64,000 nt of DNA from a bacterium (GTDB lineage Bacteria; Elusimicrobiota; Elusimicrobia; UBA1565; UBA9628). Location: positions 62,001 through 126,000 of the forward strand of contig JAJXVH010000001.1 of NCBI GenBank assembly GCA_021782205.1, written 5' to 3'. This document shows, piece by piece, positions 1-64,000 of the stretch; position 1 is the stretch's first letter; every line of letters starts with the position of its first letter. The position numbers were made by a program, and so were the translations under genes. The notes under the pieces are model-generated. The model saw nothing but the letters and a program-made list of their open reading frames with translations, was not told the origin of the DNA and did not search any database.

Positions 1-660
1 GTGCCGCCAGCCGTCGCGCCAGCGGCGCAGGTGCGGCGGACGCCCGCGCAGGTCCTTGGCCAGAGGGCAGGGAACCTCGGCGATGCTCAGGCCCAGCAGC
101 GAGGCCTTGACCACCATCTCCGTGGCGAACTCCATGCCGTCGGCCTTCAATCCCAGGCGCGCGAAGGCTTCCTTGGTCAGGCCGCGCATCCCGCAGTTGA
201 CGTCGCCGATGCCGGTGGAAAAAAGCAGGTTCATCACCCCGGTCAGCACCGGCGTGCCCAGGTAGCGGTTGAGAAAGGGCATGGCGCCGGGCGCGATGCC
301 GCCTTCATAGCGGTTGCCGATCACGAAATCCCGGCCCGCGCGCAGCTCTTCGACGAAGCGCGGCGCCTGCGCGAAATCGTAGGAGCCGTCGGCGTCGGCC
401 ATCACCAGGTATTTGCCGCGCGCCGCGGAAAACCCACCGCGCAACGCGCGTCCGTAGCCCCGGCCTTCGACGGCCACCACGCGCGCGCCCAGGCTTTCGG
501 CGATGGAGCGCGTGCGGTCGGTGGAGCCGTTGTCGGCCACCAGAACTTCCCCGCGGCCGCCCAGCGCCGCGACCGCCGCCAAGGCTTTTTCGACGCAATG
601 GGCGATGGTGCGCTCCTCGTCGAGCGCGGGAATCACCACGGACAGTTCGAGCTCCGTCAC
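1..660 (-). CDS. GT2 glycosyltransferase, dolichyl-phosphate-mannose-synthase-like (C-terminus cut by window edge)
   Basis: The reverse strand from a GTG at 660 reads open for 220 residues to the window edge. Visible GT-A/GT2 features are an N-terminal SVVIPALDEE strand, VADNGSTDRT at about residues 41-50, the metal/nucleotide-binding DADGSYD at 89-95, and NCGMR at about 155-159. The family transfers a sugar from a nucleotide donor to a lipid or glycan acceptor, often polyprenyl phosphate. Any C-terminal membrane segments would lie outside the window, so a DPM1-like role is inference. A TACAAT hexamer lies 7 nt upstream of the GTG. The gene diverges from the epimerase at 723. Confidence 0.85.
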   Translation of the reverse strand, partial: MTELELSVVIPALDEERTIAHCVEKALAAVAALGGRGEVLVADNGSTDRTRSIAESLGARVVAVEGRGYGRALRGGFSAARGKYLVMADADGSYDFAQAPRFVEELRAGRDFVIGNRYEGGIAPGAMPFLNRYLGTPVLTGVMNLLFSTGIGDVNCGMRGLTKEAFARLGLKADGMEFATEMVVKASLLGLSIAEVPCPLAKDLRGRPPHLRRWRDGWRH

Positions 661-722
661 GGCGGCGATTGTAGCATTCCCTTCCCGCACGGCTTGAGGC
701 GAATTGCTAGAATCGCGGCCGC
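661..722. promoter_or_regulatory. divergent promoter region with two start-proximal -10 hexamers
   Basis: The reverse strand carries TACAAT at 673-668, followed by 7 nt and the GTG at 660. The forward strand carries TAGAAT at 708-713, followed by 9 nt and the GTG at 723. No good -35 box is visible for either. If both are -10 elements, both transcripts start at or within a few bases of the start codon. Confidence 0.5.
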
Positions 723-1700
723 GTGGGCTATTGGGACCGCAAGAAAGTTCTGGTCACGGGCGGCGGCGGCTTCATCGGCAGCCACGTCGTCGAGCGGCTG
801 TTGGCCGCCGGTCGCGGCGTGCGCGTGAGCGTGGCCGACCGGCCCTCGCCGATCAAGCGCCGCAATTTGGCGGCGGTTTGGAAGGACGTGCGCTTTATCG
901 CCGCGGACCTGACCGACGCGCAAGACGTGCGGCGAGCCTACCGCGGCCAGGACGTGGTGCTCAACCTCGCGGCCTCCGTGGGCGGCGTGGGCTGGAACAG
1001 CGTCCATCACGGCTCCCTGTTCCGCGACAACATGAACGTGGCCGTGCTGGCGCTGGAGGCGGCGCGCCGCGCCGGCGTGGGCCGCTTCCTGGTCGTCAGC
1101 TCCGCCTGCGTCTACCCGCGCGACTGCGCCATCCCCACGCCGGAAAGCGAGGGCTTCCGCGACGCGCCGGAGCGCACCAACGAGGGCTACGGCTGGGCCA
1201 AGCGCATGGCCGAGTATTTGGGCCGTGCCTATCACGAGGAATTCGGCCTGGAAGTCGCCGTGGCCCGTCCCTACAACGCCTACGGCCCGCGCGACCACTT
1301 CGACCCCGAGCGCTCGCACGTGATCGCGGCGCTCATCAAGCGCGTCTGCGACGGCGAGAACCCGCTGCGCGTCTGGGGCGACGGGAGCGCGACGCGCTCG
1401 TTTTTATACGTGGAGGACTTCGCGCGCGGCTTGGTGGAGGTGGCCGAGAAGCATCCGAAGCCCGACGCGCTGAACGTCGGCGCCGACGAGGAAATTTCCA
1501 TCGGCGCGCTGGCCAAGTCGGTCGTCCGCCTGGCCGGCACCGGCGCGCGCCTGGTCTTCGATCCGTCCAAACCCTCCGGTCAGCCGCGGCGACGCTGCGA
1601 CACGACGAAGACCCGCCGCGCGATCGGCTTTCAGGCACGGGTCGGCCTGGAGGAGGGCCTGGCCAAGACCATCGCCTGGTATCGTGAACATGAAGCTTAG
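723..1700 (+). CDS. NAD-dependent epimerase/dehydratase (extended SDR)
   Basis: 325 aa. The Rossmann motif TGGGGFIG is at residues 12-19, the active-site serine region SSACVYP at 126-132, and the catalytic YxxxK (YGWAK) at 156-160. These are diagnostic for extended short-chain dehydrogenases that remodel nucleotide sugars (GDP-fucose synthase, GDP-mannose epimerase and UDP-glucose epimerase types). The substrate cannot be read from sequence. The gene overlaps the following glycosyltransferase by 17 bp, and the context is surface polysaccharide or glycolipid synthesis. The GTG start is preferred because it lies just before the fold's first strand and follows a TAGAAT hexamer. Confidence 0.88.
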   Translation: MGYWDRKKVLVTGGGGFIGSHVVERLLAAGRGVRVSVADRPSPIKRRNLAAVWKDVRFIAADLTDAQDVRRAYRGQDVVLNLAASVGGVGWNSVHHGSLFRDNMNVAVLALEAARRAGVGRFLVVSSACVYPRDCAIPTPESEGFRDAPERTNEGYGWAKRMAEYLGRAYHEEFGLEVAVARPYNAYGPRDHFDPERSHVIAALIKRVCDGENPLRVWGDGSATRSFLYVEDFARGLVEVAEKHPKPDALNVGADEEISIGALAKSVVRLAGTGARLVFDPSKPSGQPRRRCDTTKTRRAIGFQARVGLEEGLAKTIAWYREHEA

Positions 1701-2391
1701 GCGCGCGCTGGTCCTGCTCACGTTCAACGAGATCGAGGCCCTGCCCAAGCTCTTCGACCGCATTCCGCTCTCGGCCGCCGACGAGGTCTTCGCCGTCGAC
1801 GGCGGCTCCCAGGACGGCACCGTCGAGTATTTGCAGTCGAAGGGCGTGCGCGTGCTGGGCCAGCCGCGCCGCGGCCGCGGCTGCGCGTTCCAGGTCGCGC
1901 TGGACGCCACGTCGGCGGACGTGCTGTGCTACTACAGCCCCGACGGCAACGAGGACCCCGGCGACATCCCGAAGGTCTTCGCGAAGCTAGAGGAAGGCGG
2001 CTACGATCTGGTCGTGGCCTCGCGCATGTCGCAGGGCGCGCACAACGAGGAAGACGAGCAGGTCCTCCGCCTGCGCAAGTGGGTCAACCAGGCCTTCACC
2101 TTCCTGGCCAACGCGCTGTGGAACCGCGGTCCGTATCTGACCGATACCATCAACGGCTTTCGCGCGGTGCGCGCCGACAGCCTGCGGCGCTGCGATTGCC
2201 GCGTCGACGGCTTCGTTATCGAGTACCTGATGTCCATCCGTATGATGAAGCTGGGCCTGCGCCTGGGAGAGATTCCCACCTGCGAGCATCCGCGCCTGGG
2301 CGGGCAGAGCACGGCGCACTCCTGGCCCACCGGCGTTGAGTTCACCCGCCATTTGATCGGGGAAGCTTTGCTAGGCCGTCGCGTCGTATGA
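1684..2391 (+). CDS. GT2 family glycosyltransferase
   Basis: 235 aa, single GT-A domain. Visible motifs are LLTFNE near the N-terminus, VDGGSQDGT at about 38-46, and an acidic SPDGNEDPGD stretch where the DXD-type motif is expected. There is a conserved DTINGFR segment but no membrane helix. It probably transfers a sugar or sugar phosphate at the cytoplasmic face during surface glycan assembly, with unknown donor and acceptor. It starts at GTG 1684 inside the end of the epimerase gene; ATG 1690 is an alternative. The overlap implies co-transcription with the epimerase. Confidence 0.82.
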   Translation: MNMKLRRALVLLTFNEIEALPKLFDRIPLSAADEVFAVDGGSQDGTVEYLQSKGVRVLGQPRRGRGCAFQVALDATSADVLCYYSPDGNEDPGDIPKVFAKLEEGGYDLVVASRMSQGAHNEEDEQVLRLRKWVNQAFTFLANALWNRGPYLTDTINGFRAVRADSLRRCDCRVDGFVIEYLMSIRMMKLGLRLGEIPTCEHPRLGGQSTAHSWPTGVEFTRHLIGEALLGRRVV

Positions 2392-2403
2392 ACCTGGATT
2401 AAG

Positions 2404-2409
2404 TAGAAT
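2404..2409 (+). promoter_or_regulatory. -10-like TAGAAT before the O-antigen ligase gene
   Basis: TAGAAT is followed by 8 nt and the ATG at 2418. It falls in the 26-nt gap after the glycosyltransferase gene. No convincing -35 box is seen 16-18 nt upstream. Confidence 0.4.
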
Positions 2410-2417
2410 GCCCGCGC

Positions 2418-5063
2418 ATGGCCGATAAAAGCCGCCGCAGCGCCGCGTACGCTCGCCCCGATGCCGAGGCGTTCGCGCACAAGGCGATCACGCTGTGGCT
2501 GCCGATCCTTTATTTCCTGATCTCCTCGGTGTTCTTCCTGCGCACCTACGACTCCGCGCAGGTCAAGATTTCAATGATGCAGATGGGCGGTTTGGGCCTG
2601 CTCACTCTGTGGCTGTGCCGCCTGGCGCTGGCGGGACGCGCGGCGTTCAACCGTGAAGATCTAGTGACGCTGGCGCCGTTCTTGGCGTATCTGGCTATCG
2701 GCGTGTCTTCTTTCATTCACGCCCCATATCGGATGGCGAGCGTGGACTTCTTCTTGCGCCACATGTTCTACATGATCGCCGCCCTGATCGCGATCTACGA
2801 GCTGGACCAGCCATCCGTTGAAGGCCTATTTCGCTGGCTGATCCGCGCGGCCTGGGTGGCGATCGGCTACGGCACGCTGCAGTTCATCGACACGCGCGCC
2901 TTCCCTCCGGGCGTAGGCCAGGGCATCGATCCGTTCGTTTGGCGCGGCGCGTTCGGACCGCGCGTGTTCTCGACCTACGGCAACCCGAACTTCTACGGCG
3001 ACTTCCTGGTCATCATCTTCCCCATCTTGCTGACCCAGTTCTTCAAGACGCGGCGCTGGAGCCTGGTGCCGCTGATGGCGATGCTGCTGGTCAACTTATT
3101 CGCGACGGGCACCAAGGGCGCGTGGCTGGGCTTTGCGTTCGTCTGCATGCTTTTCGGCGTGTTCGCGTTGACCTATTTCCGTGAGCAGAGCCGCCCCTAC
3201 CGCAAGTACGTGCTGGGTGCGGCGGCCGCGGGGGCGCTGGGCCTCATCGGCTACACCGCGCGGGACCTGGAGACGCGTGTCGTCTCGATCAACTTCCGGT
3301 TGTTTACTTGGGAGGCGACGTGGGAGATGATCCGCACCCAGCCCTGGATCGGCTCCGGCGTGGGGGCGTTTCCGCCGCTGTATCCCGCCTTCCGCCGCCC
3401 GCCCATCTTCCACATCGAGGGCAAGCACAACACGGAGACCGACCACGCCGAGGACGAATATTTGGAGGAGTTTCTCGACCACGGCATACTGGGTTTCGGG
3501 ATCTTCCTATGGCTGATCGTCAGCACCTTGACCGTCGGCTTTCGATCGCTCGGGCAGCTCACGGCGTCGCTGTCGCTCAAGGACGGCCGTCCGCCGCCGC
3601 GCGCGTGGGACCTGGCCGGACTGCTGGTCTCCTTGTGCGGGATGCTGGGCCACAACTTCTTCGACGTGAGCCTGCGCTTCGTTTCTTCCGGCGTTTATTT
3701 GGGCCTGCTGTGCGGGCTCATCGTCAACGTCGCGCGGGGCCGCGCGCTCTTCGAGCTGCATCCGCGCGCGCCCGCCGCCGAGGGCGCGGCCGCTTCACCG
3801 TGGCGCACGATCTCCGACCTGCTGATCTGGCCGGCGCGGCTGGCCGCGGTCGGCGGCATCTTCTATTTCGCCTTCCTGCGCGACCGCGCCTCCGCCCCGC
3901 CCGGGGCGATGATCGGCGGCATGTTCGGCGAGTTCTCCTCCATTTTGGGTCCGCTCGACCACGCCATGGCCGCGCCCAGCGGTGAGATCCTGCAGTGGTG
4001 GCTGGCGTGGCTCGTGTTCGCGGGCTGCATGCTCTCCTTGGGCTGGGCGCTGATCCGGCTTTGTTTCCTATCCGAGACGCCGGTGGTGCCCGCGATCGTG
4101 CTGGCGGCGCTGTCGCCGCTCTACCAGTTCTGGGGCTACTTCCGCGCCGACGTGCACCACAACATCGCGATCTATTTCTCCAAGGATCACGAGTGGGGCC
4201 CCGCGATCTCGAACTACCTGCGGGTCACCCAGCTCAACCCCGACTTCGTGATGTCGAAATACTTCCTGGGCAACGTCTTCAACGACCGCTTCAACATGAC
4301 CAAGGTGTCCATGCCGGAGTGGGGCGATCCCGGCAAGGATCCCCTGGACGATTACGAGCGCGCGCTGTACTGGTATAACGAGGTGCGCCGCCTCTCGCCG
4401 AACTACGTGCAGATGCATCACCAGGTCGGCAGCCTGCACCTGCGCCGCGCGCAATGGGCCATGGACAACCATCGTCCGCAGGCCGAGGTCGAGCATTATT
4501 TGGATTTGGCCATGACCCGCTTTCGGATGTACGAACAGGTCGATCCGGTCTATCCGCCGAATTATTTCCGCATCGCCCAGATCTACATGATGCGCAAGCA
4601 GTATCCGCAGGCCATTCGCACCTACCAGGAGCTGATCGCCGCGCGGGCCTGCGCGGTGGATCCCAAACTGCTGACCCACGAACTTCTGCGCCGCACCATC
4701 CTGTCCTACCAGCCTTACGTGCGCGAGAAGGACGCGTCCGGGCAAGAGGTTTGGGTGCATCGCCACGCCGACGCGCAGGAGCCGCACGACGCCGCGGAGG
4801 TCTACACGAACCTGGCCAACGCGGAGTTCCTCGCGCATCAGGCCGACCCGCACGCGCACGGTTACTTGGAGGCCGCGGAGCGCGACTACCGCCTGGCGCT
4901 GAGCTTCGTGCCCACCTACGATCAGGCGAGCAAGAACCTCCAGGTCGTTTATCGGCTGGCGCAGATGGAAAAGCGCCTGAAGCCCGTCTCGGGCCCGGCT
5001 CCGCAGGCGGCCCCGGGCCAGCCTTGGTTTACCGGCTATGAGGTCGTTCCGAGCAAGGGCTAG
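2418..5063 (+). CDS. O-antigen ligase/polymerase-like membrane protein with C-terminal TPR region
   Basis: 881 aa. Residues ~25-560 are strongly hydrophobic with many predicted membrane spans. The Wzy/WaaL-type periplasmic loop is recognisable around GSGVGAFPPLYP and the acidic, histidine-containing HAEDEYLEEFLDHGILG. The last ~300 residues are soluble and contain TPR-like repeats (for example YFRIAQIYMMRKQYPQAIRT). The family polymerises or ligates undecaprenyl-linked glycans in the inner membrane; the TPR part may recruit partners. Neighbouring glycosyltransferases support a surface-glycan role. Ligase versus polymerase cannot be decided. Confidence 0.82.
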   Translation: MADKSRRSAAYARPDAEAFAHKAITLWLPILYFLISSVFFLRTYDSAQVKISMMQMGGLGLLTLWLCRLALAGRAAFNREDLVTLAPFLAYLAIGVSSFIHAPYRMASVDFFLRHMFYMIAALIAIYELDQPSVEGLFRWLIRAAWVAIGYGTLQFIDTRAFPPGVGQGIDPFVWRGAFGPRVFSTYGNPNFYGDFLVIIFPILLTQFFKTRRWSLVPLMAMLLVNLFATGTKGAWLGFAFVCMLFGVFALTYFREQSRPYRKYVLGAAAAGALGLIGYTARDLETRVVSINFRLFTWEATWEMIRTQPWIGSGVGAFPPLYPAFRRPPIFHIEGKHNTETDHAEDEYLEEFLDHGILGFGIFLWLIVSTLTVGFRSLGQLTASLSLKDGRPPPRAWDLAGLLVSLCGMLGHNFFDVSLRFVSSGVYLGLLCGLIVNVARGRALFELHPRAPAAEGAAASPWRTISDLLIWPARLAAVGGIFYFAFLRDRASAPPGAMIGGMFGEFSSILGPLDHAMAAPSGEILQWWLAWLVFAGCMLSLGWALIRLCFLSETPVVPAIVLAALSPLYQFWGYFRADVHHNIAIYFSKDHEWGPAISNYLRVTQLNPDFVMSKYFLGNVFNDRFNMTKVSMPEWGDPGKDPLDDYERALYWYNEVRRLSPNYVQMHHQVGSLHLRRAQWAMDNHRPQAEVEHYLDLAMTRFRMYEQVDPVYPPNYFRIAQIYMMRKQYPQAIRTYQELIAARACAVDPKLLTHELLRRTILSYQPYVREKDASGQEVWVHRHADAQEPHDAAEVYTNLANAEFLAHQADPHAHGYLEAAERDYRLALSFVPTYDQASKNLQVVYRLAQMEKRLKPVSGPAPQAAPGQPWFTGYEVVPSKG

Positions 5064-6735
5064 CGCGGCCTTCGCGCTGGCCCTGGCGTCGGCCGCCGCT
5101 CCCGCGCGCGCCGAGCGTTGGGGCGACGCGCCCCAGCCGGCCGCGCAGGTGTTCGACGCGCTCCAGGCCGAGATGGCGCGCAGTTTGGCGCGCCTGCGCG
5201 ATGGTCAGTTCGGTCCGCCCTATTTCCTGGCCTACCGCCTACACGACGCGCGCCACTACGAGGCGGTCGCCACGCTGGGCGCGTTGACGACCGACGACCT
5301 GGAGCAATACCGCGTCGCCTACGCGGAGGCGCGCTACGGCGACCGCGCGTTCGACAACGTCGACCTCAGCTATCAAGGCGTCAGCCTGCCCTCGCCGACC
5401 GCTCCGGACGTGCTGCGACAGACGTTCTGGCAGTTGACGGACCAGGCCTACAAGGGTGCTTTGTCTGGGTGGCTTGAGAAAAAAGCCAAGCGCGCCACCG
5501 AGCTGGTCGCCGAGCGCCTGGACGACTTTTCTCCGGAGCCGCCGGTGCAGAAAACGGAGAGCCTGCCGGGCCCGCGCCTGAACCGCTCCCGCCTGCGCGG
5601 GCTGGCGCTGAAGCTGAGCGCGATTTTGCGCGACTATCCCGAAATACAGGAATCGAACGTCGCCATCGAGGCGTGGTGGGTGAGGCGCTTCCTGGTGACC
5701 AGCGAGGGCACGCGTCTTTTGACGCGCTCCGAGGAGATGCCCGACGAACTACGCGTCAACGCGGCGACGCGCGCCGACGACGGCATGCGCCTGGAAGACA
5801 ACTTGTATCTGCCGCTGAGCGATTTTTCGCAGGCGCCTTCGGCCGCGACCCTGGAGAAAATGGTGCGCGCGCTGGCCGACGAGCTGGTCGCCCTGCGCCG
5901 CGCGCCGGTGCAGGACGCGGCCGCGGCGCCCGCCATCCTGGACCCGGAGATGTCGGGCGTGCTGTTTCACGAGGCGCTGGGTCATAAGCTGGAAGGCCAG
6001 CGTCAGCGCGACCCGCACGAAAGCCAGCTCTTCCGCGACCTGGTCGGCAAGCCGATTCTGCCTGCGTTTCTGAGCGTGATCGATGATCCCACGCTGAAGT
6101 CGTTTAAGGGCTCGCCCTTGCACGGCTCCTACGAGTACGACTCCGAAGGCTCTCCGGCCCGGCGCGTCGTGCTGGTGGAGCGCGGCGTGCTGAAAAGCTT
6201 TTTGATGTCGCGCTGGCCGGTGAAGGGCTTTCCGGAGACGAACGGGCACGGCCGCGCGGACTGGCGCTCGCACGCGACCGGACGCATGGCGAACCTGATC
6301 GTGAAGGCCGACGGCGCGGTGCCGCTGGCGCGGCTGCAGAAGCGCCTGCTCGACCTGCTGAGCGAGCAGGGAAAGCCCTATGGATTCATCCTGGTCGGTT
6401 CGTCGGGCGGAGAGAACCCGACCAATCGCGAGTCGCCGCAGACTCTGGAGGTGCGGCCGCGCCTGGTCTACCGCGTGGACGCGGCGACGGGCGCGCGCAC
6501 GCTCGTGCGCGGCGTCAAGCTCGTCGGCACGCCGCTGGTGATCCTCAACCGCATCGTCGCGGCCGGAGACGACGACACGCTGGCCGACGGCTTCGTCTGC
6601 GGCGCGGAGTCAGGCTGGGTTCCGGTCAGCCAAATCGCGCCCAGCCTGCTGGTGTCCGAGATCGAGCTTCAACGCCTTCCGGAGGACCGCCTTTTGCCGC
6701 CGATCCTGCCGTCCCCGCTCCATGATCGCCGCTAG
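5038..6735 (+). CDS. exported TldD/PmbA-family metalloprotease
   Basis: 565 aa. The N-terminus (about residues 1-25, ending APARA) looks like a cleavable signal peptide, which is unusual because classical TldD/TldE act in the cytoplasm. The zinc-binding HExxxH motif of TldD is present as HEALGH at residues 311-316, followed by KLEGQRQ. The C-terminal half has the family's GSSGGENPTNRE and VGTPLVILNR segments. It probably cleaves peptides, possibly with the following paralogue. It overlaps the O-antigen ligase gene by 26 bp and the next gene by 14 bp, so the three form one transcript. Confidence 0.85.
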   Translation: MRSFRARASAAFALALASAAAPARAERWGDAPQPAAQVFDALQAEMARSLARLRDGQFGPPYFLAYRLHDARHYEAVATLGALTTDDLEQYRVAYAEARYGDRAFDNVDLSYQGVSLPSPTAPDVLRQTFWQLTDQAYKGALSGWLEKKAKRATELVAERLDDFSPEPPVQKTESLPGPRLNRSRLRGLALKLSAILRDYPEIQESNVAIEAWWVRRFLVTSEGTRLLTRSEEMPDELRVNAATRADDGMRLEDNLYLPLSDFSQAPSAATLEKMVRALADELVALRRAPVQDAAAAPAILDPEMSGVLFHEALGHKLEGQRQRDPHESQLFRDLVGKPILPAFLSVIDDPTLKSFKGSPLHGSYEYDSEGSPARRVVLVERGVLKSFLMSRWPVKGFPETNGHGRADWRSHATGRMANLIVKADGAVPLARLQKRLLDLLSEQGKPYGFILVGSSGGENPTNRESPQTLEVRPRLVYRVDAATGARTLVRGVKLVGTPLVILNRIVAAGDDDTLADGFVCGAESGWVPVSQIAPSLLVSEIELQRLPEDRLLPPILPSPLHDRR

Positions 6736-8695
6736 CCTGCTCCTGCTCGCGCTGGCGTCGCCCGCGCGCCCCGCCCCCGAGACGGACGCGCCGGCGTTGG
6801 AGCGCGCGATCCAGGCCGAGCTCGGCCGCGCGAAGAGCCAGCTCAAGGAAGACGGCTATCCTCCGATTTACTTCGCCCAGCTCACGGTCTGGGACCTGGC
6901 GGACTGGGACGAGTGGAGCGTGCTGGGCGCGCCGCGGGCGGAGGCGACCATGGCCCAGCGCATCGCGCTGGCCGACGTGCGCGTCGGCTCTCCCGCGCTC
7001 GACAACCATCCGAATTCACCGCGCGGCGACTATTTGGGCACGCCGATCGCGATGGCCGACGATGAGTTTGCCCTGCGCCACGCTCTGTGGCGCATCTTCG
7101 ATGAGGGCTATAAAAACGCTTCGGCCGATTTCCTGCGCAAGCAGGCCCAGCTCGTCTCGCGTGGCCGCGCCGGCTACGACACCGACGATCTTTCCGCGCA
7201 GCCGCCGACGGTCAGCACGTCGGACGCGGCGCCGCGGGGCTGGAGCGTCGAGCGGCTGCGGCGCCTGGACGCGGCCTTGGGCGATCCTCTGCGCGCGGCG
7301 TCGGGGCTCTTGGAAGCCGAGTCTCACGTGGGCCTGCGCCGCCTGCGCACGCGCCTGCGCGGCACCGACGGCCTGTCTGTCGACAAGACCGACGATTGGG
7401 CCAAGATCGAAATCGAGGCCGTCGCGTTGAGCCCCGACGGCCTGCGCGAGACGGTTTCGCGCGACTGGCATGCCCGCGTGCCCGAGGCCCTGCCGAGCGA
7501 AGCGGAGCTGCGCCGCGCGGGCCGCGACATGGTCTCCGATTTGGCCGAGCTGCGCGTCGCGGCGACGACCTCCCCGTTCAGCGCCCCGGCTCTTCTTGAT
7601 CCGTCGGCCGCGGCCGCGTTGGTCTACACGCTGGGACAAAGCCTGTCCGGGGAGGAGCAGCGCAATCCCAACGGCGCGCAGACCTTCCGCGGCCGCCTGG
7701 GCGACCGCGTTCTGCCCGAGACGTTGACGCTGGTCGACGACCCGAGCGTCGACTCTTTCCGCGGCCGCCTGCTGTTTGGCGCCTACGACCATGACGACCA
7801 GGGCGTTCCCGCCCGGCGCGCGCCGCTGATCGAGCGCGGGGTTCTGCGCGGGTTTCTGCTCTCGCGCTACCCGGTCAAAGGATTCCCGCTCTCCAACGGC
7901 CACGGCCGTGCCCCCCTGGGGCAGATGCCGACGGGCGTTCCCGGCAATCTCTTCCTGACGACGTCTCGGCCGTTGTCGGCGGCGCAGCTCCTTTCGGCCC
8001 TGCGCGACGAGTGCCGCAGACAAGGCAAGCCATACGGACTTTGGATTAAGAATCTGCGCGGCTGGAGCCAGTCGAGCGGGGGCGATCAGGGTTCTATTCG
8101 CATGCTCGCGGACGTCTACATGATCGAGGCCGCGACCGGAAAATCCCTGCGCGTGCGCGATTTGGACGCGGTCGGCACGCCGTTGGTGATGGCGGAAAGC
8201 GAGTTGGCGGCGGGAGAGGACCCCACCGTGTCGGACGTGGACGCGGGCGCTCCGGCCTCCGTGGTGACGCCCAGTCTTCTTCTGAGCGAGGTGGAGCTTC
8301 AGCGCTCCGAGACCAAACCCGAAAGGGCGCCGATCCTGCCGCCGCCGCCGCGCCCGACGCCGACGGCCGGCCCCGCGCCGTCCCGCCGCGTCGAGGCGGC
8401 CGTCGTGGAGGTCGACCGCTACAGCTTGTCGCGCCGCGAGGCGCCGCTGGAGTCCTTGGACGTCGACGGCGTGATCGCCTGGCGGCAGACGCTGGCCCCC
8501 GAAGGCCTGGTCGTCGACGTGAAAGTCGGAGCCGGCGGTCGCGAGGCTCTGCGCGCGGCGGAGCGGCGCGTGGCGGCCGCGATCGCGGCGCAGGTGCCGG
8601 GCGGGGTGCGCAAGACGGTGCTGTTCGCGCCGGCGGCGGCCGCCGCCTATCGCGCGCGATTCGACGACGGCTGGCCCGACGTGGGGCCGCGTTGA
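6722..8695 (+). CDS. exported TldD-like paralogue lacking the HExxxH metal site (TldE-like partner)
   Basis: 657 aa. It has a short signal peptide (LLLLALASPARPAP) and is homologous along its length to the upstream TldD-like protein: the segments around QRNPNGAQTFR and LLSRYPVKGFPLSNGHGRA match counterparts there. At the metal site, HEALGH is replaced by Y-TLGQ (residues 302-306) with one residue deleted, so zinc binding is lost. This mirrors E. coli, where TldD has the site and TldE does not; a secreted heterodimer is a reasonable inference. About 110 extra C-terminal residues follow a proline-rich linker and match nothing I recognise. Confidence 0.78.
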   Translation: MIAASLLLLALASPARPAPETDAPALERAIQAELGRAKSQLKEDGYPPIYFAQLTVWDLADWDEWSVLGAPRAEATMAQRIALADVRVGSPALDNHPNSPRGDYLGTPIAMADDEFALRHALWRIFDEGYKNASADFLRKQAQLVSRGRAGYDTDDLSAQPPTVSTSDAAPRGWSVERLRRLDAALGDPLRAASGLLEAESHVGLRRLRTRLRGTDGLSVDKTDDWAKIEIEAVALSPDGLRETVSRDWHARVPEALPSEAELRRAGRDMVSDLAELRVAATTSPFSAPALLDPSAAAALVYTLGQSLSGEEQRNPNGAQTFRGRLGDRVLPETLTLVDDPSVDSFRGRLLFGAYDHDDQGVPARRAPLIERGVLRGFLLSRYPVKGFPLSNGHGRAPLGQMPTGVPGNLFLTTSRPLSAAQLLSALRDECRRQGKPYGLWIKNLRGWSQSSGGDQGSIRMLADVYMIEAATGKSLRVRDLDAVGTPLVMAESELAAGEDPTVSDVDAGAPASVVTPSLLLSEVELQRSETKPERAPILPPPPRPTPTAGPAPSRRVEAAVVEVDRYSLSRREAPLESLDVDGVIAWRQTLAPEGLVVDVKVGAGGREALRAAERRVAAAIAAQVPGGVRKTVLFAPAAAAAYRARFDDGWPDVGPR

Positions 8696-9678
8696 GCGAG
8701 CCGAATTTTTCGGTGGTGATCCCGACGTACAACCGCGCGGCCTCCGCGGCCGCGGCGGTGCGTTCGGTGCTGGCGCAGACGGACGCCCGGTGGGAATGCC
8801 TGGTCGTCGATGACGGCTCGACCGACGGCACGAAGGCGGCGCTGGCGGGCTTCACCGATCCGCGCCTGCGCTTTTTCTGGAATGACAAAAATCGCGGCCA
8901 GCACGCCTGCCGCAACCAAGCCCTCCGCGCCGCGCGCGGACAATGGATCGCCTTCCTGGACTCCGACGACCTGTTCCTGCCGCGCCGATTGGAGGCTCTC
9001 TCGGCGGCGATCGCGTCGCGGCCCGCGGTGGGCTTCTGGTTCACGAACGCCTACGTGCACCGGTGGGGCCGGCTCGTCGGGCTTCTGTTCGATCCGGCCC
9101 GCGACATACCGGAGGGGAAGGTCCCAGGTTGGTATGCGGTCGGCGACGGCCAGCTTCCTTACGTGACGACGATGGTCTGCGTGCGGCGCGAGGCCTTTGA
9201 ACGCACCGGCTTCTTCCGCGAGGATTTGCGCATACTCGAGGACACGGAGCTATATGCGCGGATGCTGGGCGACGGTCTGGAGGTCGGCGTCTTGCGCGAG
9301 CCGTTGGCGGTGCGTTTTCTGCATGAGGGCCAGATCACGCGCGACCATGAGCGGGATTTCGCCGAGTCCATGGAGGCGCTAAAGAGTTCCGGAGCGCCGG
9401 AAGACGTCGCCGCCGTTTTGCGCGCGCGGATCGCGCGCGAGGTCGCCGGCTATTTGTGGCGCGCGCTCAAGCCGGACGCGGCCAGGCGCCTGCTCGAGCG
9501 CGAGCTGGGTCCGCGCTCGCGCGCGACCGCGCTGTGGTGGGCGACGTTCGTTCCGCCGGTCCTGCTGGCGCCCGCACGCGCCGCGCGCGCCGGCGTCCTG
9601 CGCCTGCGCTGGGGCGCCTTCGCGCCGAGGCGATACCGCGACGTCGGCCGCGTCGTCGACGGCCTGCTGCGCGGCTGA
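8692..9678 (+). CDS. GT2 family glycosyltransferase
   Basis: 328 aa. The GT-A fold is shown by FSVVIPTYNRA at the N-terminus, VVDDGSTDGT at about 41-50, and the metal-binding LDSDD at about 88-92. The C-terminal ~90 residues are basic and partly hydrophobic. The start is TTG at 8692, overlapping the TGA stop of the TldD paralogue (8693-8695), so translation is probably coupled. It ends the polysaccharide/TldD operon; the next gene lies one base away on the other strand. Donor and acceptor are unknown. Confidence 0.85.
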   Translation: MSEPNFSVVIPTYNRAASAAAAVRSVLAQTDARWECLVVDDGSTDGTKAALAGFTDPRLRFFWNDKNRGQHACRNQALRAARGQWIAFLDSDDLFLPRRLEALSAAIASRPAVGFWFTNAYVHRWGRLVGLLFDPARDIPEGKVPGWYAVGDGQLPYVTTMVCVRREAFERTGFFREDLRILEDTELYARMLGDGLEVGVLREPLAVRFLHEGQITRDHERDFAESMEALKSSGAPEDVAAVLRARIAREVAGYLWRALKPDAARRLLERELGPRSRATALWWATFVPPVLLAPARAARAGVLRLRWGAFAPRRYRDVGRVVDGLLRG

Positions 9679-9679
9679 G

Positions 9680-10279
9680 CTACTCGGCCAGAGCCTTCTC
9701 GACGGCGGCGGTCACGGCCTTGCCCACGGGGTTGTCCTGCGGCGCAAAGCGGGCGACGACCTTGCCTTTCTTGTCGACCAGGAACTTGGTGAAGTTCCAG
9801 GGGATGTCTCCGGGATGGCCGGACTCCTTGGTCAGGTATTGATACAGCGGATGGATGGCGTCGCCCTTGACCGCGATCTTGGAGTAGAGGTCGAAGGAGA
9901 GCGCGAACTTGGTCAGGCAGAATTTCTTGATATCCGCGTCCGAACCGGGTTCCTGCGCGCCGAACTCGTTGGCCGGGAACGCGGCGATCTTGAGGCCCTG
10001 GGCGGCGTATTTCTTATAGAGATTTTCCAGATCGGTGTACTGGGGCGTGAAGCCGCACAGCGACGCGGTGTTGACGATCAGGAACGGGTGGCCCTTGTAG
10101 ACGGCAAGCTTCTGGAGCTTGCCGTCGATCGTCTTCATCTCGAAGTCGTAGACGCGTCCGGCGGTCTTCTCGGCTTGCATGGGGTCGGTCTCCTGTTTGC
10201 GCCGGAACGCCGCGCCGGCCGCGAACAGCGCGGAGACGACGGTCATCGAGGCGCGGCGCGAGGCTTCCTTGAAGGACAT
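9680..10279 (-). CDS. glutathione peroxidase (Cys type)
   Basis: 199 aa. The catalytic cysteine is in NTASLCGFTPQY (Cys75), with FPANEFGAQEPG supplying the catalytic glutamine (about Gln109) and WNFTKFLVD the conserved Trp-Asn (161-162). A further cysteine at about residue 121 (KKFC) could be the resolving cysteine of a thioredoxin-dependent peroxidase. It reduces hydrogen peroxide or organic peroxides. The ~30 N-terminal residues before the domain contain a weak hydrophobic stretch, possibly a poor signal or anchor. TAGAAT ends 6 nt before the ATG. It diverges from trpD. Confidence 0.93.
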   Translation of the reverse strand: MSFKEASRRASMTVVSALFAAGAAFRRKQETDPMQAEKTAGRVYDFEMKTIDGKLQKLAVYKGHPFLIVNTASLCGFTPQYTDLENLYKKYAAQGLKIAAFPANEFGAQEPGSDADIKKFCLTKFALSFDLYSKIAVKGDAIHPLYQYLTKESGHPGDIPWNFTKFLVDKKGKVVARFAPQDNPVGKAVTAAVEKALAE

Positions 10280-10370
10280 CGCGGTATTCTACTTATCCTC
10301 GGGCGCCGGGGAGAAGCGTCGACGGAGTCCTGGCGGGAAGCTTGTTTTCGTAGAATACCCATCGGACACT
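10280..10370. promoter_or_regulatory. divergent promoters for glutathione peroxidase and the trp-aro operon
   Basis: Reverse strand: TAGAAT at 10291-10286, then 6 nt, then the ATG at 10279. Forward strand: TAGAAT at 10351-10356, then 14 nt, then the trpD ATG at 10371. The region holds no Trp-rich leader peptide and no terminator-like hairpin, so classical trp attenuation is not supported. Confidence 0.5.
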
Positions 10371-11396
10371 ATGGTCGATCAGGAATTCCTCCAACGACTT
10401 CAAACGGTTCTGGCCGGCGCGCCGTTGACGCGCGCGCAGGCGCGCGCGGCGATGGGCGCGGTGCTGGACGGCGAAGCGACCGACGCGCAAGTTGGAGCAT
10501 TTCTGGCGGCGCTGCGCGTGCGCGGAGAAACGGTGCCGGAGATCGTGGGATTTGCCGAGGCTTTGCGAGCGCGGGCCCTGAGCGTACACGTCAAGCGCAC
10601 GCCCCTGCTTGATACGTGCGGGACGGGCGGCGACGGCGCGGGCACGTTCAATATCTCCACGGCGGTGGCGTTCATCGCGGCCGGGGCGGGCGCGGCGGTG
10701 GCCAAGCATGGCAACCGTGCGGTGTCCGGCCGCGCGGGCTCGGCTGACGTGCTGGAGGCGTTGGGCGTGCGCACGGATCTGGCGCCGGAGCGCGTGCGGG
10801 GGCTGATCGAAAAAATCGGCATTGGTTTTCTATTCGCGCCGGCGCACCATCCGGGTGTGGCGCGCGTGGGACCGGTGCGGCGTCAGTTGGGCGCGCGTAC
10901 GGTTTTCAACCTGCTGGGTCCGCTGGCCAATCCCGCGGGCGCACCGCACCAAGTGCTCGGCGTGTATGCGCTCTCGCTGGTGCGGCCGGTCGCGCAGGCG
11001 CTGCTGGCGCTGGGCGGGCGGCGGGCGTTCGTGGTCGCTTCCCGCGACGGCTTGGACGAGTTGTCGCTTTCGGCGCCCAGCGTGGTGGCGCGCTTGGAGG
11101 ACGGGCGCGTGACGGTGTCGGAGTTCCGGCCCGAGGACGCGGGGTTCCGGCGCCGGCCGCTGTCCGCGCTCCAGGGCGGCGACGCCGCGCGCAACGCGGT
11201 CATAATGCGCGGCGTGCTGGAAGGGCGTCCCGGCGCGGCGCGCGAGGTCTGTCTGCTCAACGCCGCCGCCGCTTTGCGCGCGGCGGGCTTGGCGCGGAGC
11301 TGGCGCGAGGGCGCGGCGCTGGCCGCGGAGTCCGTCGACTCGGGGCGGGCGCTGGCGGCACTTTCGGCGCTGGCGCGGGAAAGCCGTGAACGCTGA
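10371..11396 (+). CDS. trpD: anthranilate phosphoribosyltransferase
   Basis: 341 aa. It transfers phosphoribose from PRPP to anthranilate, the second committed step of tryptophan synthesis. The PRPP/Mg-binding glycine loop DTCGTGGDG is present, followed by TFNISTAVAFIAAGAG and KHGNRAVSGRAGSADVLEALG, all family hallmarks. ATG 10371 gives the normal family length; an open frame extends further upstream but runs into the divergent peroxidase gene. It heads the trp-aro operon and overlaps trpC by 11 bp. No anthranilate synthase is fused or adjacent; trpEG lie 11 kb downstream. Confidence 0.96.
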   Translation: MVDQEFLQRLQTVLAGAPLTRAQARAAMGAVLDGEATDAQVGAFLAALRVRGETVPEIVGFAEALRARALSVHVKRTPLLDTCGTGGDGAGTFNISTAVAFIAAGAGAAVAKHGNRAVSGRAGSADVLEALGVRTDLAPERVRGLIEKIGIGFLFAPAHHPGVARVGPVRRQLGARTVFNLLGPLANPAGAPHQVLGVYALSLVRPVAQALLALGGRRAFVVASRDGLDELSLSAPSVVARLEDGRVTVSEFRPEDAGFRRRPLSALQGGDAARNAVIMRGVLEGRPGAAREVCLLNAAAALRAAGLARSWREGAALAAESVDSGRALAALSALARESRER

Positions 11397-12180
11397 CGGC
11401 GGGGTGCTGGCGCGCATCGGAGCGCGCGCCGAGGAGCGCGTCGCGCACGGAAAGCGCGAACGGCCCGTTGCCGCGCTTCGGGACGAACCTTTGTATGCGC
11501 GTCGCCCGGGCTCGCTGGCCCAGGCCTTGAACGGGGCGTCTCCGCGCGTGATCGCGGAGGTCAAATTCGCCTCCCCGTCGGAAGGCGTTCTGCGGCCGGG
11601 GGCGTCGCCCGGCGCCGCGGCGGAAGTCGCGGCGGCTTACGCCGGCGCGGGCGCCGCGGCGATATCGATCTTGACCGAGCCGCAGTTCTTCGGCGGCGAC
11701 GCGTCGTTCCTGGCCGCGGCGCGCGCGCGCCTTCCCGACGTCTGCCTGCTGATGAAGGATTTTCTCATCGACGCCTATCAATGCGACGTGGCGCGCGCCT
11801 GCGGCGCCGACGCGGTACTGCTGATTGCCGCTTTGCTGGGTCCGCGCCTGCCGGAGCTGGCCGAGGCCGCGCGCGAGCGCAGGCTGTCGGCCTTGGTCGA
11901 GGTGCATGACGAAGTCGAGGCCGAGGCCGCTCTGTCGGCCGGCGCCGAGGTTCTGGGCGTCAACAGCCGCGACCTGCGCACGCTCAAGACGGACCTGGGC
12001 GTGGCGCGCCGCCTGGCGCCGCTGGCGCGCCGCGCGCCGGCCGCCGTCGCGGAGAGCGGCCTGCGCGCGCGCGCCGAACTTGATGAATTGACGGCGCTGG
12101 GCTATAAGGGCTTCTTGATCGGCACCGCGTTCATGAAGTCGCCGCGGCCCGGCGCGGCGCTGGCCGACTTATTAAAATGA
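11386..12180 (+). CDS. trpC: indole-3-glycerol phosphate synthase (catalytic copy)
   Basis: 264 aa TIM barrel that converts CdRP to indole-3-glycerol phosphate. Catalytic and binding motifs are all present: VIAEVKFASPS (Glu and Lys), ILTEPQFFGG, LLMKDFLIDAYQ (general-acid Lys), ALVEVHDE (Glu), GVNSRDL (Asn) and AESGL (Glu, Ser). It starts at GTG 11386 within the end of trpD and overlaps trpF by 4 bp (ATGA). Compare the paralogue at 24120-24848, where most of these residues are replaced. Confidence 0.96.
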   Translation: MNADGGVLARIGARAEERVAHGKRERPVAALRDEPLYARRPGSLAQALNGASPRVIAEVKFASPSEGVLRPGASPGAAAEVAAAYAGAGAAAISILTEPQFFGGDASFLAAARARLPDVCLLMKDFLIDAYQCDVARACGADAVLLIAALLGPRLPELAEAARERRLSALVEVHDEVEAEAALSAGAEVLGVNSRDLRTLKTDLGVARRLAPLARRAPAAVAESGLRARAELDELTALGYKGFLIGTAFMKSPRPGAALADLLK

Positions 12181-12786
12181 AGGTCAAGGTCTGCGGCGTC
12201 ACGCGCCCGCGCGACGCGCGCCTGGCTGCCGGGCTTGGCGCGTGGGCGATCGGCATGATCTTCGTGCCGAACACGCCGCGCTTCCTGACGCCCGCGCGCG
12301 CGCCGCGTGCGCGCCGCGATCCCGAAGGGCGTGAAGGCCGTCGGCGTCTTTCGAGATCCGAACCGGGAAGAACTACTGGCCGCGGTGCGCGCGCTGCGGC
12401 TCGACCTGGTCCAGATCTACGGCGCCGTTCCGTCCGGCCTGCGCGTACCCGCGATCGTCGTCGCGGAAATCGGCGCCGCGCGCGCGCGCCCGCCGCGCTT
12501 GGGCCCGGCTGATTACATCTTGGTGGAACCTGCGCGCGCCGACGCGGATCGCCGCGCCGGCCGTCCCGTGTCCGCGGCCGCACGGCAAAAAATCTGGCGC
12601 ATCGCCGCCGCGTGGCGTCGGCGCGGTGTCCGCGTCCTGCTGGCGGGCGGCCTGACGGCGGACAACGTCGCGGCGGCCGTGCAATCCGCGCGCCCGTTCG
12701 CCGTGGACGTCAGCTCCGGCGTGGAGCGCCGTCCCGGCGTCAAGGACGCCGCGGCCTTGCGCGCATTTTTTAGCGCGGCGGCCTGA
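12177..12786 (+). pseudogene. trpF: phosphoribosylanthranilate isomerase with apparent frameshift
   Basis: The first ~40 codons ([23 protein letters not shown]) read in the frame of ATG 12177. From about 12305 homology continues in the +1 frame ([47 protein letters not shown]) to the stop at 12786. The break falls in an alternating GC tract at 12293-12303; adding two bases there restores an ungapped family alignment of ~202 aa. The catalytic Cys (KVCG) is kept, but the general-acid Asp seems to be Glu (ILVEPA). It overlaps trpC by 4 bp. A sequencing error, a real mutation or recoding are all possible. Confidence 0.85.
12293..12303 (+). other. alternating GC tract at the trpF frame break
   Basis: An uninterrupted CG dinucleotide run sits exactly where TrpF homology switches frame. 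Runs like this are prone to dinucleotide loss by polymerase slippage or base-calling error. I see no A- or T-rich slippery heptamer, internal Shine-Dalgarno sequence or downstream stem that would favour programmed frameshifting. Confidence 0.5.
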
Positions 12787-12787
12787 A

Positions 12788-12816
12788 TGGACAAGCCGGA
12801 CCCCCTCTGCTATCCT
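12788..12816 (+). promoter_or_regulatory. possible internal promoter before trpB
   Basis: TGGACA (12788-12793) and TATCCT (12811-12816) are separated by 17 nt, and TATCCT ends 9 nt before the ATG at 12826. This lies immediately after the trpF stop. It supports 12826 as the trpB start and would keep trpBA-aro transcribed independently of the damaged trpF. Confidence 0.4.
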
Positions 12817-12825
12817 TCGTGGGCC

Positions 12826-14010
12826 ATGGGAAACCCCTCCCGCGGGACATCCCGCGCGCCCGGCTGGTTCGGACCTTACGGCGGACGCTTCGTGCCCGAG
12901 ACGCTGATCGAGCCGCTGCGCGAATTAGAGGCCGCGTACGCGGCGGCGCGACGCGACGCGGGCTTTCGCGCGGCGCTGGACGAGGAACTGAGGACGTACG
13001 TCGGCCGGCCCACGCCGCTGACATTCGCCGGCCGCCTGTCGGACGCCACGGGCCTGCGCGTGTGGCTCAAGCGCGAGGACCTGACGCACACCGGCGCGCA
13101 CAAGATCAACAACACCGTCGGCCAGGTGTTGCTGGCGCGGCGCATGGGCAAGAAGCGCGTGATCGCGGAGACGGGCGCGGGGCAGCACGGCGTGGCCACG
13201 GCCGCGGCCGCGGCGCGCTTCGGCCTGCCGTGCGCGGTGTACATGGGCGTCGAGGACATGGCGCGCCAGGCGCCGAACGTGGGGCGCATGAAATTCCTCG
13301 GCGCGGAGGTGGTGCCGGTGACTTCCGGCTCGCGCACGCTCAAGGACGCCACCAGCGAGGCCCTGCGCGCGTGGTCGGCGGCCAGCCGCGACACGTTCTA
13401 CGTGCTGGGCTCCGCGCTGGGGCCGCACCCGTATCCCACGATGGTGCGCGACTTTCAGTCCGTCATCGGCCGCGAGGCGCGCGCGCAGATCCTGAAAGCG
13501 GCGGGCCGCCTGCCGCGCGAGGTCGTGGCTTGCGTGGGCGGCGGCTCCAATTCCATCGGCATCTTCACGGCATTCCTGAAGGATCGCGCCGTGCGCCTGA
13601 CCGGCGTCGAAGCCGGGGGCGAAGGCGTGCGTTCGGGAAAGCACGCCGCGCGTTTCTCCGGCGGCAAGCCCGGCGTGCTGCACGGCACGCTCACCTATCT
13701 TCTTCAGGACGACGACGGCCAGGTCCTGCCCACGCACTCGATCTCCGCGGGGCTGGACTACCCCGCCGTCGGCCCGGAGCACGCGGAACTGCGCCGCAGC
13801 GGCCGCGCGCGCTACGTGTCGGCCACCGACGACGAGGCCCTGCGCGCCGCGCGGGAGTTGGGACGCCTTGAGGGCATACTGCCCGCGCTTGAAAGCGCGC
13901 ACGCGGTCGCCTATGTTCTGCGCGAAAGGCGCCGCATCGGCCGCGGCGCGCTCGTGATCGTCAACCTGTCCGGACGCGGGGACAAGGACCTCGCGACCTT
14001 GCTGCGATGA
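12826..14010 (+). CDS. trpB: tryptophan synthase beta chain
   Basis: 394 aa. A PLP enzyme joining indole and serine to tryptophan in the alpha2beta2 complex. The Schiff-base lysine is in HTGAHKINN (Lys93), the phosphate-binding loop is GGGSNSIG, and [13 protein letters not shown] is the usual N-terminus. An ATG at 12787, abutting the trpF stop, would add 13 residues. I prefer 12826 because the extra residues do not resemble the family and a promoter-like pair overlaps them. It overlaps trpA by 4 bp (ATGA). Confidence 0.96.
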
Positions 14011-14813
14011 GCGCGTCATTGGCCGACGTGCTGGCCGCGCGGCGCCGGCGCGGCCGCGCGGGCTTCGTGCCCTTCCTGGTGGCGGGCGACCCGTCGCCCG
14101 CGGCGACGCTTGCGCTGGCGCGCGCCTTGGCGGACGCGGGCGCGGATATTTTGGAAGTCGGCGTGCCGTTTTCCGATCCGGTGGCCGACGGGCCGGTGAT
14201 CCAGGCCGCGGGCCAGCGCGCCCTTGAAAAAGGGATGACGCTGGCGCGCGCCTGCGGTCTGGTACAGAAAATGCGGGGCCAAGGCGTGAAGACGCCGGTG
14301 ATCCTGTTCACCTACCTCAACCCGATCCTACGCATGGGACGTTCCGCGTTTTCACGGCTGTGCGCGGACTGCGGCGCGGCGGCCGCGCTGGTCGTCGATC
14401 TGCCGGCCGAGGAGTCCGGTCCGCTGTCGCGGGCGCTGCTGGAGCGCGGCGTGGAACTGGTCCTCCTGGCTTCGCCCACGACCACCGACGCGCGCCTGCA
14501 AGAGATCGGGCGGGCGTCGGGCTCCGTCGTCTACTACGTCAGCCGCGAGGGCGTGACCGGCGCGCGCGCGGGCCTGACGCCGGGCTTGTCCCGGCGCCTG
14601 GAACACGTGCGCGCGTTGACGGGCAAGCCCCTGCTCGTCGGCTTCGGCGTGGCCGAGCCCGGGCAGGCGAAGGCGCTGGCGCCCTGCGCCGACGGCGTGG
14701 TGGTCGGCTCCGCGCTGGTCGCGGCCGCCGCCAAGGCGGGAGCCGCCGGCGCGCCGGCGGCCGTTTCCGCGCTGGCGCGGCGGCTGGTGAAATCCTTGGA
14801 GGTCGCATGCTGA
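14007..14813 (+). CDS. trpA: tryptophan synthase alpha chain
   Basis: 268 aa TIM barrel that cleaves indole-3-glycerol phosphate to indole and glyceraldehyde 3-phosphate. The catalytic Glu and Asp are in [16 protein letters not shown], followed by ILFTYLNPI and [14 protein letters not shown]. The final residues VVVGSALV hold the phosphate site. The ATG overlaps the trpB stop (ATGA), and the gene end overlaps the aroF start (ATGCTGA at 14807-14813). Confidence 0.96.
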
Positions 14814-15844
14814 TCTTGATGGCGTCGGACCACACGAAGAAGCAGCTCGCGGACGTGCTGGTGCGCGTGCGCAAGCTGCGCTTGAAGCCGCACGTGATTC
14901 CGGGCAAGAACTCCGTGGCCGTCGGCATCACCGGCAACAACGGCGCGCTCGACAAAACCCTCTTTGAAAGCCTGCCCGGCGTGCGCGAGGCCGTGCGCGT
15001 CACGCGTCCCTACAAGCTGGCCGGCCGGGACTTCAAGCACGGCGACACCGTCGTGCCCGTGGGCCCGTATGAGATCGGCGGCCGCGGCCTGATCGTCATC
15101 GCGGGGCCGTGCGCGGTCGAAAGCGAGGAGCAGTTGATCCGTATCGCGCGCGCGGTCAAAGCGGCGGGCGCGCAGATGCTACGCGGCGGCGCGTTCAAGC
15201 CGCGCACGTCCCCGTACGCGTTCCAGGGCTTGGGCAAGCAGGGGTTGAAGCTCCTGGCCGCCGCGAAAAAAGAAACCGGCCTGCCCATCGTGACCGAGGT
15301 GCTGGATCAGCGTTCGCTCGACGACGTGGCGCAGTACGCCGACGTGCTCCAGGTGGGCGCGCGCAACATGCAGAATTTCGCCCTGCTCAAGGACTTGGGC
15401 AAGCTGCGCAAGCCGGTGATGCTCAAGCGCGGCTTGTCGGCCACGCTCGACGAATGGCTGATGTCGGCCGAATACCTGCTCAGCGAAGGCAACGACAAGC
15501 TGTTCCTGTGCGAGCGCGGCATCCGCGCGTTTTCCGACCACGCACGCAACACGTTGGACCTCAACGTGGTCCCCGCGGTCAAGGAGCTCAGCCATCTGCC
15601 CATCATCGTCGATCCCAGCCACGCCACCGGCGTGCGCGCGCGCGTGGCGCCCATGGCGCGTGCGGCCGTGGCGGCCGGAGCGCACGGGCTGATGATCGAG
15701 GTGCACGACCGCCCCGACCAGGCGCTGTGCGACGGCCCGCAGGCCCTGCATCCCGACGACTTCGCCCTGCTGATGCGCGACCTGGCCGCGATCGGGGCGG
15801 CGGTGGGACGCGACATGGCGGAACCAAAATTCGGCCGCCGATGA
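14807..15844 (+). CDS. aroF: 3-deoxy-7-phosphoheptulonate (DAHP) synthase, type I-beta with N-terminal regulatory domain
   Basis: 345 aa. It condenses PEP and erythrose 4-phosphate, the entry step of the shikimate pathway. The first ~70 residues ([13 protein letters not shown]...) match the ferredoxin-like regulatory domain of Thermotoga-type enzymes. The barrel follows with IAGPCAVES, LRGGAFKPRTSPYAFQG, KRGLSATLDEW and VDPSHATG. The start is supported by a GGAGG Shine-Dalgarno 5 nt upstream and by overlap with the trpA stop. The N-terminal domain implies allosteric control, ligand unknown. The gene symbol is by function only. Confidence 0.95.
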   Translation: MLILMASDHTKKQLADVLVRVRKLRLKPHVIPGKNSVAVGITGNNGALDKTLFESLPGVREAVRVTRPYKLAGRDFKHGDTVVPVGPYEIGGRGLIVIAGPCAVESEEQLIRIARAVKAAGAQMLRGGAFKPRTSPYAFQGLGKQGLKLLAAAKKETGLPIVTEVLDQRSLDDVAQYADVLQVGARNMQNFALLKDLGKLRKPVMLKRGLSATLDEWLMSAEYLLSEGNDKLFLCERGIRAFSDHARNTLDLNVVPAVKELSHLPIIVDPSHATGVRARVAPMARAAVAAGAHGLMIEVHDRPDQALCDGPQALHPDDFALLMRDLAAIGAAVGRDMAEPKFGRR

Positions 15845-17130
15845 GCGACCGGTCCGTCGTCGGCGGCGGCCGCCTTCAAGGCGAGGTGCGCATGCCCGGC
15901 GACAAGTCGGTGTCGCACCGCGCGCTGATCTTCGGCGCGCTCGCCGAGGGCGTCAGCGAGGCGGCGGGCCTGGCCCCGGGCGCGGACGTGCGCTCGACGC
16001 GGGGCGTTTTGACGGCGCTGGGCGTGGAGTTCGAGGACGCGCCTTCGGGAGTCGTGCGCGTGCGCGGCCGCGGGCTCGGCGGCCTGAAAGCGCCCGCGGG
16101 AACCCTGGACGCCGGCAACTCCGGCACCACCACGCGGCTGATGGCGGGCGTGCTGTCCGGCCATCCGTTCCCGGCGACGCTCTGCGGCGACGACTCGCTC
16201 AACAGCCGGCCGATGGAGCGCGTCGCGGCGCCGTTGCGCGCCATGGGCGCGAAGATCGACTTGACGAGGGCCGGCACCGCGCCGATGACGATCCGCGGCG
16301 GAAATCTCCGGGGACTCATGTATGAAATGCCGGTGGCCAGCGCGCAGGTCAAATCCGCGGTCCTGCTGGCCGGCCTGCACGCGGCGGAGACGACCGTCGT
16401 CATCGAAAAATCGCCCACGCGCGACCACACCGAGCGCATGCTCGCGCTGTTCGGCGCGCCGCCGAAACGCGCGCCGGGCCGCGTCGAGGTGAAGGGCGGC
16501 GCGCGCTTGACGTCCGCGCGCGTCGATGTTCCCGGCGATCCTTCTTCCGCCGCTTTTTGGGCGGTCGCGGCCGCCGCCAGCGCGGGCAGCGAACTGCGCG
16601 TGCGCGGCGTGCTGGCGGGTGCGACGCGCACCGGCTACCTGGCCGTGCTCCAGCGGATGGGCGCCGACGTGCGCCGCGCGGCCGCGCCTTCTCTCAGCGG
16701 CGAAGACTGCGAGGATCTGATCGTGCGCGGCGGCAAACTGCGCGGCGTTGAAATAACGGCGGCCGAAGCGCCGGGACTCATTGACGAGGTGCCCATACTG
16801 GCGCTGGCGGCCGCGGCGGCCGAGGGTGAGAGCGTTTTTCGCGGCCTGGACGAACTGCGTCATAAAGAGAGCGACCGTCTGGCCGGGATCGCGGCCTTGC
16901 TGGAGGCGTTCGGCGCGAAGGCGCGCGTCGACGGCGACGACTTGATCGTCGCTGGCGGGGGGAATCTTCAAGGCGCGACCGTGGACTCGCGAGACGACCA
17001 TCGTCTGGCGATGACGGGCTACGTCGCGGGCTTTCTCGCTTCCGGCCGCACGACGGTCCTGAAGGCGGACTGCGCGCGGATTTCTTATCCGTCTTTCTAC
17101 GACGACTTCGATCAGCGGAGAAGGACGTGA
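15841..17130 (+). CDS. aroA: 5-enolpyruvylshikimate-3-phosphate synthase
   Basis: 429 aa, normal length. It transfers the enolpyruvyl group of PEP to shikimate 3-phosphate. Hallmarks are MPGDKSVSHRALIFGALA, the PEP-binding LDAGNSGTTTRLMAG, NSRPMERV, LIDEVPILALAAA, LRHKESDRL and DDHRLAM. In the PEP loop the family's glyphosate-relevant glycine and proline region appears as GNSGTTTRL. ATGA overlap with aroF upstream and GTGA overlap with aroE downstream. Confidence 0.96.
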   Translation: MSDRSVVGGGRLQGEVRMPGDKSVSHRALIFGALAEGVSEAAGLAPGADVRSTRGVLTALGVEFEDAPSGVVRVRGRGLGGLKAPAGTLDAGNSGTTTRLMAGVLSGHPFPATLCGDDSLNSRPMERVAAPLRAMGAKIDLTRAGTAPMTIRGGNLRGLMYEMPVASAQVKSAVLLAGLHAAETTVVIEKSPTRDHTERMLALFGAPPKRAPGRVEVKGGARLTSARVDVPGDPSSAAFWAVAAAASAGSELRVRGVLAGATRTGYLAVLQRMGADVRRAAAPSLSGEDCEDLIVRGGKLRGVEITAAEAPGLIDEVPILALAAAAAEGESVFRGLDELRHKESDRLAGIAALLEAFGAKARVDGDDLIVAGGGNLQGATVDSRDDHRLAMTGYVAGFLASGRTTVLKADCARISYPSFYDDFDQRRRT

Positions 17131-17936
17131 AGCTAGGACTCTTCGGCTTTCCGGTGGGCCACTCGCGCTCGCCGCGGCTTTTCGCGCGGTTGGCGACGCT
17201 GATAAAAAAACCGATTTCTTATGAAGCCGTCGCGGTGCCGCTCGGCACGCTGGCGGCGGCGGCGCGACTCCGTCGCGCCGCTGGCTGGCGCGGCGTCAAC
17301 GTCACGGCGCCGCTGAAGGCCGAGGCGGCGGCGTATGCGGACCGGCTGACGCCCGCGGCGAGGGCCTTGGGCGCGGTGAACGTCCTGCGCTTCGGACGCG
17401 GCGTGGTGGGGCACAACACGGACGCGCAGGGACTGCGCGATGCGCTGAAAAGCGCGGGCGTGAAGGCGCGCGGCAAAAGCACGCTCGTGTTCGGCGCGGG
17501 CGGGGCGGCGCGGGCGGCGGGTTGGGCGCTGGCGCGGGAGGGGGCCAGGAGCGTGCGATTCACCGCCAGAACGGCGTCGCGCGCGCGCAGAACGGCGAAC
17601 GATTTGAGAAAAATATTTCCACGAACTCGATTTTCGGCGGGAGCGGGCGCTCCCGCCGAGATTTGGATCAACGCGACTCCTCTCGGCATGAAAGGATTTC
17701 CGGATCGCTCGCCCGCGCCGAAGCATCTGCCGTCGCCCGAAGCGGCGGTGGATTTGGTGTACGGACGGCGCACGGCGTTCCAGCGCGACGCGGCCGCGCG
17801 CGGCGCGCGCGTGGAGGACGGCGCGGCGATGCTGGTCTACCAGGCTCTGCGCGCGTGGGAGTTTTGGGACAAGCCGCTGGGCGGGCGGCGGCGCGCGGCG
17901 CTGGCGGGTCCGCTCATGAAGGAGGTTTTTAAATGA
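17127..17936 (+). CDS. aroE: shikimate dehydrogenase
   Basis: 269 aa. It reduces 3-dehydroshikimate with NADPH. The substrate-binding GHSRSPRL and the catalytic lysine in NVTAPLK are in the N-terminal domain, with Asp in HNTDAQG. The nucleotide-binding GAGGAARA follows, and INATPLGM is near the C-terminus. GTG start at 17127 overlapping the aroA stop; ATGA overlap with aroC. The catalytic motif reads APLK rather than the more usual VPxK/TxPxK spacing, which is tolerated. Confidence 0.95.
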   Translation: MKLGLFGFPVGHSRSPRLFARLATLIKKPISYEAVAVPLGTLAAAARLRRAAGWRGVNVTAPLKAEAAAYADRLTPAARALGAVNVLRFGRGVVGHNTDAQGLRDALKSAGVKARGKSTLVFGAGGAARAAGWALAREGARSVRFTARTASRARRTANDLRKIFPRTRFSAGAGAPAEIWINATPLGMKGFPDRSPAPKHLPSPEAAVDLVYGRRTAFQRDAAARGARVEDGAAMLVYQALRAWEFWDKPLGGRRRAALAGPLMKEVFK

Positions 17937-19081
17937 CGCTTCGCTTTCTGACCGCGGGGGAATCCCATGGTCCCGCGCTGGTGGGCATTTTAGAAGGGAT
18001 GCCGGCGGGGCTGGCGCTGACCGCCGCCGACGTCCAGCGGGACCTGCTGCGGCGCAAGAAAGGCCACGGCCGCGGCAATCGCCAGAAGATCGAGGGCGAT
18101 CAGGTGCGGATTCTCTCCGGCGTGCGCCGCGGGCGCACGCTCGGCTCCCCCATCGCGCTTCTGGTGCCCAATCAGGATTTTAAGAATTGGGAGAACATCA
18201 TGGGGGCGGAGCCCAGCGACGCGCCCTCCGCGCGACGCGTGGACATACCGCGCCCGGGGCATGCGGATCTGGTGGGGAAGCTGAAGTACGGCTTCGACGA
18301 CATGCGCGACGTGCTGGAGCGCGCCTCGGCGCGGGAGACGGCCATGCGCGTGGCCTTGGGCGCGGTCGCGCGCGCGTTCCTGATCGAGTGCGGGATCCAC
18401 GTCGCCAGCCGCGTCACCGCGATCGGCGGAGAGACGGATGCGACGCCATTAAACGTCCCCGTCGCAAGGCTCAACGCGCGCGCGGACTTGGACCCGGTGC
18501 GCTGCGTGGACGCGGAGGCCTCGGCGCGCATGGTCGCGCGCATCGACCAGGCCAAGGCCGCGGGCGACACGGTGGGCGGCGTGTTCGAGATATTGGCCGA
18601 CGGGCTTCCCGTCGGCCTGGGCAGTTACGCGCAGTGGGACCGGCGTCTGGAAGGCCCGCTTTCGGCGGCGTTGATGTCTCTCAACGCGATCAAGGGCGTG
18701 GAGATCGGCGGCGGCTTTCAGAGCGCGGAGGTCTTTGGTTCCCAGGCGCACGACGCCTACGAGCTGCGCGGCAAGAAGGTGGGCTACCGCGGCAACCGCT
18801 CGGGCGGCCTGGACGGCGGGATGACCACGGGTCAGACGCTGGTCGCGCGCGCGGCCATGAAGCCGATCGCGACTTTGATGAAGCCGCTGGACTCCGTGGA
18901 CCTGCGCACCATGACGCCGGCCAAGGCCCACGTGGAGCGCTCCGACGCCTGCGCGGTGCCGGCGGCGGCGGTGATCGGGGAGGCGCTGGTCTGCCTGGTT
19001 CTGGCGAACGCGCTCCTGGAAAAATTCGGGGGCGACTCCTTGGGCGAGATTTTGCCGCGGCTGAAGGCGTGGAGGCCGTGA
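17933..19081 (+). CDS. aroC: chorismate synthase
   Basis: 382 aa. It makes chorismate from EPSP using reduced FMN. Family signatures include GESHGPALVGILEGMPAG at the N-terminus, RRKKGHGRGNRQ, DIPRPGHADLVGKLKYG, ERASARETAMRVA, and the C-terminal RSGGLDGGMTTGQ. A strong Shine-Dalgarno AAGGAGG precedes the ATG, which also overlaps the aroE stop. Overlaps aroK by 4 bp. Confidence 0.96.
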   Translation: MTLRFLTAGESHGPALVGILEGMPAGLALTAADVQRDLLRRKKGHGRGNRQKIEGDQVRILSGVRRGRTLGSPIALLVPNQDFKNWENIMGAEPSDAPSARRVDIPRPGHADLVGKLKYGFDDMRDVLERASARETAMRVALGAVARAFLIECGIHVASRVTAIGGETDATPLNVPVARLNARADLDPVRCVDAEASARMVARIDQAKAAGDTVGGVFEILADGLPVGLGSYAQWDRRLEGPLSAALMSLNAIKGVEIGGGFQSAEVFGSQAHDAYELRGKKVGYRGNRSGGLDGGMTTGQTLVARAAMKPIATLMKPLDSVDLRTMTPAKAHVERSDACAVPAAAVIGEALVCLVLANALLEKFGGDSLGEILPRLKAWRP

Positions 19082-19581
19082 AGAACGTGTACCTGACCGG
19101 CTTCATGGGCACGGGAAAGTCCACCGTGGGGCCGGCGCTGGCGCGCAAACTGGGGCGGTCGTTCGCCGATCTGGACGCGTTGATCGTGAAGGCGGAGAAT
19201 ATGTCCGTGGCGGACATATTCGCGCGCAAAGGCGAGGCGGCGTTTCGCCGCTGCGAGCGCGCGGCGCTGGCGCGCGCCGGGCGGCGCGGCGGGAGCGTGG
19301 TCGCTTTGGGCGGCGGGACCTTGCTTGACGCCCGCAGCCGCGTCCTGGTGGAAAGAAGCGGCGCCTTGGTGCGGCTGACATGCGCGCGGCGGGAGCTGGC
19401 GCGGCGTCTGCGCCCCGCGCGCGCGACGCGGCCGATGCTGGCCGGCGGATCGCTTGACGCGCGCCTGCGCGCGCTGGAGCGGGCGCGGCGCGGCGCCTAC
19501 GGCCGGCCCGACGTTGTCATTTCCACGACGCGGCGCACGCCGGGGCAGGTCGCGGCGCTGATCGCGCGGAGGCTGCCGTGA
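19078..19581 (+). CDS. aroK: shikimate kinase
   Basis: 167 aa P-loop kinase that phosphorylates shikimate with ATP. Walker A reads GFMGTGKST, the shikimate-binding Asp is in FADLDALI, and the glycine-rich VALGGGTLL motif follows. GTG start at 19078 overlaps the aroC TGA stop, and the gene ends in a GTGA overlap with aroB. Length is normal for the family. Confidence 0.94.
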   Translation: MKNVYLTGFMGTGKSTVGPALARKLGRSFADLDALIVKAENMSVADIFARKGEAAFRRCERAALARAGRRGGSVVALGGGTLLDARSRVLVERSGALVRLTCARRELARRLRPARATRPMLAGGSLDARLRALERARRGAYGRPDVVISTTRRTPGQVAALIARRLP

Positions 19582-20633
19582 ACCAAGAAAAACTGTTCGT
19601 CGGTCCCGGCGCGCGATTGCGCGCGCGCGCGTGGACGCGGGGTCTGGCGCCGTCGGGACGCGTGATCCTGGTCTCGGAGTCCGGCGTGTGGCGGCGTTTC
19701 GGCTCCGGCGTCCGGCGCGCGCTGAAGGGCGCGGGACTGGACGTCCTGACGCACCTGCTCCCGTCGGGAGAGGCGGCCAAGTCTTGGGATTCGATCGAGC
19801 CTCTGCTGACCTCCATGCTGGACGGCGGCCTGGGCCGCGACGCGGCGCTGATCGCGCTGGGCGGCGGCTCGGTGACGGACGCGGCGGGCTTCGCGGCGGC
19901 CGTATTTTTACGCGGCATACCGTGGGTCAGCATCCCGACCACCATGCTGGGCCAGCTCGACAGCGGCCTGGGGGGAAAGACCGGCATCAACCTGGCGGGC
20001 GGCAAGAATCTGGCGGGCGCGTTTCACCGTCCCGCGGCGGTGGTGTGCGACGGCGACGTGCTCAAGACCCTGCCGCCGCGCGAGCGCGTGTCGGGCCTGG
20101 GCGAGGCGCTGAAGTATGGTCTGACCTTCGACGAGAAACTTTGGTCTTTGATGGTCCGCGACTGGGATAAACTGGCCGCAGGCGACGCGCGCCTCACCGC
20201 GGAGATCGTGCGCCGCGGCGCGTCGTGGAAAAGAAAAATCGTCGCCCGGGACCTTTATGAAACGAAGGGCCCGCGCGAACTGTTGAACTTCGGCCATACT
20301 TTGGGCCACGCGCTGGAATCCGCCGCGGGCTTAGGCGTCCTGCGCCACGGCGAAGCGGTGATCTGGGGCATGCGCGCCGCCCTGCGCCTGTCGGTCAAGC
20401 GCGCGGGCCTGTCCGCCTCAAACGCCCTCGAAGCCGACCGCTTCCTGGCCGGCATCCCGGTTCCCGTGCCGCTCCGTCTGGACCCGCGCCGCCTGGTCGC
20501 CCAGACCAAGCGCGACAAGAAAGCCCGCGCCGGCGCGGTTCGTTTCGTTCTGCTGCGCGCCCTGGGCCGCCCCGTCGTCAAGCCCGTCCCCGAAGACGAA
20601 ATCCTCGCCGTCGTCCAGGAGCTTCTGCCATGA
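19578..20633 (+). CDS. aroB: 3-dehydroquinate synthase
   Basis: 351 aa. It cyclises DAHP to 3-dehydroquinate with NAD and a divalent metal. Recognisable segments are LPSGEAAKSWDSIEPLL, ALGGGSVTDAAGFAAA, IPTTMLGQLDSGLGGKTGINL, and the metal ligands in GLGEALKYG and NFGHTLGHALE plus RHGEAV. GTG start overlaps the aroK stop; ATGA overlap with aroQ. Confidence 0.95.
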   Translation: MNQEKLFVGPGARLRARAWTRGLAPSGRVILVSESGVWRRFGSGVRRALKGAGLDVLTHLLPSGEAAKSWDSIEPLLTSMLDGGLGRDAALIALGGGSVTDAAGFAAAVFLRGIPWVSIPTTMLGQLDSGLGGKTGINLAGGKNLAGAFHRPAAVVCDGDVLKTLPPRERVSGLGEALKYGLTFDEKLWSLMVRDWDKLAAGDARLTAEIVRRGASWKRKIVARDLYETKGPRELLNFGHTLGHALESAAGLGVLRHGEAVIWGMRAALRLSVKRAGLSASNALEADRFLAGIPVPVPLRLDPRRLVAQTKRDKKARAGAVRFVLLRALGRPVVKPVPEDEILAVVQELLP

Positions 20634-21067
20634 ACATCCTTCTGCTCAACGGACCCAACCTGAACCTCCTGGGTGAACGCGAGCCGTCCGTCTACGGCAC
20701 CATGACCTTGGCGCAGCTTGTCTCCCGCGCGACCGCCCATGCCAAGAAGAAGGGCGCGAAGATCCGCGCGCGCCAGTCCAATTCGGAGGGCAAGCTCATC
20801 GACATCCTCCATGCCCACCGCCGCTGGGCGGACGGCATCGCCTTCAACCCCGGCGCGTATACCCACTACTCCTACGCTCTGCGCGACGCCGTCGCCTCCA
20901 TCCAGGTCCCCACCATCGAAGTCCACCTTTCCGACGTCACCCAGCGCGAGGAATTCCGCCGCATCTCCGTCATCGAGCCCGTCTGCGTGGGCCGGCGCTA
21001 CGGCAAAGGCCTGCAGTCTTACCTTGAGGCGATCGATGATTTGGTCGTCAGGCAAAGTGGTGGATAA
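20630..21067 (+). CDS. aroQ: 3-dehydroquinate dehydratase, type II
   Basis: 145 aa. It dehydrates 3-dehydroquinate to 3-dehydroshikimate. The type II signatures are LLLNGPNLNLLGEREPSVYG, containing the catalytic tyrosine and arginine, then NSEGKLID, FNPGAYTHYSYALRDA and EVHLSDVTQREEFR. It closes the twelve-gene trp-aro run. The 86 nt to the next gene contain no clear intrinsic terminator. Confidence 0.96.
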   Translation: MNILLLNGPNLNLLGEREPSVYGTMTLAQLVSRATAHAKKKGAKIRARQSNSEGKLIDILHAHRRWADGIAFNPGAYTHYSYALRDAVASIQVPTIEVHLSDVTQREEFRRISVIEPVCVGRRYGKGLQSYLEAIDDLVVRQSGG

Positions 21068-21153
21068 AGCGCGGTCGTTCCGTGTCGGGCCAGCCCGGCG
21101 ATGAGTGAACTGTTTGGAGTGCGCCCTGACGACGCGAGGTCCCTTCGTTTGTG

Positions 21154-21906
21154 TCAGAAGTTCTGGATCATGCAACTCGCGTACAGCGAGCCTACCGAAA
21201 GTTCGGCCGGTACCCCGAAGCCATTGCGATAGTAGCCGGGGCGTGTGTAATTGATCGATTTCAGCGTCCCATCGGACGACCTGTCGATGGAGAACTCAAT
21301 TTTGGACGGCTGTTGGTCGCAACCGCCGACGGCCAATGACGATGCGCAGGTTATGCCGGTCCCGACGAGCTCGCGCGTCTTGACGGTCGCGTCATCGTAA
21401 ACGTCGACCTCCACCCTATCGTCAATCGTGTAGGAAACGCCGCGGTTCAGTCCGAAGAAGCCGCTCAGGGCCTCCACGCGAACCGCGCACTGCTCGTTTA
21501 TCGACCAGTACGGGTATTTGTGCCCGGGGTCGTTGTCCTGGTAAGAAATCACGAGGATCGCCTTTGGGTGGGCAGCATTGTATTGAGCGACATATTCGTT
21601 GACCGCATTCTTAGCGTCGGCCGCCCATTTCGCCTGCCAATCCGACTTGCAGAAAGCGAGGCTGCGATCATCGGACGAGTCGCACAGGTAGTGTGTGTTG
21701 AATATCTCGAAGCCCGAAGGCCCGCTCCAGCCGTGCAGCGTCTGCCCGTCGATATTCGCCGCTGGGACAGGGGCCGCGGCAGGCGCTGGCACCGCCGCGC
21801 TTTCCGAGTCTGCGGGTGCGGCCGCCTTCAATTCGTCGAAAACCCCCGCGGAAACGTTCGCCGACCCCGCGAAGATCACGATCATGGCCCAAAGAATTCG
21901 GTTCAT
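21154..21906 (-). CDS. secreted protein of unknown family
   Basis: 250 aa, not recognised. The N-terminus MNRILWAMIVIFAGSANVSA is a clear signal peptide, followed by an Ala/Pro-rich linker (about residues 30-50) and a ~195-residue globular region. That region has several cysteines (for example YLCDSSDD, AFCKSD, EQCAVR, GITCASS, GGCDQQ, ASCMI), consistent with periplasmic disulfides. The frame stays open upstream to 22092, but the signal peptide and a TATACA hexamer 8 nt upstream place the start at 21906. Base composition is less G+C-rich than its neighbours. It converges on aroQ. Confidence 0.72.
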   Translation of the reverse strand: MNRILWAMIVIFAGSANVSAGVFDELKAAAPADSESAAVPAPAAAPVPAANIDGQTLHGWSGPSGFEIFNTHYLCDSSDDRSLAFCKSDWQAKWAADAKNAVNEYVAQYNAAHPKAILVISYQDNDPGHKYPYWSINEQCAVRVEALSGFFGLNRGVSYTIDDRVEVDVYDDATVKTRELVGTGITCASSLAVGGCDQQPSKIEFSIDRSSDGTLKSINYTRPGYYRNGFGVPAELSVGSLYASCMIQNF

Positions 21907-21914
21907 GCCGTCAG

Positions 21915-21920
21915 TGTATA
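21915..21920 (-). promoter_or_regulatory. -10-like TATACA before the secreted protein gene
   Basis: On the reverse strand TATACA is followed by 8 nt and the ATG at 21906. The rest of the 268-nt gap to trpE (21907-22174) shows nothing else I can interpret besides the trpE hexamer at 22163-22168. Confidence 0.4.
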
Positions 21921-22162
21921 CGCTTTGCGACCGCCGCGCTTGAGCATTTCGGCCCACGTCGAACGGGCCATTTGGAGGAGCGCACATTCCGGCCAACAGC
22001 GCCGGGGAAGTCGGGCACGCCGCGAGGCGCCGCCCCGTGGAGTTTCGCGCGCTCCAGCGCTGCGGCTCGGCGGATGCGGAGATAACAGGCAAGACCTTCG
22101 TCCGGCGAGCGGGGGATGCCGGTCGTGGGAGATGCGAGATGTCGCCGTCGGCCGGCTTTTCG

Positions 22163-22168
22163 TAGAAT
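22163..22168 (+). promoter_or_regulatory. -10-like TAGAAT before trpE
   Basis: TAGAAT is followed by 6 nt and the GTG start of trpE at 22175. There is no leader peptide, Trp-codon run or attenuator in the preceding 200 nt. Confidence 0.45.
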
Positions 22169-22174
22169 AGCCGC

Positions 22175-23551
22175 GTGGCGCGCGTTTTCTCCGTTGTACG
22201 CTTTAACCTGGGCCTGTCCGGCCTGGATCCCGCCGCCTGTCTGGAGCGTTTGCTGCGCCCGGGCCTGCGCGGCTTTTTAATAGAAAAAAACGAGGGCGGG
22301 CGGCGGCGCGCGTGGCTGGGCGCGGCGCCGTTCGAGATGCTGACGGTTCAGCGCGGGCGCGCGGTCAGCGAAACGGCGCGCGGCAAAAGAATACTGAAGG
22401 GCAATCCGTTTACGGCTCTGGGAAAAAGGATCGCCGAGTTCCGGACGCGTCACGGGCAGGATTTCGACGGCGGCGCGGTGGGCCTGCTGGGCTATGAGAT
22501 GGTGCGCCACCTGGAGCGCGTGCCGGTCACGGCGGAGCCCTACGAAGCGGTGCTGATGCTGTTTGACGAGGTGGTGGTCGTCGAAGACGGGCGCGCCAGC
22601 CTGCGCGCGCTGGTGAGCGGCGCGGCGGCGCGCAAGACAGCGGCGGCGCGCGCGAAAGAACTCAAGGAGCTTCTGCGCTGGGCGGGGCCGGTACCGGATT
22701 ATCCGCCGGCGGCGCGCTCTTTGCCGGCGCGGGGCCGGCGAGGACGCGCGGCGTTTCTGCGCGGCGTCGAGAAGATCAAGGCGCACATCCGCGCGGGCGA
22801 CATCTTCCAGGCGGTGCTGTCCGACGACTTTCACGCGCGCGTGGCGGCGGGTCCCATCGCCGCCTATCGCGCCGTGCGCGCCGCCAACCCCGCGCCGTAC
22901 CTGTTTCTGCTCATGGGCGGCGACGACGCGGTGATGGGCGCCTCGCCGGAGCGGCTGGTGCGCGTGGTGCGCGGACGCGCGCGCAACTGCCCCATCGCGG
23001 GCACGCGCCCGCGCGGCAAGACGGCGGCGCAGGACCGGGCGCTGGAGCGCGAACTGCGCGCCAGCGAAAAGGAACGCGCCGAGCATTTGATGCTGGTCGA
23101 CCTCGCCCGCAACGACCTGGGCCGCGTGTGCGCGCCCGGTTCCGTGAAGGTGTCGCGCTTCATGTTCACGCGGCGCTTCTCCAACGTGATGCACCTGGTC
23201 AGCGAGGTGGAGGGACGCCTGGACGCGGGCCGGACGGCGTGGGACGCGCTGGCCGCGTCGTTCCCGGCGGGAACGGTGAGCGGCGCGCCGAAAGTGCGCG
23301 CCATGGAAATTCTGGCCGGACTGGAGCGGCGGCCGCGCGGCTTCTACGCCGGCTCCGTGATTCAGCATGATTTCGCGGGGAACCTGGACAGTTGTCTGGC
23401 CATCCGCTCGCTGTCCTTGTCGAAGGGCGGAAGAGCGCGGCTTCAAGCGGGGGCCGGCATCGTGGCCGACTCGGACCCGGCGGCCGAATACCGGGAAGTC
23501 CAGCACAAGCTCGCGGGCCTGCGGCGCGCGCTGGGGGCGCTGGCCGCGTGA
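22175..23551 (+). CDS. trpE: anthranilate synthase component I
   Basis: 458 aa chorismate-utilising enzyme that aminates chorismate to anthranilate. The motif PIAGTRPRG (about 272-280) has Ala where PabB has its covalent Lys, which favours TrpE over PabB. Other marks are DIFQAVLS, GASPERLVRV, EHLMLVDLARNDLGRV and GTVSGAPKVRAME. The N-terminal feedback-site motif normally reading LLES is LIEK here (FLIEKNEGG), so the Trp-contacting Ser is Lys; altered feedback inhibition is inferred. GTGA overlap with trpG. Confidence 0.93.
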   Translation: MARVFSVVRFNLGLSGLDPAACLERLLRPGLRGFLIEKNEGGRRRAWLGAAPFEMLTVQRGRAVSETARGKRILKGNPFTALGKRIAEFRTRHGQDFDGGAVGLLGYEMVRHLERVPVTAEPYEAVLMLFDEVVVVEDGRASLRALVSGAAARKTAAARAKELKELLRWAGPVPDYPPAARSLPARGRRGRAAFLRGVEKIKAHIRAGDIFQAVLSDDFHARVAAGPIAAYRAVRAANPAPYLFLLMGGDDAVMGASPERLVRVVRGRARNCPIAGTRPRGKTAAQDRALERELRASEKERAEHLMLVDLARNDLGRVCAPGSVKVSRFMFTRRFSNVMHLVSEVEGRLDAGRTAWDALAASFPAGTVSGAPKVRAMEILAGLERRPRGFYAGSVIQHDFAGNLDSCLAIRSLSLSKGGRARLQAGAGIVADSDPAAEYREVQHKLAGLRRALGALAA

Positions 23552-24123
23552 TCCTGCTGCTCGACAACTACGATTCGTTCACCTATAACCTCTACCAGGC
23601 CGTGCGCGCGCTGGGCTTCGACTGCCGCGTGGTGCGTAACGACGTCCTGAGCGTGCGCGGCCTGCTGGCGCTGAGACCGAGCGGGCTCATCCTGTCCCCG
23701 GGGCCGGGACGTCCGGAAGACGCGGGAGTCCTGGTCGAATTGATCGCGCAAGCGCCCGCGGAGTTGCCCACGCTGGGCGTCTGCCTCGGCCACCAGGCCG
23801 TCGCGGAGGCCTATGGTGGAAAGGTGATCGGCGCCAAACGCCTGATGCACGGCAAAACCTGCGCCATCCGCCACGACGGTCGCGGCGTCTACGCGGGCCT
23901 GCCGCCGCGCCTGACCGTCGCGCGCTATCACAGCCTGGTCGCCGCCGAGCCCCTGCCCAAGAGCTTGATCGCCACCGCGCGCGCCGAGGACGGCTCCCTG
24001 ATGGGCCTGCGCCACGTCTCGCGCCCTCTTGAAGGAGTCCAGTTTCATCCGGAGTCCGTGGCCACGCCCCAGGGCCTGCGCCTGCTTCGCAACTTCCTGG
24101 CGCTGACGCGCCGCCGCCGGTGA
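23548..24123 (+). CDS. trpG: anthranilate synthase component II (glutamine amidotransferase)
   Basis: 191 aa class I glutamine amidotransferase that supplies ammonia to TrpE. DNYDSFTYNLYQ is at the N-terminus, the oxyanion region is SPGPGRPEDAG, the nucleophile Cys is in LGVCLGHQ, and the His-Glu pair is in GVQFHPESVATPQG. GTG start at 23548 overlaps the trpE stop and the gene ends in a GTGA overlap with the TrpC-like gene. It could also serve PabB, but a dedicated PabA-like gene exists at 53796. Confidence 0.95.
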   Translation: MILLLDNYDSFTYNLYQAVRALGFDCRVVRNDVLSVRGLLALRPSGLILSPGPGRPEDAGVLVELIAQAPAELPTLGVCLGHQAVAEAYGGKVIGAKRLMHGKTCAIRHDGRGVYAGLPPRLTVARYHSLVAAEPLPKSLIATARAEDGSLMGLRHVSRPLEGVQFHPESVATPQGLRLLRNFLALTRRRR

Positions 24124-24848
24124 GTCTTCTTGAAAGCGTTATCGCCCACGCGGCGCGCCGTGTGGAGCGCCTGAAGCGCGAGACGCCGGCGGAGGCTCTG
24201 CGCGCGCTTCCTCTTTATGGCCGCGCTCCGCGCGGCTTGACCGGCCTGCTGGGAGCACCCGCCCCGCGCCGCGTGGCCGAGGTACGCTTCGCCGACCCCG
24301 AAAGCGGTTTTCGCGTCCCGCGCGGCATGGCCGTCGCGGAGGAGGCGGCGTGCTGGGCGCGCGCGGCCGTCCAGGGCGGGGCGAACGCGGTCGCGGTGTG
24401 GACGGAACGCAATTTTCACGCCGGCGACTGGTCCCACGTCGACGCGGTCCGCGCGGTCGCGCCGGAAATCCCGCTGATCGCGCGCGACATCGTCGTCGAC
24501 GCCTATCAACTGGAATTGGCGCGCGCCCACGGCGCGGACGCGGTGACTTTGTGGGGCGCGATATTGGGCGCGCGCACCGCCGAACTGGCGGACGCGGCGC
24601 GCGCGCGGGGCCTGGGCGTGGTGATCGTGGCGCGCAACGCCGCCCAGTTGGAGTTGGCCCGGGCGGCCGGGGCCGACGCGGTCCTGGCCTTGGCGCGCGA
24701 TTTGGGTGCCGCGGCGCAGGACCCCGCCGGGGCGCGGCTGGTGGCCGACCGCGCGCGAGGGCTGGTCGTGTTCGTCGAGGCGGCCTCGTCGGAGGCGTTC
24801 GTCGCCGCCCGCGCCGGCGACGTGTGGGCCGCCGTCGATCTGGGCTGA
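24120..24848 (+). CDS. TrpC-like TIM barrel without catalytic residues (probable pseudoenzyme)
   Basis: 242 aa, clearly homologous to indole-3-glycerol phosphate synthase but divergent. Against the operon TrpC at 11386, VIAEVKFASPS becomes RVAEVRFADPE, LLMKDFLIDAYQ becomes LIARDIVVDAYQ, ALVEVHDE becomes VVIVARNA, GVNSRDL becomes LALARDL, and AESG becomes VEAA. Both catalytic lysines are therefore Arg, and a catalytic Glu and the binding Asn are lost. The barrel and an intact frame remain and the gene is GTGA-coupled to trpG, so it is probably expressed. Role unknown: scaffold, ligand sensor or altered enzyme. Confidence 0.8.
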   Translation: MSLLESVIAHAARRVERLKRETPAEALRALPLYGRAPRGLTGLLGAPAPRRVAEVRFADPESGFRVPRGMAVAEEAACWARAAVQGGANAVAVWTERNFHAGDWSHVDAVRAVAPEIPLIARDIVVDAYQLELARAHGADAVTLWGAILGARTAELADAARARGLGVVIVARNAAQLELARAAGADAVLALARDLGAAAQDPAGARLVADRARGLVVFVEAASSEAFVAARAGDVWAAVDLG

Positions 24849-24857
24849 CGCGCGGCG

Positions 24858-24888
24858 TTGACAAAGGGCGGACCGCGCCTCATACTTT
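24858..24888 (+). promoter_or_regulatory. promoter of the MoxR operon
   Basis: TTGACA at 24858-24863. The -10 lies in CATACTTT (24881-24888): CATACT with a 17-nt spacer or TACTTT with 19 nt. The ATG at 24895 follows 6 nt after TACTTT. This is one of the better -35/-10 pairs in the window. Confidence 0.55.
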
Positions 24889-24894
24889 AAAGGC

Positions 24895-25848
24895 ATGAAT
24901 ACTCCCGCGTCGGCGGGCCCGTCGATTTCGGTTCAGCCGCTCATCGACGCGGTCGCCAAGTCCTTCGTCGGCAAGCCGGAGGCCGTCAAGCTCACGGTCG
25001 TGGCGCTGATCGCGCGCGGCCACCTGCTCATCGAGGACGTGCCGGGCATCGGCAAGACCTTGCTCGGCGTGGCGCTGGCGCGCGCGTTCGGCGTGAGCTT
25101 CCGGCGCGTGCAGTTCACCAACGACCTTCTGCCCTCCGACATCCTAGGCCTGTCGATCTACGATCCGAAAAACGGCAGCTTCGACTTCAAGCCCGGCCCT
25201 ATCTTCAGCCACGTGCTGCTGGCTGATGAGATCAACCGCTCCACGCCGAAGACGCAGTCCGCGCTGTTGGAAGCAATGAGCGAGGGCCAGGTCTCCATCG
25301 ATGGCAAGACCCATGCCCTGCCCGACCCGTTTCTGGTCATCGCCACGCAGAATCCGGTGGAGTATCACGGCACCTTCCCACTGCCCGAGGCCCAACTCGA
25401 CCGCTTCCTGGTGCGCGTGCGCATCGGCTATCCGACGCACGAGGACGAACTGCGCATCCTGCGCGAGCGCGACCGCCCGCCGTCGGCCGAGGACATGAAG
25501 CCCGTGCTGGCGCGCGAGGAGGTGCTCGCCTTGCAGGCGCGCGTCGACGCGGTGCGCGTCGACGAGGCCCTGCTCGACTACGCGGTGCGCATCGCCGAGG
25601 CCTCGCGCGCGCTCAAGGGCGTGCGTCTGGGGCTCTCGCCGCGCGGCGCGCTGGCGCTGGCGCGCGCGGCGCGCGCGCTGGCGGTCGTCGAGGGACGCGG
25701 CCATTGCGTGCCCGACGATCTGAAAGCGGTCGCCGTGCCCGTCATGGCTCATCGGCTTCTGCTCGACACCAGCCTCTACGGCGTGGCGCGCGTGACCGAG
25801 GCCGAGGCCGCCGTGCAGGATATCCTCAGGGGCGTGCGCGCGCCCTAG
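24895..25848 (+). CDS. MoxR-family AAA+ ATPase
   Basis: 317 aa. Walker A reads EDVPGIGKTLLG (about residues 43-54), Walker B is LLADEINRSTPKTQSALLEAM-like (about 109-129), and sensor 1 is IATQNPVEYHGT. The C-terminal lid domain is present. MoxR ATPases act as chaperones that activate partner proteins, usually encoded next door by DUF58 and transglutaminase genes. Here the partner is the single fused gene at 25852, 3 nt downstream. Confidence 0.93.
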   Translation: MNTPASAGPSISVQPLIDAVAKSFVGKPEAVKLTVVALIARGHLLIEDVPGIGKTLLGVALARAFGVSFRRVQFTNDLLPSDILGLSIYDPKNGSFDFKPGPIFSHVLLADEINRSTPKTQSALLEAMSEGQVSIDGKTHALPDPFLVIATQNPVEYHGTFPLPEAQLDRFLVRVRIGYPTHEDELRILRERDRPPSAEDMKPVLAREEVLALQARVDAVRVDEALLDYAVRIAEASRALKGVRLGLSPRGALALARAARALAVVEGRGHCVPDDLKAVAVPVMAHRLLLDTSLYGVARVTEAEAAVQDILRGVRAP

Positions 25849-25851
25849 GCC

Positions 25852-28767
25852 ATGCGCGTCACGCGCCTGGGCTTGTCCGCCGGCGCCGCGGCCGCGTTCG
25901 CGCTGTTCGCCGCCGGCTCCACGGGCAACAACCTTCTCTATCTGATCTTCGCGGCCGTGGCCGCGGCGCTGGCGCTGACGCTTCTTTCCGGCTGGTCGAA
26001 TCTGGCGGGCCTGAGCGCGCGTGTGGATCTTCCGGACCAGGCGTTCCGCGGCGAGCCGTTCACGGCCCGGGTCGTCGTTTCCAACAACGGCCGCTGGGCC
26101 GCGCGCCTGATCAAGGTCGCCGGTTCGTTCGGCGCCGGCGCGTCGCGCGACGTGCCCGCCGGCGGAACGGCCGTGATGGACTTGCGCCTGATCCTGCCGG
26201 CGCGCGGGCGCAACCGCGTGGAGGGCCCGATTTTGGAAAGCCTTTATCCGTTCGGCCTGGCGGTTCTGCGCCGCCGCCTGCCCGCGTTCGAGGCGCTGGC
26301 CCTGCCTCCGGCCAGCCCGTTCCTGCCCCACGGCCGGCTGGAGAACGACGCGCGCGCGAGCGGAGCCGGCGCGCGCCGCCTTGCGCGCGAAGGCGAGTTC
26401 TTCGGACCGCGCGCCTACACGCCCGACGACGACGCGCGCCTGATCCACTGGAAGCTGTCGGCGAAGACCGGACGGCCGGTCGTCGCCGAGCACGCGGATG
26501 CGCCCGAGGGACGCGCCGTCGTGCGCTTGGAGGGCGTCGATGACGCGGCCGTCGAGCGTGCCGCCTCCGCGTGCCGTTGGTACATCGATGCGGGCGCGGA
26601 AACGGGCCTGGCCGGCCCGGGGGTGGAGGTCGCGCCGGCGCGCGGGCTGGACCAGCTCGACCGTCTCCTGCGCGCGCTCGCGCTGGTCGGCGAGGGCGCG
26701 TATCCGCGGACGGCTCCACGCGCGGCGAAATCAATCGAGTCCGAAACGGTCGACGCGCCGCTCGTGCGCCGGCTGCTCGGCTTCGGCGGCGTGCTGGTCT
26801 ACCTGTCGTTGTTCCTGATCGACGAACTCGACGCGCGCGTCCTCCTGGCGGGAGCGCCGGTGGCCCTGCTCGGCCTCTACCTTCAGGAGCGCGGCGGCCC
26901 GTTTCTTCCCGGAGGTGTTTCGAACATTCTCTCGGCCGGGATGCTGGCCTTTCTGGCCCTGGTCGATTTCCGGCGTTCCGGCGCGGCTATCGCGAACACG
27001 CACCTGTTGGAGTACCTCCTGCTCAACCGCGCGCTGAGCCCGTGGAGCGCGCGCGACCTGCGCCAGGTGTTCCTGATCCTCTTTTTGTCGTTCTTCCTGG
27101 TTTCGGGACTGACGATCAGCCCGTTTTATTTTCCCATCTTCGTCGCGTGGGTCGCGTTCTCCGGGGCGTGGCTGATGCTGCAGGCCGGAGCGGACGCGGC
27201 GCGTCCGCGCGTGTGGCTGGCGGCGCTGGGCCGGGAGCTGGCGCTGGGCGCGGCGCTGGGCGCGGCCGTGTTCGTGGCGGTCCCGCGCGTCGAGGGCTTG
27301 AGGCGCTTCAACCCGTTCGCGGCCTCGGGCTTGGACAAGCTCCAGGTCCGCTCGCAGGCCGTGATGGGATTTACCGACAAGGTCTCCTTGGGCTTCTTCG
27401 GCACCTTGCGCCGCTCGCCGGCGCGGGTGATGCGCGTCAAGCCGGAGGCGGGGGGCTCTCGCGTCGTCCGCTTGCCCATCTACGTGCGCGGGGCCGCGCT
27501 CGATGATTTCGACGGGAAATCCTGGACCAAGTCCCCGCTCGATTTTCACTTCCATGAAAACGGGCGCGTGCGGGAGGCGCGCGGCGACAGGGCCTGGGTG
27601 ACGGCGTCCGGCGCGGCGCTGACGTTCCCGCTGTTGCCGTCTCCTGACGAGCCGACGTTTGACGTCGAACTGTATCCGATCCGCGTCTCGGTGCTGTTCA
27701 CTGTCGGGGCCCCGCGTCTGGTCGACGGCGTGGCGCGCGGCGTGTGGTTCGACCACACCGACAGCGTCTATGCCGCGCAGCCGTTCGCCGGCGGCGCGCG
27801 CTATAAGGTCGTCTCCGCGCCCGCGGGCCAGGAGCCGACGGACGCCGCCACGGACCTGCGCGCGCGCGCGTTGGCACGCGCGCTGGTCGTGCCTCCGGAC
27901 CCCGGCGGCCGCGTCGCCGCGCTGGCCGCTCTATGGACGCGTGGGCTGTCGAACCCGGCGCAAAAAGCGGAGGCGATCTCCGCGCGCCTGAAAAGCGGCT
28001 ATGTTTATTCCGACTACTCCGACGGACGCGACACGAGCCTGTCCGATTTTCTTTTCAAGACGCGGCGGGGCAACTGCGAGTATTTTGCCACCGCCGAGGC
28101 GATCCTCCTGCGCCATGCGGGCGTGCCGGCGCGGCTGGTCACGGGCTTCCATGCCGACGAGTGGAACGAGTGGGGCCGCTTTTACGACGTGCGCCAAAGC
28201 GCCGCGCACGCGTGGGTCGAGGCCTACGTTCCAGGCCGCGGCTGGCTTTCGGTCGATCCGACGCCGGCGGAATCCGGCCTCTCCGCGGCGGTCGACGCGA
28301 TCTCCCGGCGTCTGGGCCGCTGGCTTGACGCCGCGCAGGCCGACTGGTATCGCCGCGTGATCGGCTACGACCAATACTCCCAGCGCGACGTGTTTTTGCG
28401 CATGAATTTCACGCGCGCTTTCGGGGGCCTGCGCGAGGCGGCCGACCGTTTCCTCTCGCGCGCGCTGGCCTGGGCGTTGACGCTGGTCTTTCTGGGCTGG
28501 GGCGCGCGGGCGTTGTATGCGCTGCGCCGCCGCGGCGACGAATACGAGCGCGCCGAACGCGCGCTGACCCGCGCCGGCCTGCCGCGCCGTCCCGGCGACA
28601 CCCCGCGCGAGTTCGCGCGCGCCGTCGCCGCCGCGCGTCCGGATCTGTCGGCCGTGGCGGAACTGGCCGAGGCGCATTATCGCCGCCGCTACGAAGCCGT
28701 GCCGCCCGGCGAGGCGGAGCGCCGCCGCGCCGCGGCGCTTCTTCGGGAGCTGAGGACGCGGCTATGA
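25852..28767 (+). CDS. DUF58-transglutaminase fusion membrane protein (TgpA-like)
   Basis: 971 aa fusion of proteins usually encoded separately beside moxR. Residues ~1-290 are a DUF58 protein: two N-terminal membrane spans, then GPRAYTPDDDARLIHWKLSA. A run of membrane helices follows (about 300-480), then a soluble domain with a transglutaminase core whose triad is Cys742 (RRGNCEYF), His786 (AAHAWVEAY) and Asp802 (LSVDPTP). A late membrane helix (about 875) and a DUF4129-like tail end the protein. It is probably an envelope enzyme acting on proteins or peptides, controlled by MoxR. The substrate is unknown. Confidence 0.88.
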   Translation: MRVTRLGLSAGAAAAFALFAAGSTGNNLLYLIFAAVAAALALTLLSGWSNLAGLSARVDLPDQAFRGEPFTARVVVSNNGRWAARLIKVAGSFGAGASRDVPAGGTAVMDLRLILPARGRNRVEGPILESLYPFGLAVLRRRLPAFEALALPPASPFLPHGRLENDARASGAGARRLAREGEFFGPRAYTPDDDARLIHWKLSAKTGRPVVAEHADAPEGRAVVRLEGVDDAAVERAASACRWYIDAGAETGLAGPGVEVAPARGLDQLDRLLRALALVGEGAYPRTAPRAAKSIESETVDAPLVRRLLGFGGVLVYLSLFLIDELDARVLLAGAPVALLGLYLQERGGPFLPGGVSNILSAGMLAFLALVDFRRSGAAIANTHLLEYLLLNRALSPWSARDLRQVFLILFLSFFLVSGLTISPFYFPIFVAWVAFSGAWLMLQAGADAARPRVWLAALGRELALGAALGAAVFVAVPRVEGLRRFNPFAASGLDKLQVRSQAVMGFTDKVSLGFFGTLRRSPARVMRVKPEAGGSRVVRLPIYVRGAALDDFDGKSWTKSPLDFHFHENGRVREARGDRAWVTASGAALTFPLLPSPDEPTFDVELYPIRVSVLFTVGAPRLVDGVARGVWFDHTDSVYAAQPFAGGARYKVVSAPAGQEPTDAATDLRARALARALVVPPDPGGRVAALAALWTRGLSNPAQKAEAISARLKSGYVYSDYSDGRDTSLSDFLFKTRRGNCEYFATAEAILLRHAGVPARLVTGFHADEWNEWGRFYDVRQSAAHAWVEAYVPGRGWLSVDPTPAESGLSAAVDAISRRLGRWLDAAQADWYRRVIGYDQYSQRDVFLRMNFTRAFGGLREAADRFLSRALAWALTLVFLGWGARALYALRRRGDEYERAERALTRAGLPRRPGDTPREFARAVAAARPDLSAVAELAEAHYRRRYEAVPPGEAERRRAAALLRELRTRL

Positions 28768-28786
28768 GGACGACCGCCGCATCCGC

Positions 28787-28792
28787 TAAAAT
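28787..28792 (+). promoter_or_regulatory. -10-like TAAAAT before the EVE-domain gene
   Basis: TAAAAT is followed by 6 nt and the ATG at 28799. It lies in the 31-nt gap after the transglutaminase gene. Confidence 0.4.
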
Positions 28793-28798
28793 GACCGC

Positions 28799-29260
28799 AT
28801 GGCGAAACGCTGCTGGCTGGTGAAATCCGAACCGGAGACCTTCTCGATCGACGATTTGGCTAAAAAGAAAGTCGCGGGTTGGGACGGCGTGCGCAATTAC
28901 CAGGCCCGCAACTTCATGAAGGACATGCGCGTCGGCGACAAGGTACTGTTCTATCATTCCAACGCCGCGCCTCCCGGTGTGGCGGGTTTGGCGGAGGTCG
29001 CGCGCACCGCCTACCCCGATCCGACTCAGTTCGATCCCAAAAGCGATCACCACGATCCGAAAGCGGCGCCGAACGCGCCGATCTGGTTCCAGGTGGACGT
29101 GCGCTTCGCGCGGAAGTTCCCGCGCTTCCTATCCCTTGATGAACTGCGCGGCATCCCGGAATTGGCGGACATGCTTCTGTTTCGGCGCTCGCGCCTCTCG
29201 GTCCAGCCCGTGACGGACGCGCAGTTCAAGGCGATCGTCGCGCACGCCGAAGACGTCTGA
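28799..29260 (+). CDS. EVE-domain protein (thymocyte nuclear protein-like)
   Basis: 153 aa covering a single EVE domain. The family N-terminus CWLVKSEPETFSIDDL is followed by WDGVRNYQARNFMKDM, the aromatic-cage region VLFYHSNAAPPGVAGLAEV, and PWF-type IWFQVDV. EVE domains are PUA-like and bind modified bases in DNA or RNA. The bacterial stand-alone form has no settled function; protection against or sensing of modified nucleic acid is inferred. The stop abuts the convergent MFS gene with no spacer. Confidence 0.9.
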   Translation: MAKRCWLVKSEPETFSIDDLAKKKVAGWDGVRNYQARNFMKDMRVGDKVLFYHSNAAPPGVAGLAEVARTAYPDPTQFDPKSDHHDPKAAPNAPIWFQVDVRFARKFPRFLSLDELRGIPELADMLLFRRSRLSVQPVTDAQFKAIVAHAEDV

Positions 29261-30448
29261 TCAATCCAAACGTCGGATCGGCTCGCGCAGGCCCGTAAGC
29301 ACCGCCAACTGGACCAGCGGCACCGCGACGATCAACACCGTGAAGTGCGTGAGGCTGTGGGCGTGGATCAAAAACGGAAACGCGAGCGCCGCGCCCGCGA
29401 TGCGGCCGCACTGCATCAAGGTCAGTCCCGTCGAGTAATAGAAGCCCGCGTTGCGGCCCGGCGGGGTCAGGCGCATCAGCGTGTATTGGGAGACGGCGCC
29501 CAGCATCAGCTCGCCGGCCGTGATGCACAGCATGCCGGTAAACACCCAGGCCTGCGTCGCCATGCCCCAGCCCGCGATCAGTATGCCGAAGGCGGTCAAG
29601 ACCGCTCCGCCCGCGATCGCCCGCCAGGAGTCGCGGAACAAGCGCGTGGCCTGCACCGAGAACGCGGTGCACAGCACGGTGTTGAGGATCATCATGGTCG
29701 AGAAGCGGCGCAGACCCTCGCCCGGGTGCAGTATCTCCAGACGGCCGGCCCCGCCCTCCAGAAAAAGCTCGTACATCAGCGACCAGCCCAGCAGCACGAC
29801 GGCGCAGCCCAGGAAGGCGGCCAAAGACCCGCGCCCGTCCTTCGGCGCGGCGTCCTGCTTTCCCGCATCCCGCGCTCTTGGGTGCGCGCGCGGCAGTATC
29901 CGCCGACCCACGAAAAACGCGAGCAGGGATGTGCCGGAGTCGAAAAGCATCAGCGGCGTCACGCCGAACGCCGCACCGGCCGCGGCGATGGAGAAGCTGA
30001 AGATCTGCGCGAAATTGTTGGCCATGCGCAGCCAGCCCAGCGACTCCTTGTGATGCGGGGCCTCCACCAAATCCACGAGCAGGAGGCGCTGGACCACGTT
30101 CATCAGCGATTCGGCGAACTGGCCCAGGATCCCGCAGGCGAGAATCAGCGCGATGGCGCCCTGGAACGGCATGAGGCCGAGCCCCGTCGCGGACATCAAA
30201 AGGGCCGCCAGCGCGAGCGTGCGCGTGTCGAAGCGGTCGGACAGCGCGCCGCCCGCGAGCGTCGCGGCCACGCTGGTGGCCTTCATGACGGCGAGTACCA
30301 GGGAGCCTTGCTGCGTGGACGCGCCGCGGCGCACCAGCAGGATCGAGACCAGGCTGAGGCCGATGGAGCCGACCTTGTTCGTGAACGTGGTCAGCAGGAC
30401 GGCGCGGCTTTGGCGGAACGCGGCGGAGTCGAGAAATGAAATCTTCAC
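29261..30448 (-). CDS. MFS transporter
   Basis: 395 aa with about twelve hydrophobic segments and the major-facilitator loop signature between helices 2 and 3 (GGALSDRFDTR). It starts at GTG 30448, 16 nt after the kinase gene stop on the same strand, so it is probably co-transcribed with the kinase. The substrate cannot be predicted; drug or metabolite efflux is typical of this size class. Confidence 0.85.
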   Translation of the reverse strand: MKISFLDSAAFRQSRAVLLTTFTNKVGSIGLSLVSILLVRRGASTQQGSLVLAVMKATSVAATLAGGALSDRFDTRTLALAALLMSATGLGLMPFQGAIALILACGILGQFAESLMNVVQRLLLVDLVEAPHHKESLGWLRMANNFAQIFSFSIAAAGAAFGVTPLMLFDSGTSLLAFFVGRRILPRAHPRARDAGKQDAAPKDGRGSLAAFLGCAVVLLGWSLMYELFLEGGAGRLEILHPGEGLRRFSTMMILNTVLCTAFSVQATRLFRDSWRAIAGGAVLTAFGILIAGWGMATQAWVFTGMLCITAGELMLGAVSQYTLMRLTPPGRNAGFYYSTGLTLMQCGRIAGAALAFPFLIHAHSLTHFTVLIVAVPLVQLAVLTGLREPIRRLD

Positions 30449-30464
30449 GCGATGGGTGCGGCCG

Positions 30465-32765
<2,301 letters not shown>

Positions 32766-32792
32766 GGGGGATTACAAGAGCGCGGCGAAGCC

Positions 32793-32821
32793 AGTGTAAA
32801 GGCGGGGGTCCGTGCCGTCAA
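32793..32821 (-). promoter_or_regulatory. promoter of the kinase-MFS operon
   Basis: On the reverse strand TTGACG (32821-32816) and TACACT (32798-32793) are 17 nt apart, followed by 27 nt and the ATG at 32765. Unlike many genes here this one has a short leader. Confidence 0.5.
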
Positions 32822-33672
32822 GGGCCCACGAGCTTTTGAAAATCGTCGCGCACGCGCAGTGCCTCGAAATCATTGTCGTCGCGCGCTTTTGCGCGCAGGC
32901 CGGGGTCCAGGCGCAGGGCGGCGCTCAACTCTGCGATCGCCGGGACGATCTGCCCGGTCAACGTCAGAAGGGCGGCGTTTTCGTAACGCGTGGACGCCAA
33001 TTCCGGAGCCAGCGCGGCGCCCGTCGCCGCCTCGGCCGCGGCGGAGTTGATGTCTCCAGCTTGAAATAGAAGACGCGCGTTCTCCGCGTGCGCGAGCGCG
33101 CGGTCCAACCGCGCGCGCGGCCCGTAAACGCGCACGAGCTTGAACCTCCGCGTCGGACCGCCGGAGCGCGGCGCGTAGACGAGCAGGGCGCAGGTCGACA
33201 GCGCATTGAAATCCGCGCCGGCCAGACGCCACGAACGGCCGGGCCAGCCGCTCTTGGCGCGCGCGTCAAGAGCCGCGGTCGACAGCAGCACCTCGGCCAG
33301 GCCGGGCCCGGCGCCCACCTCGGTCCGCACGGTTTCCGGGTAGCTCGCGCGGCTGTAGCCCGCGTCGCTCAGGTCCTTCTCGGCCTTCGCGGCCAGACGT
33401 TCATCCCAGCTAAAAGCGCCGTCCAGCTCCAAGGTCCAGCTCTGCTTGGCGTCTTCCGTGCCGGGAGGAATCGTCAGCGTGCCGACGTGCGCCTCGATGG
33501 GGTCGTCGCGCAGCCCGGAGCCGCGCTTGGGATAGATCTTGAGTTCGAGCGCCACCGAGCACGCGTCGTTCCAGCCCAGAACCGTCCACTCCGTGCGCGC
33601 GACCGCGGAGTCCTCGACGGCGGACGCGGGCGGAGCGCCGAGCAGAGCGGAAGCGAGCAGTAACGCGAGCAC
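32818..33672 (-). CDS. secreted protein with C-terminal TPR-like repeats, unknown function
   Basis: 284 aa, family not recognised. GTG 33672 begins a signal peptide (VLALLLASALLGAPPASA). About 170 residues of mixed sequence follow, then TPR-like helices near the C-terminus (RALAHAENARLLFQAGDINSA and YENAALLTLTGQIVPAIAE). The TATAAT hexamer 6 nt upstream of the GTG decides the start over an open frame reaching 33828. It lies upstream of the kinase gene on the same strand and shares the TPR theme, but the kinase has its own promoter. Confidence 0.72.
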   Translation of the reverse strand: MLALLLASALLGAPPASAVEDSAVARTEWTVLGWNDACSVALELKIYPKRGSGLRDDPIEAHVGTLTIPPGTEDAKQSWTLELDGAFSWDERLAAKAEKDLSDAGYSRASYPETVRTEVGAGPGLAEVLLSTAALDARAKSGWPGRSWRLAGADFNALSTCALLVYAPRSGGPTRRFKLVRVYGPRARLDRALAHAENARLLFQAGDINSAAAEAATGAALAPELASTRYENAALLTLTGQIVPAIAELSAALRLDPGLRAKARDDNDFEALRVRDDFQKLVGP

Positions 33673-33678
33673 GTTGCG

Positions 33679-33684
33679 ATTATA
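33679..33684 (-). promoter_or_regulatory. -10 TATAAT of the secreted TPR protein gene
   Basis: Perfect TATAAT on the reverse strand, followed by 6 nt and the GTG at 33672. It is back to back with the riboswitch promoter at 33706-33734. Confidence 0.5.
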
Positions 33685-33705
33685 GAATTCCGGCGCCGCG
33701 AAAAC

Positions 33706-33734
33706 TTGACAGAAAAAAAAGTGCGTGATAGGAT
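33706..33734 (+). promoter_or_regulatory. promoter of the riboswitch-porin transcript
   Basis: TTGACA (33706-33711), a 17-nt spacer containing an A8 run, then TAGGAT (33729-33734). The predicted transcription start near 33741 coincides with the 5' edge of the aptamer. Confidence 0.65.
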
Positions 33735-33740
33735 GTCTTC

Positions 33741-33885
33741 GACAGCCTAAGCCGCCCGCCCTTCCTGGCGCGCGGCGCGGGGGACCCGACTCCCTGGAGA
33801 CAGGGACGGGGCGAACGAGGGCGGGCAACCGTCCGAGAGGCCACTTCCAAGGCCCAGCCCGTCAGCTAACCTCGTCGGCATTTGG
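33741..33885 (+). promoter_or_regulatory. cyclic-di-AMP riboswitch (ydaO/yuaA type)
   Basis: The leader between the promoter and the porin ATG shows the conserved parts of the ydaO aptamer in order: a 5' GCCTAAGCC segment (33745-33753), GGGGGACCC (33778-33786), GGGGCGAACGAGGG (33808-33821), GGCAACCGTCCGAGAGGCC (33824-33842), and the diagnostic 3' block CCCGTCAGCTAACCTCG (33858-33874) then TCGGC. The aptamer binds c-di-AMP and usually turns expression off. About 70 nt of expression platform follow; GGGAGGG (33884-33890) could pair with CTCCC (33928-33932). A G-rich Shine-Dalgarno-like run precedes the ATG. The assignment is by recall of the consensus, not by a covariance search. Confidence 0.82.
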
Positions 33886-33957
33886 GAGGGTGATGTTCGG
33901 CCCGCGCACCCGCGCGGCGCAGGAAATCTCCCACTTCGTGCCCCTGGGGGGTGCTGT

Positions 33958-35418
33958 ATGCTTGCGTCTCGCGCGGCCGTCCTACTGAGCCTATTATTTG
34001 CCGCGGCCGTTTGCGCGCGCGCGCAATCTTCCCCGGAATCCTCCGACGCGGCCCTGCGCCGGCAGGTGCAGGACCTGCAGAAACGGCTGGACCAGCTGGA
34101 AAAGGAGGTGGCGGCCGGCGCCGCCGGCGCGCCGCAGGCGGCCGTCTCCACGGCGGCCGCCGCGCCCGAGCCGCTAGAGTTCGCGGATTTCACCTGGCTC
34201 AACGGCAACAGCCGCGAGGGCGACACGCCTCTCGACACGAAGTATTTCACGCCGGAAGTGCTGGTCGACGTCAATTACATACAGGATTTCAATCATCCGA
34301 AGGATCATTCGATCGACGGGTCCTGCGAGACCGGGCGAAGCAACGAGTTCCAGGTCCAGCAGTTCGGCCTGGGCGGCGACTTCCACTACGACAACGTCCG
34401 GGCGCGGTTCATGACGCAGTTCGGCCTGTATTCGACGATGACGCCCAACGACGACCCGAGCGTGGCGCGCGGTCAGGGCAGTCTGGCCAACGCCTACCGC
34501 TACCTGTCCGAGGCCAACGGCGGCTACCACTTCGACGTGGGCAACGGCGTCAACGTGGACGCGGGCATCTTCCTCTCCTACATCGGCCTGTTCAGCTACT
34601 ACAACTCGGAGAACTGGGCGTATCAACCCTCCTACGTCTCGGCCAACACGCCGTGGTTCTTCAACGGCGTGCGCGTACAGACCTTCCCGACCCAGCATTG
34701 GAAGTCGGAGTTCTGGATCATCAACGGCTGGCAGTCCTACGGCATGTTCAACGAGATGCCCGGCTTGGGCACCCAGCAGTTGTGGCGGCCGAACGGCCGC
34801 GTCGAACTGCTGACAAACGACTATTGGGGCTACGACACCTTGGGCGTGCCCAGCCGCCAGCGCTTTCACAGCGACAACAGCCTGGAGGTGAAGTATTACG
34901 ACCACCCCGAGCGCATCCTCGACAAGCAGGCGTTTTCGCTGACGCTCGACGCTGGCTGCGAGAGCGGCGGCGGAGTCAGCTGCAACGGCACCTCCTCGAC
35001 GCCGGCCCAGCAGTTCCTCGGCTTCATGCTCTACAACCGCACCTGGTTCGACCACGACCTGTTCGGCCTCACCTTGGGCGGCGGCGGCATCACCAATCCC
35101 GGCCGCTACCTGGTGCTGGAGCCGCAGATCAACGGCGCTTCGGCCGCGTCCGGCTCGCCCTACTTCACGGAGAATCCCGGCCAGCAGTTCCGCGCCTGGG
35201 ACGCGTCGGCCACCTTCGACTACATGCCCAACCGCTTCCTGACCTGGCGCGTGGAGTTCGACCACCGCGAGTCGAACGTGCCCTACTTCTCCGGCCCCGG
35301 CGGCATCACGCCGCCCGGCGGCGACACCGGCGCTCCCGGATCTTCCGTGACCGGCTGGGCCCCGGACCTGAGCAAGCAGGAAAACCGGATCAACGTGGCG
35401 ATGCTCATTCATCTCTGA
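33958..35418 (+). CDS. outer-membrane beta-barrel porin, OmpL-like (BBP2 type)
   Basis: 486 aa. Signal peptide (about 1-22, ending ARAQ), then a short coiled coil (LRRQVQDLQKRLDQLEKEV, about 33-51), then a long barrel-like region rich in alternating aromatic and polar residues. It includes VDAGIFLSYIGLFSYYNSENW and a NGWQSYG turn typical of putative beta-barrel porin 2 proteins. It probably forms a diffusion channel in the outer membrane; the coiled coil may contact peptidoglycan. It is preceded by the c-di-AMP riboswitch, implying control by turgor, ion or wall status. Confidence 0.8.
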   Translation: MLASRAAVLLSLLFAAAVCARAQSSPESSDAALRRQVQDLQKRLDQLEKEVAAGAAGAPQAAVSTAAAAPEPLEFADFTWLNGNSREGDTPLDTKYFTPEVLVDVNYIQDFNHPKDHSIDGSCETGRSNEFQVQQFGLGGDFHYDNVRARFMTQFGLYSTMTPNDDPSVARGQGSLANAYRYLSEANGGYHFDVGNGVNVDAGIFLSYIGLFSYYNSENWAYQPSYVSANTPWFFNGVRVQTFPTQHWKSEFWIINGWQSYGMFNEMPGLGTQQLWRPNGRVELLTNDYWGYDTLGVPSRQRFHSDNSLEVKYYDHPERILDKQAFSLTLDAGCESGGGVSCNGTSSTPAQQFLGFMLYNRTWFDHDLFGLTLGGGGITNPGRYLVLEPQINGASAASGSPYFTENPGQQFRAWDASATFDYMPNRFLTWRVEFDHRESNVPYFSGPGGITPPGGDTGAPGSSVTGWAPDLSKQENRINVAMLIHL

Positions 35419-35475
35419 GCGCGGCCAAGCCGTTGCCCTCTTGATGCGGCGTTTCGGTTCATGCGATAACGAGTC

Positions 35476-37119
35476 ATGAGCATTCATCCGAACGCCGGGC
35501 AGCGGCCCGCGGCTTCCCAACTGGTCGACGTTCAGAAACTGATCGCGGCCTATTTCGACCGCGTACCGGATCCGTCCGTCGCCGCCGAGCGCGTCTCCTT
35601 CGGCACCTCGGGTCATCGCGGCAGCGCGCTGCGCGGGTCCTTCAACGAGGCGCACATCGTCGCGATCACCGAGGCGATCTGCCGCTACCGCAAGAAGGAA
35701 GGCACGGACGGCCCGCTGTTCCTGGCGCGCGACACTCACGCTCTTTCCGCCCCCGCGCAGACCACCGCGTTGGAAGTCCTCGCCGCGCGCGGCGTCGAGG
35801 TCCGGATCGACGCGGCCGACGGCTATACTCCCACGCCGGCGCTGTCCCACGCGATCCTGACGCATAACAAGGGCCGCAAGTCGGGTTTGGCCGACGGCAT
35901 CGTGATCACACCCTCGCACAACCCGCCGGAGGACGGAGGATTCAAATACAACCCGACCGATGGCGGACCGGCGGACACCGGAGCGACGAAGTGGATCGAG
36001 GCGGAAGCCAACCGCCTATTGGAAGCAAATCTTGCGGGTGTGACACGGCTGACGCCGGAGAAGGCGCTCAAGTCCGCGACGACGCGGCGGCATGACTATC
36101 TGACGGCCTACGTCGACGATCTGGGTTCGGTGATCGACTTCGCGCCGCTGGCCGGCGCGGGCTTGAAGCTGGCGGTCGATCCGCTGGGCGGCGCGGGCGT
36201 GGCCTACTGGCCGCGCATCGCCGAGCGCTGGAGGCTGCCGCTGGAGGTGCTCAGCACGGCGGTGGACCCGACCTTCCGGTTCATGTCGCTGGACTGGGAC
36301 GGCAAGATCCGCATGGACTGCTCGTCGCGTCACGCGATGGCGGGCCTGGTCGCCTTGGCCGACCGCTACGACGTGGTCCTGGCCTGCGACACCGACCACG
36401 ACCGCCACGGCATCGTCGCGCACGGCGCGGGCCTGCTCAACCCAAACCATTATCTGTCCGTCGCCATCGACTATCTGTTCCGCCGGCGCGACGGCTGGAG
36501 CGCGCGCGCTGGCGTGGGCAAGACCATGGTGTCCAGCGCGATGATCGACCGCGTGGCCGCGGGTCTGGATCGCGCGCTTTACCAGGTTCCCGTGGGTTTC
36601 AAGTGGTTCGTGCCGGGGCTCATCGACGGCTCGCTGGGCTTCGGCGGCGAGGAAAGCGCCGGCGCGTCCTTCCTGCGCCGCGACGGCTCCGCGTGGACCA
36701 CGGACAAGGACGGAATCGTCCTGTGCCTTCTGGCCGCGGAGATGACGGCGCGCGAGGGAAAAAATCCCGGGGAACTTTACCGCGGACTGACCGCCCGCTT
36801 CGGCGAGCCCGTCTACGAGCGCGTGGACGCTCCAGCCACGCCCGCGCTCAAGTCGGCGCTGCTCAAGCTCTCGGCCGAGGCGCTGGGGGCCACGGAGCTG
36901 GCCGGCGAAAAAATCTCCGCGGCCCTGACGAAGGCGCCCGGCAACGGCGCGGCGCTGGGGGGTCTCAAGGTGGAGACGGCCGGCGGCTGGTTTGCCGCGC
37001 GCCCATCCGGCACCGAGGACGTCTATAAAATCTACGCGGAGAGCTTCCGCGGCGTCGAGCATCTGCGCCGCATTCAAGACGAGGCGAGAGCCCTGATCGC
37101 GGGGTTGCGGACGGTCTGA
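35476..37119 (+). CDS. pgm: phosphoglucomutase (alpha-D-glucose-specific)
   Basis: 547 aa, matching the ~546 aa of E. coli Pgm. It interconverts glucose 1-phosphate and glucose 6-phosphate, feeding UDP-glucose and glycogen synthesis. FGTSGHRGSAL is at the N-terminus, the phosphoserine is in ITPSHNPP, the Mg-binding loop is DTDHDRHG, the sugar loop is GFGGEESAG, and the C-terminal phosphate loop is ARPSGTEDVYK. A GATAAC hexamer with an upstream TG lies 5 nt before the ATG, suggesting its own promoter. Confidence 0.95.
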   Translation: MSIHPNAGQRPAASQLVDVQKLIAAYFDRVPDPSVAAERVSFGTSGHRGSALRGSFNEAHIVAITEAICRYRKKEGTDGPLFLARDTHALSAPAQTTALEVLAARGVEVRIDAADGYTPTPALSHAILTHNKGRKSGLADGIVITPSHNPPEDGGFKYNPTDGGPADTGATKWIEAEANRLLEANLAGVTRLTPEKALKSATTRRHDYLTAYVDDLGSVIDFAPLAGAGLKLAVDPLGGAGVAYWPRIAERWRLPLEVLSTAVDPTFRFMSLDWDGKIRMDCSSRHAMAGLVALADRYDVVLACDTDHDRHGIVAHGAGLLNPNHYLSVAIDYLFRRRDGWSARAGVGKTMVSSAMIDRVAAGLDRALYQVPVGFKWFVPGLIDGSLGFGGEESAGASFLRRDGSAWTTDKDGIVLCLLAAEMTAREGKNPGELYRGLTARFGEPVYERVDAPATPALKSALLKLSAEALGATELAGEKISAALTKAPGNGAALGGLKVETAGGWFAARPSGTEDVYKIYAESFRGVEHLRRIQDEARALIAGLRTV

Positions 37120-37133
37120 GGCGCTGTTACACT
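37105..37133 (+). promoter_or_regulatory. promoter-like pair before the KdpB-like gene
   Basis: TTGCGG (37105-37110) and TACACT (37128-37133) are 17 nt apart; TACACT ends 8 nt before the ATG at 37142. The -35 part overlaps the end of pgm. Confidence 0.45.
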
Positions 37134-37141
37134 GACTCGCA

Positions 37142-38866
37142 ATGAGCGTGTTCGTGGAGGCGGCGCGCGGACTGCGCCTGCGCGCCGCCGTTTCCCGCCC
37201 GGCGGTGCTGACGCTGGAGTTGTCGGCGGTATTCTCGGCGTGGAGCGCGTACTCCGCGCCGGAGGGCCGCGCGGGCGCCGCGATCCTGGGCGGGGCGGCG
37301 TTGGGCGCGGCATATCTCATCGGCCTGTGCGGGGTGCTGGCGGAAGCGGGCGCGCGCAAGCAGACGCACGCTTGGCGCGAGGCGGGCCGCGGGCTGCGCA
37401 CGCGGCGAGCGTTCGCCGATGGAACAGAGGAACCGGCCGACGCGGAACTGCTGGTCGCCGCGGACACCGTCGTCGTGGGCACCGGTGAAATCATTCCGGC
37501 CGACGGGGTCGTCATTGAAGGCGCGGCGACCGTCGACGAGTCGGCGCTGACCGGGGAGTCCGCGCCCGTCCTGCGGGAGGCCGCCGCGCCGCGCGACCAC
37601 GTGGTCGGCGGCGCGCGCGTGCTCTCCGATCAACTCAAAATTCGCATTGACGGCCCTCCCGGAACGGGCTTATTGGCACGGCTGGCCGGCTTATTGGACG
37701 CGTCTTTGGGCCGCGCCGCCGGCCGCGAGTCGGCGCTGGCGGCGGCGGCGCTCCTGCCGGCGGCGTTCATCTTCGCTGTTCACCCGGAAGCGCTCGCGGC
37801 GGCGTGTACGGCCGTACGACCGGACGCGGCGTTCGCGGCGCTGGCCGTGTTTCTCCTCGCGTCGACCCCGACGGCGCTTGCGGCTCTGGCCTTCGCGGCC
37901 CGCTCATCGTCGGCGCGACGCTTGCTGGCGCGCGGCCTGCTGGCGCGCGACCCGCGCGCGGCCGAAGACGCGGCGCGCGTCGACCCGGTGATCATCGAGA
38001 AGGACGCGGCGGCGTTCGGCCGCCGCCGCGCCGCGCAGTTCGTCCCGGCGCCTGGAATCTCGGAGAACATTCTGGCCGACGCGGCCCAACTCGCGGCGCT
38101 GGTCGACGAGACACCCGCAGGCCGCAGTCTGGTCGCGCTGGCGCAGGCCCAAGGCCTGCGCGGGCGGCGGCTGGCGGATATTGTGGACCGCCGCTTCGTG
38201 CCGCTGGCGGCGCACACGCGCGTCAGCGGCCTGGACGCGGGCGATTTGATCTATCGCCGCGGCCCCACGGCGGCGATCGAACGCATGGTCGGCCGATTCC
38301 CTCCGGAGCTGGAAGTCGCGGTCGCGCTCATCCAGCGCGACGGCGACGAGGCGGTTGCGATCGCGCTTGGGGGAAAGGTGTTGGGAGTCGCGCGCATGCG
38401 CGAACCTGCCGACGGACTGACGGCGCGCGTGCGCCGCTTGCGTGCGGCCGGGCGTCGGATCGTGCTGGCCGCGATGGCGCCGTCTGCGGACGTGAGCGAG
38501 TGGGCCGGTGCGCTGGGGGTGGAATTGGCCGAGGCGGGAGCGCTCGCCAAATCAGGCGCGACGTTCGCGCGCGGTCTGCGGACTTCCCCTGGGGCCGAGG
38601 CGTCGATATTGAATTTACGCGACGATCCTTCGCTCTCCGTCGTCGCGGTCGACGAAGTTCTCGCGGCGCGCCGCGCTCGCGCCGTCGCCGACGCTGCTTC
38701 CTGGTTCAGCGATGCCGCGAAAGCCGCCTTCGCCGCTTTGGCATTCTGCTCGGCGGCGCGCGCCGGAACCTTGGGTGACGTCGCGCCGCAGGCCTACGTG
38801 CTGGCGGCCTGGAGCCTCGCCGCGCCGCTGACACTTTGTTTTGCGGCGTTGGCCGGCGTTCTTTGA
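37142..38866 (+). CDS. KdpB-like P-type ATPase lacking the phosphorylation site (probable pseudoenzyme)
   Basis: 574 aa against ~680 for KdpB. Homology is clear: actuator motif DESALTGESAPV (TGES at 137-140), GGARVLSD, and DAAQLAALVDETPAGRSL matching KdpB's nucleotide domain. The phosphorylation motif DKTGT is EKDAA (286-290), KG of the ATP site is RG (IYRRGP), the TGDN segment is AMAPS, and the TGDGTNDAP hinge is deleted. It therefore cannot run the catalytic cycle. The frame is intact over 1.7 kb, arguing for a retained function. No kdpA, kdpC or kdpDE is nearby. A regulatory or scaffold role in K+ transport is speculation. Confidence 0.82.
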   Translation: MSVFVEAARGLRLRAAVSRPAVLTLELSAVFSAWSAYSAPEGRAGAAILGGAALGAAYLIGLCGVLAEAGARKQTHAWREAGRGLRTRRAFADGTEEPADAELLVAADTVVVGTGEIIPADGVVIEGAATVDESALTGESAPVLREAAAPRDHVVGGARVLSDQLKIRIDGPPGTGLLARLAGLLDASLGRAAGRESALAAAALLPAAFIFAVHPEALAAACTAVRPDAAFAALAVFLLASTPTALAALAFAARSSSARRLLARGLLARDPRAAEDAARVDPVIIEKDAAAFGRRRAAQFVPAPGISENILADAAQLAALVDETPAGRSLVALAQAQGLRGRRLADIVDRRFVPLAAHTRVSGLDAGDLIYRRGPTAAIERMVGRFPPELEVAVALIQRDGDEAVAIALGGKVLGVARMREPADGLTARVRRLRAAGRRIVLAAMAPSADVSEWAGALGVELAEAGALAKSGATFARGLRTSPGAEASILNLRDDPSLSVVAVDEVLAARRARAVADAASWFSDAAKAAFAALAFCSAARAGTLGDVAPQAYVLAAWSLAAPLTLCFAALAGVL

Positions 38867-38924
38867 AGAAATGTTCGCTCGCGGGGCATGACGACGCAAA
38901 CGCCGTGGACGATGACGTCGAATC

Positions 38925-40586
38925 TTATTCGGACGCCTTGGGTGCCGGCGAATGATCTGTTACTCCGGCCGGCGGCAGGGAAATAAATTCCGGTTCTCTT
39001 CTGCCCGGTGCAGGACGTACCGGATTGGCCAGAACGATCAAGTCGCCTTCTCTAAAAAGAAGCCTGAAGTTTTTCCGCCGAAGAAGGTGCAAGAGAATCT
39101 CGCTGTATGGGTAGGACAGTCTCGCCCAATAGGTTGACATGACGACATAATCAGGAAGAAAGAGATTCCTTTCGAACGCGCAGTCGCGCGATCCGGGAAG
39201 GACCTTGATATAGTGGCGCATCGCTAAATGCGGCAAAAGATAGGGGTCGCACCAAACCGAGGCATTCGTCGGAATCAGCGCAAGGGCTTTTGGTACGGAC
39301 TCTTCCCAGGCCTTCGGGATCACTCTGACGTCTGATGAATAAAAGCTTGGGGCGGCAAAAAACCCCCATCCGGCAACGGCGAAGAGAACGGCGGCGGTCC
39401 GTCGCCAACGATTCGTGTCGCTGTGTTCTCGTATTTGAATCAACCCGTGCAGAGTCGCCCAAAGTAGCGGTCCCAGCACGAACGACGAATAGTACGATCG
39501 CAGGCCTTGGTACGCGGTCGACGGTCTTGCGAGTTGATTCGGTATCCAGGCGATGATGGCTGGCAAAAACGCGGCGCCGCTAAGAACCGGTATAAACGCC
39601 ACGTGCGACAATATCCGCAACACCGGCAATAGCTTCGTCGAAGGAACTGCGAGGGCGATGACAAAGTCCCAGGGCCGCGTCACGGCGTGCATCAAAAGTC
39701 CGCGTGGAGATCCGCCGAGAGCTTTGAAGTAATCCCAAAGTGACGCGTTGCCGACCCAAGGACAGTTCAAATGTCTTTGGGCACGCGAGATCACCGTCAT
39801 TTCCAGAAACCAAATCAAAGGCGACGCCGCGATCAGGGCCGCGCCGGCGCGTTTTTTCGGCCTTGCGCGCTGAAAATATAAATAGAGACCGACACCGAAA
39901 GAGATGAAGGGAACCTGCTCGCGCGCCGAGAACATGAGTATGCCGAACAGCGCGCCTAGCGCCGGGCGCTCTGTTTCAAAAAAATATGCTGCGGCGATAA
40001 AAAACGGCACGGCAAATACGCTGTCTTCCACGTAGGTGCCGGTGAGTTCTTGGAAACTTGGATGGGCGAGGCAGAGCAGTAGCATGATTCCAGCTAAAAG
40101 ATCCGAGCGGGAGAGGCGTTTGGCCAAACCAAAGAGAAAAAGCGGGACTGTTCCAAGAAGAAAGCCTTGCGCGAAGGCCAGAGCCCCGGCGCTGTTCCAA
40201 ATCCAAAGCAAGGGTGAAAAAAGGCAGACGGCGAATGCGAAGTGACTTGCAAAATAAGATTGGTCGCCGTAGACGGCCGTTCTGAGCCCATAGCCATGGG
40301 CGACGTTCCAGGCGAGATTGGCGCTGACGCCCGACATCGACGTCAAATAATAAATGCGAAAGCGCGCAAGATTCCCGAAGGCCAAAACAAACGGAAGGTA
40401 CATTCCAGCGGCCAGAATTCCGCGTGGATGACGTTTCCCGCAGCGCTCCAGGAACTGGTTCGCGCGTGGGATCGCATCCTCGCACAGAACAAAAAAAAGT
40501 CCGAGACCAAGGCACGCCCCTCCGCAAAGGAGCCAAGTCGCGTTTAACAGGTCAAAAACGAGATAAGGCCACCGCGGGAGCGTCAT
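38925..40586 (-). CDS. DUF2079 multi-spanning membrane protein
   Basis: 553 aa with about ten membrane helices and a C-terminal soluble part, resembling DUF2079 proteins, which have a glycosyltransferase-C-like layout (LARFRIYYLTSMSG, NVAHGYGLRT, YGDQSYFASHFAF, PDYVVMSTYWARL). The function is unknown; a lipid-linked sugar transferase is plausible. The gene is visibly richer in A+T than its surroundings (for example the A runs at 39054-39064 and 40491-40498), suggesting acquisition by transfer. TATATT lies 8 nt before the ATG. Confidence 0.78.
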   Translation of the reverse strand: MTLPRWPYLVFDLLNATWLLCGGACLGLGLFFVLCEDAIPRANQFLERCGKRHPRGILAAGMYLPFVLAFGNLARFRIYYLTSMSGVSANLAWNVAHGYGLRTAVYGDQSYFASHFAFAVCLFSPLLWIWNSAGALAFAQGFLLGTVPLFLFGLAKRLSRSDLLAGIMLLLCLAHPSFQELTGTYVEDSVFAVPFFIAAAYFFETERPALGALFGILMFSAREQVPFISFGVGLYLYFQRARPKKRAGAALIAASPLIWFLEMTVISRAQRHLNCPWVGNASLWDYFKALGGSPRGLLMHAVTRPWDFVIALAVPSTKLLPVLRILSHVAFIPVLSGAAFLPAIIAWIPNQLARPSTAYQGLRSYYSSFVLGPLLWATLHGLIQIREHSDTNRWRRTAAVLFAVAGWGFFAAPSFYSSDVRVIPKAWEESVPKALALIPTNASVWCDPYLLPHLAMRHYIKVLPGSRDCAFERNLFLPDYVVMSTYWARLSYPYSEILLHLLRRKNFRLLFREGDLIVLANPVRPAPGRREPEFISLPPAGVTDHSPAPKASE

Positions 40587-40594
40587 CAGGCCAG

Positions 40595-40600
40595 AATATA
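40595..40600 (-). promoter_or_regulatory. -10-like TATATT before the DUF2079 gene
   Basis: On the reverse strand TATATT is followed by 8 nt and the ATG at 40586, within an A/T-rich patch that stands out from the surrounding sequence. Confidence 0.45.
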
Positions 40601-40643
40601 ATTAAAAAAGTCTTGCCCGTCGGATTGAACTCAAGAGGCCGAT

Positions 40644-41162
40644 TCAGCGCGCGATGATCGCGGGAAAACCGAGCAACCGGCCGTCGCGGCGGCTGAGCGT
40701 GTAGCCGAGATCCAAGAGCACCGGATCACCGTTCGGAACCGTGCCGTGGACGGAGAGTTCGATGCCGTCGACCTCAACGAGGGCGCCGCAGGACGCGAAG
40801 CCGCCCGGCGCGCAGGCGCGCACGCCGAAGCGGGCGGCTTGCGCCCGAACCTGATAGGCGCCGTTCTGCGGGTAGAGGTGGTTGAGGCAGGTCTGGAGGA
40901 AGATCGCCGCTTGTTTGGAGTTGGCCGGAACGACGGCGCTTTCGCCCAGAGCGGGGCAACCCGCAAAGACGTCGCGCGCGGAAATCTCGGAATCTTCCGC
41001 AACCCGTGAGGATTCGAGGCGCGCCGCGCTCAACGTCGCGCTCAGAGGGGCGGCGTCGACGCCGGATTGGGCGGCGAGCTGTTGAAGAGCGGTTTGCGCA
41101 TGGACGACGGAGGCCAGGAGGACGGCCGCGCTCGCGGCCGAGAGGAAATTTTTCTTGTTCAT
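40644..41162 (-). CDS. small secreted protein, unknown family
   Basis: 172 aa. Signal peptide MNKKNFLSAASAAVLLASVVHA, then a ~150-residue domain with four cysteines (AGCPAL, LQTCLNH, VRACAPG, ASCGAL) that could form two disulfides. I do not recognise the fold. A CACACT hexamer 6 nt before the ATG may be a -10 box. It lies between the DUF2079 gene and rlmF on the same strand, with no overlap. Confidence 0.7.
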   Translation of the reverse strand: MNKKNFLSAASAAVLLASVVHAQTALQQLAAQSGVDAAPLSATLSAARLESSRVAEDSEISARDVFAGCPALGESAVVPANSKQAAIFLQTCLNHLYPQNGAYQVRAQAARFGVRACAPGGFASCGALVEVDGIELSVHGTVPNGDPVLLDLGYTLSRRDGRLLGFPAIIAR

Positions 41163-41230
41163 GGGGAGAGTGTGCCCGAAAGGCCCGTGCGGTCCATAGG
41201 ACTCCTGTCAACGCGAGGAATTGACGAAGA

Positions 41231-42151
41231 TCAGCCGAGGCGGCGGCGCGCGCGATCGTCGAGAAATGTCCAGGCGACAATGCGGCCGCGCTTGCGGCCC
41301 GCCGCCAGCGGCAGGACGCGGCGCGCGGCGGCGCCCGCCCGCTTGAGCGCGCGCTCAACGCCGGGCAGGGTCGATTCCTTGGAGATCAAGATCGTGAACC
41401 AGCCGATGCGCTCCCGAAATTCGACGCTCTCGTCGATCAGGCGGCGCGCGAATAGCCCCTCGCCGCCTTCGCACCACAGTTCCGCGTCATGGCCGCCGAA
41501 ATTCGACGGCGTCGTGCGTCCCGGAATATCGCGGCCCAGTCCGCGCCATTTGCGCCGAGCGGCTTCGTCCGCTTCCGCGGCCGACGCGTGGAACGGCGGA
41601 TTGCAGACGCAGGCGGCGAAGGTCTCGCCCGGACGCACGACGCCGCGAAAAATATTCGTCGGGGAAGGCTGAAGCCGCAGTTCCACGCCGACGAGCTGAT
41701 GATTCGACGCGACGATGCGCCCCGCGCAGGCCAGGCCGGAGGCGTCCACGTCGCTGCCGACGAAGCTCCAGCCGTACTCGCCTCGGCCGATGATCGGGTA
41801 AATGCAGTTCGCGCCCACGCCGATATCAAGCACGCGCACGCCAGCGCCGCGCGGCGGCGCGGCCGCGTCTTCCGTCAGCAGATCGGCGACGCGGTGGATG
41901 TAGTCGGCGCGGCCGGGTACGGGCGGGCAAAGAAACTCGGGCGCGATGTCCCAATGCTCCAGGCCGTAAGCCTGCTTGAGCAGGGCGAAGTTGAGCGCTC
42001 GGACCGCCGCGGGGTCGGCGAAGTCGATGGACGGAGCGCCGGCCGCGTTGGGCGCGACGAAGCCCGCCAGCGCGGGAGAGGCTCGACACAGCGCGGCGAA
42101 GTCGTAGCCCGCGCGATGGCGATTGCGCGGGTGGAGCCCGGGTTTGCTCAT
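41231..42151 (-). CDS. rlmF: 23S rRNA (adenine-N6)-methyltransferase RlmF
   Basis: 306 aa. It methylates adenine 1618 of 23S rRNA using AdoMet. The N-terminus LHPRNRHRAGYDFAAL is characteristic of RlmF. The AdoMet loop is VLDIGVGANCIYPIIG, the catalytic N6-methylase motif is CNPPFHAS, and GGHDAELWCEGGE follows. The ATG at 42151 gives the normal length; an open frame continues upstream through the SUI1 gene. It sits 11 nt after the SUI1 stop, so the two are probably one transcript: two translation-related genes. Confidence 0.92.
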   Translation of the reverse strand: MSKPGLHPRNRHRAGYDFAALCRASPALAGFVAPNAAGAPSIDFADPAAVRALNFALLKQAYGLEHWDIAPEFLCPPVPGRADYIHRVADLLTEDAAAPPRGAGVRVLDIGVGANCIYPIIGRGEYGWSFVGSDVDASGLACAGRIVASNHQLVGVELRLQPSPTNIFRGVVRPGETFAACVCNPPFHASAAEADEAARRKWRGLGRDIPGRTTPSNFGGHDAELWCEGGEGLFARRLIDESVEFRERIGWFTILISKESTLPGVERALKRAGAAARRVLPLAAGRKRGRIVAWTFLDDRARRRLG

Positions 42152-42162
42152 CGGCGCCGCGG

Positions 42163-42462
42163 TCAGCCGCCGACGCGCTTGATCTTGTAGCCGTCGGACA
42201 GCAGAAGCTTTTCGAGCTTGTCGCGGTGGTCGCCCTGGAACTCGAACGTTCCGTCTTTCAGCGCGCCGCCGCAGCCGAGCTGTTTTTTTAAACGGGCGAG
42301 CATCTGATCCTTCAATGTGGGGTGCATCACGAGGCGCTCCAGGCAGGTCACGCCGGAACCCTTGGCCCCGCGCCGAAAACTCAGGCGCAGCGGCTCCGGC
42401 TGGCGCGGAGTCCCGGGCTTTCCCCAATCCGGGTCCGTCGAATAGACGAGGCGCTCGTTCAC
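42163..42462 (-). CDS. SUI1/YciH-family translation initiation factor-like protein
   Basis: 99 aa. The SUI1 domain spans most of the protein: LRLSFRRGAKGSGVTCLERL, LKKQLGCGGALKDGTFEFQGD, then HRDKLEKLLLSDGYKIKRVGG-like C-terminus (about residues 79-99). Bacterial SUI1 proteins resemble eIF1 and are thought to affect start-codon selection, though their role is poorly defined. This is of interest here given the many apparently leaderless starts. GTG start 6 nt after a TAAAAT hexamer. Confidence 0.92.
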   Translation of the reverse strand: MNERLVYSTDPDWGKPGTPRQPEPLRLSFRRGAKGSGVTCLERLVMHPTLKDQMLARLKKQLGCGGALKDGTFEFQGDHRDKLEKLLLSDGYKIKRVGG

Positions 42463-42468
42463 CGGTTC

Positions 42469-42521
42469 ATTTTATATTACCGCGCGCCGGGCTTGACGTT
42501 TCGGCGGCGAGGGCGTTAAGC
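42469..42521. promoter_or_regulatory. divergent promoters for SUI1-rlmF and the cyclopropane-synthase-like gene
   Basis: Reverse strand: TAAAAT at 42474-42469, then 6 nt, then GTG 42462. Forward strand: TTGACG (42493-42498), 17 nt, TTAAGC (42516-42521), then 7 nt, then ATG 42529. Both put transcription starts at the start codons. Confidence 0.55.
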
Positions 42522-42528
42522 TTCCTGC

Positions 42529-43698
42529 ATGTCCGCCATCGACCGCGCCGCCGGCGCGATGAACTGGATGTTTCCGACGCTGCCGTGGACCATACGGCTT
42601 TCGTACGCGGGGCAAAGTCGTGTGATCGGCCAAGGCTCTGAAAAAGTGGAGATAGCGTGCCGCACGGAGGCCGCGGTACGCTCGTTGATCGCTTGCGACC
42701 TGTCGCGCTTTCTCGACCATTACGTCGCGGGAGAGGCGGACCTCAACGGCGACATCTATTCCTTCGTGGGCGCGCGCAATCACGTGCGCCGCGACGAGTT
42801 GTGGCGGATCAAGTGGCGCTATCAACTGCGCTACCTGTCAACGGCGCTGTTTCCGTCCTCGGTACGGCGCAAACTGCGGGCGGTCAGCTCCCACTATGAT
42901 CTGCCCAACGAATTCATCCTGTCCTACCTGGACACGCGCACGCGGGCGTACTCGTGCGCGATGTGGAAATCGCCGGAGACTTTGAGTGACTTGAGCGATC
43001 AGGCCCTGGAAGACGCCCAGCACGACAAGTTCGTGATGGCTCTAGATGAACTGCAGATACAGCCCGACGACAAATTCCTGGACATCGGTTGCGGCTACGG
43101 CTACGCGGTCCATCTGGCGGAGTCGAAATACGGCTGCCGCGACGCGCGGGGGATCACGTTGTCGCAGAACCAGATCGACGAAGGCTACTCGAAAAATCTG
43201 CAGCTGAAGCACTACATGGAAGTGCCCGCGGACGGGACCTTCGACAAGATCTACACCTGCGGTATGATCAGCCATCTGGACCGAGCGGAGATCGAGCAGT
43301 ATTATCGCCACGTCTACGGCCTGCTCAAGTCCGGCGGCAAGGTCTGGTTTCACGCCATCATCCCGCCCGCCAACGACGCGGGGCTGACCAACTACACCAC
43401 GATCTCCGGCACGTTCAGCCAGAAGTATGTCTTTCCGGATCACTTCCAGTTCCCTCTGCATGTACACCTGAAGATGATTGAGCGCCTGGGCTTCCGCGTC
43501 AAAAAGGTGCATTTCCGTTACGGCCACTACGCGAAGACCTTGCGCCACTGGTATAAGCGCTTCGTCGAAAATCTCCCGCGTACGCGCCCCATGATCACGC
43601 CCACCATCGAGCGGGCCTGGCATTTGTATCTGACCTATGCGTCCGTGGTGGACGGGCCCAACTCCGTGCTCAAGCAGATCGTCTGCGAGAAGCCGTAG
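42529..43698 (+). CDS. cyclopropane-fatty-acyl-phospholipid synthase-family methyltransferase
   Basis: 389 aa. The CFA-synthase layout is clear: N-terminal domain with AGEADLNGDIYSFVGARNH, then SSHYDLPNEFILSYLD, TRAYSCAMW, the AdoMet loop FLDIGCGYGYAVHLA (about 183-197), GITLSQNQ and a C-terminal FRYGHYAKTLRHWYKRF. It probably adds a methylene or methyl group to unsaturated phospholipid chains at the inner membrane. Cyclopropanation versus methylation cannot be settled. The stop overlaps the lgt start by one base (TAGTG), pairing two membrane-lipid-using enzymes. Confidence 0.88.
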   Translation: MSAIDRAAGAMNWMFPTLPWTIRLSYAGQSRVIGQGSEKVEIACRTEAAVRSLIACDLSRFLDHYVAGEADLNGDIYSFVGARNHVRRDELWRIKWRYQLRYLSTALFPSSVRRKLRAVSSHYDLPNEFILSYLDTRTRAYSCAMWKSPETLSDLSDQALEDAQHDKFVMALDELQIQPDDKFLDIGCGYGYAVHLAESKYGCRDARGITLSQNQIDEGYSKNLQLKHYMEVPADGTFDKIYTCGMISHLDRAEIEQYYRHVYGLLKSGGKVWFHAIIPPANDAGLTNYTTISGTFSQKYVFPDHFQFPLHVHLKMIERLGFRVKKVHFRYGHYAKTLRHWYKRFVENLPRTRPMITPTIERAWHLYLTYASVVDGPNSVLKQIVCEKP

Positions 43699-44540
43699 TG
43701 CATCCCATCCTGTTTCGCTGGCCCGACGGCAGCGGATTTGCGACCTACTCGCTTCTGGTGACGCTGGGCTACGTGGTGGGCGTGCTGTGGCTGAGACGTC
43801 AGCTCGACTATCACAAAGCGGAGCCCGCGGAGTTTTGGGGCCTGATCGCGGCGGCGCTGGGCGGCGGCCTGTTGGGAGGCAAGATCGGATTTTTCATCGT
43901 GGAGTGGAGCGACTTCCGCGCCGATCCGTGGGCCATGATTCGCGACTGGAACACGGGCTGGGTTTATTGGGGCGGCCTGCTCCTGGGAATACTCGCCGGC
44001 CTGGCCTACCAGTGGTGGCACAATCGCGTCTGGCGGCCGCGCGCGTATCTGCCCGTCGCGGATTACTGCGTGGCGGCGCTGGCCATCGGCCACGTGCTGG
44101 GCCGTCTGGGCTGCCTGATGGAAGGCTGCTGCTACGGTCGTCCCACGTCCGTGCCCTGGGGTCTTTCGTTTGTCAGCCCCGCGTGTAGCGTCGTGCCGGA
44201 ACTGCGCGGTATTCCTTTGCATCCCACCCAAATCTACGAAGGCCTGGGCGAGGCCTTCGCGGCTTGGTTCATGATCGCCCGTCTTCTGCCGGCCATCCGC
44301 GCCGGGAGATACCGCTACGGCACGGCCTTCTTCGGTTACATCCTCTACTATTCGGCCCTGCGCTTCACCGTGGAATGTTTCCGCGGCGACGACCGCGGCG
44401 TCTTTCTGTCTCCGCTCTTGTCGCCGTCCCAATGGACGTCGCTGTTCGCCTTCGCCGTCATCGCGGTCGTGCTGTGGAAGCGCGGGCTGATCGAGCGTCA
44501 GCCCGCGCGCCGCTCCCTGTTCACCGACGGCAAGAGCTAA
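43698..44540 (+). CDS. lgt: prolipoprotein diacylglyceryl transferase
   Basis: 280 aa polytopic inner-membrane enzyme that transfers diacylglycerol from phosphatidylglycerol to the lipobox cysteine of prolipoproteins. HPILFRWPDGSGFATYSLL is at the N-terminus, GGLLGGKIGFF and the family signature GRLGCLMEGCCYGRPT lie centrally, HPTQIYEGLGE follows, and RFTVECFRGDDRG is near the end. GTG start at 43698. The lipoprotein-like gene at 47496 would be a substrate. It ends tail to tail with the M3 peptidase, overlapping by 4 bp (CTAA). Confidence 0.92.
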   Translation: MHPILFRWPDGSGFATYSLLVTLGYVVGVLWLRRQLDYHKAEPAEFWGLIAAALGGGLLGGKIGFFIVEWSDFRADPWAMIRDWNTGWVYWGGLLLGILAGLAYQWWHNRVWRPRAYLPVADYCVAALAIGHVLGRLGCLMEGCCYGRPTSVPWGLSFVSPACSVVPELRGIPLHPTQIYEGLGEAFAAWFMIARLLPAIRAGRYRYGTAFFGYILYYSALRFTVECFRGDDRGVFLSPLLSPSQWTSLFAFAVIAVVLWKRGLIERQPARRSLFTDGKS

Positions 44541-46570
44541 GGCTTCGGCTTCAGCCCGATGCTTTCCAGGAACGCATCCTCGTTGGGCGCGCGGCCAAGG
44601 AACGCTTTGAGGGAATCCATCTCGTCTCGCGAGGAGCCCTTCTCCAGAATCTCGGTGCGGTAGCGGCGGCCGATTTCGGGGTTGAGCAGACCCTTGGCCT
44701 TGAACACGCTGTACATATCCTGCGCGTAGACCTTCGACCAGAGGTAGCCGTAGTAGCCGGCGTCGTAGCCGCCCATCAGATGGCCGAAACTGGCCTCGGG
44801 GTGGGTGCCGGGAGTCATGGGGATCAGGCTCACCGCGGCCATCACGCGCGCGTACTCCTTGGTGGTGTCCGACGGCGGATGGGCGGAGTGGTAGTCCATG
44901 TCCACGATGCCGAACAACAGCTGGCGCAGGTTGACGAGGCTCACATCGGCGTTCTTGGCCGCCAGCATCTTGTCGAGCAGGTCCTTGGGCAGTTTCTTGG
45001 AATGATCCTTGTAATAGCCCGACAGCGACTGCAGGACCACCGGGTCCCAGACCCAGTTCTCCAGCATCTGCGAGGGCGCCTCGACGAAGTCGCGCGCCAC
45101 GTTGGAGCCGGAGAAGCGGCCGTATTTGGCCTTGGTCAAGGTCTGGTGCATGATGTGGCCGAACTCGTGGAAGATCGTCTCCACTTCTTCGTGATCGAGC
45201 AAGGACGGGCGGTCCGCCGAGGGCTTGTCCAGGTTGGCGACGATGGCCGACACCGGCTTGCGCACGGAGCCGTCGGCCAGGCGGCGCTCGGTGATCAGGT
45301 TGAAGGCGGCCGCGTGAGAGTATTTGCCCTCGCGCGGAAACAGGTCCATGTAAAAATAGCCGATGGGCGCGCCGCCGGAGGCATCGGTGATTTCATAGAG
45401 CCTCACGTCGGGATGCCACGTCGCGCCGTCCGGGATCTGCCGAAAGCGCACGCCCAGCATTTTCTGGTAGACGCCCAGCATCTGCTCGACGACCAAGTCG
45501 GCGGGGAAATATTCACGCACGCGCTCGGAGTCGACCTGGTATTTGGTCTTGTGCAGGATGTTGTCGTAGTAGCGCCAGTCCCAGGCATGGATGACGCCGT
45601 CGCTGGCGCGGCCTTCCAGAGCGCGCTTGAAGGCCTGGAGGACCTCCCGCTCCTCGAGACCCGGAGCGGTCAGCCTGCCGCGCAGGCGCGCCAGGAACGC
45701 GTTGACGGTCTCGGGCGTCTTGGCCATGTTCGGCTCGATGGCGAAGGCGGCGTGCGACGGGTAGCCCAGAAGCTTCGCGGCCTTCAGGCGCAGGGCGAGG
45801 GCTTCCTTGAAGACGGGGAGGTTCGTCGCGGTCGCGCGGTCGTCGAAGCGCTCCTCCAGGCGGCGACGCGCCGCCGGATCGGTCGCGTTCTCCATGAACG
45901 GGAAATAGGTCGGATAGTCGACGCCCACCTTGTAGAGCCCGCCCGCGCGCGGTAGCTTCGCGACGAAGCCGTCGGGCAAGCCGACCAGTTCGGCGCTGGA
46001 GAAGAGGACGAAGGACTGGTCCTCGTCGATGTTCTTGCCGAAGTCGGCCTCCAGCTTGGCGATGCGCTTGCGGATGTCGCGCACCTGGTCGCGGGTCTTG
46101 GCCGGCAGTTCCAGGCCCGAGCGTTTGAAGTCGAGCAAGGTCTTGTCGAGCAGGCGCGCGTCCTCGCCGGTCAAGGGCTCCTTCTTGGCCGCGTACGCGG
46201 TCACGGCCTTGTAGAGGTCCTCGCGGCTGTAGACGTCCACGTCAAACTGAGAAATCAGGACGTCGCAGGCGTTGCCCGCGTCGCGCACCGCTGAGGAGAC
46301 GGCGACCTGCTCCAGAAAAACGTCGGAGGCGGCTTCGTCGGAGAGGTCGAACAGGGCACGGTCGATGGCCGCCACGGAGTTGTCGAACGTGCGCGATGCG
46401 TCCGGGATGGAGGCGATTTTCTTCAGCGCCGCCTCGGCCGCGGACTTGGACGCCGCGCAGTGCGCGGTCAATTCCTGCGGCGTGCGGTTGAAGTTCAGCG
46501 CGGCGTCGGGAGAGAAGGGGGCGGCCTGCGCCAGCGCGGAAAGCAGGAAGACGACGGTCATGGAGATCAT
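44537..46570 (-). CDS. M3-family metallopeptidase (oligopeptidase), exported
   Basis: 677 aa. A signal peptide (VVFLLSALAQAAP) makes this an envelope oligopeptidase, whereas many M3 enzymes are cytosolic. The zinc-binding motif is IFHEFGHIMHQTL, with the third ligand in the downstream DFVEAPSQMLENW. It resembles the OpdA/thimet oligopeptidase group and probably degrades short peptides such as signal-peptide remnants. TAGTAT lies 6 nt before ATG 46570; an ATG at 46561 is an alternative start closer to the hydrophobic core of the signal. Confidence 0.9.
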   Translation of the reverse strand: MISMTVVFLLSALAQAAPFSPDAALNFNRTPQELTAHCAASKSAAEAALKKIASIPDASRTFDNSVAAIDRALFDLSDEAASDVFLEQVAVSSAVRDAGNACDVLISQFDVDVYSREDLYKAVTAYAAKKEPLTGEDARLLDKTLLDFKRSGLELPAKTRDQVRDIRKRIAKLEADFGKNIDEDQSFVLFSSAELVGLPDGFVAKLPRAGGLYKVGVDYPTYFPFMENATDPAARRRLEERFDDRATATNLPVFKEALALRLKAAKLLGYPSHAAFAIEPNMAKTPETVNAFLARLRGRLTAPGLEEREVLQAFKRALEGRASDGVIHAWDWRYYDNILHKTKYQVDSERVREYFPADLVVEQMLGVYQKMLGVRFRQIPDGATWHPDVRLYEITDASGGAPIGYFYMDLFPREGKYSHAAAFNLITERRLADGSVRKPVSAIVANLDKPSADRPSLLDHEEVETIFHEFGHIMHQTLTKAKYGRFSGSNVARDFVEAPSQMLENWVWDPVVLQSLSGYYKDHSKKLPKDLLDKMLAAKNADVSLVNLRQLLFGIVDMDYHSAHPPSDTTKEYARVMAAVSLIPMTPGTHPEASFGHLMGGYDAGYYGYLWSKVYAQDMYSVFKAKGLLNPEIGRRYRTEILEKGSSRDEMDSLKAFLGRAPNEDAFLESIGLKPKP

Positions 46571-46576
46571 GGCCGA

Positions 46577-46582
46577 ATACTA
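46577..46582 (-). promoter_or_regulatory. -10-like TAGTAT before the M3 peptidase gene
   Basis: On the reverse strand TAGTAT is followed by 6 nt and the ATG at 46570. Confidence 0.4.
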
Positions 46583-46602
46583 GCAAAGACCCGCGCGCGC
46601 GG

Positions 46603-47427
46603 CTATTGAGAGACGGTGAGGGTGTTGCCGCGCAGCGTCACGACCACGGCGTTGCCGCCCAGGTTGACGCTGGCCGGTACGCCGGGCTTCAGCGCGGACT
46701 GGGCCAGCGGCCAAGCCTTCGTCGAGGTGCCGGCTTCCTGGACGAAGAGCAGGCTGCGCGTGCCGGAAAAGCCGCCTCCGGCCCGCGCGTCGCGGCCGTA
46801 GAAAAGCCAGTATTGGGTTCCGTCGTTGGTCGAAAAGATCGCGGCGCGCGCGCGAACGTCGTCGAGAAGCTGTCCAGTCCTCATCGAGTACGTCTGTCCC
46901 GGAGAATTGCCGTCCGGCGTCATCTGGAACGTGCTGCCCCGTGTTGGGTTGAAGATGTCGATGGAGACGCTCAGAGTGTAGGTCGACTGGGCGTCGACGC
47001 GGACGTCCACGCCGCTGTTGATCAAATCGCGGGGATTGCCCATCGGCGAGAGGATGGTGCCGCGCGCGTCGGTGAACGTGAAGTAGAAGCTCTTGAAGCC
47101 GGCGTCGGTGGCCAAGCCCATGTCCTTGGTGCCGGCGCCGAACTGGCCGGTCAGCACGTGCAGGTTGCGGTCCAGCAAGGACGCCAGGTTCACGCTCGTC
47201 AGCACGCTCTCCACGCGGAACGCAGAGACTTCTCGCGGTTGGAGCGCGGGCTGAAGCACGTTCTGCGCGTCGCGCAGTTCCGCGGCGGCGCGGACCTGAT
47301 CCTGGAGGGCCGGCTGGGAGCGCAGAAGGTTCGCTTCCCCGGCGGCGCTCAGCGCCTCGGGCGACTGCGCGGCGGCGGCGGCGGCAAGCAGCGGCGTCAG
47401 GGCGAGCGCGAAAGTGATTTTTGTCAT
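46603..47427 (-). CDS. secreted protein of unknown family
   Basis: 274 aa. Signal peptide MTKITFALALTPLLAAAAAAQ, then a helical stretch (about 25-60) and a ~200-residue region with beta-rich character (SFYFTFTDARGTILSPMG, YTLSVSIDIFNP, TQYWLFYGRD, SLLFVQEAG). No enzyme motif or cysteine is visible. The start is set by the signal peptide and a TATAAT 9 nt upstream. It sits upstream of the M3 peptidase gene on the same strand. Confidence 0.72.
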   Translation of the reverse strand: MTKITFALALTPLLAAAAAAQSPEALSAAGEANLLRSQPALQDQVRAAAELRDAQNVLQPALQPREVSAFRVESVLTSVNLASLLDRNLHVLTGQFGAGTKDMGLATDAGFKSFYFTFTDARGTILSPMGNPRDLINSGVDVRVDAQSTYTLSVSIDIFNPTRGSTFQMTPDGNSPGQTYSMRTGQLLDDVRARAAIFSTNDGTQYWLFYGRDARAGGGFSGTRSLLFVQEAGTSTKAWPLAQSALKPGVPASVNLGGNAVVVTLRGNTLTVSQ

Positions 47428-47436
47428 GATGTCGCT

Positions 47437-47442
47437 ATTATA
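47437..47442 (-). promoter_or_regulatory. -10 TATAAT of the secreted protein gene
   Basis: Perfect TATAAT on the reverse strand, 9 nt before the ATG at 47427. Confidence 0.5.
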
Positions 47443-47495
47443 AGCTGAGCCCGTCGGCCGAAGCAAGAAAAATGAAAGGCGAGAAGGCGGCTATT

Positions 47496-47945
47496 TTAGG
47501 GGGTCTGCGAACCGGCGGAAACAGGCGCATCGCCGCTGGCGGTGGGCTGGAGAAGACGCGGCGTCATGCCGGACAGGTCCACGCTTTTGGGTTTACCGCC
47601 GTCGATGGCGCGGCGCTGGGCGGCAAGGGCGGCGGACATCTCCCGCGTTCGCTCAAGCCCTTCCTGATAAGTCAGCGGGTCCGGCGCGTCTTCGGAACCC
47701 AGGTGCGTGACCGGCGCGAAGCGCTTGATGCCCAGGTTGGCCGCCTGCTGTTGAAGATAGGCGGCCTGCATCTCGTTGGTGTAGCCGGTGGCGGACTTCG
47801 ACAGCGGCAGCGTGATCATGGTGCTGGACGGATCGGGCGCCGCGGGATTTTCCCGCGGCGGGGCTGACGGCTCTTCCGATGGAGCGCGGCGGCAACCCAG
47901 GACGAGCGCCGCCGTCAACGCGGCCAGAAAAACGCTATTTCGCAC
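47496..47945 (-). CDS. small putative lipoprotein
   Basis: 149 aa from GTG 47945, which overlaps the end of coaD by 11 bp. The N-terminus FLAALTAALVLGCRR contains a lipobox (LVLGC), so the mature protein would be lipidated by Lgt and anchored in the membrane. The rest is Pro/Ala/Ser-rich with a helical segment (TNEMQAAYLQQQAANLG and LERTREMSAALAAQRRAI) and no recognisable domain. An upstream in-frame extension lies inside coaD and is not needed. Confidence 0.66.
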   Translation of the reverse strand: MRNSVFLAALTAALVLGCRRAPSEEPSAPPRENPAAPDPSSTMITLPLSKSATGYTNEMQAAYLQQQAANLGIKRFAPVTHLGSEDAPDPLTYQEGLERTREMSAALAAQRRAIDGGKPKSVDLSGMTPRLLQPTASGDAPVSAGSQTP

Positions 47946-48420
47946 GGAACTTGAGCTTGAGGCGACGCGCGACGAACGGGGTGACGAACGGGTCCGTCGC
48001 GGCACCCAGGCGCGCGATTTCGCGCACCATCGACGAGGCTAGGTAGGTGTGCTGGTCGTCGGGCATCAGGAAGACGGTCTCGACCTCCTTATTTAAGCGC
48101 CGGTTGAACGACGCCAGCTGGAATTCATAGTCCATGTCGGACACCACGCGCAGTCCGCGGATAAGCACGCGCGCCTTCTTGCGCTTGACGTAGTCGACGA
48201 GCAGGCCCGAGAACGTGTCCACATCCACGTTCGGCAGGCCGCGGATAGCTTCCTCAATCATCTCGATGCGCTCCGACACGGAGAACACATGTTTTTTCGC
48301 CGAATTGTTCGACACGCCCACGATGACGTGATCGAAAATGCGCGAGGCGCGCTGGATGATGTCCAGATGACCGCGCGTCAGCGGGTCGAAGCTTCCTGGG
48401 TAGACCGCGATTCGGCTCAT
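47935..48420 (-). CDS. coaD: phosphopantetheine adenylyltransferase
   Basis: 161 aa, normal length. It makes dephospho-CoA from 4'-phosphopantetheine and ATP, the penultimate step of CoA synthesis. The nucleotidyltransferase motif is VYPGSFDPLTRGHLDII (T/HxGH), followed by LIRGLRVVSDMDYEFQLASFNRRL and the ISSS-like ASSMVREIARLG. It lies downstream of metH on the same strand with a 60-nt gap and overlaps the lipoprotein gene. Confidence 0.97.
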   Translation of the reverse strand: MSRIAVYPGSFDPLTRGHLDIIQRASRIFDHVIVGVSNNSAKKHVFSVSERIEMIEEAIRGLPNVDVDTFSGLLVDYVKRKKARVLIRGLRVVSDMDYEFQLASFNRRLNKEVETVFLMPDDQHTYLASSMVREIARLGAATDPFVTPFVARRLKLKFRAK

Positions 48421-48480
48421 CGCCGCAGTTTAACAGGAGCGACCGGCGTTGTCAACGCGCGTGCACGCGCGTGCGCGCGA

Positions 48481-51400
48481 TCAGCCCGCGGCGGCCTCGG
48501 CGGCCGCCTCGCCCACGGAGAAGTAGCGCGCCTGCGGGTGGTGGAAGACCAAGGCGGAGACGCTGGCCTCGGGCTCCATCATGAAGCCTTCGGTCAAGGT
48601 CACGCCGCAGTTTTTTTCCGGGTCCAGGAGGGAGAAGAGCTTCACTTGGTCTTCCAGGTTGGGGCAGGCGGGGTAGCCGAAGCTGACGCGCAGGCCGCGG
48701 TAGCGGGCCTGGAATTTTTCCTTGACGGTCATCGCGGCGGGATCGCCGATGCCCCACATGCGGCGCAGGCGGCTGTGCAGGAGCTCGGCGAAGCCCTCGG
48801 CGGACTCGATGGCGATGGCCTGCAGGGCGTGGGACCTCAAGTATTCGCCGGCGTCGCGGTAGCGGTCGGAGAGTTCGCGGATGCCGGAGCCGCAGGTGAC
48901 CACAAACAGGGCCACGTAGTCGCGGCCGTCGGCGGCGGGGCGCGCGAAGTCGGCCAGGCACAGGCGCTCGCCGCTGGGCTGGCGCGGAAAGTCGAAATGA
49001 GCCAGCGCGTCCTGGGCGGTCGGCGACGCGTACAGGCTCAGCCGGTCGCCGTCGGAGTCCGCCGCGAAGAACTTGTAGACGGCGCGCGCGGAGATCAGTT
49101 TTTTCTCCAGGATCTCGTCTTGCAAGGCGGCCACGCGGCGCGTCAGCTCGACGGCCTTCGGGTTCTTGTCGCGCAGAAGCTGTTCCAGGTTGCCGCGCAG
49201 GCCCAGGTGCTTGCCGTAGAGCATGACCGGATTGACGTAGCCGAAGATCTCCGCCACGTCGAAATCCGCCAGCGCGTGGAGCTTGAGGTCCGGGGGCGCC
49301 GGCGGCGGCGCGGCGTGGGAGATCACGGCGCGCGGCGCGGGTTCTGCGGCGGCGGCCGCGGGGGCGGCCTCGGCGGTCTCCACGCGCAGGTAATCCTGGA
49401 TCTCGCGGTTCTTGGCCAGCAAGGCCTCGCGGCGCGGGCCGAAATAGTCGTTGGCCAGGGAGAGGCCCGTCATCGCGTCCTTGGCGTAGAACACGGGGCC
49501 GTCGTAGGCGCGCGCGATGCGCTTGGCCGTGAAGCGCGGCGACAGCGCCGCCCCGCCCACGAGCACCGGCAGGCGCACGCCGGCCGCGGTCAGGTCCTCG
49601 GCGGTGATCACCATCTGCTGGGCGGACTTGACCAGCAGTCCCGACAGGCCCACGGCGTCGGGCTTGTGCTGGCGCACGGCGGCAAGCAAGGTCTCGGGCG
49701 CCACCTTGATGCCCAGGTCCACCACGCGGTAGCCGTTGTTCTTGAGGATGATGTGCACCAAGTTCTTGCCGATGTCGTGCACGTCGCCCTTCACGGTCGC
49801 AAGCAAAATGGTCGCGCGTGCTTCCTGGTCGCCGGCGGTCATGTGCGGCTCCAGGCGTGCGACCGCGGCCTTCATGACTTCGGCCGACTGCAGGACCTCG
49901 GCGACGATCATCTGGTTGGAGCCGAACAGCCGGCCGACCTCGTCCATGCCAGCCATCAGCGGGCCGTTGATGATTTCCAAAGGCTTGCGCGTCTGGAGTA
50001 CTTCGTCCAGGTCCGCGGCCAGCCCCTCCATGGAGCCTTCGACCACGTTCGCGGCCAGGCGCTGGTCAATGGGCTTCTTCAGGCGCTCCGACGGGCTTTT
50101 CTCCACCACCTTGACCGCGCGAAAATGCGCGGAGAACGCCGCCACCGCGTCGAAATCCGCGGGATGAGCGGGATCGCCGGGACCCTTCCAGGACAGCACG
50201 TCCCACGAAAGTTTCTTTTCCTCGTCTGGGATTTGCGAGTAGCGCGCCAGCTTCTCGGCGTTGACGATCGCCAGGTCCAGGCCCGCCTCCACGCAGTGGT
50301 GGAGGAAGACGGAGTTCAGCACCTCGCGCCCCGCTGCGGGCAGGCCGAAGGAGACGTTGGAGATGCCCAGCACCGTGCGGCAGCGCGGCAAGGCTTCCTT
50401 GATCAGGCGCAGGCCCTCGATGGTCTCCACGGCCGAGCCCCAGTAGTTCTTGTCGCCGGTGCCCGCCGGGAAAACCAGGGGATCGAAGATGATGTCCTCG
50501 GGCGCGAGGTCATATTTCTCCGTGAGCAGATCGAACGAACGCCGGGCGATCTCAAGCTTGCGCGCGCGCGTCAGCGCCATGCCCATGACCTTGTCTTCGT
50601 CGATCGTGCCGACGACCAAGGCCGCGCCGTAGGCGTGCACAAGAGGGAGAACCTTTTCGAAGCGCTCCTCGCCGTCTTCCAGGTTCACGGAGTTGAGGAG
50701 GCACTTGCCGGGAGCGCGCTTGAGCGCCTCCTCCATGACCGCCGCGTCGGTCGAGTCGATCATGAGCGGCGCCTTGACCTTGCGCGTCACCTTCTCGATG
50801 AAGGCGATCATGTCGGCCTGCTCATCGCGGTCCGGGTTGGCCAGGCACAGGTCGATGATATGCGCGCCCGCGCGCACCTGGTGGCGGGCCAGCTCCGAGG
50901 CGGCTTCCAGTTCCCCGCCCACGATCAGCTCCTTGAACTTGCGCGAGCCGATGACGTTGGTGCGCTCGCCGACGATCAGCGGCCGGCGTTCCTCGTCGAG
51001 CGCCAGCGATTCCATCCCGGAGACCGACGCGCGGCGGGCGCGCCGCGGCCGGCGCGGCGGCTTGCCCGCGACCGCCGCCGCGATCAGGCGCACGTGCTCC
51101 GGCGTGGTGCCGCAGCAGCCGCCGACCATGTTCACCCAGCCCTCGTCGGCGAAGCGCGCGATCTTGCGCGCCAGCTCCGCGGGCGACTCGTTGTAGTCTC
51201 CGTTCTCGTCGGGCAGGCCCGCGTTGGGGTAGCAGACCGTGAACGCGCCGGTCAGCGAGGCCAGCGTGCGCAGATGGTCGGTCATGAAGTCCGGGCCCGT
51301 GGCGCAGTTCATACCCAGGGCCAGAAGATCGAAATGCGCCACCGCGTCGGCCAGCGCGGCCACGTCCTGGCCGCCCAGCATGGTGCCCATGCTCTCGATG

Positions 51401-52017
51401 GAGACCGACAGCATCACCGGAATGGAGCGCCCCACGCGGCGGAACGCCTCTCGCGCGCCCAGCAAGGAGGCCTTGGCGTTGAGCGTGTCCTGCTGGGTCT
51501 CCAGCAGGAGGATGTCCGCGCCGCCGTCCATCAGTCCGCCGACGGCTTCCGCGTAGTGGGTGAGGACCTCGTCGAAAGTGATGCCGCCGGTGACCATGAT
51601 GGTCTTCGTGCCGGGGCCCAGCGACCCGGCCACGAAGCGCGGCCGCTCGGGCGTGGCGAACTTCGCGGCCGCCGCGCGCGCGGTGGCGGCCCCCACGCGG
51701 CAGATCTCGCGCGCCTGGTCCTGCAGGCCGTATTCGGCCAGCACGTGGCGCACCGCGCCGAAGGTGTTGGTTTCCACCACGTCGGCGCCGGCGGCGAAGT
51801 AGGCCTCGTGCACCTCGCCGATCACGTCGGGGCGGGTCAGCAGGAGGTTTTCGTTGCAGCCCTCCAGCGCCTCGCCGCCGAAGTCGGCCGCGGTCAGCGC
51901 GCGCTGCTGGAGCATGGTGCCCATCGCGCCGTCGAGCACCAGCACGCGCCGGTGGAGCAGCTCGCGCAGCTCCTCCTCGCGTCCTCGATCCGAATAAACC
52001 GTTTTTTCTGGGCTCAT
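48481..52017 (-). CDS. metH: cobalamin-dependent methionine synthase
   Basis: 1178 aa, full length with all four modules. The homocysteine domain (~1-330) has [12 protein letters not shown] and zinc ligands in [12 protein letters not shown]. The methyltetrahydrofolate domain (~355-620) has [14 protein letters not shown]. The cobalamin domain (~640-890) has [13 protein letters not shown], where the His ligates cobalt. The AdoMet-binding activation domain (~960-1178) includes [15 protein letters not shown]. It methylates homocysteine with methyl-THF and is reactivated by AdoMet. The leader upstream carries a terminator immediately before the ATG, so attenuation control is likely. Confidence 0.97.
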
Positions 52018-52115
52018 GGTTCCGTAAAAAAGAAAACCGCGCCGGGGGCGCGGTGTCGTGCCTCTTTAGCTCCCGGCCGGCCCGGGGCAATTCGGCGTAA
52101 ATCCTCGCCTGCGAC
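52018..52115 (-). promoter_or_regulatory. metH leader RNA with candidate riboswitch aptamer
   Basis: About 98 nt lie between the predicted start of transcription and the metH ATG. Local pairings visible by eye are an outer GTCG/CGAC helix, a GGCG/CGCC hairpin with loop AGGATTTA, and a CCCGG/CCGGG hairpin. The 3' arm of the last (GCCGGG) could also pair with CCCGGC in the terminator, giving mutually exclusive folds. The sequence lacks the core consensus of SAM-I, SAH or cobalamin riboswitches as I know them, so the ligand is unknown. Confidence 0.5.
52025..52053 (-). terminator. intrinsic terminator/attenuator directly upstream of metH
   Basis: On the reverse strand a perfect 7-bp GC stem (CCGCGCC, 52053-52047, with GGCGCGG, 52043-52037) and a 3-nt loop are followed by TTTTCTTTTTT (52036-52026). 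The metH ATG follows at 52017. No gene ends here on either strand, so the element acts on metH's own transcript. Confidence 0.78.
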
Positions 52116-52121
52116 GGGTCT

Positions 52122-52127
52122 ATTATA
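52122..52127 (-). promoter_or_regulatory. -10 TATAAT of metH
   Basis: Perfect TATAAT on the reverse strand, about 105 nt upstream of the metH ATG. No good -35 is seen. This is the clearest case in the window of a gene with a substantial 5' leader on this strand. Confidence 0.55.
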
Positions 52128-52203
52128 CCTTGTCTCGACTCCGCGTGCGCGGCGGTTTGCTAAGCTATGCGGCGTACCGCGGTTCGCGGGCCGCCAAGCG
52201 AAG

Positions 52204-52635
52204 ATGAGCGCGCGATTGTTCTGCGTCGACGGGACGAACCTGGTGCGCACGGCCTACGGCTACGGCGGCCCGCAGCACCGCGTTCAGGAAGACGCCGACA
52301 CGGCGCGGGCCGTGGATATTTTCGCGCGGTTGTGCGAGGAGCTGGGCGCGGCGGTGGAAGTGGAGCTGTTTTTCGACGGGGCGTTCCGGGCCTGGCCCGG
52401 AGCATGGCCGGAGAATTTCAGCGTCAGCTTCGCGCGCGACGAGCCGGCCGACGTCCTGATCTTGGACCGCGTGCGCGCGCGGGCCTGGCGCGGGGGCGGC
52501 GCGGCGACGGTGGTGACGGCCGACGGGGAGCTGGGCCGCGCGGCCGAAGGCGAGGGCGGAAAGTGGATGCGGGTCGCGCACGGGACGCCGCCGGAGGGCG
52601 TCGCGCGTCGGATCGGGGGGCGATGGTCTCGATGA
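52204..52635 (+). CDS. NYN/PIN-like RNA-binding protein (YacP-type)
   Basis: 143 aa. The N-terminal ARLFCVDGTNLVRTAYG, a central VELFFDGAF and ADVLILDRVRARAW carry the spaced acidic residues of NYN/PIN nucleases, followed by TVVTADGELGRAAEG. YacP-type proteins (Rae1) are ribosome-associated ribonucleases in Bacillus; this one is shorter and its activity is inferred. The ATG at 52204 begins the domain; a much longer open frame upstream is antisense to metH. ATGA overlap with the oxidoreductase. Confidence 0.78.
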   Translation: MSARLFCVDGTNLVRTAYGYGGPQHRVQEDADTARAVDIFARLCEELGAAVEVELFFDGAFRAWPGAWPENFSVSFARDEPADVLILDRVRARAWRGGGAATVVTADGELGRAAEGEGGKWMRVAHGTPPEGVARRIGGRWSR

Positions 52636-53786
52636 GCGTCAAGAACACGGCGGTGGTGGTCGGCGGCGGCATCATGGGCGTCCAGGCGGCGTGGCATCTG
52701 GCCCAACTGGGCCAGAACGTCACGGTCCTGGACCAGTTCGACGTGCCCAACCAGTGGGCGGCCTCCGGCGACCATCTGCGCGTGTTCCGCCTGACCTACG
52801 GCAAGGACCGCTTCTACACCGAGATGGCGCGCAAGGCCCTGCCGCTGTGGCTGGAGCTCAACGCGCTGTCCGAGGAGACCTTGCTCCAGCAGAACGGCGT
52901 CGTGGAGCTGGCCACCAAGGAAAACGGCTACGAGGCGCAGAGCCTTGCCGTTCTCAAAGAAGGCGGCGTGCGCTACGAGCGGCTGGAGCCGGCGGAACTG
53001 CGCCGGCGCCTGCCGATGTACAGCCCGCGCGCCATCAAATGGGCGCTGTTCCACCCGGACGGCGGCATGATCTGGGCCAACCGCGCGGTTTCGGCCACCG
53101 CGTCCATCGCCCAGCGCAAGAACGTCCGCATCCGCTCCAACGTCCGCGTGACGCAGATCCTCAAGGATAAGAACGGCGTGCGCGCGGTCAAGGACGCGTC
53201 CGGACGCGTCTGGGAGGCGGAGCGATTCCTATTCACCGCGGGCTACTGGACGGGCGAACTGCTGAAGTCCTACGGCATCCCGATCAAGGTGACCAAGCAG
53301 GAACAGCTTTTTCTGCGCCCGCTCTCCAGCCGCGGACGCTACCGCCCGGAGCACTTCCCTGTCTTCGCCAGCCTGACGCAAGGCTTCTACGGCTTCCCGG
53401 CCCACGTGCACGGCTTCATCAAGATCGGCGACCACCGCAAGGGCCCCGCCGTCAAGAAAGCCGACCCGGACCAACTGCGCTCGCTGACGCCCAAGTTCGA
53501 GAAGTCCTGCCGGAGCTTCCTGCGCAAGTTCATGCCGGAGCTGGCGGATTTCACCGAGTTCGAGGGCCACGTGTGCTGGTACGACAACACCCCCGATGAC
53601 GATTTCATCCTTGATAAGCTTCCCGATGTTCCGAACGCTTATGTCGCCGCCGGCTTCTCCGGCCACGGCTTCAAGTTCGCGCCGATCGTGGGCAAGTCGA
53701 TGGCGGAACTGATGGTCGCGGGCAAGTCCGAGCTGAACCTGCACCGCTTCCGCCTATCGCGCTTCAAGCTCAAGAAGCCGCGCTGA
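52632..53786 (+). CDS. FAD-dependent oxidoreductase, sarcosine/N-methyltryptophan oxidase-like (DAO family)
   Basis: 384 aa. The FAD-binding VVVGGGIMGVQAAWHLAQLG is at the N-terminus, with an acidic VLDQFD at the end of strand 2. Other family segments are FLFTAGYWTGELL and the C-terminal GFSGHGFKFAPIVGKSMAEL. It probably oxidises a secondary amine or N-methyl amino acid; the covalent-flavin Cys of sarcosine oxidases is not obvious. Start 52632 gives an ATGA overlap with the NYN gene; ATG 52623 is an alternative. pabABC follow within 9 nt. Confidence 0.86.
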   Translation: MSVKNTAVVVGGGIMGVQAAWHLAQLGQNVTVLDQFDVPNQWAASGDHLRVFRLTYGKDRFYTEMARKALPLWLELNALSEETLLQQNGVVELATKENGYEAQSLAVLKEGGVRYERLEPAELRRRLPMYSPRAIKWALFHPDGGMIWANRAVSATASIAQRKNVRIRSNVRVTQILKDKNGVRAVKDASGRVWEAERFLFTAGYWTGELLKSYGIPIKVTKQEQLFLRPLSSRGRYRPEHFPVFASLTQGFYGFPAHVHGFIKIGDHRKGPAVKKADPDQLRSLTPKFEKSCRSFLRKFMPELADFTEFEGHVCWYDNTPDDDFILDKLPDVPNAYVAAGFSGHGFKFAPIVGKSMAELMVAGKSELNLHRFRLSRFKLKKPR

Positions 53787-53795
53787 CGCGGGCCC

Positions 53796-54374
53796 ATGCG
53801 CGGCGGCGTGCTGTTCGTCGAGAACAAGGACTCGTTCAGCTGGAACGTCATCGACCTTCTGCCCGTGCCGCGCGCGCGCGTGCAAGTGTGCGGCGCGTGC
53901 GAGGTCCGGCGTGACCCGTCCATTTTGGCGCGAGCCGGCGTGGTCGTGATCGGCCCGGGGCCGCGCGACCCTGAGCGCGCCGGACTGGTGGAGTTGGTGC
54001 GCGAGGCGGCGCGACGGCGCAAGCCTCTGCTCGGCGTCTGCCTGGGCCACCAAGCGCTGGGGCTGGCCTTCGGCGCGCGGCTGGCGCGCTCCACGCCCGC
54101 GCACGGCGAGACCGCGCGGGCGATTTTTTCCTTGTCGCGCTTGTTTGCCGGCGTGCGCGGCCCGGTGACGGTGATGCGCTATCACTCGTTGTCTTTGCGC
54201 GGGGTGCGCGCGCCTCTGCGCACGGTCGCAGCTTTGGGAGACGGCACGGTGATGGCGGTTGAGCACGAGGCTTTGCCGATGGCGGGCGTACAGTTCCACC
54301 CCGACAGCTTCGCCACGCCTGGGGGCCGCGAGATGTTGGCGGCGTTTTTTCGCGCCGCGGCGGGGGGCGCGTGA
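53796..54374 (+). CDS. pabA: glutamine amidotransferase, aminodeoxychorismate synthase component II
   Basis: 192 aa. The nucleophile Cys is in LGVCLGHQ. Motifs drift from the norm: ENKDSFSWN for DNYDSFTYN, GPGPRDPERAG, and HPDS for HPES, where Glu of the catalytic triad becomes Asp. With the adjacent PabB it should supply ammonia for 4-amino-4-deoxychorismate, a folate precursor. GTGA overlap with pabB. Confidence 0.87.
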   Translation: MRGGVLFVENKDSFSWNVIDLLPVPRARVQVCGACEVRRDPSILARAGVVVIGPGPRDPERAGLVELVREAARRRKPLLGVCLGHQALGLAFGARLARSTPAHGETARAIFSLSRLFAGVRGPVTVMRYHSLSLRGVRAPLRTVAALGDGTVMAVEHEALPMAGVQFHPDSFATPGGREMLAAFFRAAAGGA

Positions 54375-55363
54375 GGCTGGAATCCTTGGAGGGCTTGGCC
54401 AGCTTCGCCTTGCTGGCGCCCGGCTACGACGGGCCGGGCTGGACTTTGCTGCGGGATTTGGCGCCGGTTTCGCCGCGCGGGCGCGGAGCGCGGCTGGTCT
54501 TTGCCGGCTTTGAGGATCCGGCGGGTCGGGCGCGCGTCTTCGCCGCGCGCCGCGTGGAGACGGTTCGTCCCGCGCTGGGGCCGGACCCGGGGCCGCTGCG
54601 TACGCGGCTGGATGCGCGCGGCCACGCGGCCAAGGTGCGGCGCATCCGCGCGGCCATCGCGCGCGGCGACGTGTATCAGGTCTGCCTGTGCGCGTCGGCG
54701 CGTCTGGGTCCGGCGACGGGCGCCGAGATCCTGCGGCGCTTCTGCCGTCGCGGCGCGCCGCGCTTCGCGGCATGGGCGCGCCTGCCGGGCGGGCCGGAGT
54801 TCGTCTCCGCGTCGCCCGAGCTGTTCTTCACCGTGGACGGCGACCGCGCCCGCGTGGAGCCGATGAAGGGCACGGCCGCGCCGGGGGCGCTGGCCGAACT
54901 GCGGCGCAGCGCCAAGGACCGCGCGGAACTGGCGATGATCACGGACCTTCTGCGCAACGACCTGACGCCGGTCTGCCGGCCGCGCACGGTGCGCGTGGCC
55001 GCGGCGCGGCGCTTCCTGCGTCTGCCCTACGCGGTGCAGGCGGTCAGCGACGTGCGCGGGCGGCTCAAGCCCGGCGCGGGGCCGCTGGAGGTTCTGGCGG
55101 CTCTGCACCCGGGAGGCTCGGTGGTGGGCGCGCCCAAGCGCGCGGCGCTGACGATGATCCGCGCGCTTGAACCGCGCCCGCGCGGGGCCTACTGCGGCGC
55201 GCTGGGCCTTGCGCGCGGCCCGCGCGCAACGTTCTCCCTGCTGATCCGCACCGCGCAGCGCGGCGCGAGCGACTGGGTCTACGGGGTGGGCGGCGGCGTG
55301 GTCTGGGGTTCGCGGCCCGTAGCCGAGCGCCGCGAGCTGGACGTCAAGCTGGGGGCGCTGTGA
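54371..55363 (+). CDS. pabB: aminodeoxychorismate synthase component I
   Basis: 330 aa, short for the family, with most of the N-terminal subdomain missing. The PabB-specific covalent lysine is present in EPMKGTAAP, in contrast to Ala in the TrpE at 22175. Other marks are DVYQVCLCASARLG, SASPELFF, MITDLLRNDL and the HPGGSVVGAPKRAAL segment. It converts chorismate plus ammonia to 4-amino-4-deoxychorismate. GTG start overlapping pabA; GTGA overlap with the PabC-like gene. Confidence 0.9.
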   Translation: MRLESLEGLASFALLAPGYDGPGWTLLRDLAPVSPRGRGARLVFAGFEDPAGRARVFAARRVETVRPALGPDPGPLRTRLDARGHAAKVRRIRAAIARGDVYQVCLCASARLGPATGAEILRRFCRRGAPRFAAWARLPGGPEFVSASPELFFTVDGDRARVEPMKGTAAPGALAELRRSAKDRAELAMITDLLRNDLTPVCRPRTVRVAAARRFLRLPYAVQAVSDVRGRLKPGAGPLEVLAALHPGGSVVGAPKRAALTMIRALEPRPRGAYCGALGLARGPRATFSLLIRTAQRGASDWVYGVGGGVVWGSRPVAERRELDVKLGAL

Positions 55364-55986
55364 GCGCCTACACCGCCTTGCGCGTGACGAGCGCGGGCGT
55401 GGTGTTCTTCGCGGAGCACGCGGCGCGCGTTTCCCGCTCCGCGGGCGCCGCAGCCGAGCGCGCCTTCCGGGATTTCGCCGCGCGCGTTGAGCCGGGCTGC
55501 TGGGCGGTGAGCGTCGACCCGTCCGGCGGTCTGTCGGCGCGTCCCCTGCCCGGCTCGCGCCTGTTCGACGGGATGCCCGCGCGTTCGGCTCTGAGCCCCT
55601 GGCTGCCGGGCGCGGGCCCCGTGGAGAAGGCGCCGCCGCCGGGCCCCTACGCCGCACTGCGCGAAAACGGCGTCAGCGTCCTGCTGACCTCCCCCGACGG
55701 CGGCGAAATTTGGGAGTCGTGCAGCGCCGCGACTCTGGCCTTCGACGGCCGCGGTCTGATCCACCCTCCCGACGATCGTCCGCGCGTGCGCTCGACCGCC
55801 GAGGCGTATTTGCGCGCGCGCTTTGCCGCGCGCGCCGCGCCGATCCCCGCGGACTCGCGCGCGCTCGTCCTGGTCAACGCCGTCAAGGGCGTCTGCGAGC
55901 TGGCCGCGCCGCGCTCTCAGGACTTCCCGCCCGCGCTCCTGGCCGAGCTTCGCGCCACCGTCGAGGCCTCGGCCCGCCGCGCCTGA
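55360..55986 (+). CDS. pabC: class IV aminotransferase-fold protein, probable aminodeoxychorismate lyase
   Basis: 208 aa, short and divergent. The class IV pattern is visible: an N-terminal LRVTSAGVVFFAEHAARV, a candidate PLP lysine in PVEKAPPPGPY, then GEIWESCSAATLAFDGRGLIHPP, which matches the ExxxxNxF segment with Thr-Leu for the usual Asn. The position after pabA-pabB, with a GTGA overlap, argues for PabC: release of pyruvate from aminodeoxychorismate to give p-aminobenzoate. Activity is inferred mainly from context. Confidence 0.75.
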   Translation: MSAYTALRVTSAGVVFFAEHAARVSRSAGAAAERAFRDFAARVEPGCWAVSVDPSGGLSARPLPGSRLFDGMPARSALSPWLPGAGPVEKAPPPGPYAALRENGVSVLLTSPDGGEIWESCSAATLAFDGRGLIHPPDDRPRVRSTAEAYLRARFAARAAPIPADSRALVLVNAVKGVCELAAPRSQDFPPALLAELRATVEASARRA

Positions 55987-56005
55987 GCCCTTTACGCACC
56001 CGCCG

Positions 56006-56022
56006 GCCGCATTCTGTGCGGC
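56006..56022 (+). terminator. weak terminator-like hairpin between pabC and acnA
   Basis: GCCGCA/TGCGGC 6-bp stem with a 5-nt loop, followed by GCTTT on the forward strand. The T tract is too short for a confident intrinsic terminator, but the position between convergent genes fits. Confidence 0.3.
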
Positions 56023-56030
56023 GCTTTGAA

Positions 56031-58733
<2,703 letters not shown>

Positions 58734-58808
58734 CGTCGTGGCGCTCCTGTGGTGAGGCGCCTTCATTTTATCATTTCGCTTCGCGCGCGGCGATCGCGCG
58801 ATCGGGTC

Positions 58809-58837
58809 TTGACGGCGCGGGGCTCGGACCCTACAAT
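58809..58837 (+). promoter_or_regulatory. promoter of the CPXCG gene
   Basis: TTGACG (58809-58814), a 17-nt spacer, then TACAAT (58832-58837), then 6 nt and the ATG at 58844. With normal initiation distance the transcript would begin at or next to the A of the ATG. Confidence 0.6.
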
Positions 58838-58843
58838 GGGAGC

Positions 58844-59173
58844 ATGGCGAAGACGAAGAGCGCGAAGGCGCCGAAAGCGCCGAAGAAGGTCAAGAAGCCC
58901 GCCGTCGACGCGGAGGACGTGCGCGAGCAGAACACCGCCGACAAGGTCATGCAGACCGTGCTGGCCGAGCATAAGGCCGAGGCCGAGGTCGTCCGGCTGG
59001 ACCAATGGGTCCCGATCGAGTGCCCGCACTGCGGCGAGGGTACCGAACTGCACGTGATCGCGGACATGGACGGACAATCCATCGACCAGGACTGCACGGT
59101 GTGCTGCCGGCCGTTCGTCGCCCACGTGGAGATCGACGAGGACGAGGCGCACGTCGGAGTCGAGGCGGCTTAG
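58844..59173 (+). CDS. CPXCG-motif cysteine-rich protein with basic N-terminal tail
   Basis: 109 aa. The C-terminal ~55 residues are a small putative zinc ribbon: [19 protein letters not shown] and [18 protein letters not shown] give four paired cysteines, as in the CPXCG family of unknown function. The first ~20 residues are Lys/Ala/Pro-rich, resembling a histone-like tail, which would favour nucleic-acid binding. The stop overlaps the next start by one base (TAGTG). Confidence 0.85.
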
Positions 59174-59607
59174 TGCCCGAGTTCTGCCGGCTCTCCGGGT
59201 CCGCGCCCGAGGATGCCGTGGCGCGCGTGCTGGCGCTGAAGACCTTCGCGGTCGTCGGCTGTTCGCCCAAGCCGGAGCGTCCCGCGCACTACGTCGCCGC
59301 CTATCTGAAGGAGAACGGCTACCGGATCGTCCCGGTCAACCCGGGGCAGAAGGAAATCCTGGGCGAGACGTGCTACCCCAGCGTGGAGGCCATCCCATTT
59401 CCGGTCGACGTGGTGGCGGTCTTCCGCCGCCCCGAGGAAGCCCTTGAGCCCATCCTCGCCGCGATCGCCAAAAAAGCTAAGGCGGTCTGGCTTCAGGATG
59501 GGATCACGCACCCCGTGGGCGAGGAAATGGCGCGTCAGGCCGGCTTGATCGTGGTCAGCGACGACTGCCTGATGCGCCGCCATTCCCGCGCGGCGAAGCC
59601 TCGCTAA
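59173..59607 (+). CDS. CoA-binding (YccU-like) protein
   Basis: 144 aa. Single Rossmann-type CoA-binding domain: FAVVGCSPKPERPAHYVAAYL, GYRIVPVNPGQKEILGE, DVVAVFRRPEEAL and AVWLQDGITHP with a late DDCLMRRH. The family is related to the ligand-binding part of succinyl-CoA synthetase and has no assigned function. GTG 59173 overlaps the CPXCG stop; a longer upstream frame only re-reads that gene in another frame. Confidence 0.88.
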   Translation: MPEFCRLSGSAPEDAVARVLALKTFAVVGCSPKPERPAHYVAAYLKENGYRIVPVNPGQKEILGETCYPSVEAIPFPVDVVAVFRRPEEALEPILAAIAKKAKAVWLQDGITHPVGEEMARQAGLIVVSDDCLMRRHSRAAKPR

Positions 59608-59646
59608 ATCAGCGGGCGGTCGCCGCGCGGGAGCGCGTCTTGGACG

Positions 59647-60396
59647 CTACTGTCCCGAAGCGTCGGGTTTGGAATCGGACTTCGCGTCGGCCTTGGCGTC
59701 GGGCTTGACGATGTCCAGCAGCTCGACGTCGAAGACCAAGGTCGCGCCGCCGGGGATGACCGGCGGGTGGCCGTGGTCGCCGTAGGCCACGTCGGACGGG
59801 CAGACCAGCTTGGCCTTGCCGCCGACGCGCAGCTGGGAGACGCCGTTGGTCCAGCAGGGGATCACGCCCTTAAGCGGGAAGACCGCCGGCTGGCCGCGCT
59901 TGTAGGAGCTGTCGAACTCGGAGCCGTCCAGCAAGGTTCCGCGGTAGTGGACCTTGACCGTGTCGTCGGGCGTGGCCTGCGCGCCGTCGCCCTGCTTGAC
60001 GATCTTATACCAGCCGCCGCCGGCCAGCTCTTTGACCCCGCTCTTCTCGGAGAACTTCTTACCGTAGGCCTTGCCCGCGGCCTTTTCTTTTTCGGCTTTC
60101 GCGGCCAGGTGGCCCTCGATGAGGGAGCGGATCTGGTCCTGGTACTTCTCGACTTCGAACGGCGCCTTCTTGCCGTGCGCGCCGTCCTCGAAGCCGGAGA
60201 GCACCTGCTTGAGCTCGCTTTCGCTGAAGCCCAGCGTGGAGATCGTGCGGCCGATGGTGTAGCCGTAAGAATAGGTCGCGCGACCGGCGTCGGGGGCCGG
60301 GGCCGCGGCCGCGGCGTCGGCTTTCGGAGCGTCCTCGGCCAGCAGCGGCGCGGCCGACAGGATCAGCGCAAGACCGGCAAGACAGGATGCTTTCAT
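59647..60396 (-). CDS. FKBP-type peptidyl-prolyl isomerase, exported
   Basis: 249 aa. Signal peptide (ALILSAAPLLA), an N-terminal dimerisation-like domain (YSYGYTIGRTISTLGFSESE) as in FkpA/Mip, then an FKBP domain: VKVHYRGTLLDGSEFDSSYKRG, VIPCWTNGVSQLRVGGKAKLVCPSDVAYG and LVFDVELLDI. It assists folding in the envelope. The acidic/lysine-rich tail (DAKADAKSDSKPDAS) is unusual. A strong AAAGGAGG Shine-Dalgarno precedes the ATG, so this transcript has a leader. Confidence 0.93.
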   Translation of the reverse strand: MKASCLAGLALILSAAPLLAEDAPKADAAAAAPAPDAGRATYSYGYTIGRTISTLGFSESELKQVLSGFEDGAHGKKAPFEVEKYQDQIRSLIEGHLAAKAEKEKAAGKAYGKKFSEKSGVKELAGGGWYKIVKQGDGAQATPDDTVKVHYRGTLLDGSEFDSSYKRGQPAVFPLKGVIPCWTNGVSQLRVGGKAKLVCPSDVAYGDHGHPPVIPGGATLVFDVELLDIVKPDAKADAKSDSKPDASGQ

Positions 60397-60494
60397 GAAT
60401 TAAACCCTCCTTTATTTCGACCGATCATAGCACATCCGCCCGAGGGCCCAGCGCCGGGGGCCGGAAGGCCCGTGCGCCGAGGGCCGGCGCCGGG

Positions 60495-60500
60495 CATAAT
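60495..60500 (+). promoter_or_regulatory. -10-like CATAAT before the 600-aa secreted protein gene
   Basis: CATAAT is followed by 7 nt and the ATG at 60508. The 111-nt gap between the divergent FKBP gene and this one contains no other clear element. Confidence 0.4.
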
Positions 60501-60507
60501 TCATCAT

Positions 60508-62310
60508 ATGAAGGAAAAGCTGGCGCGCGGTATTTTGGCCGCGGCGATTCTTTCCGTCGGCGCGCACGCCGTGGAACTGGGCGTGGAGGTCGCGCCTTCC
60601 GCCGTTCCCCCGTTGACGGTGAGCGCATCGGTCGCCGGAGCCGGCGTGTCGGTGCCCTTGCTGGCGCCCGCCGTGCCCGCGCTGTCCGCGGCGTCGGCCG
60701 CGCCGGCGCAGTCCTTGGCGCCCCCCGCCGCGGCGGCGCCGGCTCTCGGGGCTGTTGCGGTCTCGCCGCGGTCCGCTCCTGCGGCCGAAACCGCCCCGTC
60801 TGCTCGGCGCGCGCGGTCCGCGACGCTCACGGCGGCCGCGTCCGCCGTCGATGACGCTCCCGCGGCGGACGTCGTCGCGGGTCGGGCCCTGTTCGACCGC
60901 GCGCGATTTATCGACGAGCATGCCCCGCAGCCGCTGCGCGGCGCGTTCATCCAGCAGGAGCAGGAGGGCAGCTTGATCGCGCCGGACCGGCGGGATTCTT
61001 CCGGCGACGTGTTCCGCTATTACGCCCCGACGGAGTTGCGCCCGGGCCTCCTCGCGCAGGCGCAGAGCGGTTTGGGTCGATTCGATCAGGCCGTCTACGC
61101 GGCCCGCCGGTTTTTTCAATGGCGCCGCGGCGGCGACGCGGGCGCTTGGCGTGCCCTGCCGCTGTCTGGAAAACTGGCGTATCTGGACGCGTTGGAGGCG
61201 GCGGTTCGCGCGGAGCGCGGGGCGGCGGCGGCTTGGAACGGCAAGGTCAACCTGATTCTTCGCAAGACCGTGGCCGCGCCTGATTTTATTTCGGAGCATC
61301 CGCACATGGAGCCGCCGCCGGACGCCTATCGCGCCGCGGCGGGGGCGCGCTTTCTTCAGCCCGAGATCGTCAGCGACCAGGCGCGGCCCGCCGCGTCCGT
61401 GGAGCAGGCGTTGGCGCGCACGCGCGCGGTCATCGCCGAGACGGGCCACGCCGGCACGCAGTATCACGTCTTCATCAAGGCCGTGCCGCGGGTGCTGCTG
61501 GCGCAGATGGACCGCCTGGACGGAGCGCTGCAGATCTTCAACGACGTCCTCTTCGCGCGCGCGGCCGCCGAAAGCGAGCGCAATCTTTCGCACGCGTCCC
61601 TGCGTCCGTGGCATCAGGGCCGTTCCCGGCGCGTGCGCCAGCTGCTGGAGGAAGCCGGCCCGGACGCGCACGTTCCCGCCGCGGACGATCCCGACAGCGA
61701 GAAGCACGCCTTCGTGGGCCTGCGCTATTGGGGCATGGAAGAGGACAGGGCCGTGGTTTCCTTCGAATTGCGCGGCGCGTCGCTGCCTTGGAAAAGGCCC
61801 GCCAACCGTGCGGTCGGCGGTGGTCTGGAGTCCCCGTCCTTGCCCCAACGCGATTACTCCGGAGCGCGCGAACTGCTGACCTTCGCCGCGCTCTACGCGC
61901 AGGCTCTCTCGCGCGGCACCGCCCCCGCCGTCACGCAGGCGCCGGTGGTTCTTGATGAAGCCGCCGCGGAAGGGGTTCTGTCCGCCCGCGCGCGGGCGCT
62001 GGGCATGCCCGACGGCGCCTACGACGGCCTGTCCGCGTTCGCGCGGCGGTTGGGCGTGGCCGAGGCCGCGCCGCAGGGCTGGCTTTTCGCCTTCGCCGCG
62101 TCACCCGCTGACGGCCCGGAACTGCGAGCCCTGGCCGACGAGTTGGTGATCCTGGCCGCGCACGCGAAGGCCGCCGAGGACTCGGGCCGCGAGGAGAACG
62201 TCGCCCACCTGCGCTACCGCGTCTGGAGCGCCTACGCTGACTGGGCCCGCGGCTACGAGCGCGCGCAGGACGCGCGCTTGCTGTCTCTGGTGCGCGCCGC
62301 GGCGCGCTGA
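60508..62310 (+). CDS. large secreted protein, unknown family
   Basis: 600 aa. Signal peptide (ILAAAILSVGAHA), then ~100 residues of Ala/Pro/Val-rich low complexity, then a ~470-residue globular part. Distinctive segments are DEHAPQPLRGAFIQQEQEGS, YHVFIKAVPRVLLAQMDRLDG, NLSHASLRPWHQGRSRRV, and VGLRYWGMEEDR with VVSFELRGASLPW. The His...Arg...ExR order is loosely like glutamine-synthetase-fold amidoligases, but this is only a resemblance. The start is fixed by the signal peptide; the open frame further upstream is antisense to FKBP. Confidence 0.72.
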   Translation: MKEKLARGILAAAILSVGAHAVELGVEVAPSAVPPLTVSASVAGAGVSVPLLAPAVPALSAASAAPAQSLAPPAAAAPALGAVAVSPRSAPAAETAPSARRARSATLTAAASAVDDAPAADVVAGRALFDRARFIDEHAPQPLRGAFIQQEQEGSLIAPDRRDSSGDVFRYYAPTELRPGLLAQAQSGLGRFDQAVYAARRFFQWRRGGDAGAWRALPLSGKLAYLDALEAAVRAERGAAAAWNGKVNLILRKTVAAPDFISEHPHMEPPPDAYRAAAGARFLQPEIVSDQARPAASVEQALARTRAVIAETGHAGTQYHVFIKAVPRVLLAQMDRLDGALQIFNDVLFARAAAESERNLSHASLRPWHQGRSRRVRQLLEEAGPDAHVPAADDPDSEKHAFVGLRYWGMEEDRAVVSFELRGASLPWKRPANRAVGGGLESPSLPQRDYSGARELLTFAALYAQALSRGTAPAVTQAPVVLDEAAAEGVLSARARALGMPDGAYDGLSAFARRLGVAEAAPQGWLFAFAASPADGPELRALADELVILAAHAKAAEDSGREENVAHLRYRVWSAYADWARGYERAQDARLLSLVRAAAR

Positions 62311-62311
62311 A

Positions 62312-62329
62312 CCGCTCTGACGAGAGCGG
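62312..62329. other. palindromic hairpin between convergent genes
   Basis: CCGCTCT/AGAGCGG perfect 7-bp stem with a 4-nt loop, starting one base after the stop codon at 62310. There is no T tract on either strand, so it may stabilise mRNA 3' ends rather than terminate transcription. Confidence 0.35.
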
Positions 62330-62348
62330 CGAGCGTTGCCGCTTACCG

Positions 62349-62978
62349 TCAGCGGGCCGGTGGGATGGCGTTGCCGGCGGCGTCCTCGCAACGGAAGTAG
62401 CGTTCGAGACTCACGCGCCAACTCCAAGAAAACGGATTGAAGAAAGTGTCGGCTTCCATGTCAGCGGTCTGCCGCGCGTTGCTCGGATTCGTCGCCACCG
62501 GGCTTCCGCCCGCGGCGGCGCACTCCCGCTGCGCGATCATGTCGAACTCCTGGTTGAACGCGGAGGCCAGGACGGTGATCGCCATCCCGTCGCGAATCTT
62601 GCTTTCGGAGACGTGGAAGTAGCGATCCAGCGGCTTTCCCGACCGGTCGTACACCCCGTCGGCGCGGCTCACGCCCTCGTTTTCGTAGGTGAATTTAGTC
62701 GGGGCCGACGGCGCAGGAGCCGCCGCGGCAACCACGCTCGCGGGGGGGGTGGGTTGGCCGCCCACGCCCATTGCGGCACCGATGCTGGCCTGAAGCGCGC
62801 CCAGTGCGCTGGGCGCAATCGCGATGGCGGGGATCGCCGCCGCTGCCGGCGTGATCGCCGCCGCAGCAGGCAACGCGGGAATCGAAGGGATGGGCTCCGC
62901 GCGAAACTCGACCTGCGCTGACGCGGCGCTGGAAATCGCGGCAAAGCCTGCGGAGAGAACAATCGCTCGGACGGTCAT
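62349..62978 (-). CDS. secreted Ala/Pro-rich protein, unknown family
   Basis: 209 aa. Signal peptide MTVRAIVLSAGFAAISSAASA, a ~70-residue Ala/Pro/Ile low-complexity region (about 25-95), then a ~110-residue domain (FTYENEGVSRADGVYD, FHVSESKIRDGMAITVLASAF, SWSWRVSLERYFRCED) with two cysteines. GAGAGG, 10 nt upstream, supports ATG 62978; an in-frame ATG at 63005 follows TATATT and CATAAT hexamers. The layout resembles the secreted proteins at 21154 and 60508 (signal, Ala/Pro linker, unknown domain), but I see no sequence homology. Confidence 0.68.
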   Translation of the reverse strand: MTVRAIVLSAGFAAISSAASAQVEFRAEPIPSIPALPAAAAITPAAAAIPAIAIAPSALGALQASIGAAMGVGGQPTPPASVVAAAAPAPSAPTKFTYENEGVSRADGVYDRSGKPLDRYFHVSESKIRDGMAITVLASAFNQEFDMIAQRECAAAGGSPVATNPSNARQTADMEADTFFNPFSWSWRVSLERYFRCEDAAGNAIPPAR

Positions 62979-63056
62979 GGGGTTGAAACCTCTCGGATGC
63001 GACATAACGATTATGAATATAACACGGGCGGCCCGCTTGCGCGGACCGGCGGCGCC

Positions 63057-63929
63057 TCAAAACTTGAAGAAGTTTTCCGCCGTGATTTTGATGCCGACCA
63101 AAGCCGTGTCGGGGCCCTTGCGGCAGGTCCGCAGAATCGCGGATCCGGCCAAAGTGTCTTTGAAGCGGGTGCTGTAGGCTTGGAATTCGTTCAGCGAACA
63201 GCGCAGAACGTAGGTGTACCCGAAGATGCGTCCGCCGCTCTCCGTCTGCAGCGTCCGCCAAAGTTCGGGGAGCTTGTTGTAGGCTTCGAGGAGGCGTGGA
63301 TCTCCGCGCGCGGAAGAAACGGATATTTTTTCGGCTACTGGGTGCCAGAATAGACCCGCGGCGTCCTGTTTTATGACGCCGTCGGACTTCAGCCGTCTCA
63401 CGGCCGTACGAATTTTCTCCGGCCCGAGCTTCAGCTTGGTCGCCAGGCTCTCGACGCTCCAATGCTGCAAGTCGTTGGACAGGATTTCATAGACGCCATA
63501 GGCCGCCGGACTTGAGCAATACGCGACCACCTGCCGGGCGGAGATATGAAGAAAATTCTCCCGGGCGTGACGAACAAACGTGCTTTGCATGTCCAGTTTC
63601 TGCTTGGAGTCTCCCTGGAACAAAACGGAACGCACCAGTTGCTCCAGTTTCGCCGGGAATTTCTGCCGGAAGTATTCTTCCAGCAACTGCCGCACCGAGC
63701 CGGGCTCTTCATAATGAGACAGCGCCTCGCATATCGCCGATAACAGACGTTCTCCGGGGGCGCAGCGGCCTTTTTCGACGTTCACGTAATGGCGGTAGGT
63801 GCAGCCGAAGTTGCCCGCTCCGCCGCATGTCCTGTAGAACTTCCTTGCGGAGGGGAAGCCTCTCCCTTCACGCATACCGGTCAGTATAAGTCCGAACCGA
63901 TTCCAGTCGTCCATAGCCTCCCCGATCAT
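63057..63929 (-). CDS. probable DNA-binding regulator with winged-helix segment
   Basis: 290 aa, no signal peptide. The N-terminal ~70 residues (FGLILTGMREGRGFPSARKFYRTCGG, YRHYVNVEKGRCAPGERLLSAICEAL) look like an XRE-type helix-turn-helix with an inserted loop. A second helical segment at about 160-190 (WSVESLATKLKLGPEKIRTAVRRLKSDGVI) reads as a winged helix. The arrangement is loosely like TIGR02147/DUF4423 regulators of Fibrobacteres and Bdellovibrio. The target is unknown. ATG 63929 or the ATG at 63914 could be the start. The last 71 nt of the window show no further gene. Confidence 0.65.
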   Translation of the reverse strand: MIGEAMDDWNRFGLILTGMREGRGFPSARKFYRTCGGAGNFGCTYRHYVNVEKGRCAPGERLLSAICEALSHYEEPGSVRQLLEEYFRQKFPAKLEQLVRSVLFQGDSKQKLDMQSTFVRHARENFLHISARQVVAYCSSPAAYGVYEILSNDLQHWSVESLATKLKLGPEKIRTAVRRLKSDGVIKQDAAGLFWHPVAEKISVSSARGDPRLLEAYNKLPELWRTLQTESGGRIFGYTYVLRCSLNEFQAYSTRFKDTLAGSAILRTCRKGPDTALVGIKITAENFFKF

Positions 63930-64000
63930 TTCGCCGCCCCTGTTATTTTCGCAAATGACGTCGGCGCTCGTCCTGTCTCACGGCGCTTCCCGCCTCTTTT

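Follow-up and report, generated by a model that had tools for sequence, protein, structure and literature searches.

A riboswitch of the cyclic di-AMP (c-di-AMP) class in the window, the whole 64-kb stretch of Elusimicrobiota DNA analyzed here, is quite probably the OFF switch of a porin-first K+-uptake operon, kept after kdp was lost. This class is established, as are its K+ targets and its action as an OFF switch. High c-di-AMP, and so high cytoplasmic K+, would cause the riboswitch to repress the operon headed by the porin gene. The ancestral operon in this small clade would have been porin-kdpABC-pgm. After the loss of kdpABC, the riboswitch would govern a porin gene that is followed by pgm and by a gene for a KdpB-like pseudoenzyme, and the outer-membrane porin would serve K+ uptake. 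Within this explanation, c-di-AMP binding, the OFF direction, translational control, the operon structure and the passage of K+ are the parts that we infer.

The leader begins with a sigma-70-type promoter, TTGACA-17-TAGGAT, that matches exactly at 33706..33734 (+ strand). TTGACA occupies 33706-33711 and TAGGAT occupies 33729-33734, with a spacer of 17. Across 33600-39000, no other promoter-like site occurs on either strand, and shuffling gives an expectation of 0.2. The aptamer match (33734..33895, +) starts on the last base of the -10 box. The match to the Rfam ydaO/yuaA family RF00379 scores 52.1 bits against a cut-off of 38 (E 3.3e-9) and covers the full-length model (1-134 of 134); RF00379 alone among Rfam families exceeds its own cut-off in the whole window. 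The aptamer has a P1 of 3 bp (33745-33747 paired with 33877-33879) and the conserved block CCCGTCAGCTAACCTCG at exactly 33858-33874. The initial annotation had recognized a ydaO aptamer here from sequence and proposed the Rfam search that now bears it out; the promoter, the conserved block and the porin ATG at 33958 were all placed exactly. Its estimate of a ~145-nt leader was too short, as the promoter and the ATG lie about 215-220 nt apart. Taken together, the leader has the features of a genuine c-di-AMP-class riboswitch, which would bind c-di-AMP. A chance match is a negligible prospect: the GC-rich leader speaks for it, but the E value is 3e-9, the other match in the genome reaches 16.7 bits, and the element is kept together with its promoter in two relatives. 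The 16.7-bit match was treated as noise and not as a second riboswitch.

The two relatives are G195, placed in the genus of the window's genome, and G202. Both share the promoter and leader upstream of orthologous porins, including a TTGACA-type promoter 5' of the aptamer, and most other loci have a -10-like hexamer immediately next to the aptamer. Positions 33744-33883 of the aptamer are identical to G195 at 138/140 sites and likewise to G202 at 138/140, while the synonymous-site divergence of the porin is 31% and 48%, the latter for G202. Because this identity persists despite 48% synonymous divergence in the porin, the comparison indicates that the RNA element is real and under selection. 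In a plain MAFFT alignment of 16 Elusimicrobiota aptamers, two-sided changes that keep the pair were found in 14 of 25 predicted consensus pairs. Conservation of the leader, which the initial annotation had offered as a check, holds upstream of these two orthologous porins and fails in four others of the phylum (G215, G227, G192 and G207), where RF00379 was not found before the porin. The riboswitch is absent in 4/7 close porin orthologues of the phylum, and all four of these adjoin K+ genes. RF00379 was also not found before a weak porin homologue in G208, nor before the porins of relatives outside Elusimicrobiota.

The window's genome (G000) is a draft of 177 contigs that is 95.6% complete. 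It encodes one DAC domain, in a 295-aa ORF that matches PF02457 with CdaA_N. A DHH-DHHA1 phosphoesterase ORF overlaps this CdaA-type diadenylate cyclase ORF by four bases. Judged by family, the genome would have a gene for c-di-AMP synthesis and a candidate gene for its degradation, and the diadenylate cyclase that the initial annotation had said to look for is present. The cyclase bears on the very improbable alternative that the aptamer belongs to a diverged form of RF00379 whose ligand is a nucleotide other than c-di-AMP. Some conserved positions of the Rfam consensus do differ in the aptamer, and the porin subgroup departs from it around model positions 70-80. Against this, the match is full-length and well over the cut-off, the genome has a c-di-AMP cyclase, and closely similar aptamers lie 5' of KimA-type K+ importers, a classic c-di-AMP target. 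A KimA-like gene is also found elsewhere in the window's genome, where it has no riboswitch (PDB 6s3k match, E 1e-103).

RF00379 was found in 16/341 Elusimicrobiota genomes, with one copy in each, and its targets were tallied in 15 of the 16 (G152 was left out). The aptamer lies upstream of KimA-type transporters, a type matched to PDB 6s3k, in G164, G334, G233, G230, G168 and G192; upstream of other APC permeases in G122, G130, G128 and G005; upstream of TrkH in G170; upstream of a CitMHS transporter in G324; and upstream of the porin in G000, G195 and G202. Together, these targets in the phylum reflect K+ uptake, the theme classically associated with this riboswitch.

The gene that follows the leader (33958..35418, +) encodes a BBP2/OmpL-like outer-membrane porin of 486 aa. 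The initial annotation had called this ORF a porin, and the assignment is upheld by a PF07642 match of 145.6 bits against a cut-off of 26.2. The protein is composed of a signal peptide, a coiled coil and a beta-barrel. Its structure model has low confidence (mean pLDDT 54) and about 16 strands, and the best Foldseek matches of this model are solved porins; by sequence, no credible relative was found in the PDB. The porin is 93% identical in G195, and its dN/dS (0.09 to G195, 0.22 to G202) points to purifying selection. Related porins adjoin kdpABC in G195, G215, G227, G192 and an Ignavibacteriae MAG, and adjoin a KimA-type gene in G207 and a Bdellovibrionaceae MAG. No K+ gene was found near the porin in two relatives (L022, L024).

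In G195, the gene order is riboswitch-porin-kdpA-kdpB-kdpC-pgm, and kdpABC is intact. The same site in the window is the porin-pgm gap at 35419..35475 (+), where about 4.6 kb is missing; the blastn alignment breaks at 35425/35459 of the window versus 6357/10997 of L037, the G195 locus. This junction is internal to a 129-kb contig. KdpA was not found in the window's genome or in G202, both of which are drafts, and a kdpD domain was likewise not found. The porin has no adjoining K+ transporter in either genome. Because kdpA follows the porin in G215, G227 and G192 as well, the simpler reading is that kdpABC was lost in G000 and G202.

The riboswitch might then be a leftover of the kdp operon, in which a c-di-AMP response is kept, control of the porin is irrelevant and the element is decaying. 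The absence of KdpA and of the kdpD domain from G000 and G202, and the removal of kdpABC precisely between porin and pgm, are what such a remnant would leave. Decay is not seen, however: the aptamer is nearly invariant relative to the equally kdp-less G202 at 48% synonymous divergence, and the porin itself has a dN/dS of 0.09-0.22. We regard the leftover as improbable, and a riboswitch that still governs the porin as the better explanation.

The phosphoglucomutase gene pgm (35476..37119, +; PGM_PMM domains) starts 57 bp after the porin stop and is possibly co-transcribed with the porin. Its orthologue in L037 matches TIGR01132. An ORF of 574 aa follows 22 bp after pgm (37142..38866, +) and encodes a KdpB-like pseudoenzyme in which DKTGT is replaced by EKDAA. 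Its TIGR01497 score of 202 bits is far under the cut-off of 527.9. It is 81% identical to a G195 paralogue (G195:C61:19355-21058) that coexists with the true kdpB, and its dN/dS is about 0.25, which suggests that the protein is maintained but is not a pump. The gene was considered as a sign of a working pump and rejected as a degenerate paralogue without DKTGT. The initial annotation had drawn an ion and turgor theme from this gene; the theme survives through the related porins that adjoin kdpABC or KimA, and not through the degenerate gene itself. The pseudoenzyme is conserved in two species (the window and L068:1362-3062), with DKTGT changed to EKDAA or EEDAA.

The presumed expression platform (33896..33957, +) was delimited from the sequence, an alignment of three leaders and folding. 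It contains a CCGCGC/GCGCGG hairpin without a U-tract, and this hairpin is conserved in the aligned leaders. A search for an intrinsic terminator on the + strand of the window leader found none, and the platform has no U-tract. Two alternative hairpins are predicted, one pairing 33926-33933 with 33945-33952 and the other pairing 33938-33944 with 33948-33954, and both would cover the Shine-Dalgarno (SD) sequence GGGGGG at 33946-33951. The predicted accessibility of the SD in the three leaders is 0.29, 0.01 and 0.10 with the aptamer fold enforced versus 0.38, 0.15 and 0.32 when folding is free, a drop in the same direction in 3/3 leaders; the drops are small and occur in a sequence of very high GC content, which makes the SD-masking step tentative. 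In the folding of the platform, the SD is partly paired in every state, with competing structures and weak energetics. Translational control through SD masking appears likelier than termination, if weakly and tentatively so. The riboswitch would then be an OFF switch at translation initiation, where the aptamer fold would lower SD accessibility.

The aptamer may instead be functional but act through transcription attenuation or Rho-dependent termination, or turn the porin ON. Elsewhere in the phylum, several leaders of KimA, TrkH and APC genes (L025, L026, L032, L034 and L035) show by eye a terminator-like hairpin and T-run 3' of the aptamer, and the conserved CCGCGC/GCGCGG hairpin of the window leader could belong to such a mechanism. 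The porin leaders have no such hairpin and T-run, the window leader lacks both a U-tract and a + strand terminator, and the ydaO switches known to date turn expression OFF (PMC6488665, PMC5575661). These mechanisms, taken together, are unlikely, and an OFF switch at translation is tentatively preferred.

The closest known system is kdpFABC of B. thuringiensis, which is repressed by c-di-AMP via a riboswitch of the RF00379 class (PMC6488665). It shares with the locus described here the aptamer class 5' of a kdp-type operon and the same K+ logic. It differs in that the present operon is found in a Gram-negative-type phylum, has a porin as its first gene, has no intrinsic terminator, and lacks kdpABC in the window's genome. 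Riboswitch-controlled kdp was found in Bacillales only, and genomes with both KdpD and the riboswitch have a KdpD without the kinase part (PMC6488665). The KdpD of G195 likewise has no kinase part; this KdpD-like protein (L037:12681-14318) combines a KdpD sensor domain with Usp and PTS_EIIA_2 domains and has no histidine kinase. The ydaO/kimA riboswitch of B. subtilis also belongs to RF00379, and KimA-type neighbors occur in Elusimicrobiota as well, but the target here is a porin and the platform is likely translational rather than a terminator. The initial annotation had described the class as mainly Gram-positive; it is not restricted to that group, and predictions in Proteobacteria, Cyanobacteria and Verrucomicrobia are cited in PMC6488665. 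The porin resembles the BBP2/OmpL-like family (PF07642) in its full domain match and its porin-like predicted fold; it differs from the family at large in that, in several phyla, genes of its subgroup are associated with kdp or kimA, a link for which no description was found in the literature searched.

The riboswitch class is known and its control of kdp is known in Bacillales, and the porin appears to be an undescribed target. The initial annotation knew of no described link between c-di-AMP and outer-membrane permeability, and no link between a c-di-AMP riboswitch and a porin was found in the literature searched, from which the principal survey (Nelson et al. 2013) was missing. Its statement that c-di-AMP sets outer-membrane permeability is better put as control of a K+-uptake module that includes the porin, as in the riboswitch-porin-kdpABC order of G195. 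With the G195 operon, whose first gene is a porin, control of kdp by this riboswitch would reach beyond Bacillales into Elusimicrobiota, and c-di-AMP would apparently control an outer-membrane protein. This suggests that a K+/osmolarity signal known mainly from Gram-positives can also govern an outer-membrane gene. The BBP2 porin subgroup is a candidate K+-uptake porin across Elusimicrobiota, Ignavibacteria and Bdellovibrionota. A bolder and somewhat doubtful proposal is that c-di-AMP sets, through the riboswitch, the abundance of a K+-dedicated outer-membrane porin, a target kept after kdp loss. If true, a diderm would use one signal to tune both the K+ permeability of its outer membrane and its K+ importers in the inner membrane. 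For diderms, this raises the question of the outer membrane as a regulated barrier in K+ homeostasis.

Several other arrangements were observed among the loci of the phylum. In L028 and L030, at about 3200-7800, KimA-type genes are present as a tandem duplicate with the c-di-AMP riboswitch between the copies. The riboswitch of G005 is followed by a small PTS_EIIA_2 protein (L035:9560-10066, -) and then by the APC permease, and that of G324 precedes a CitMHS-family transporter (L038:5023-6560). An nhaA-I RNA (RF03057; 48.9 bits, cut-off 37) at L065:2302-2353 (-) lies directly 5' of a KimA-type gene (333-2297, -) that is divergent from a porin-kdpAB locus.
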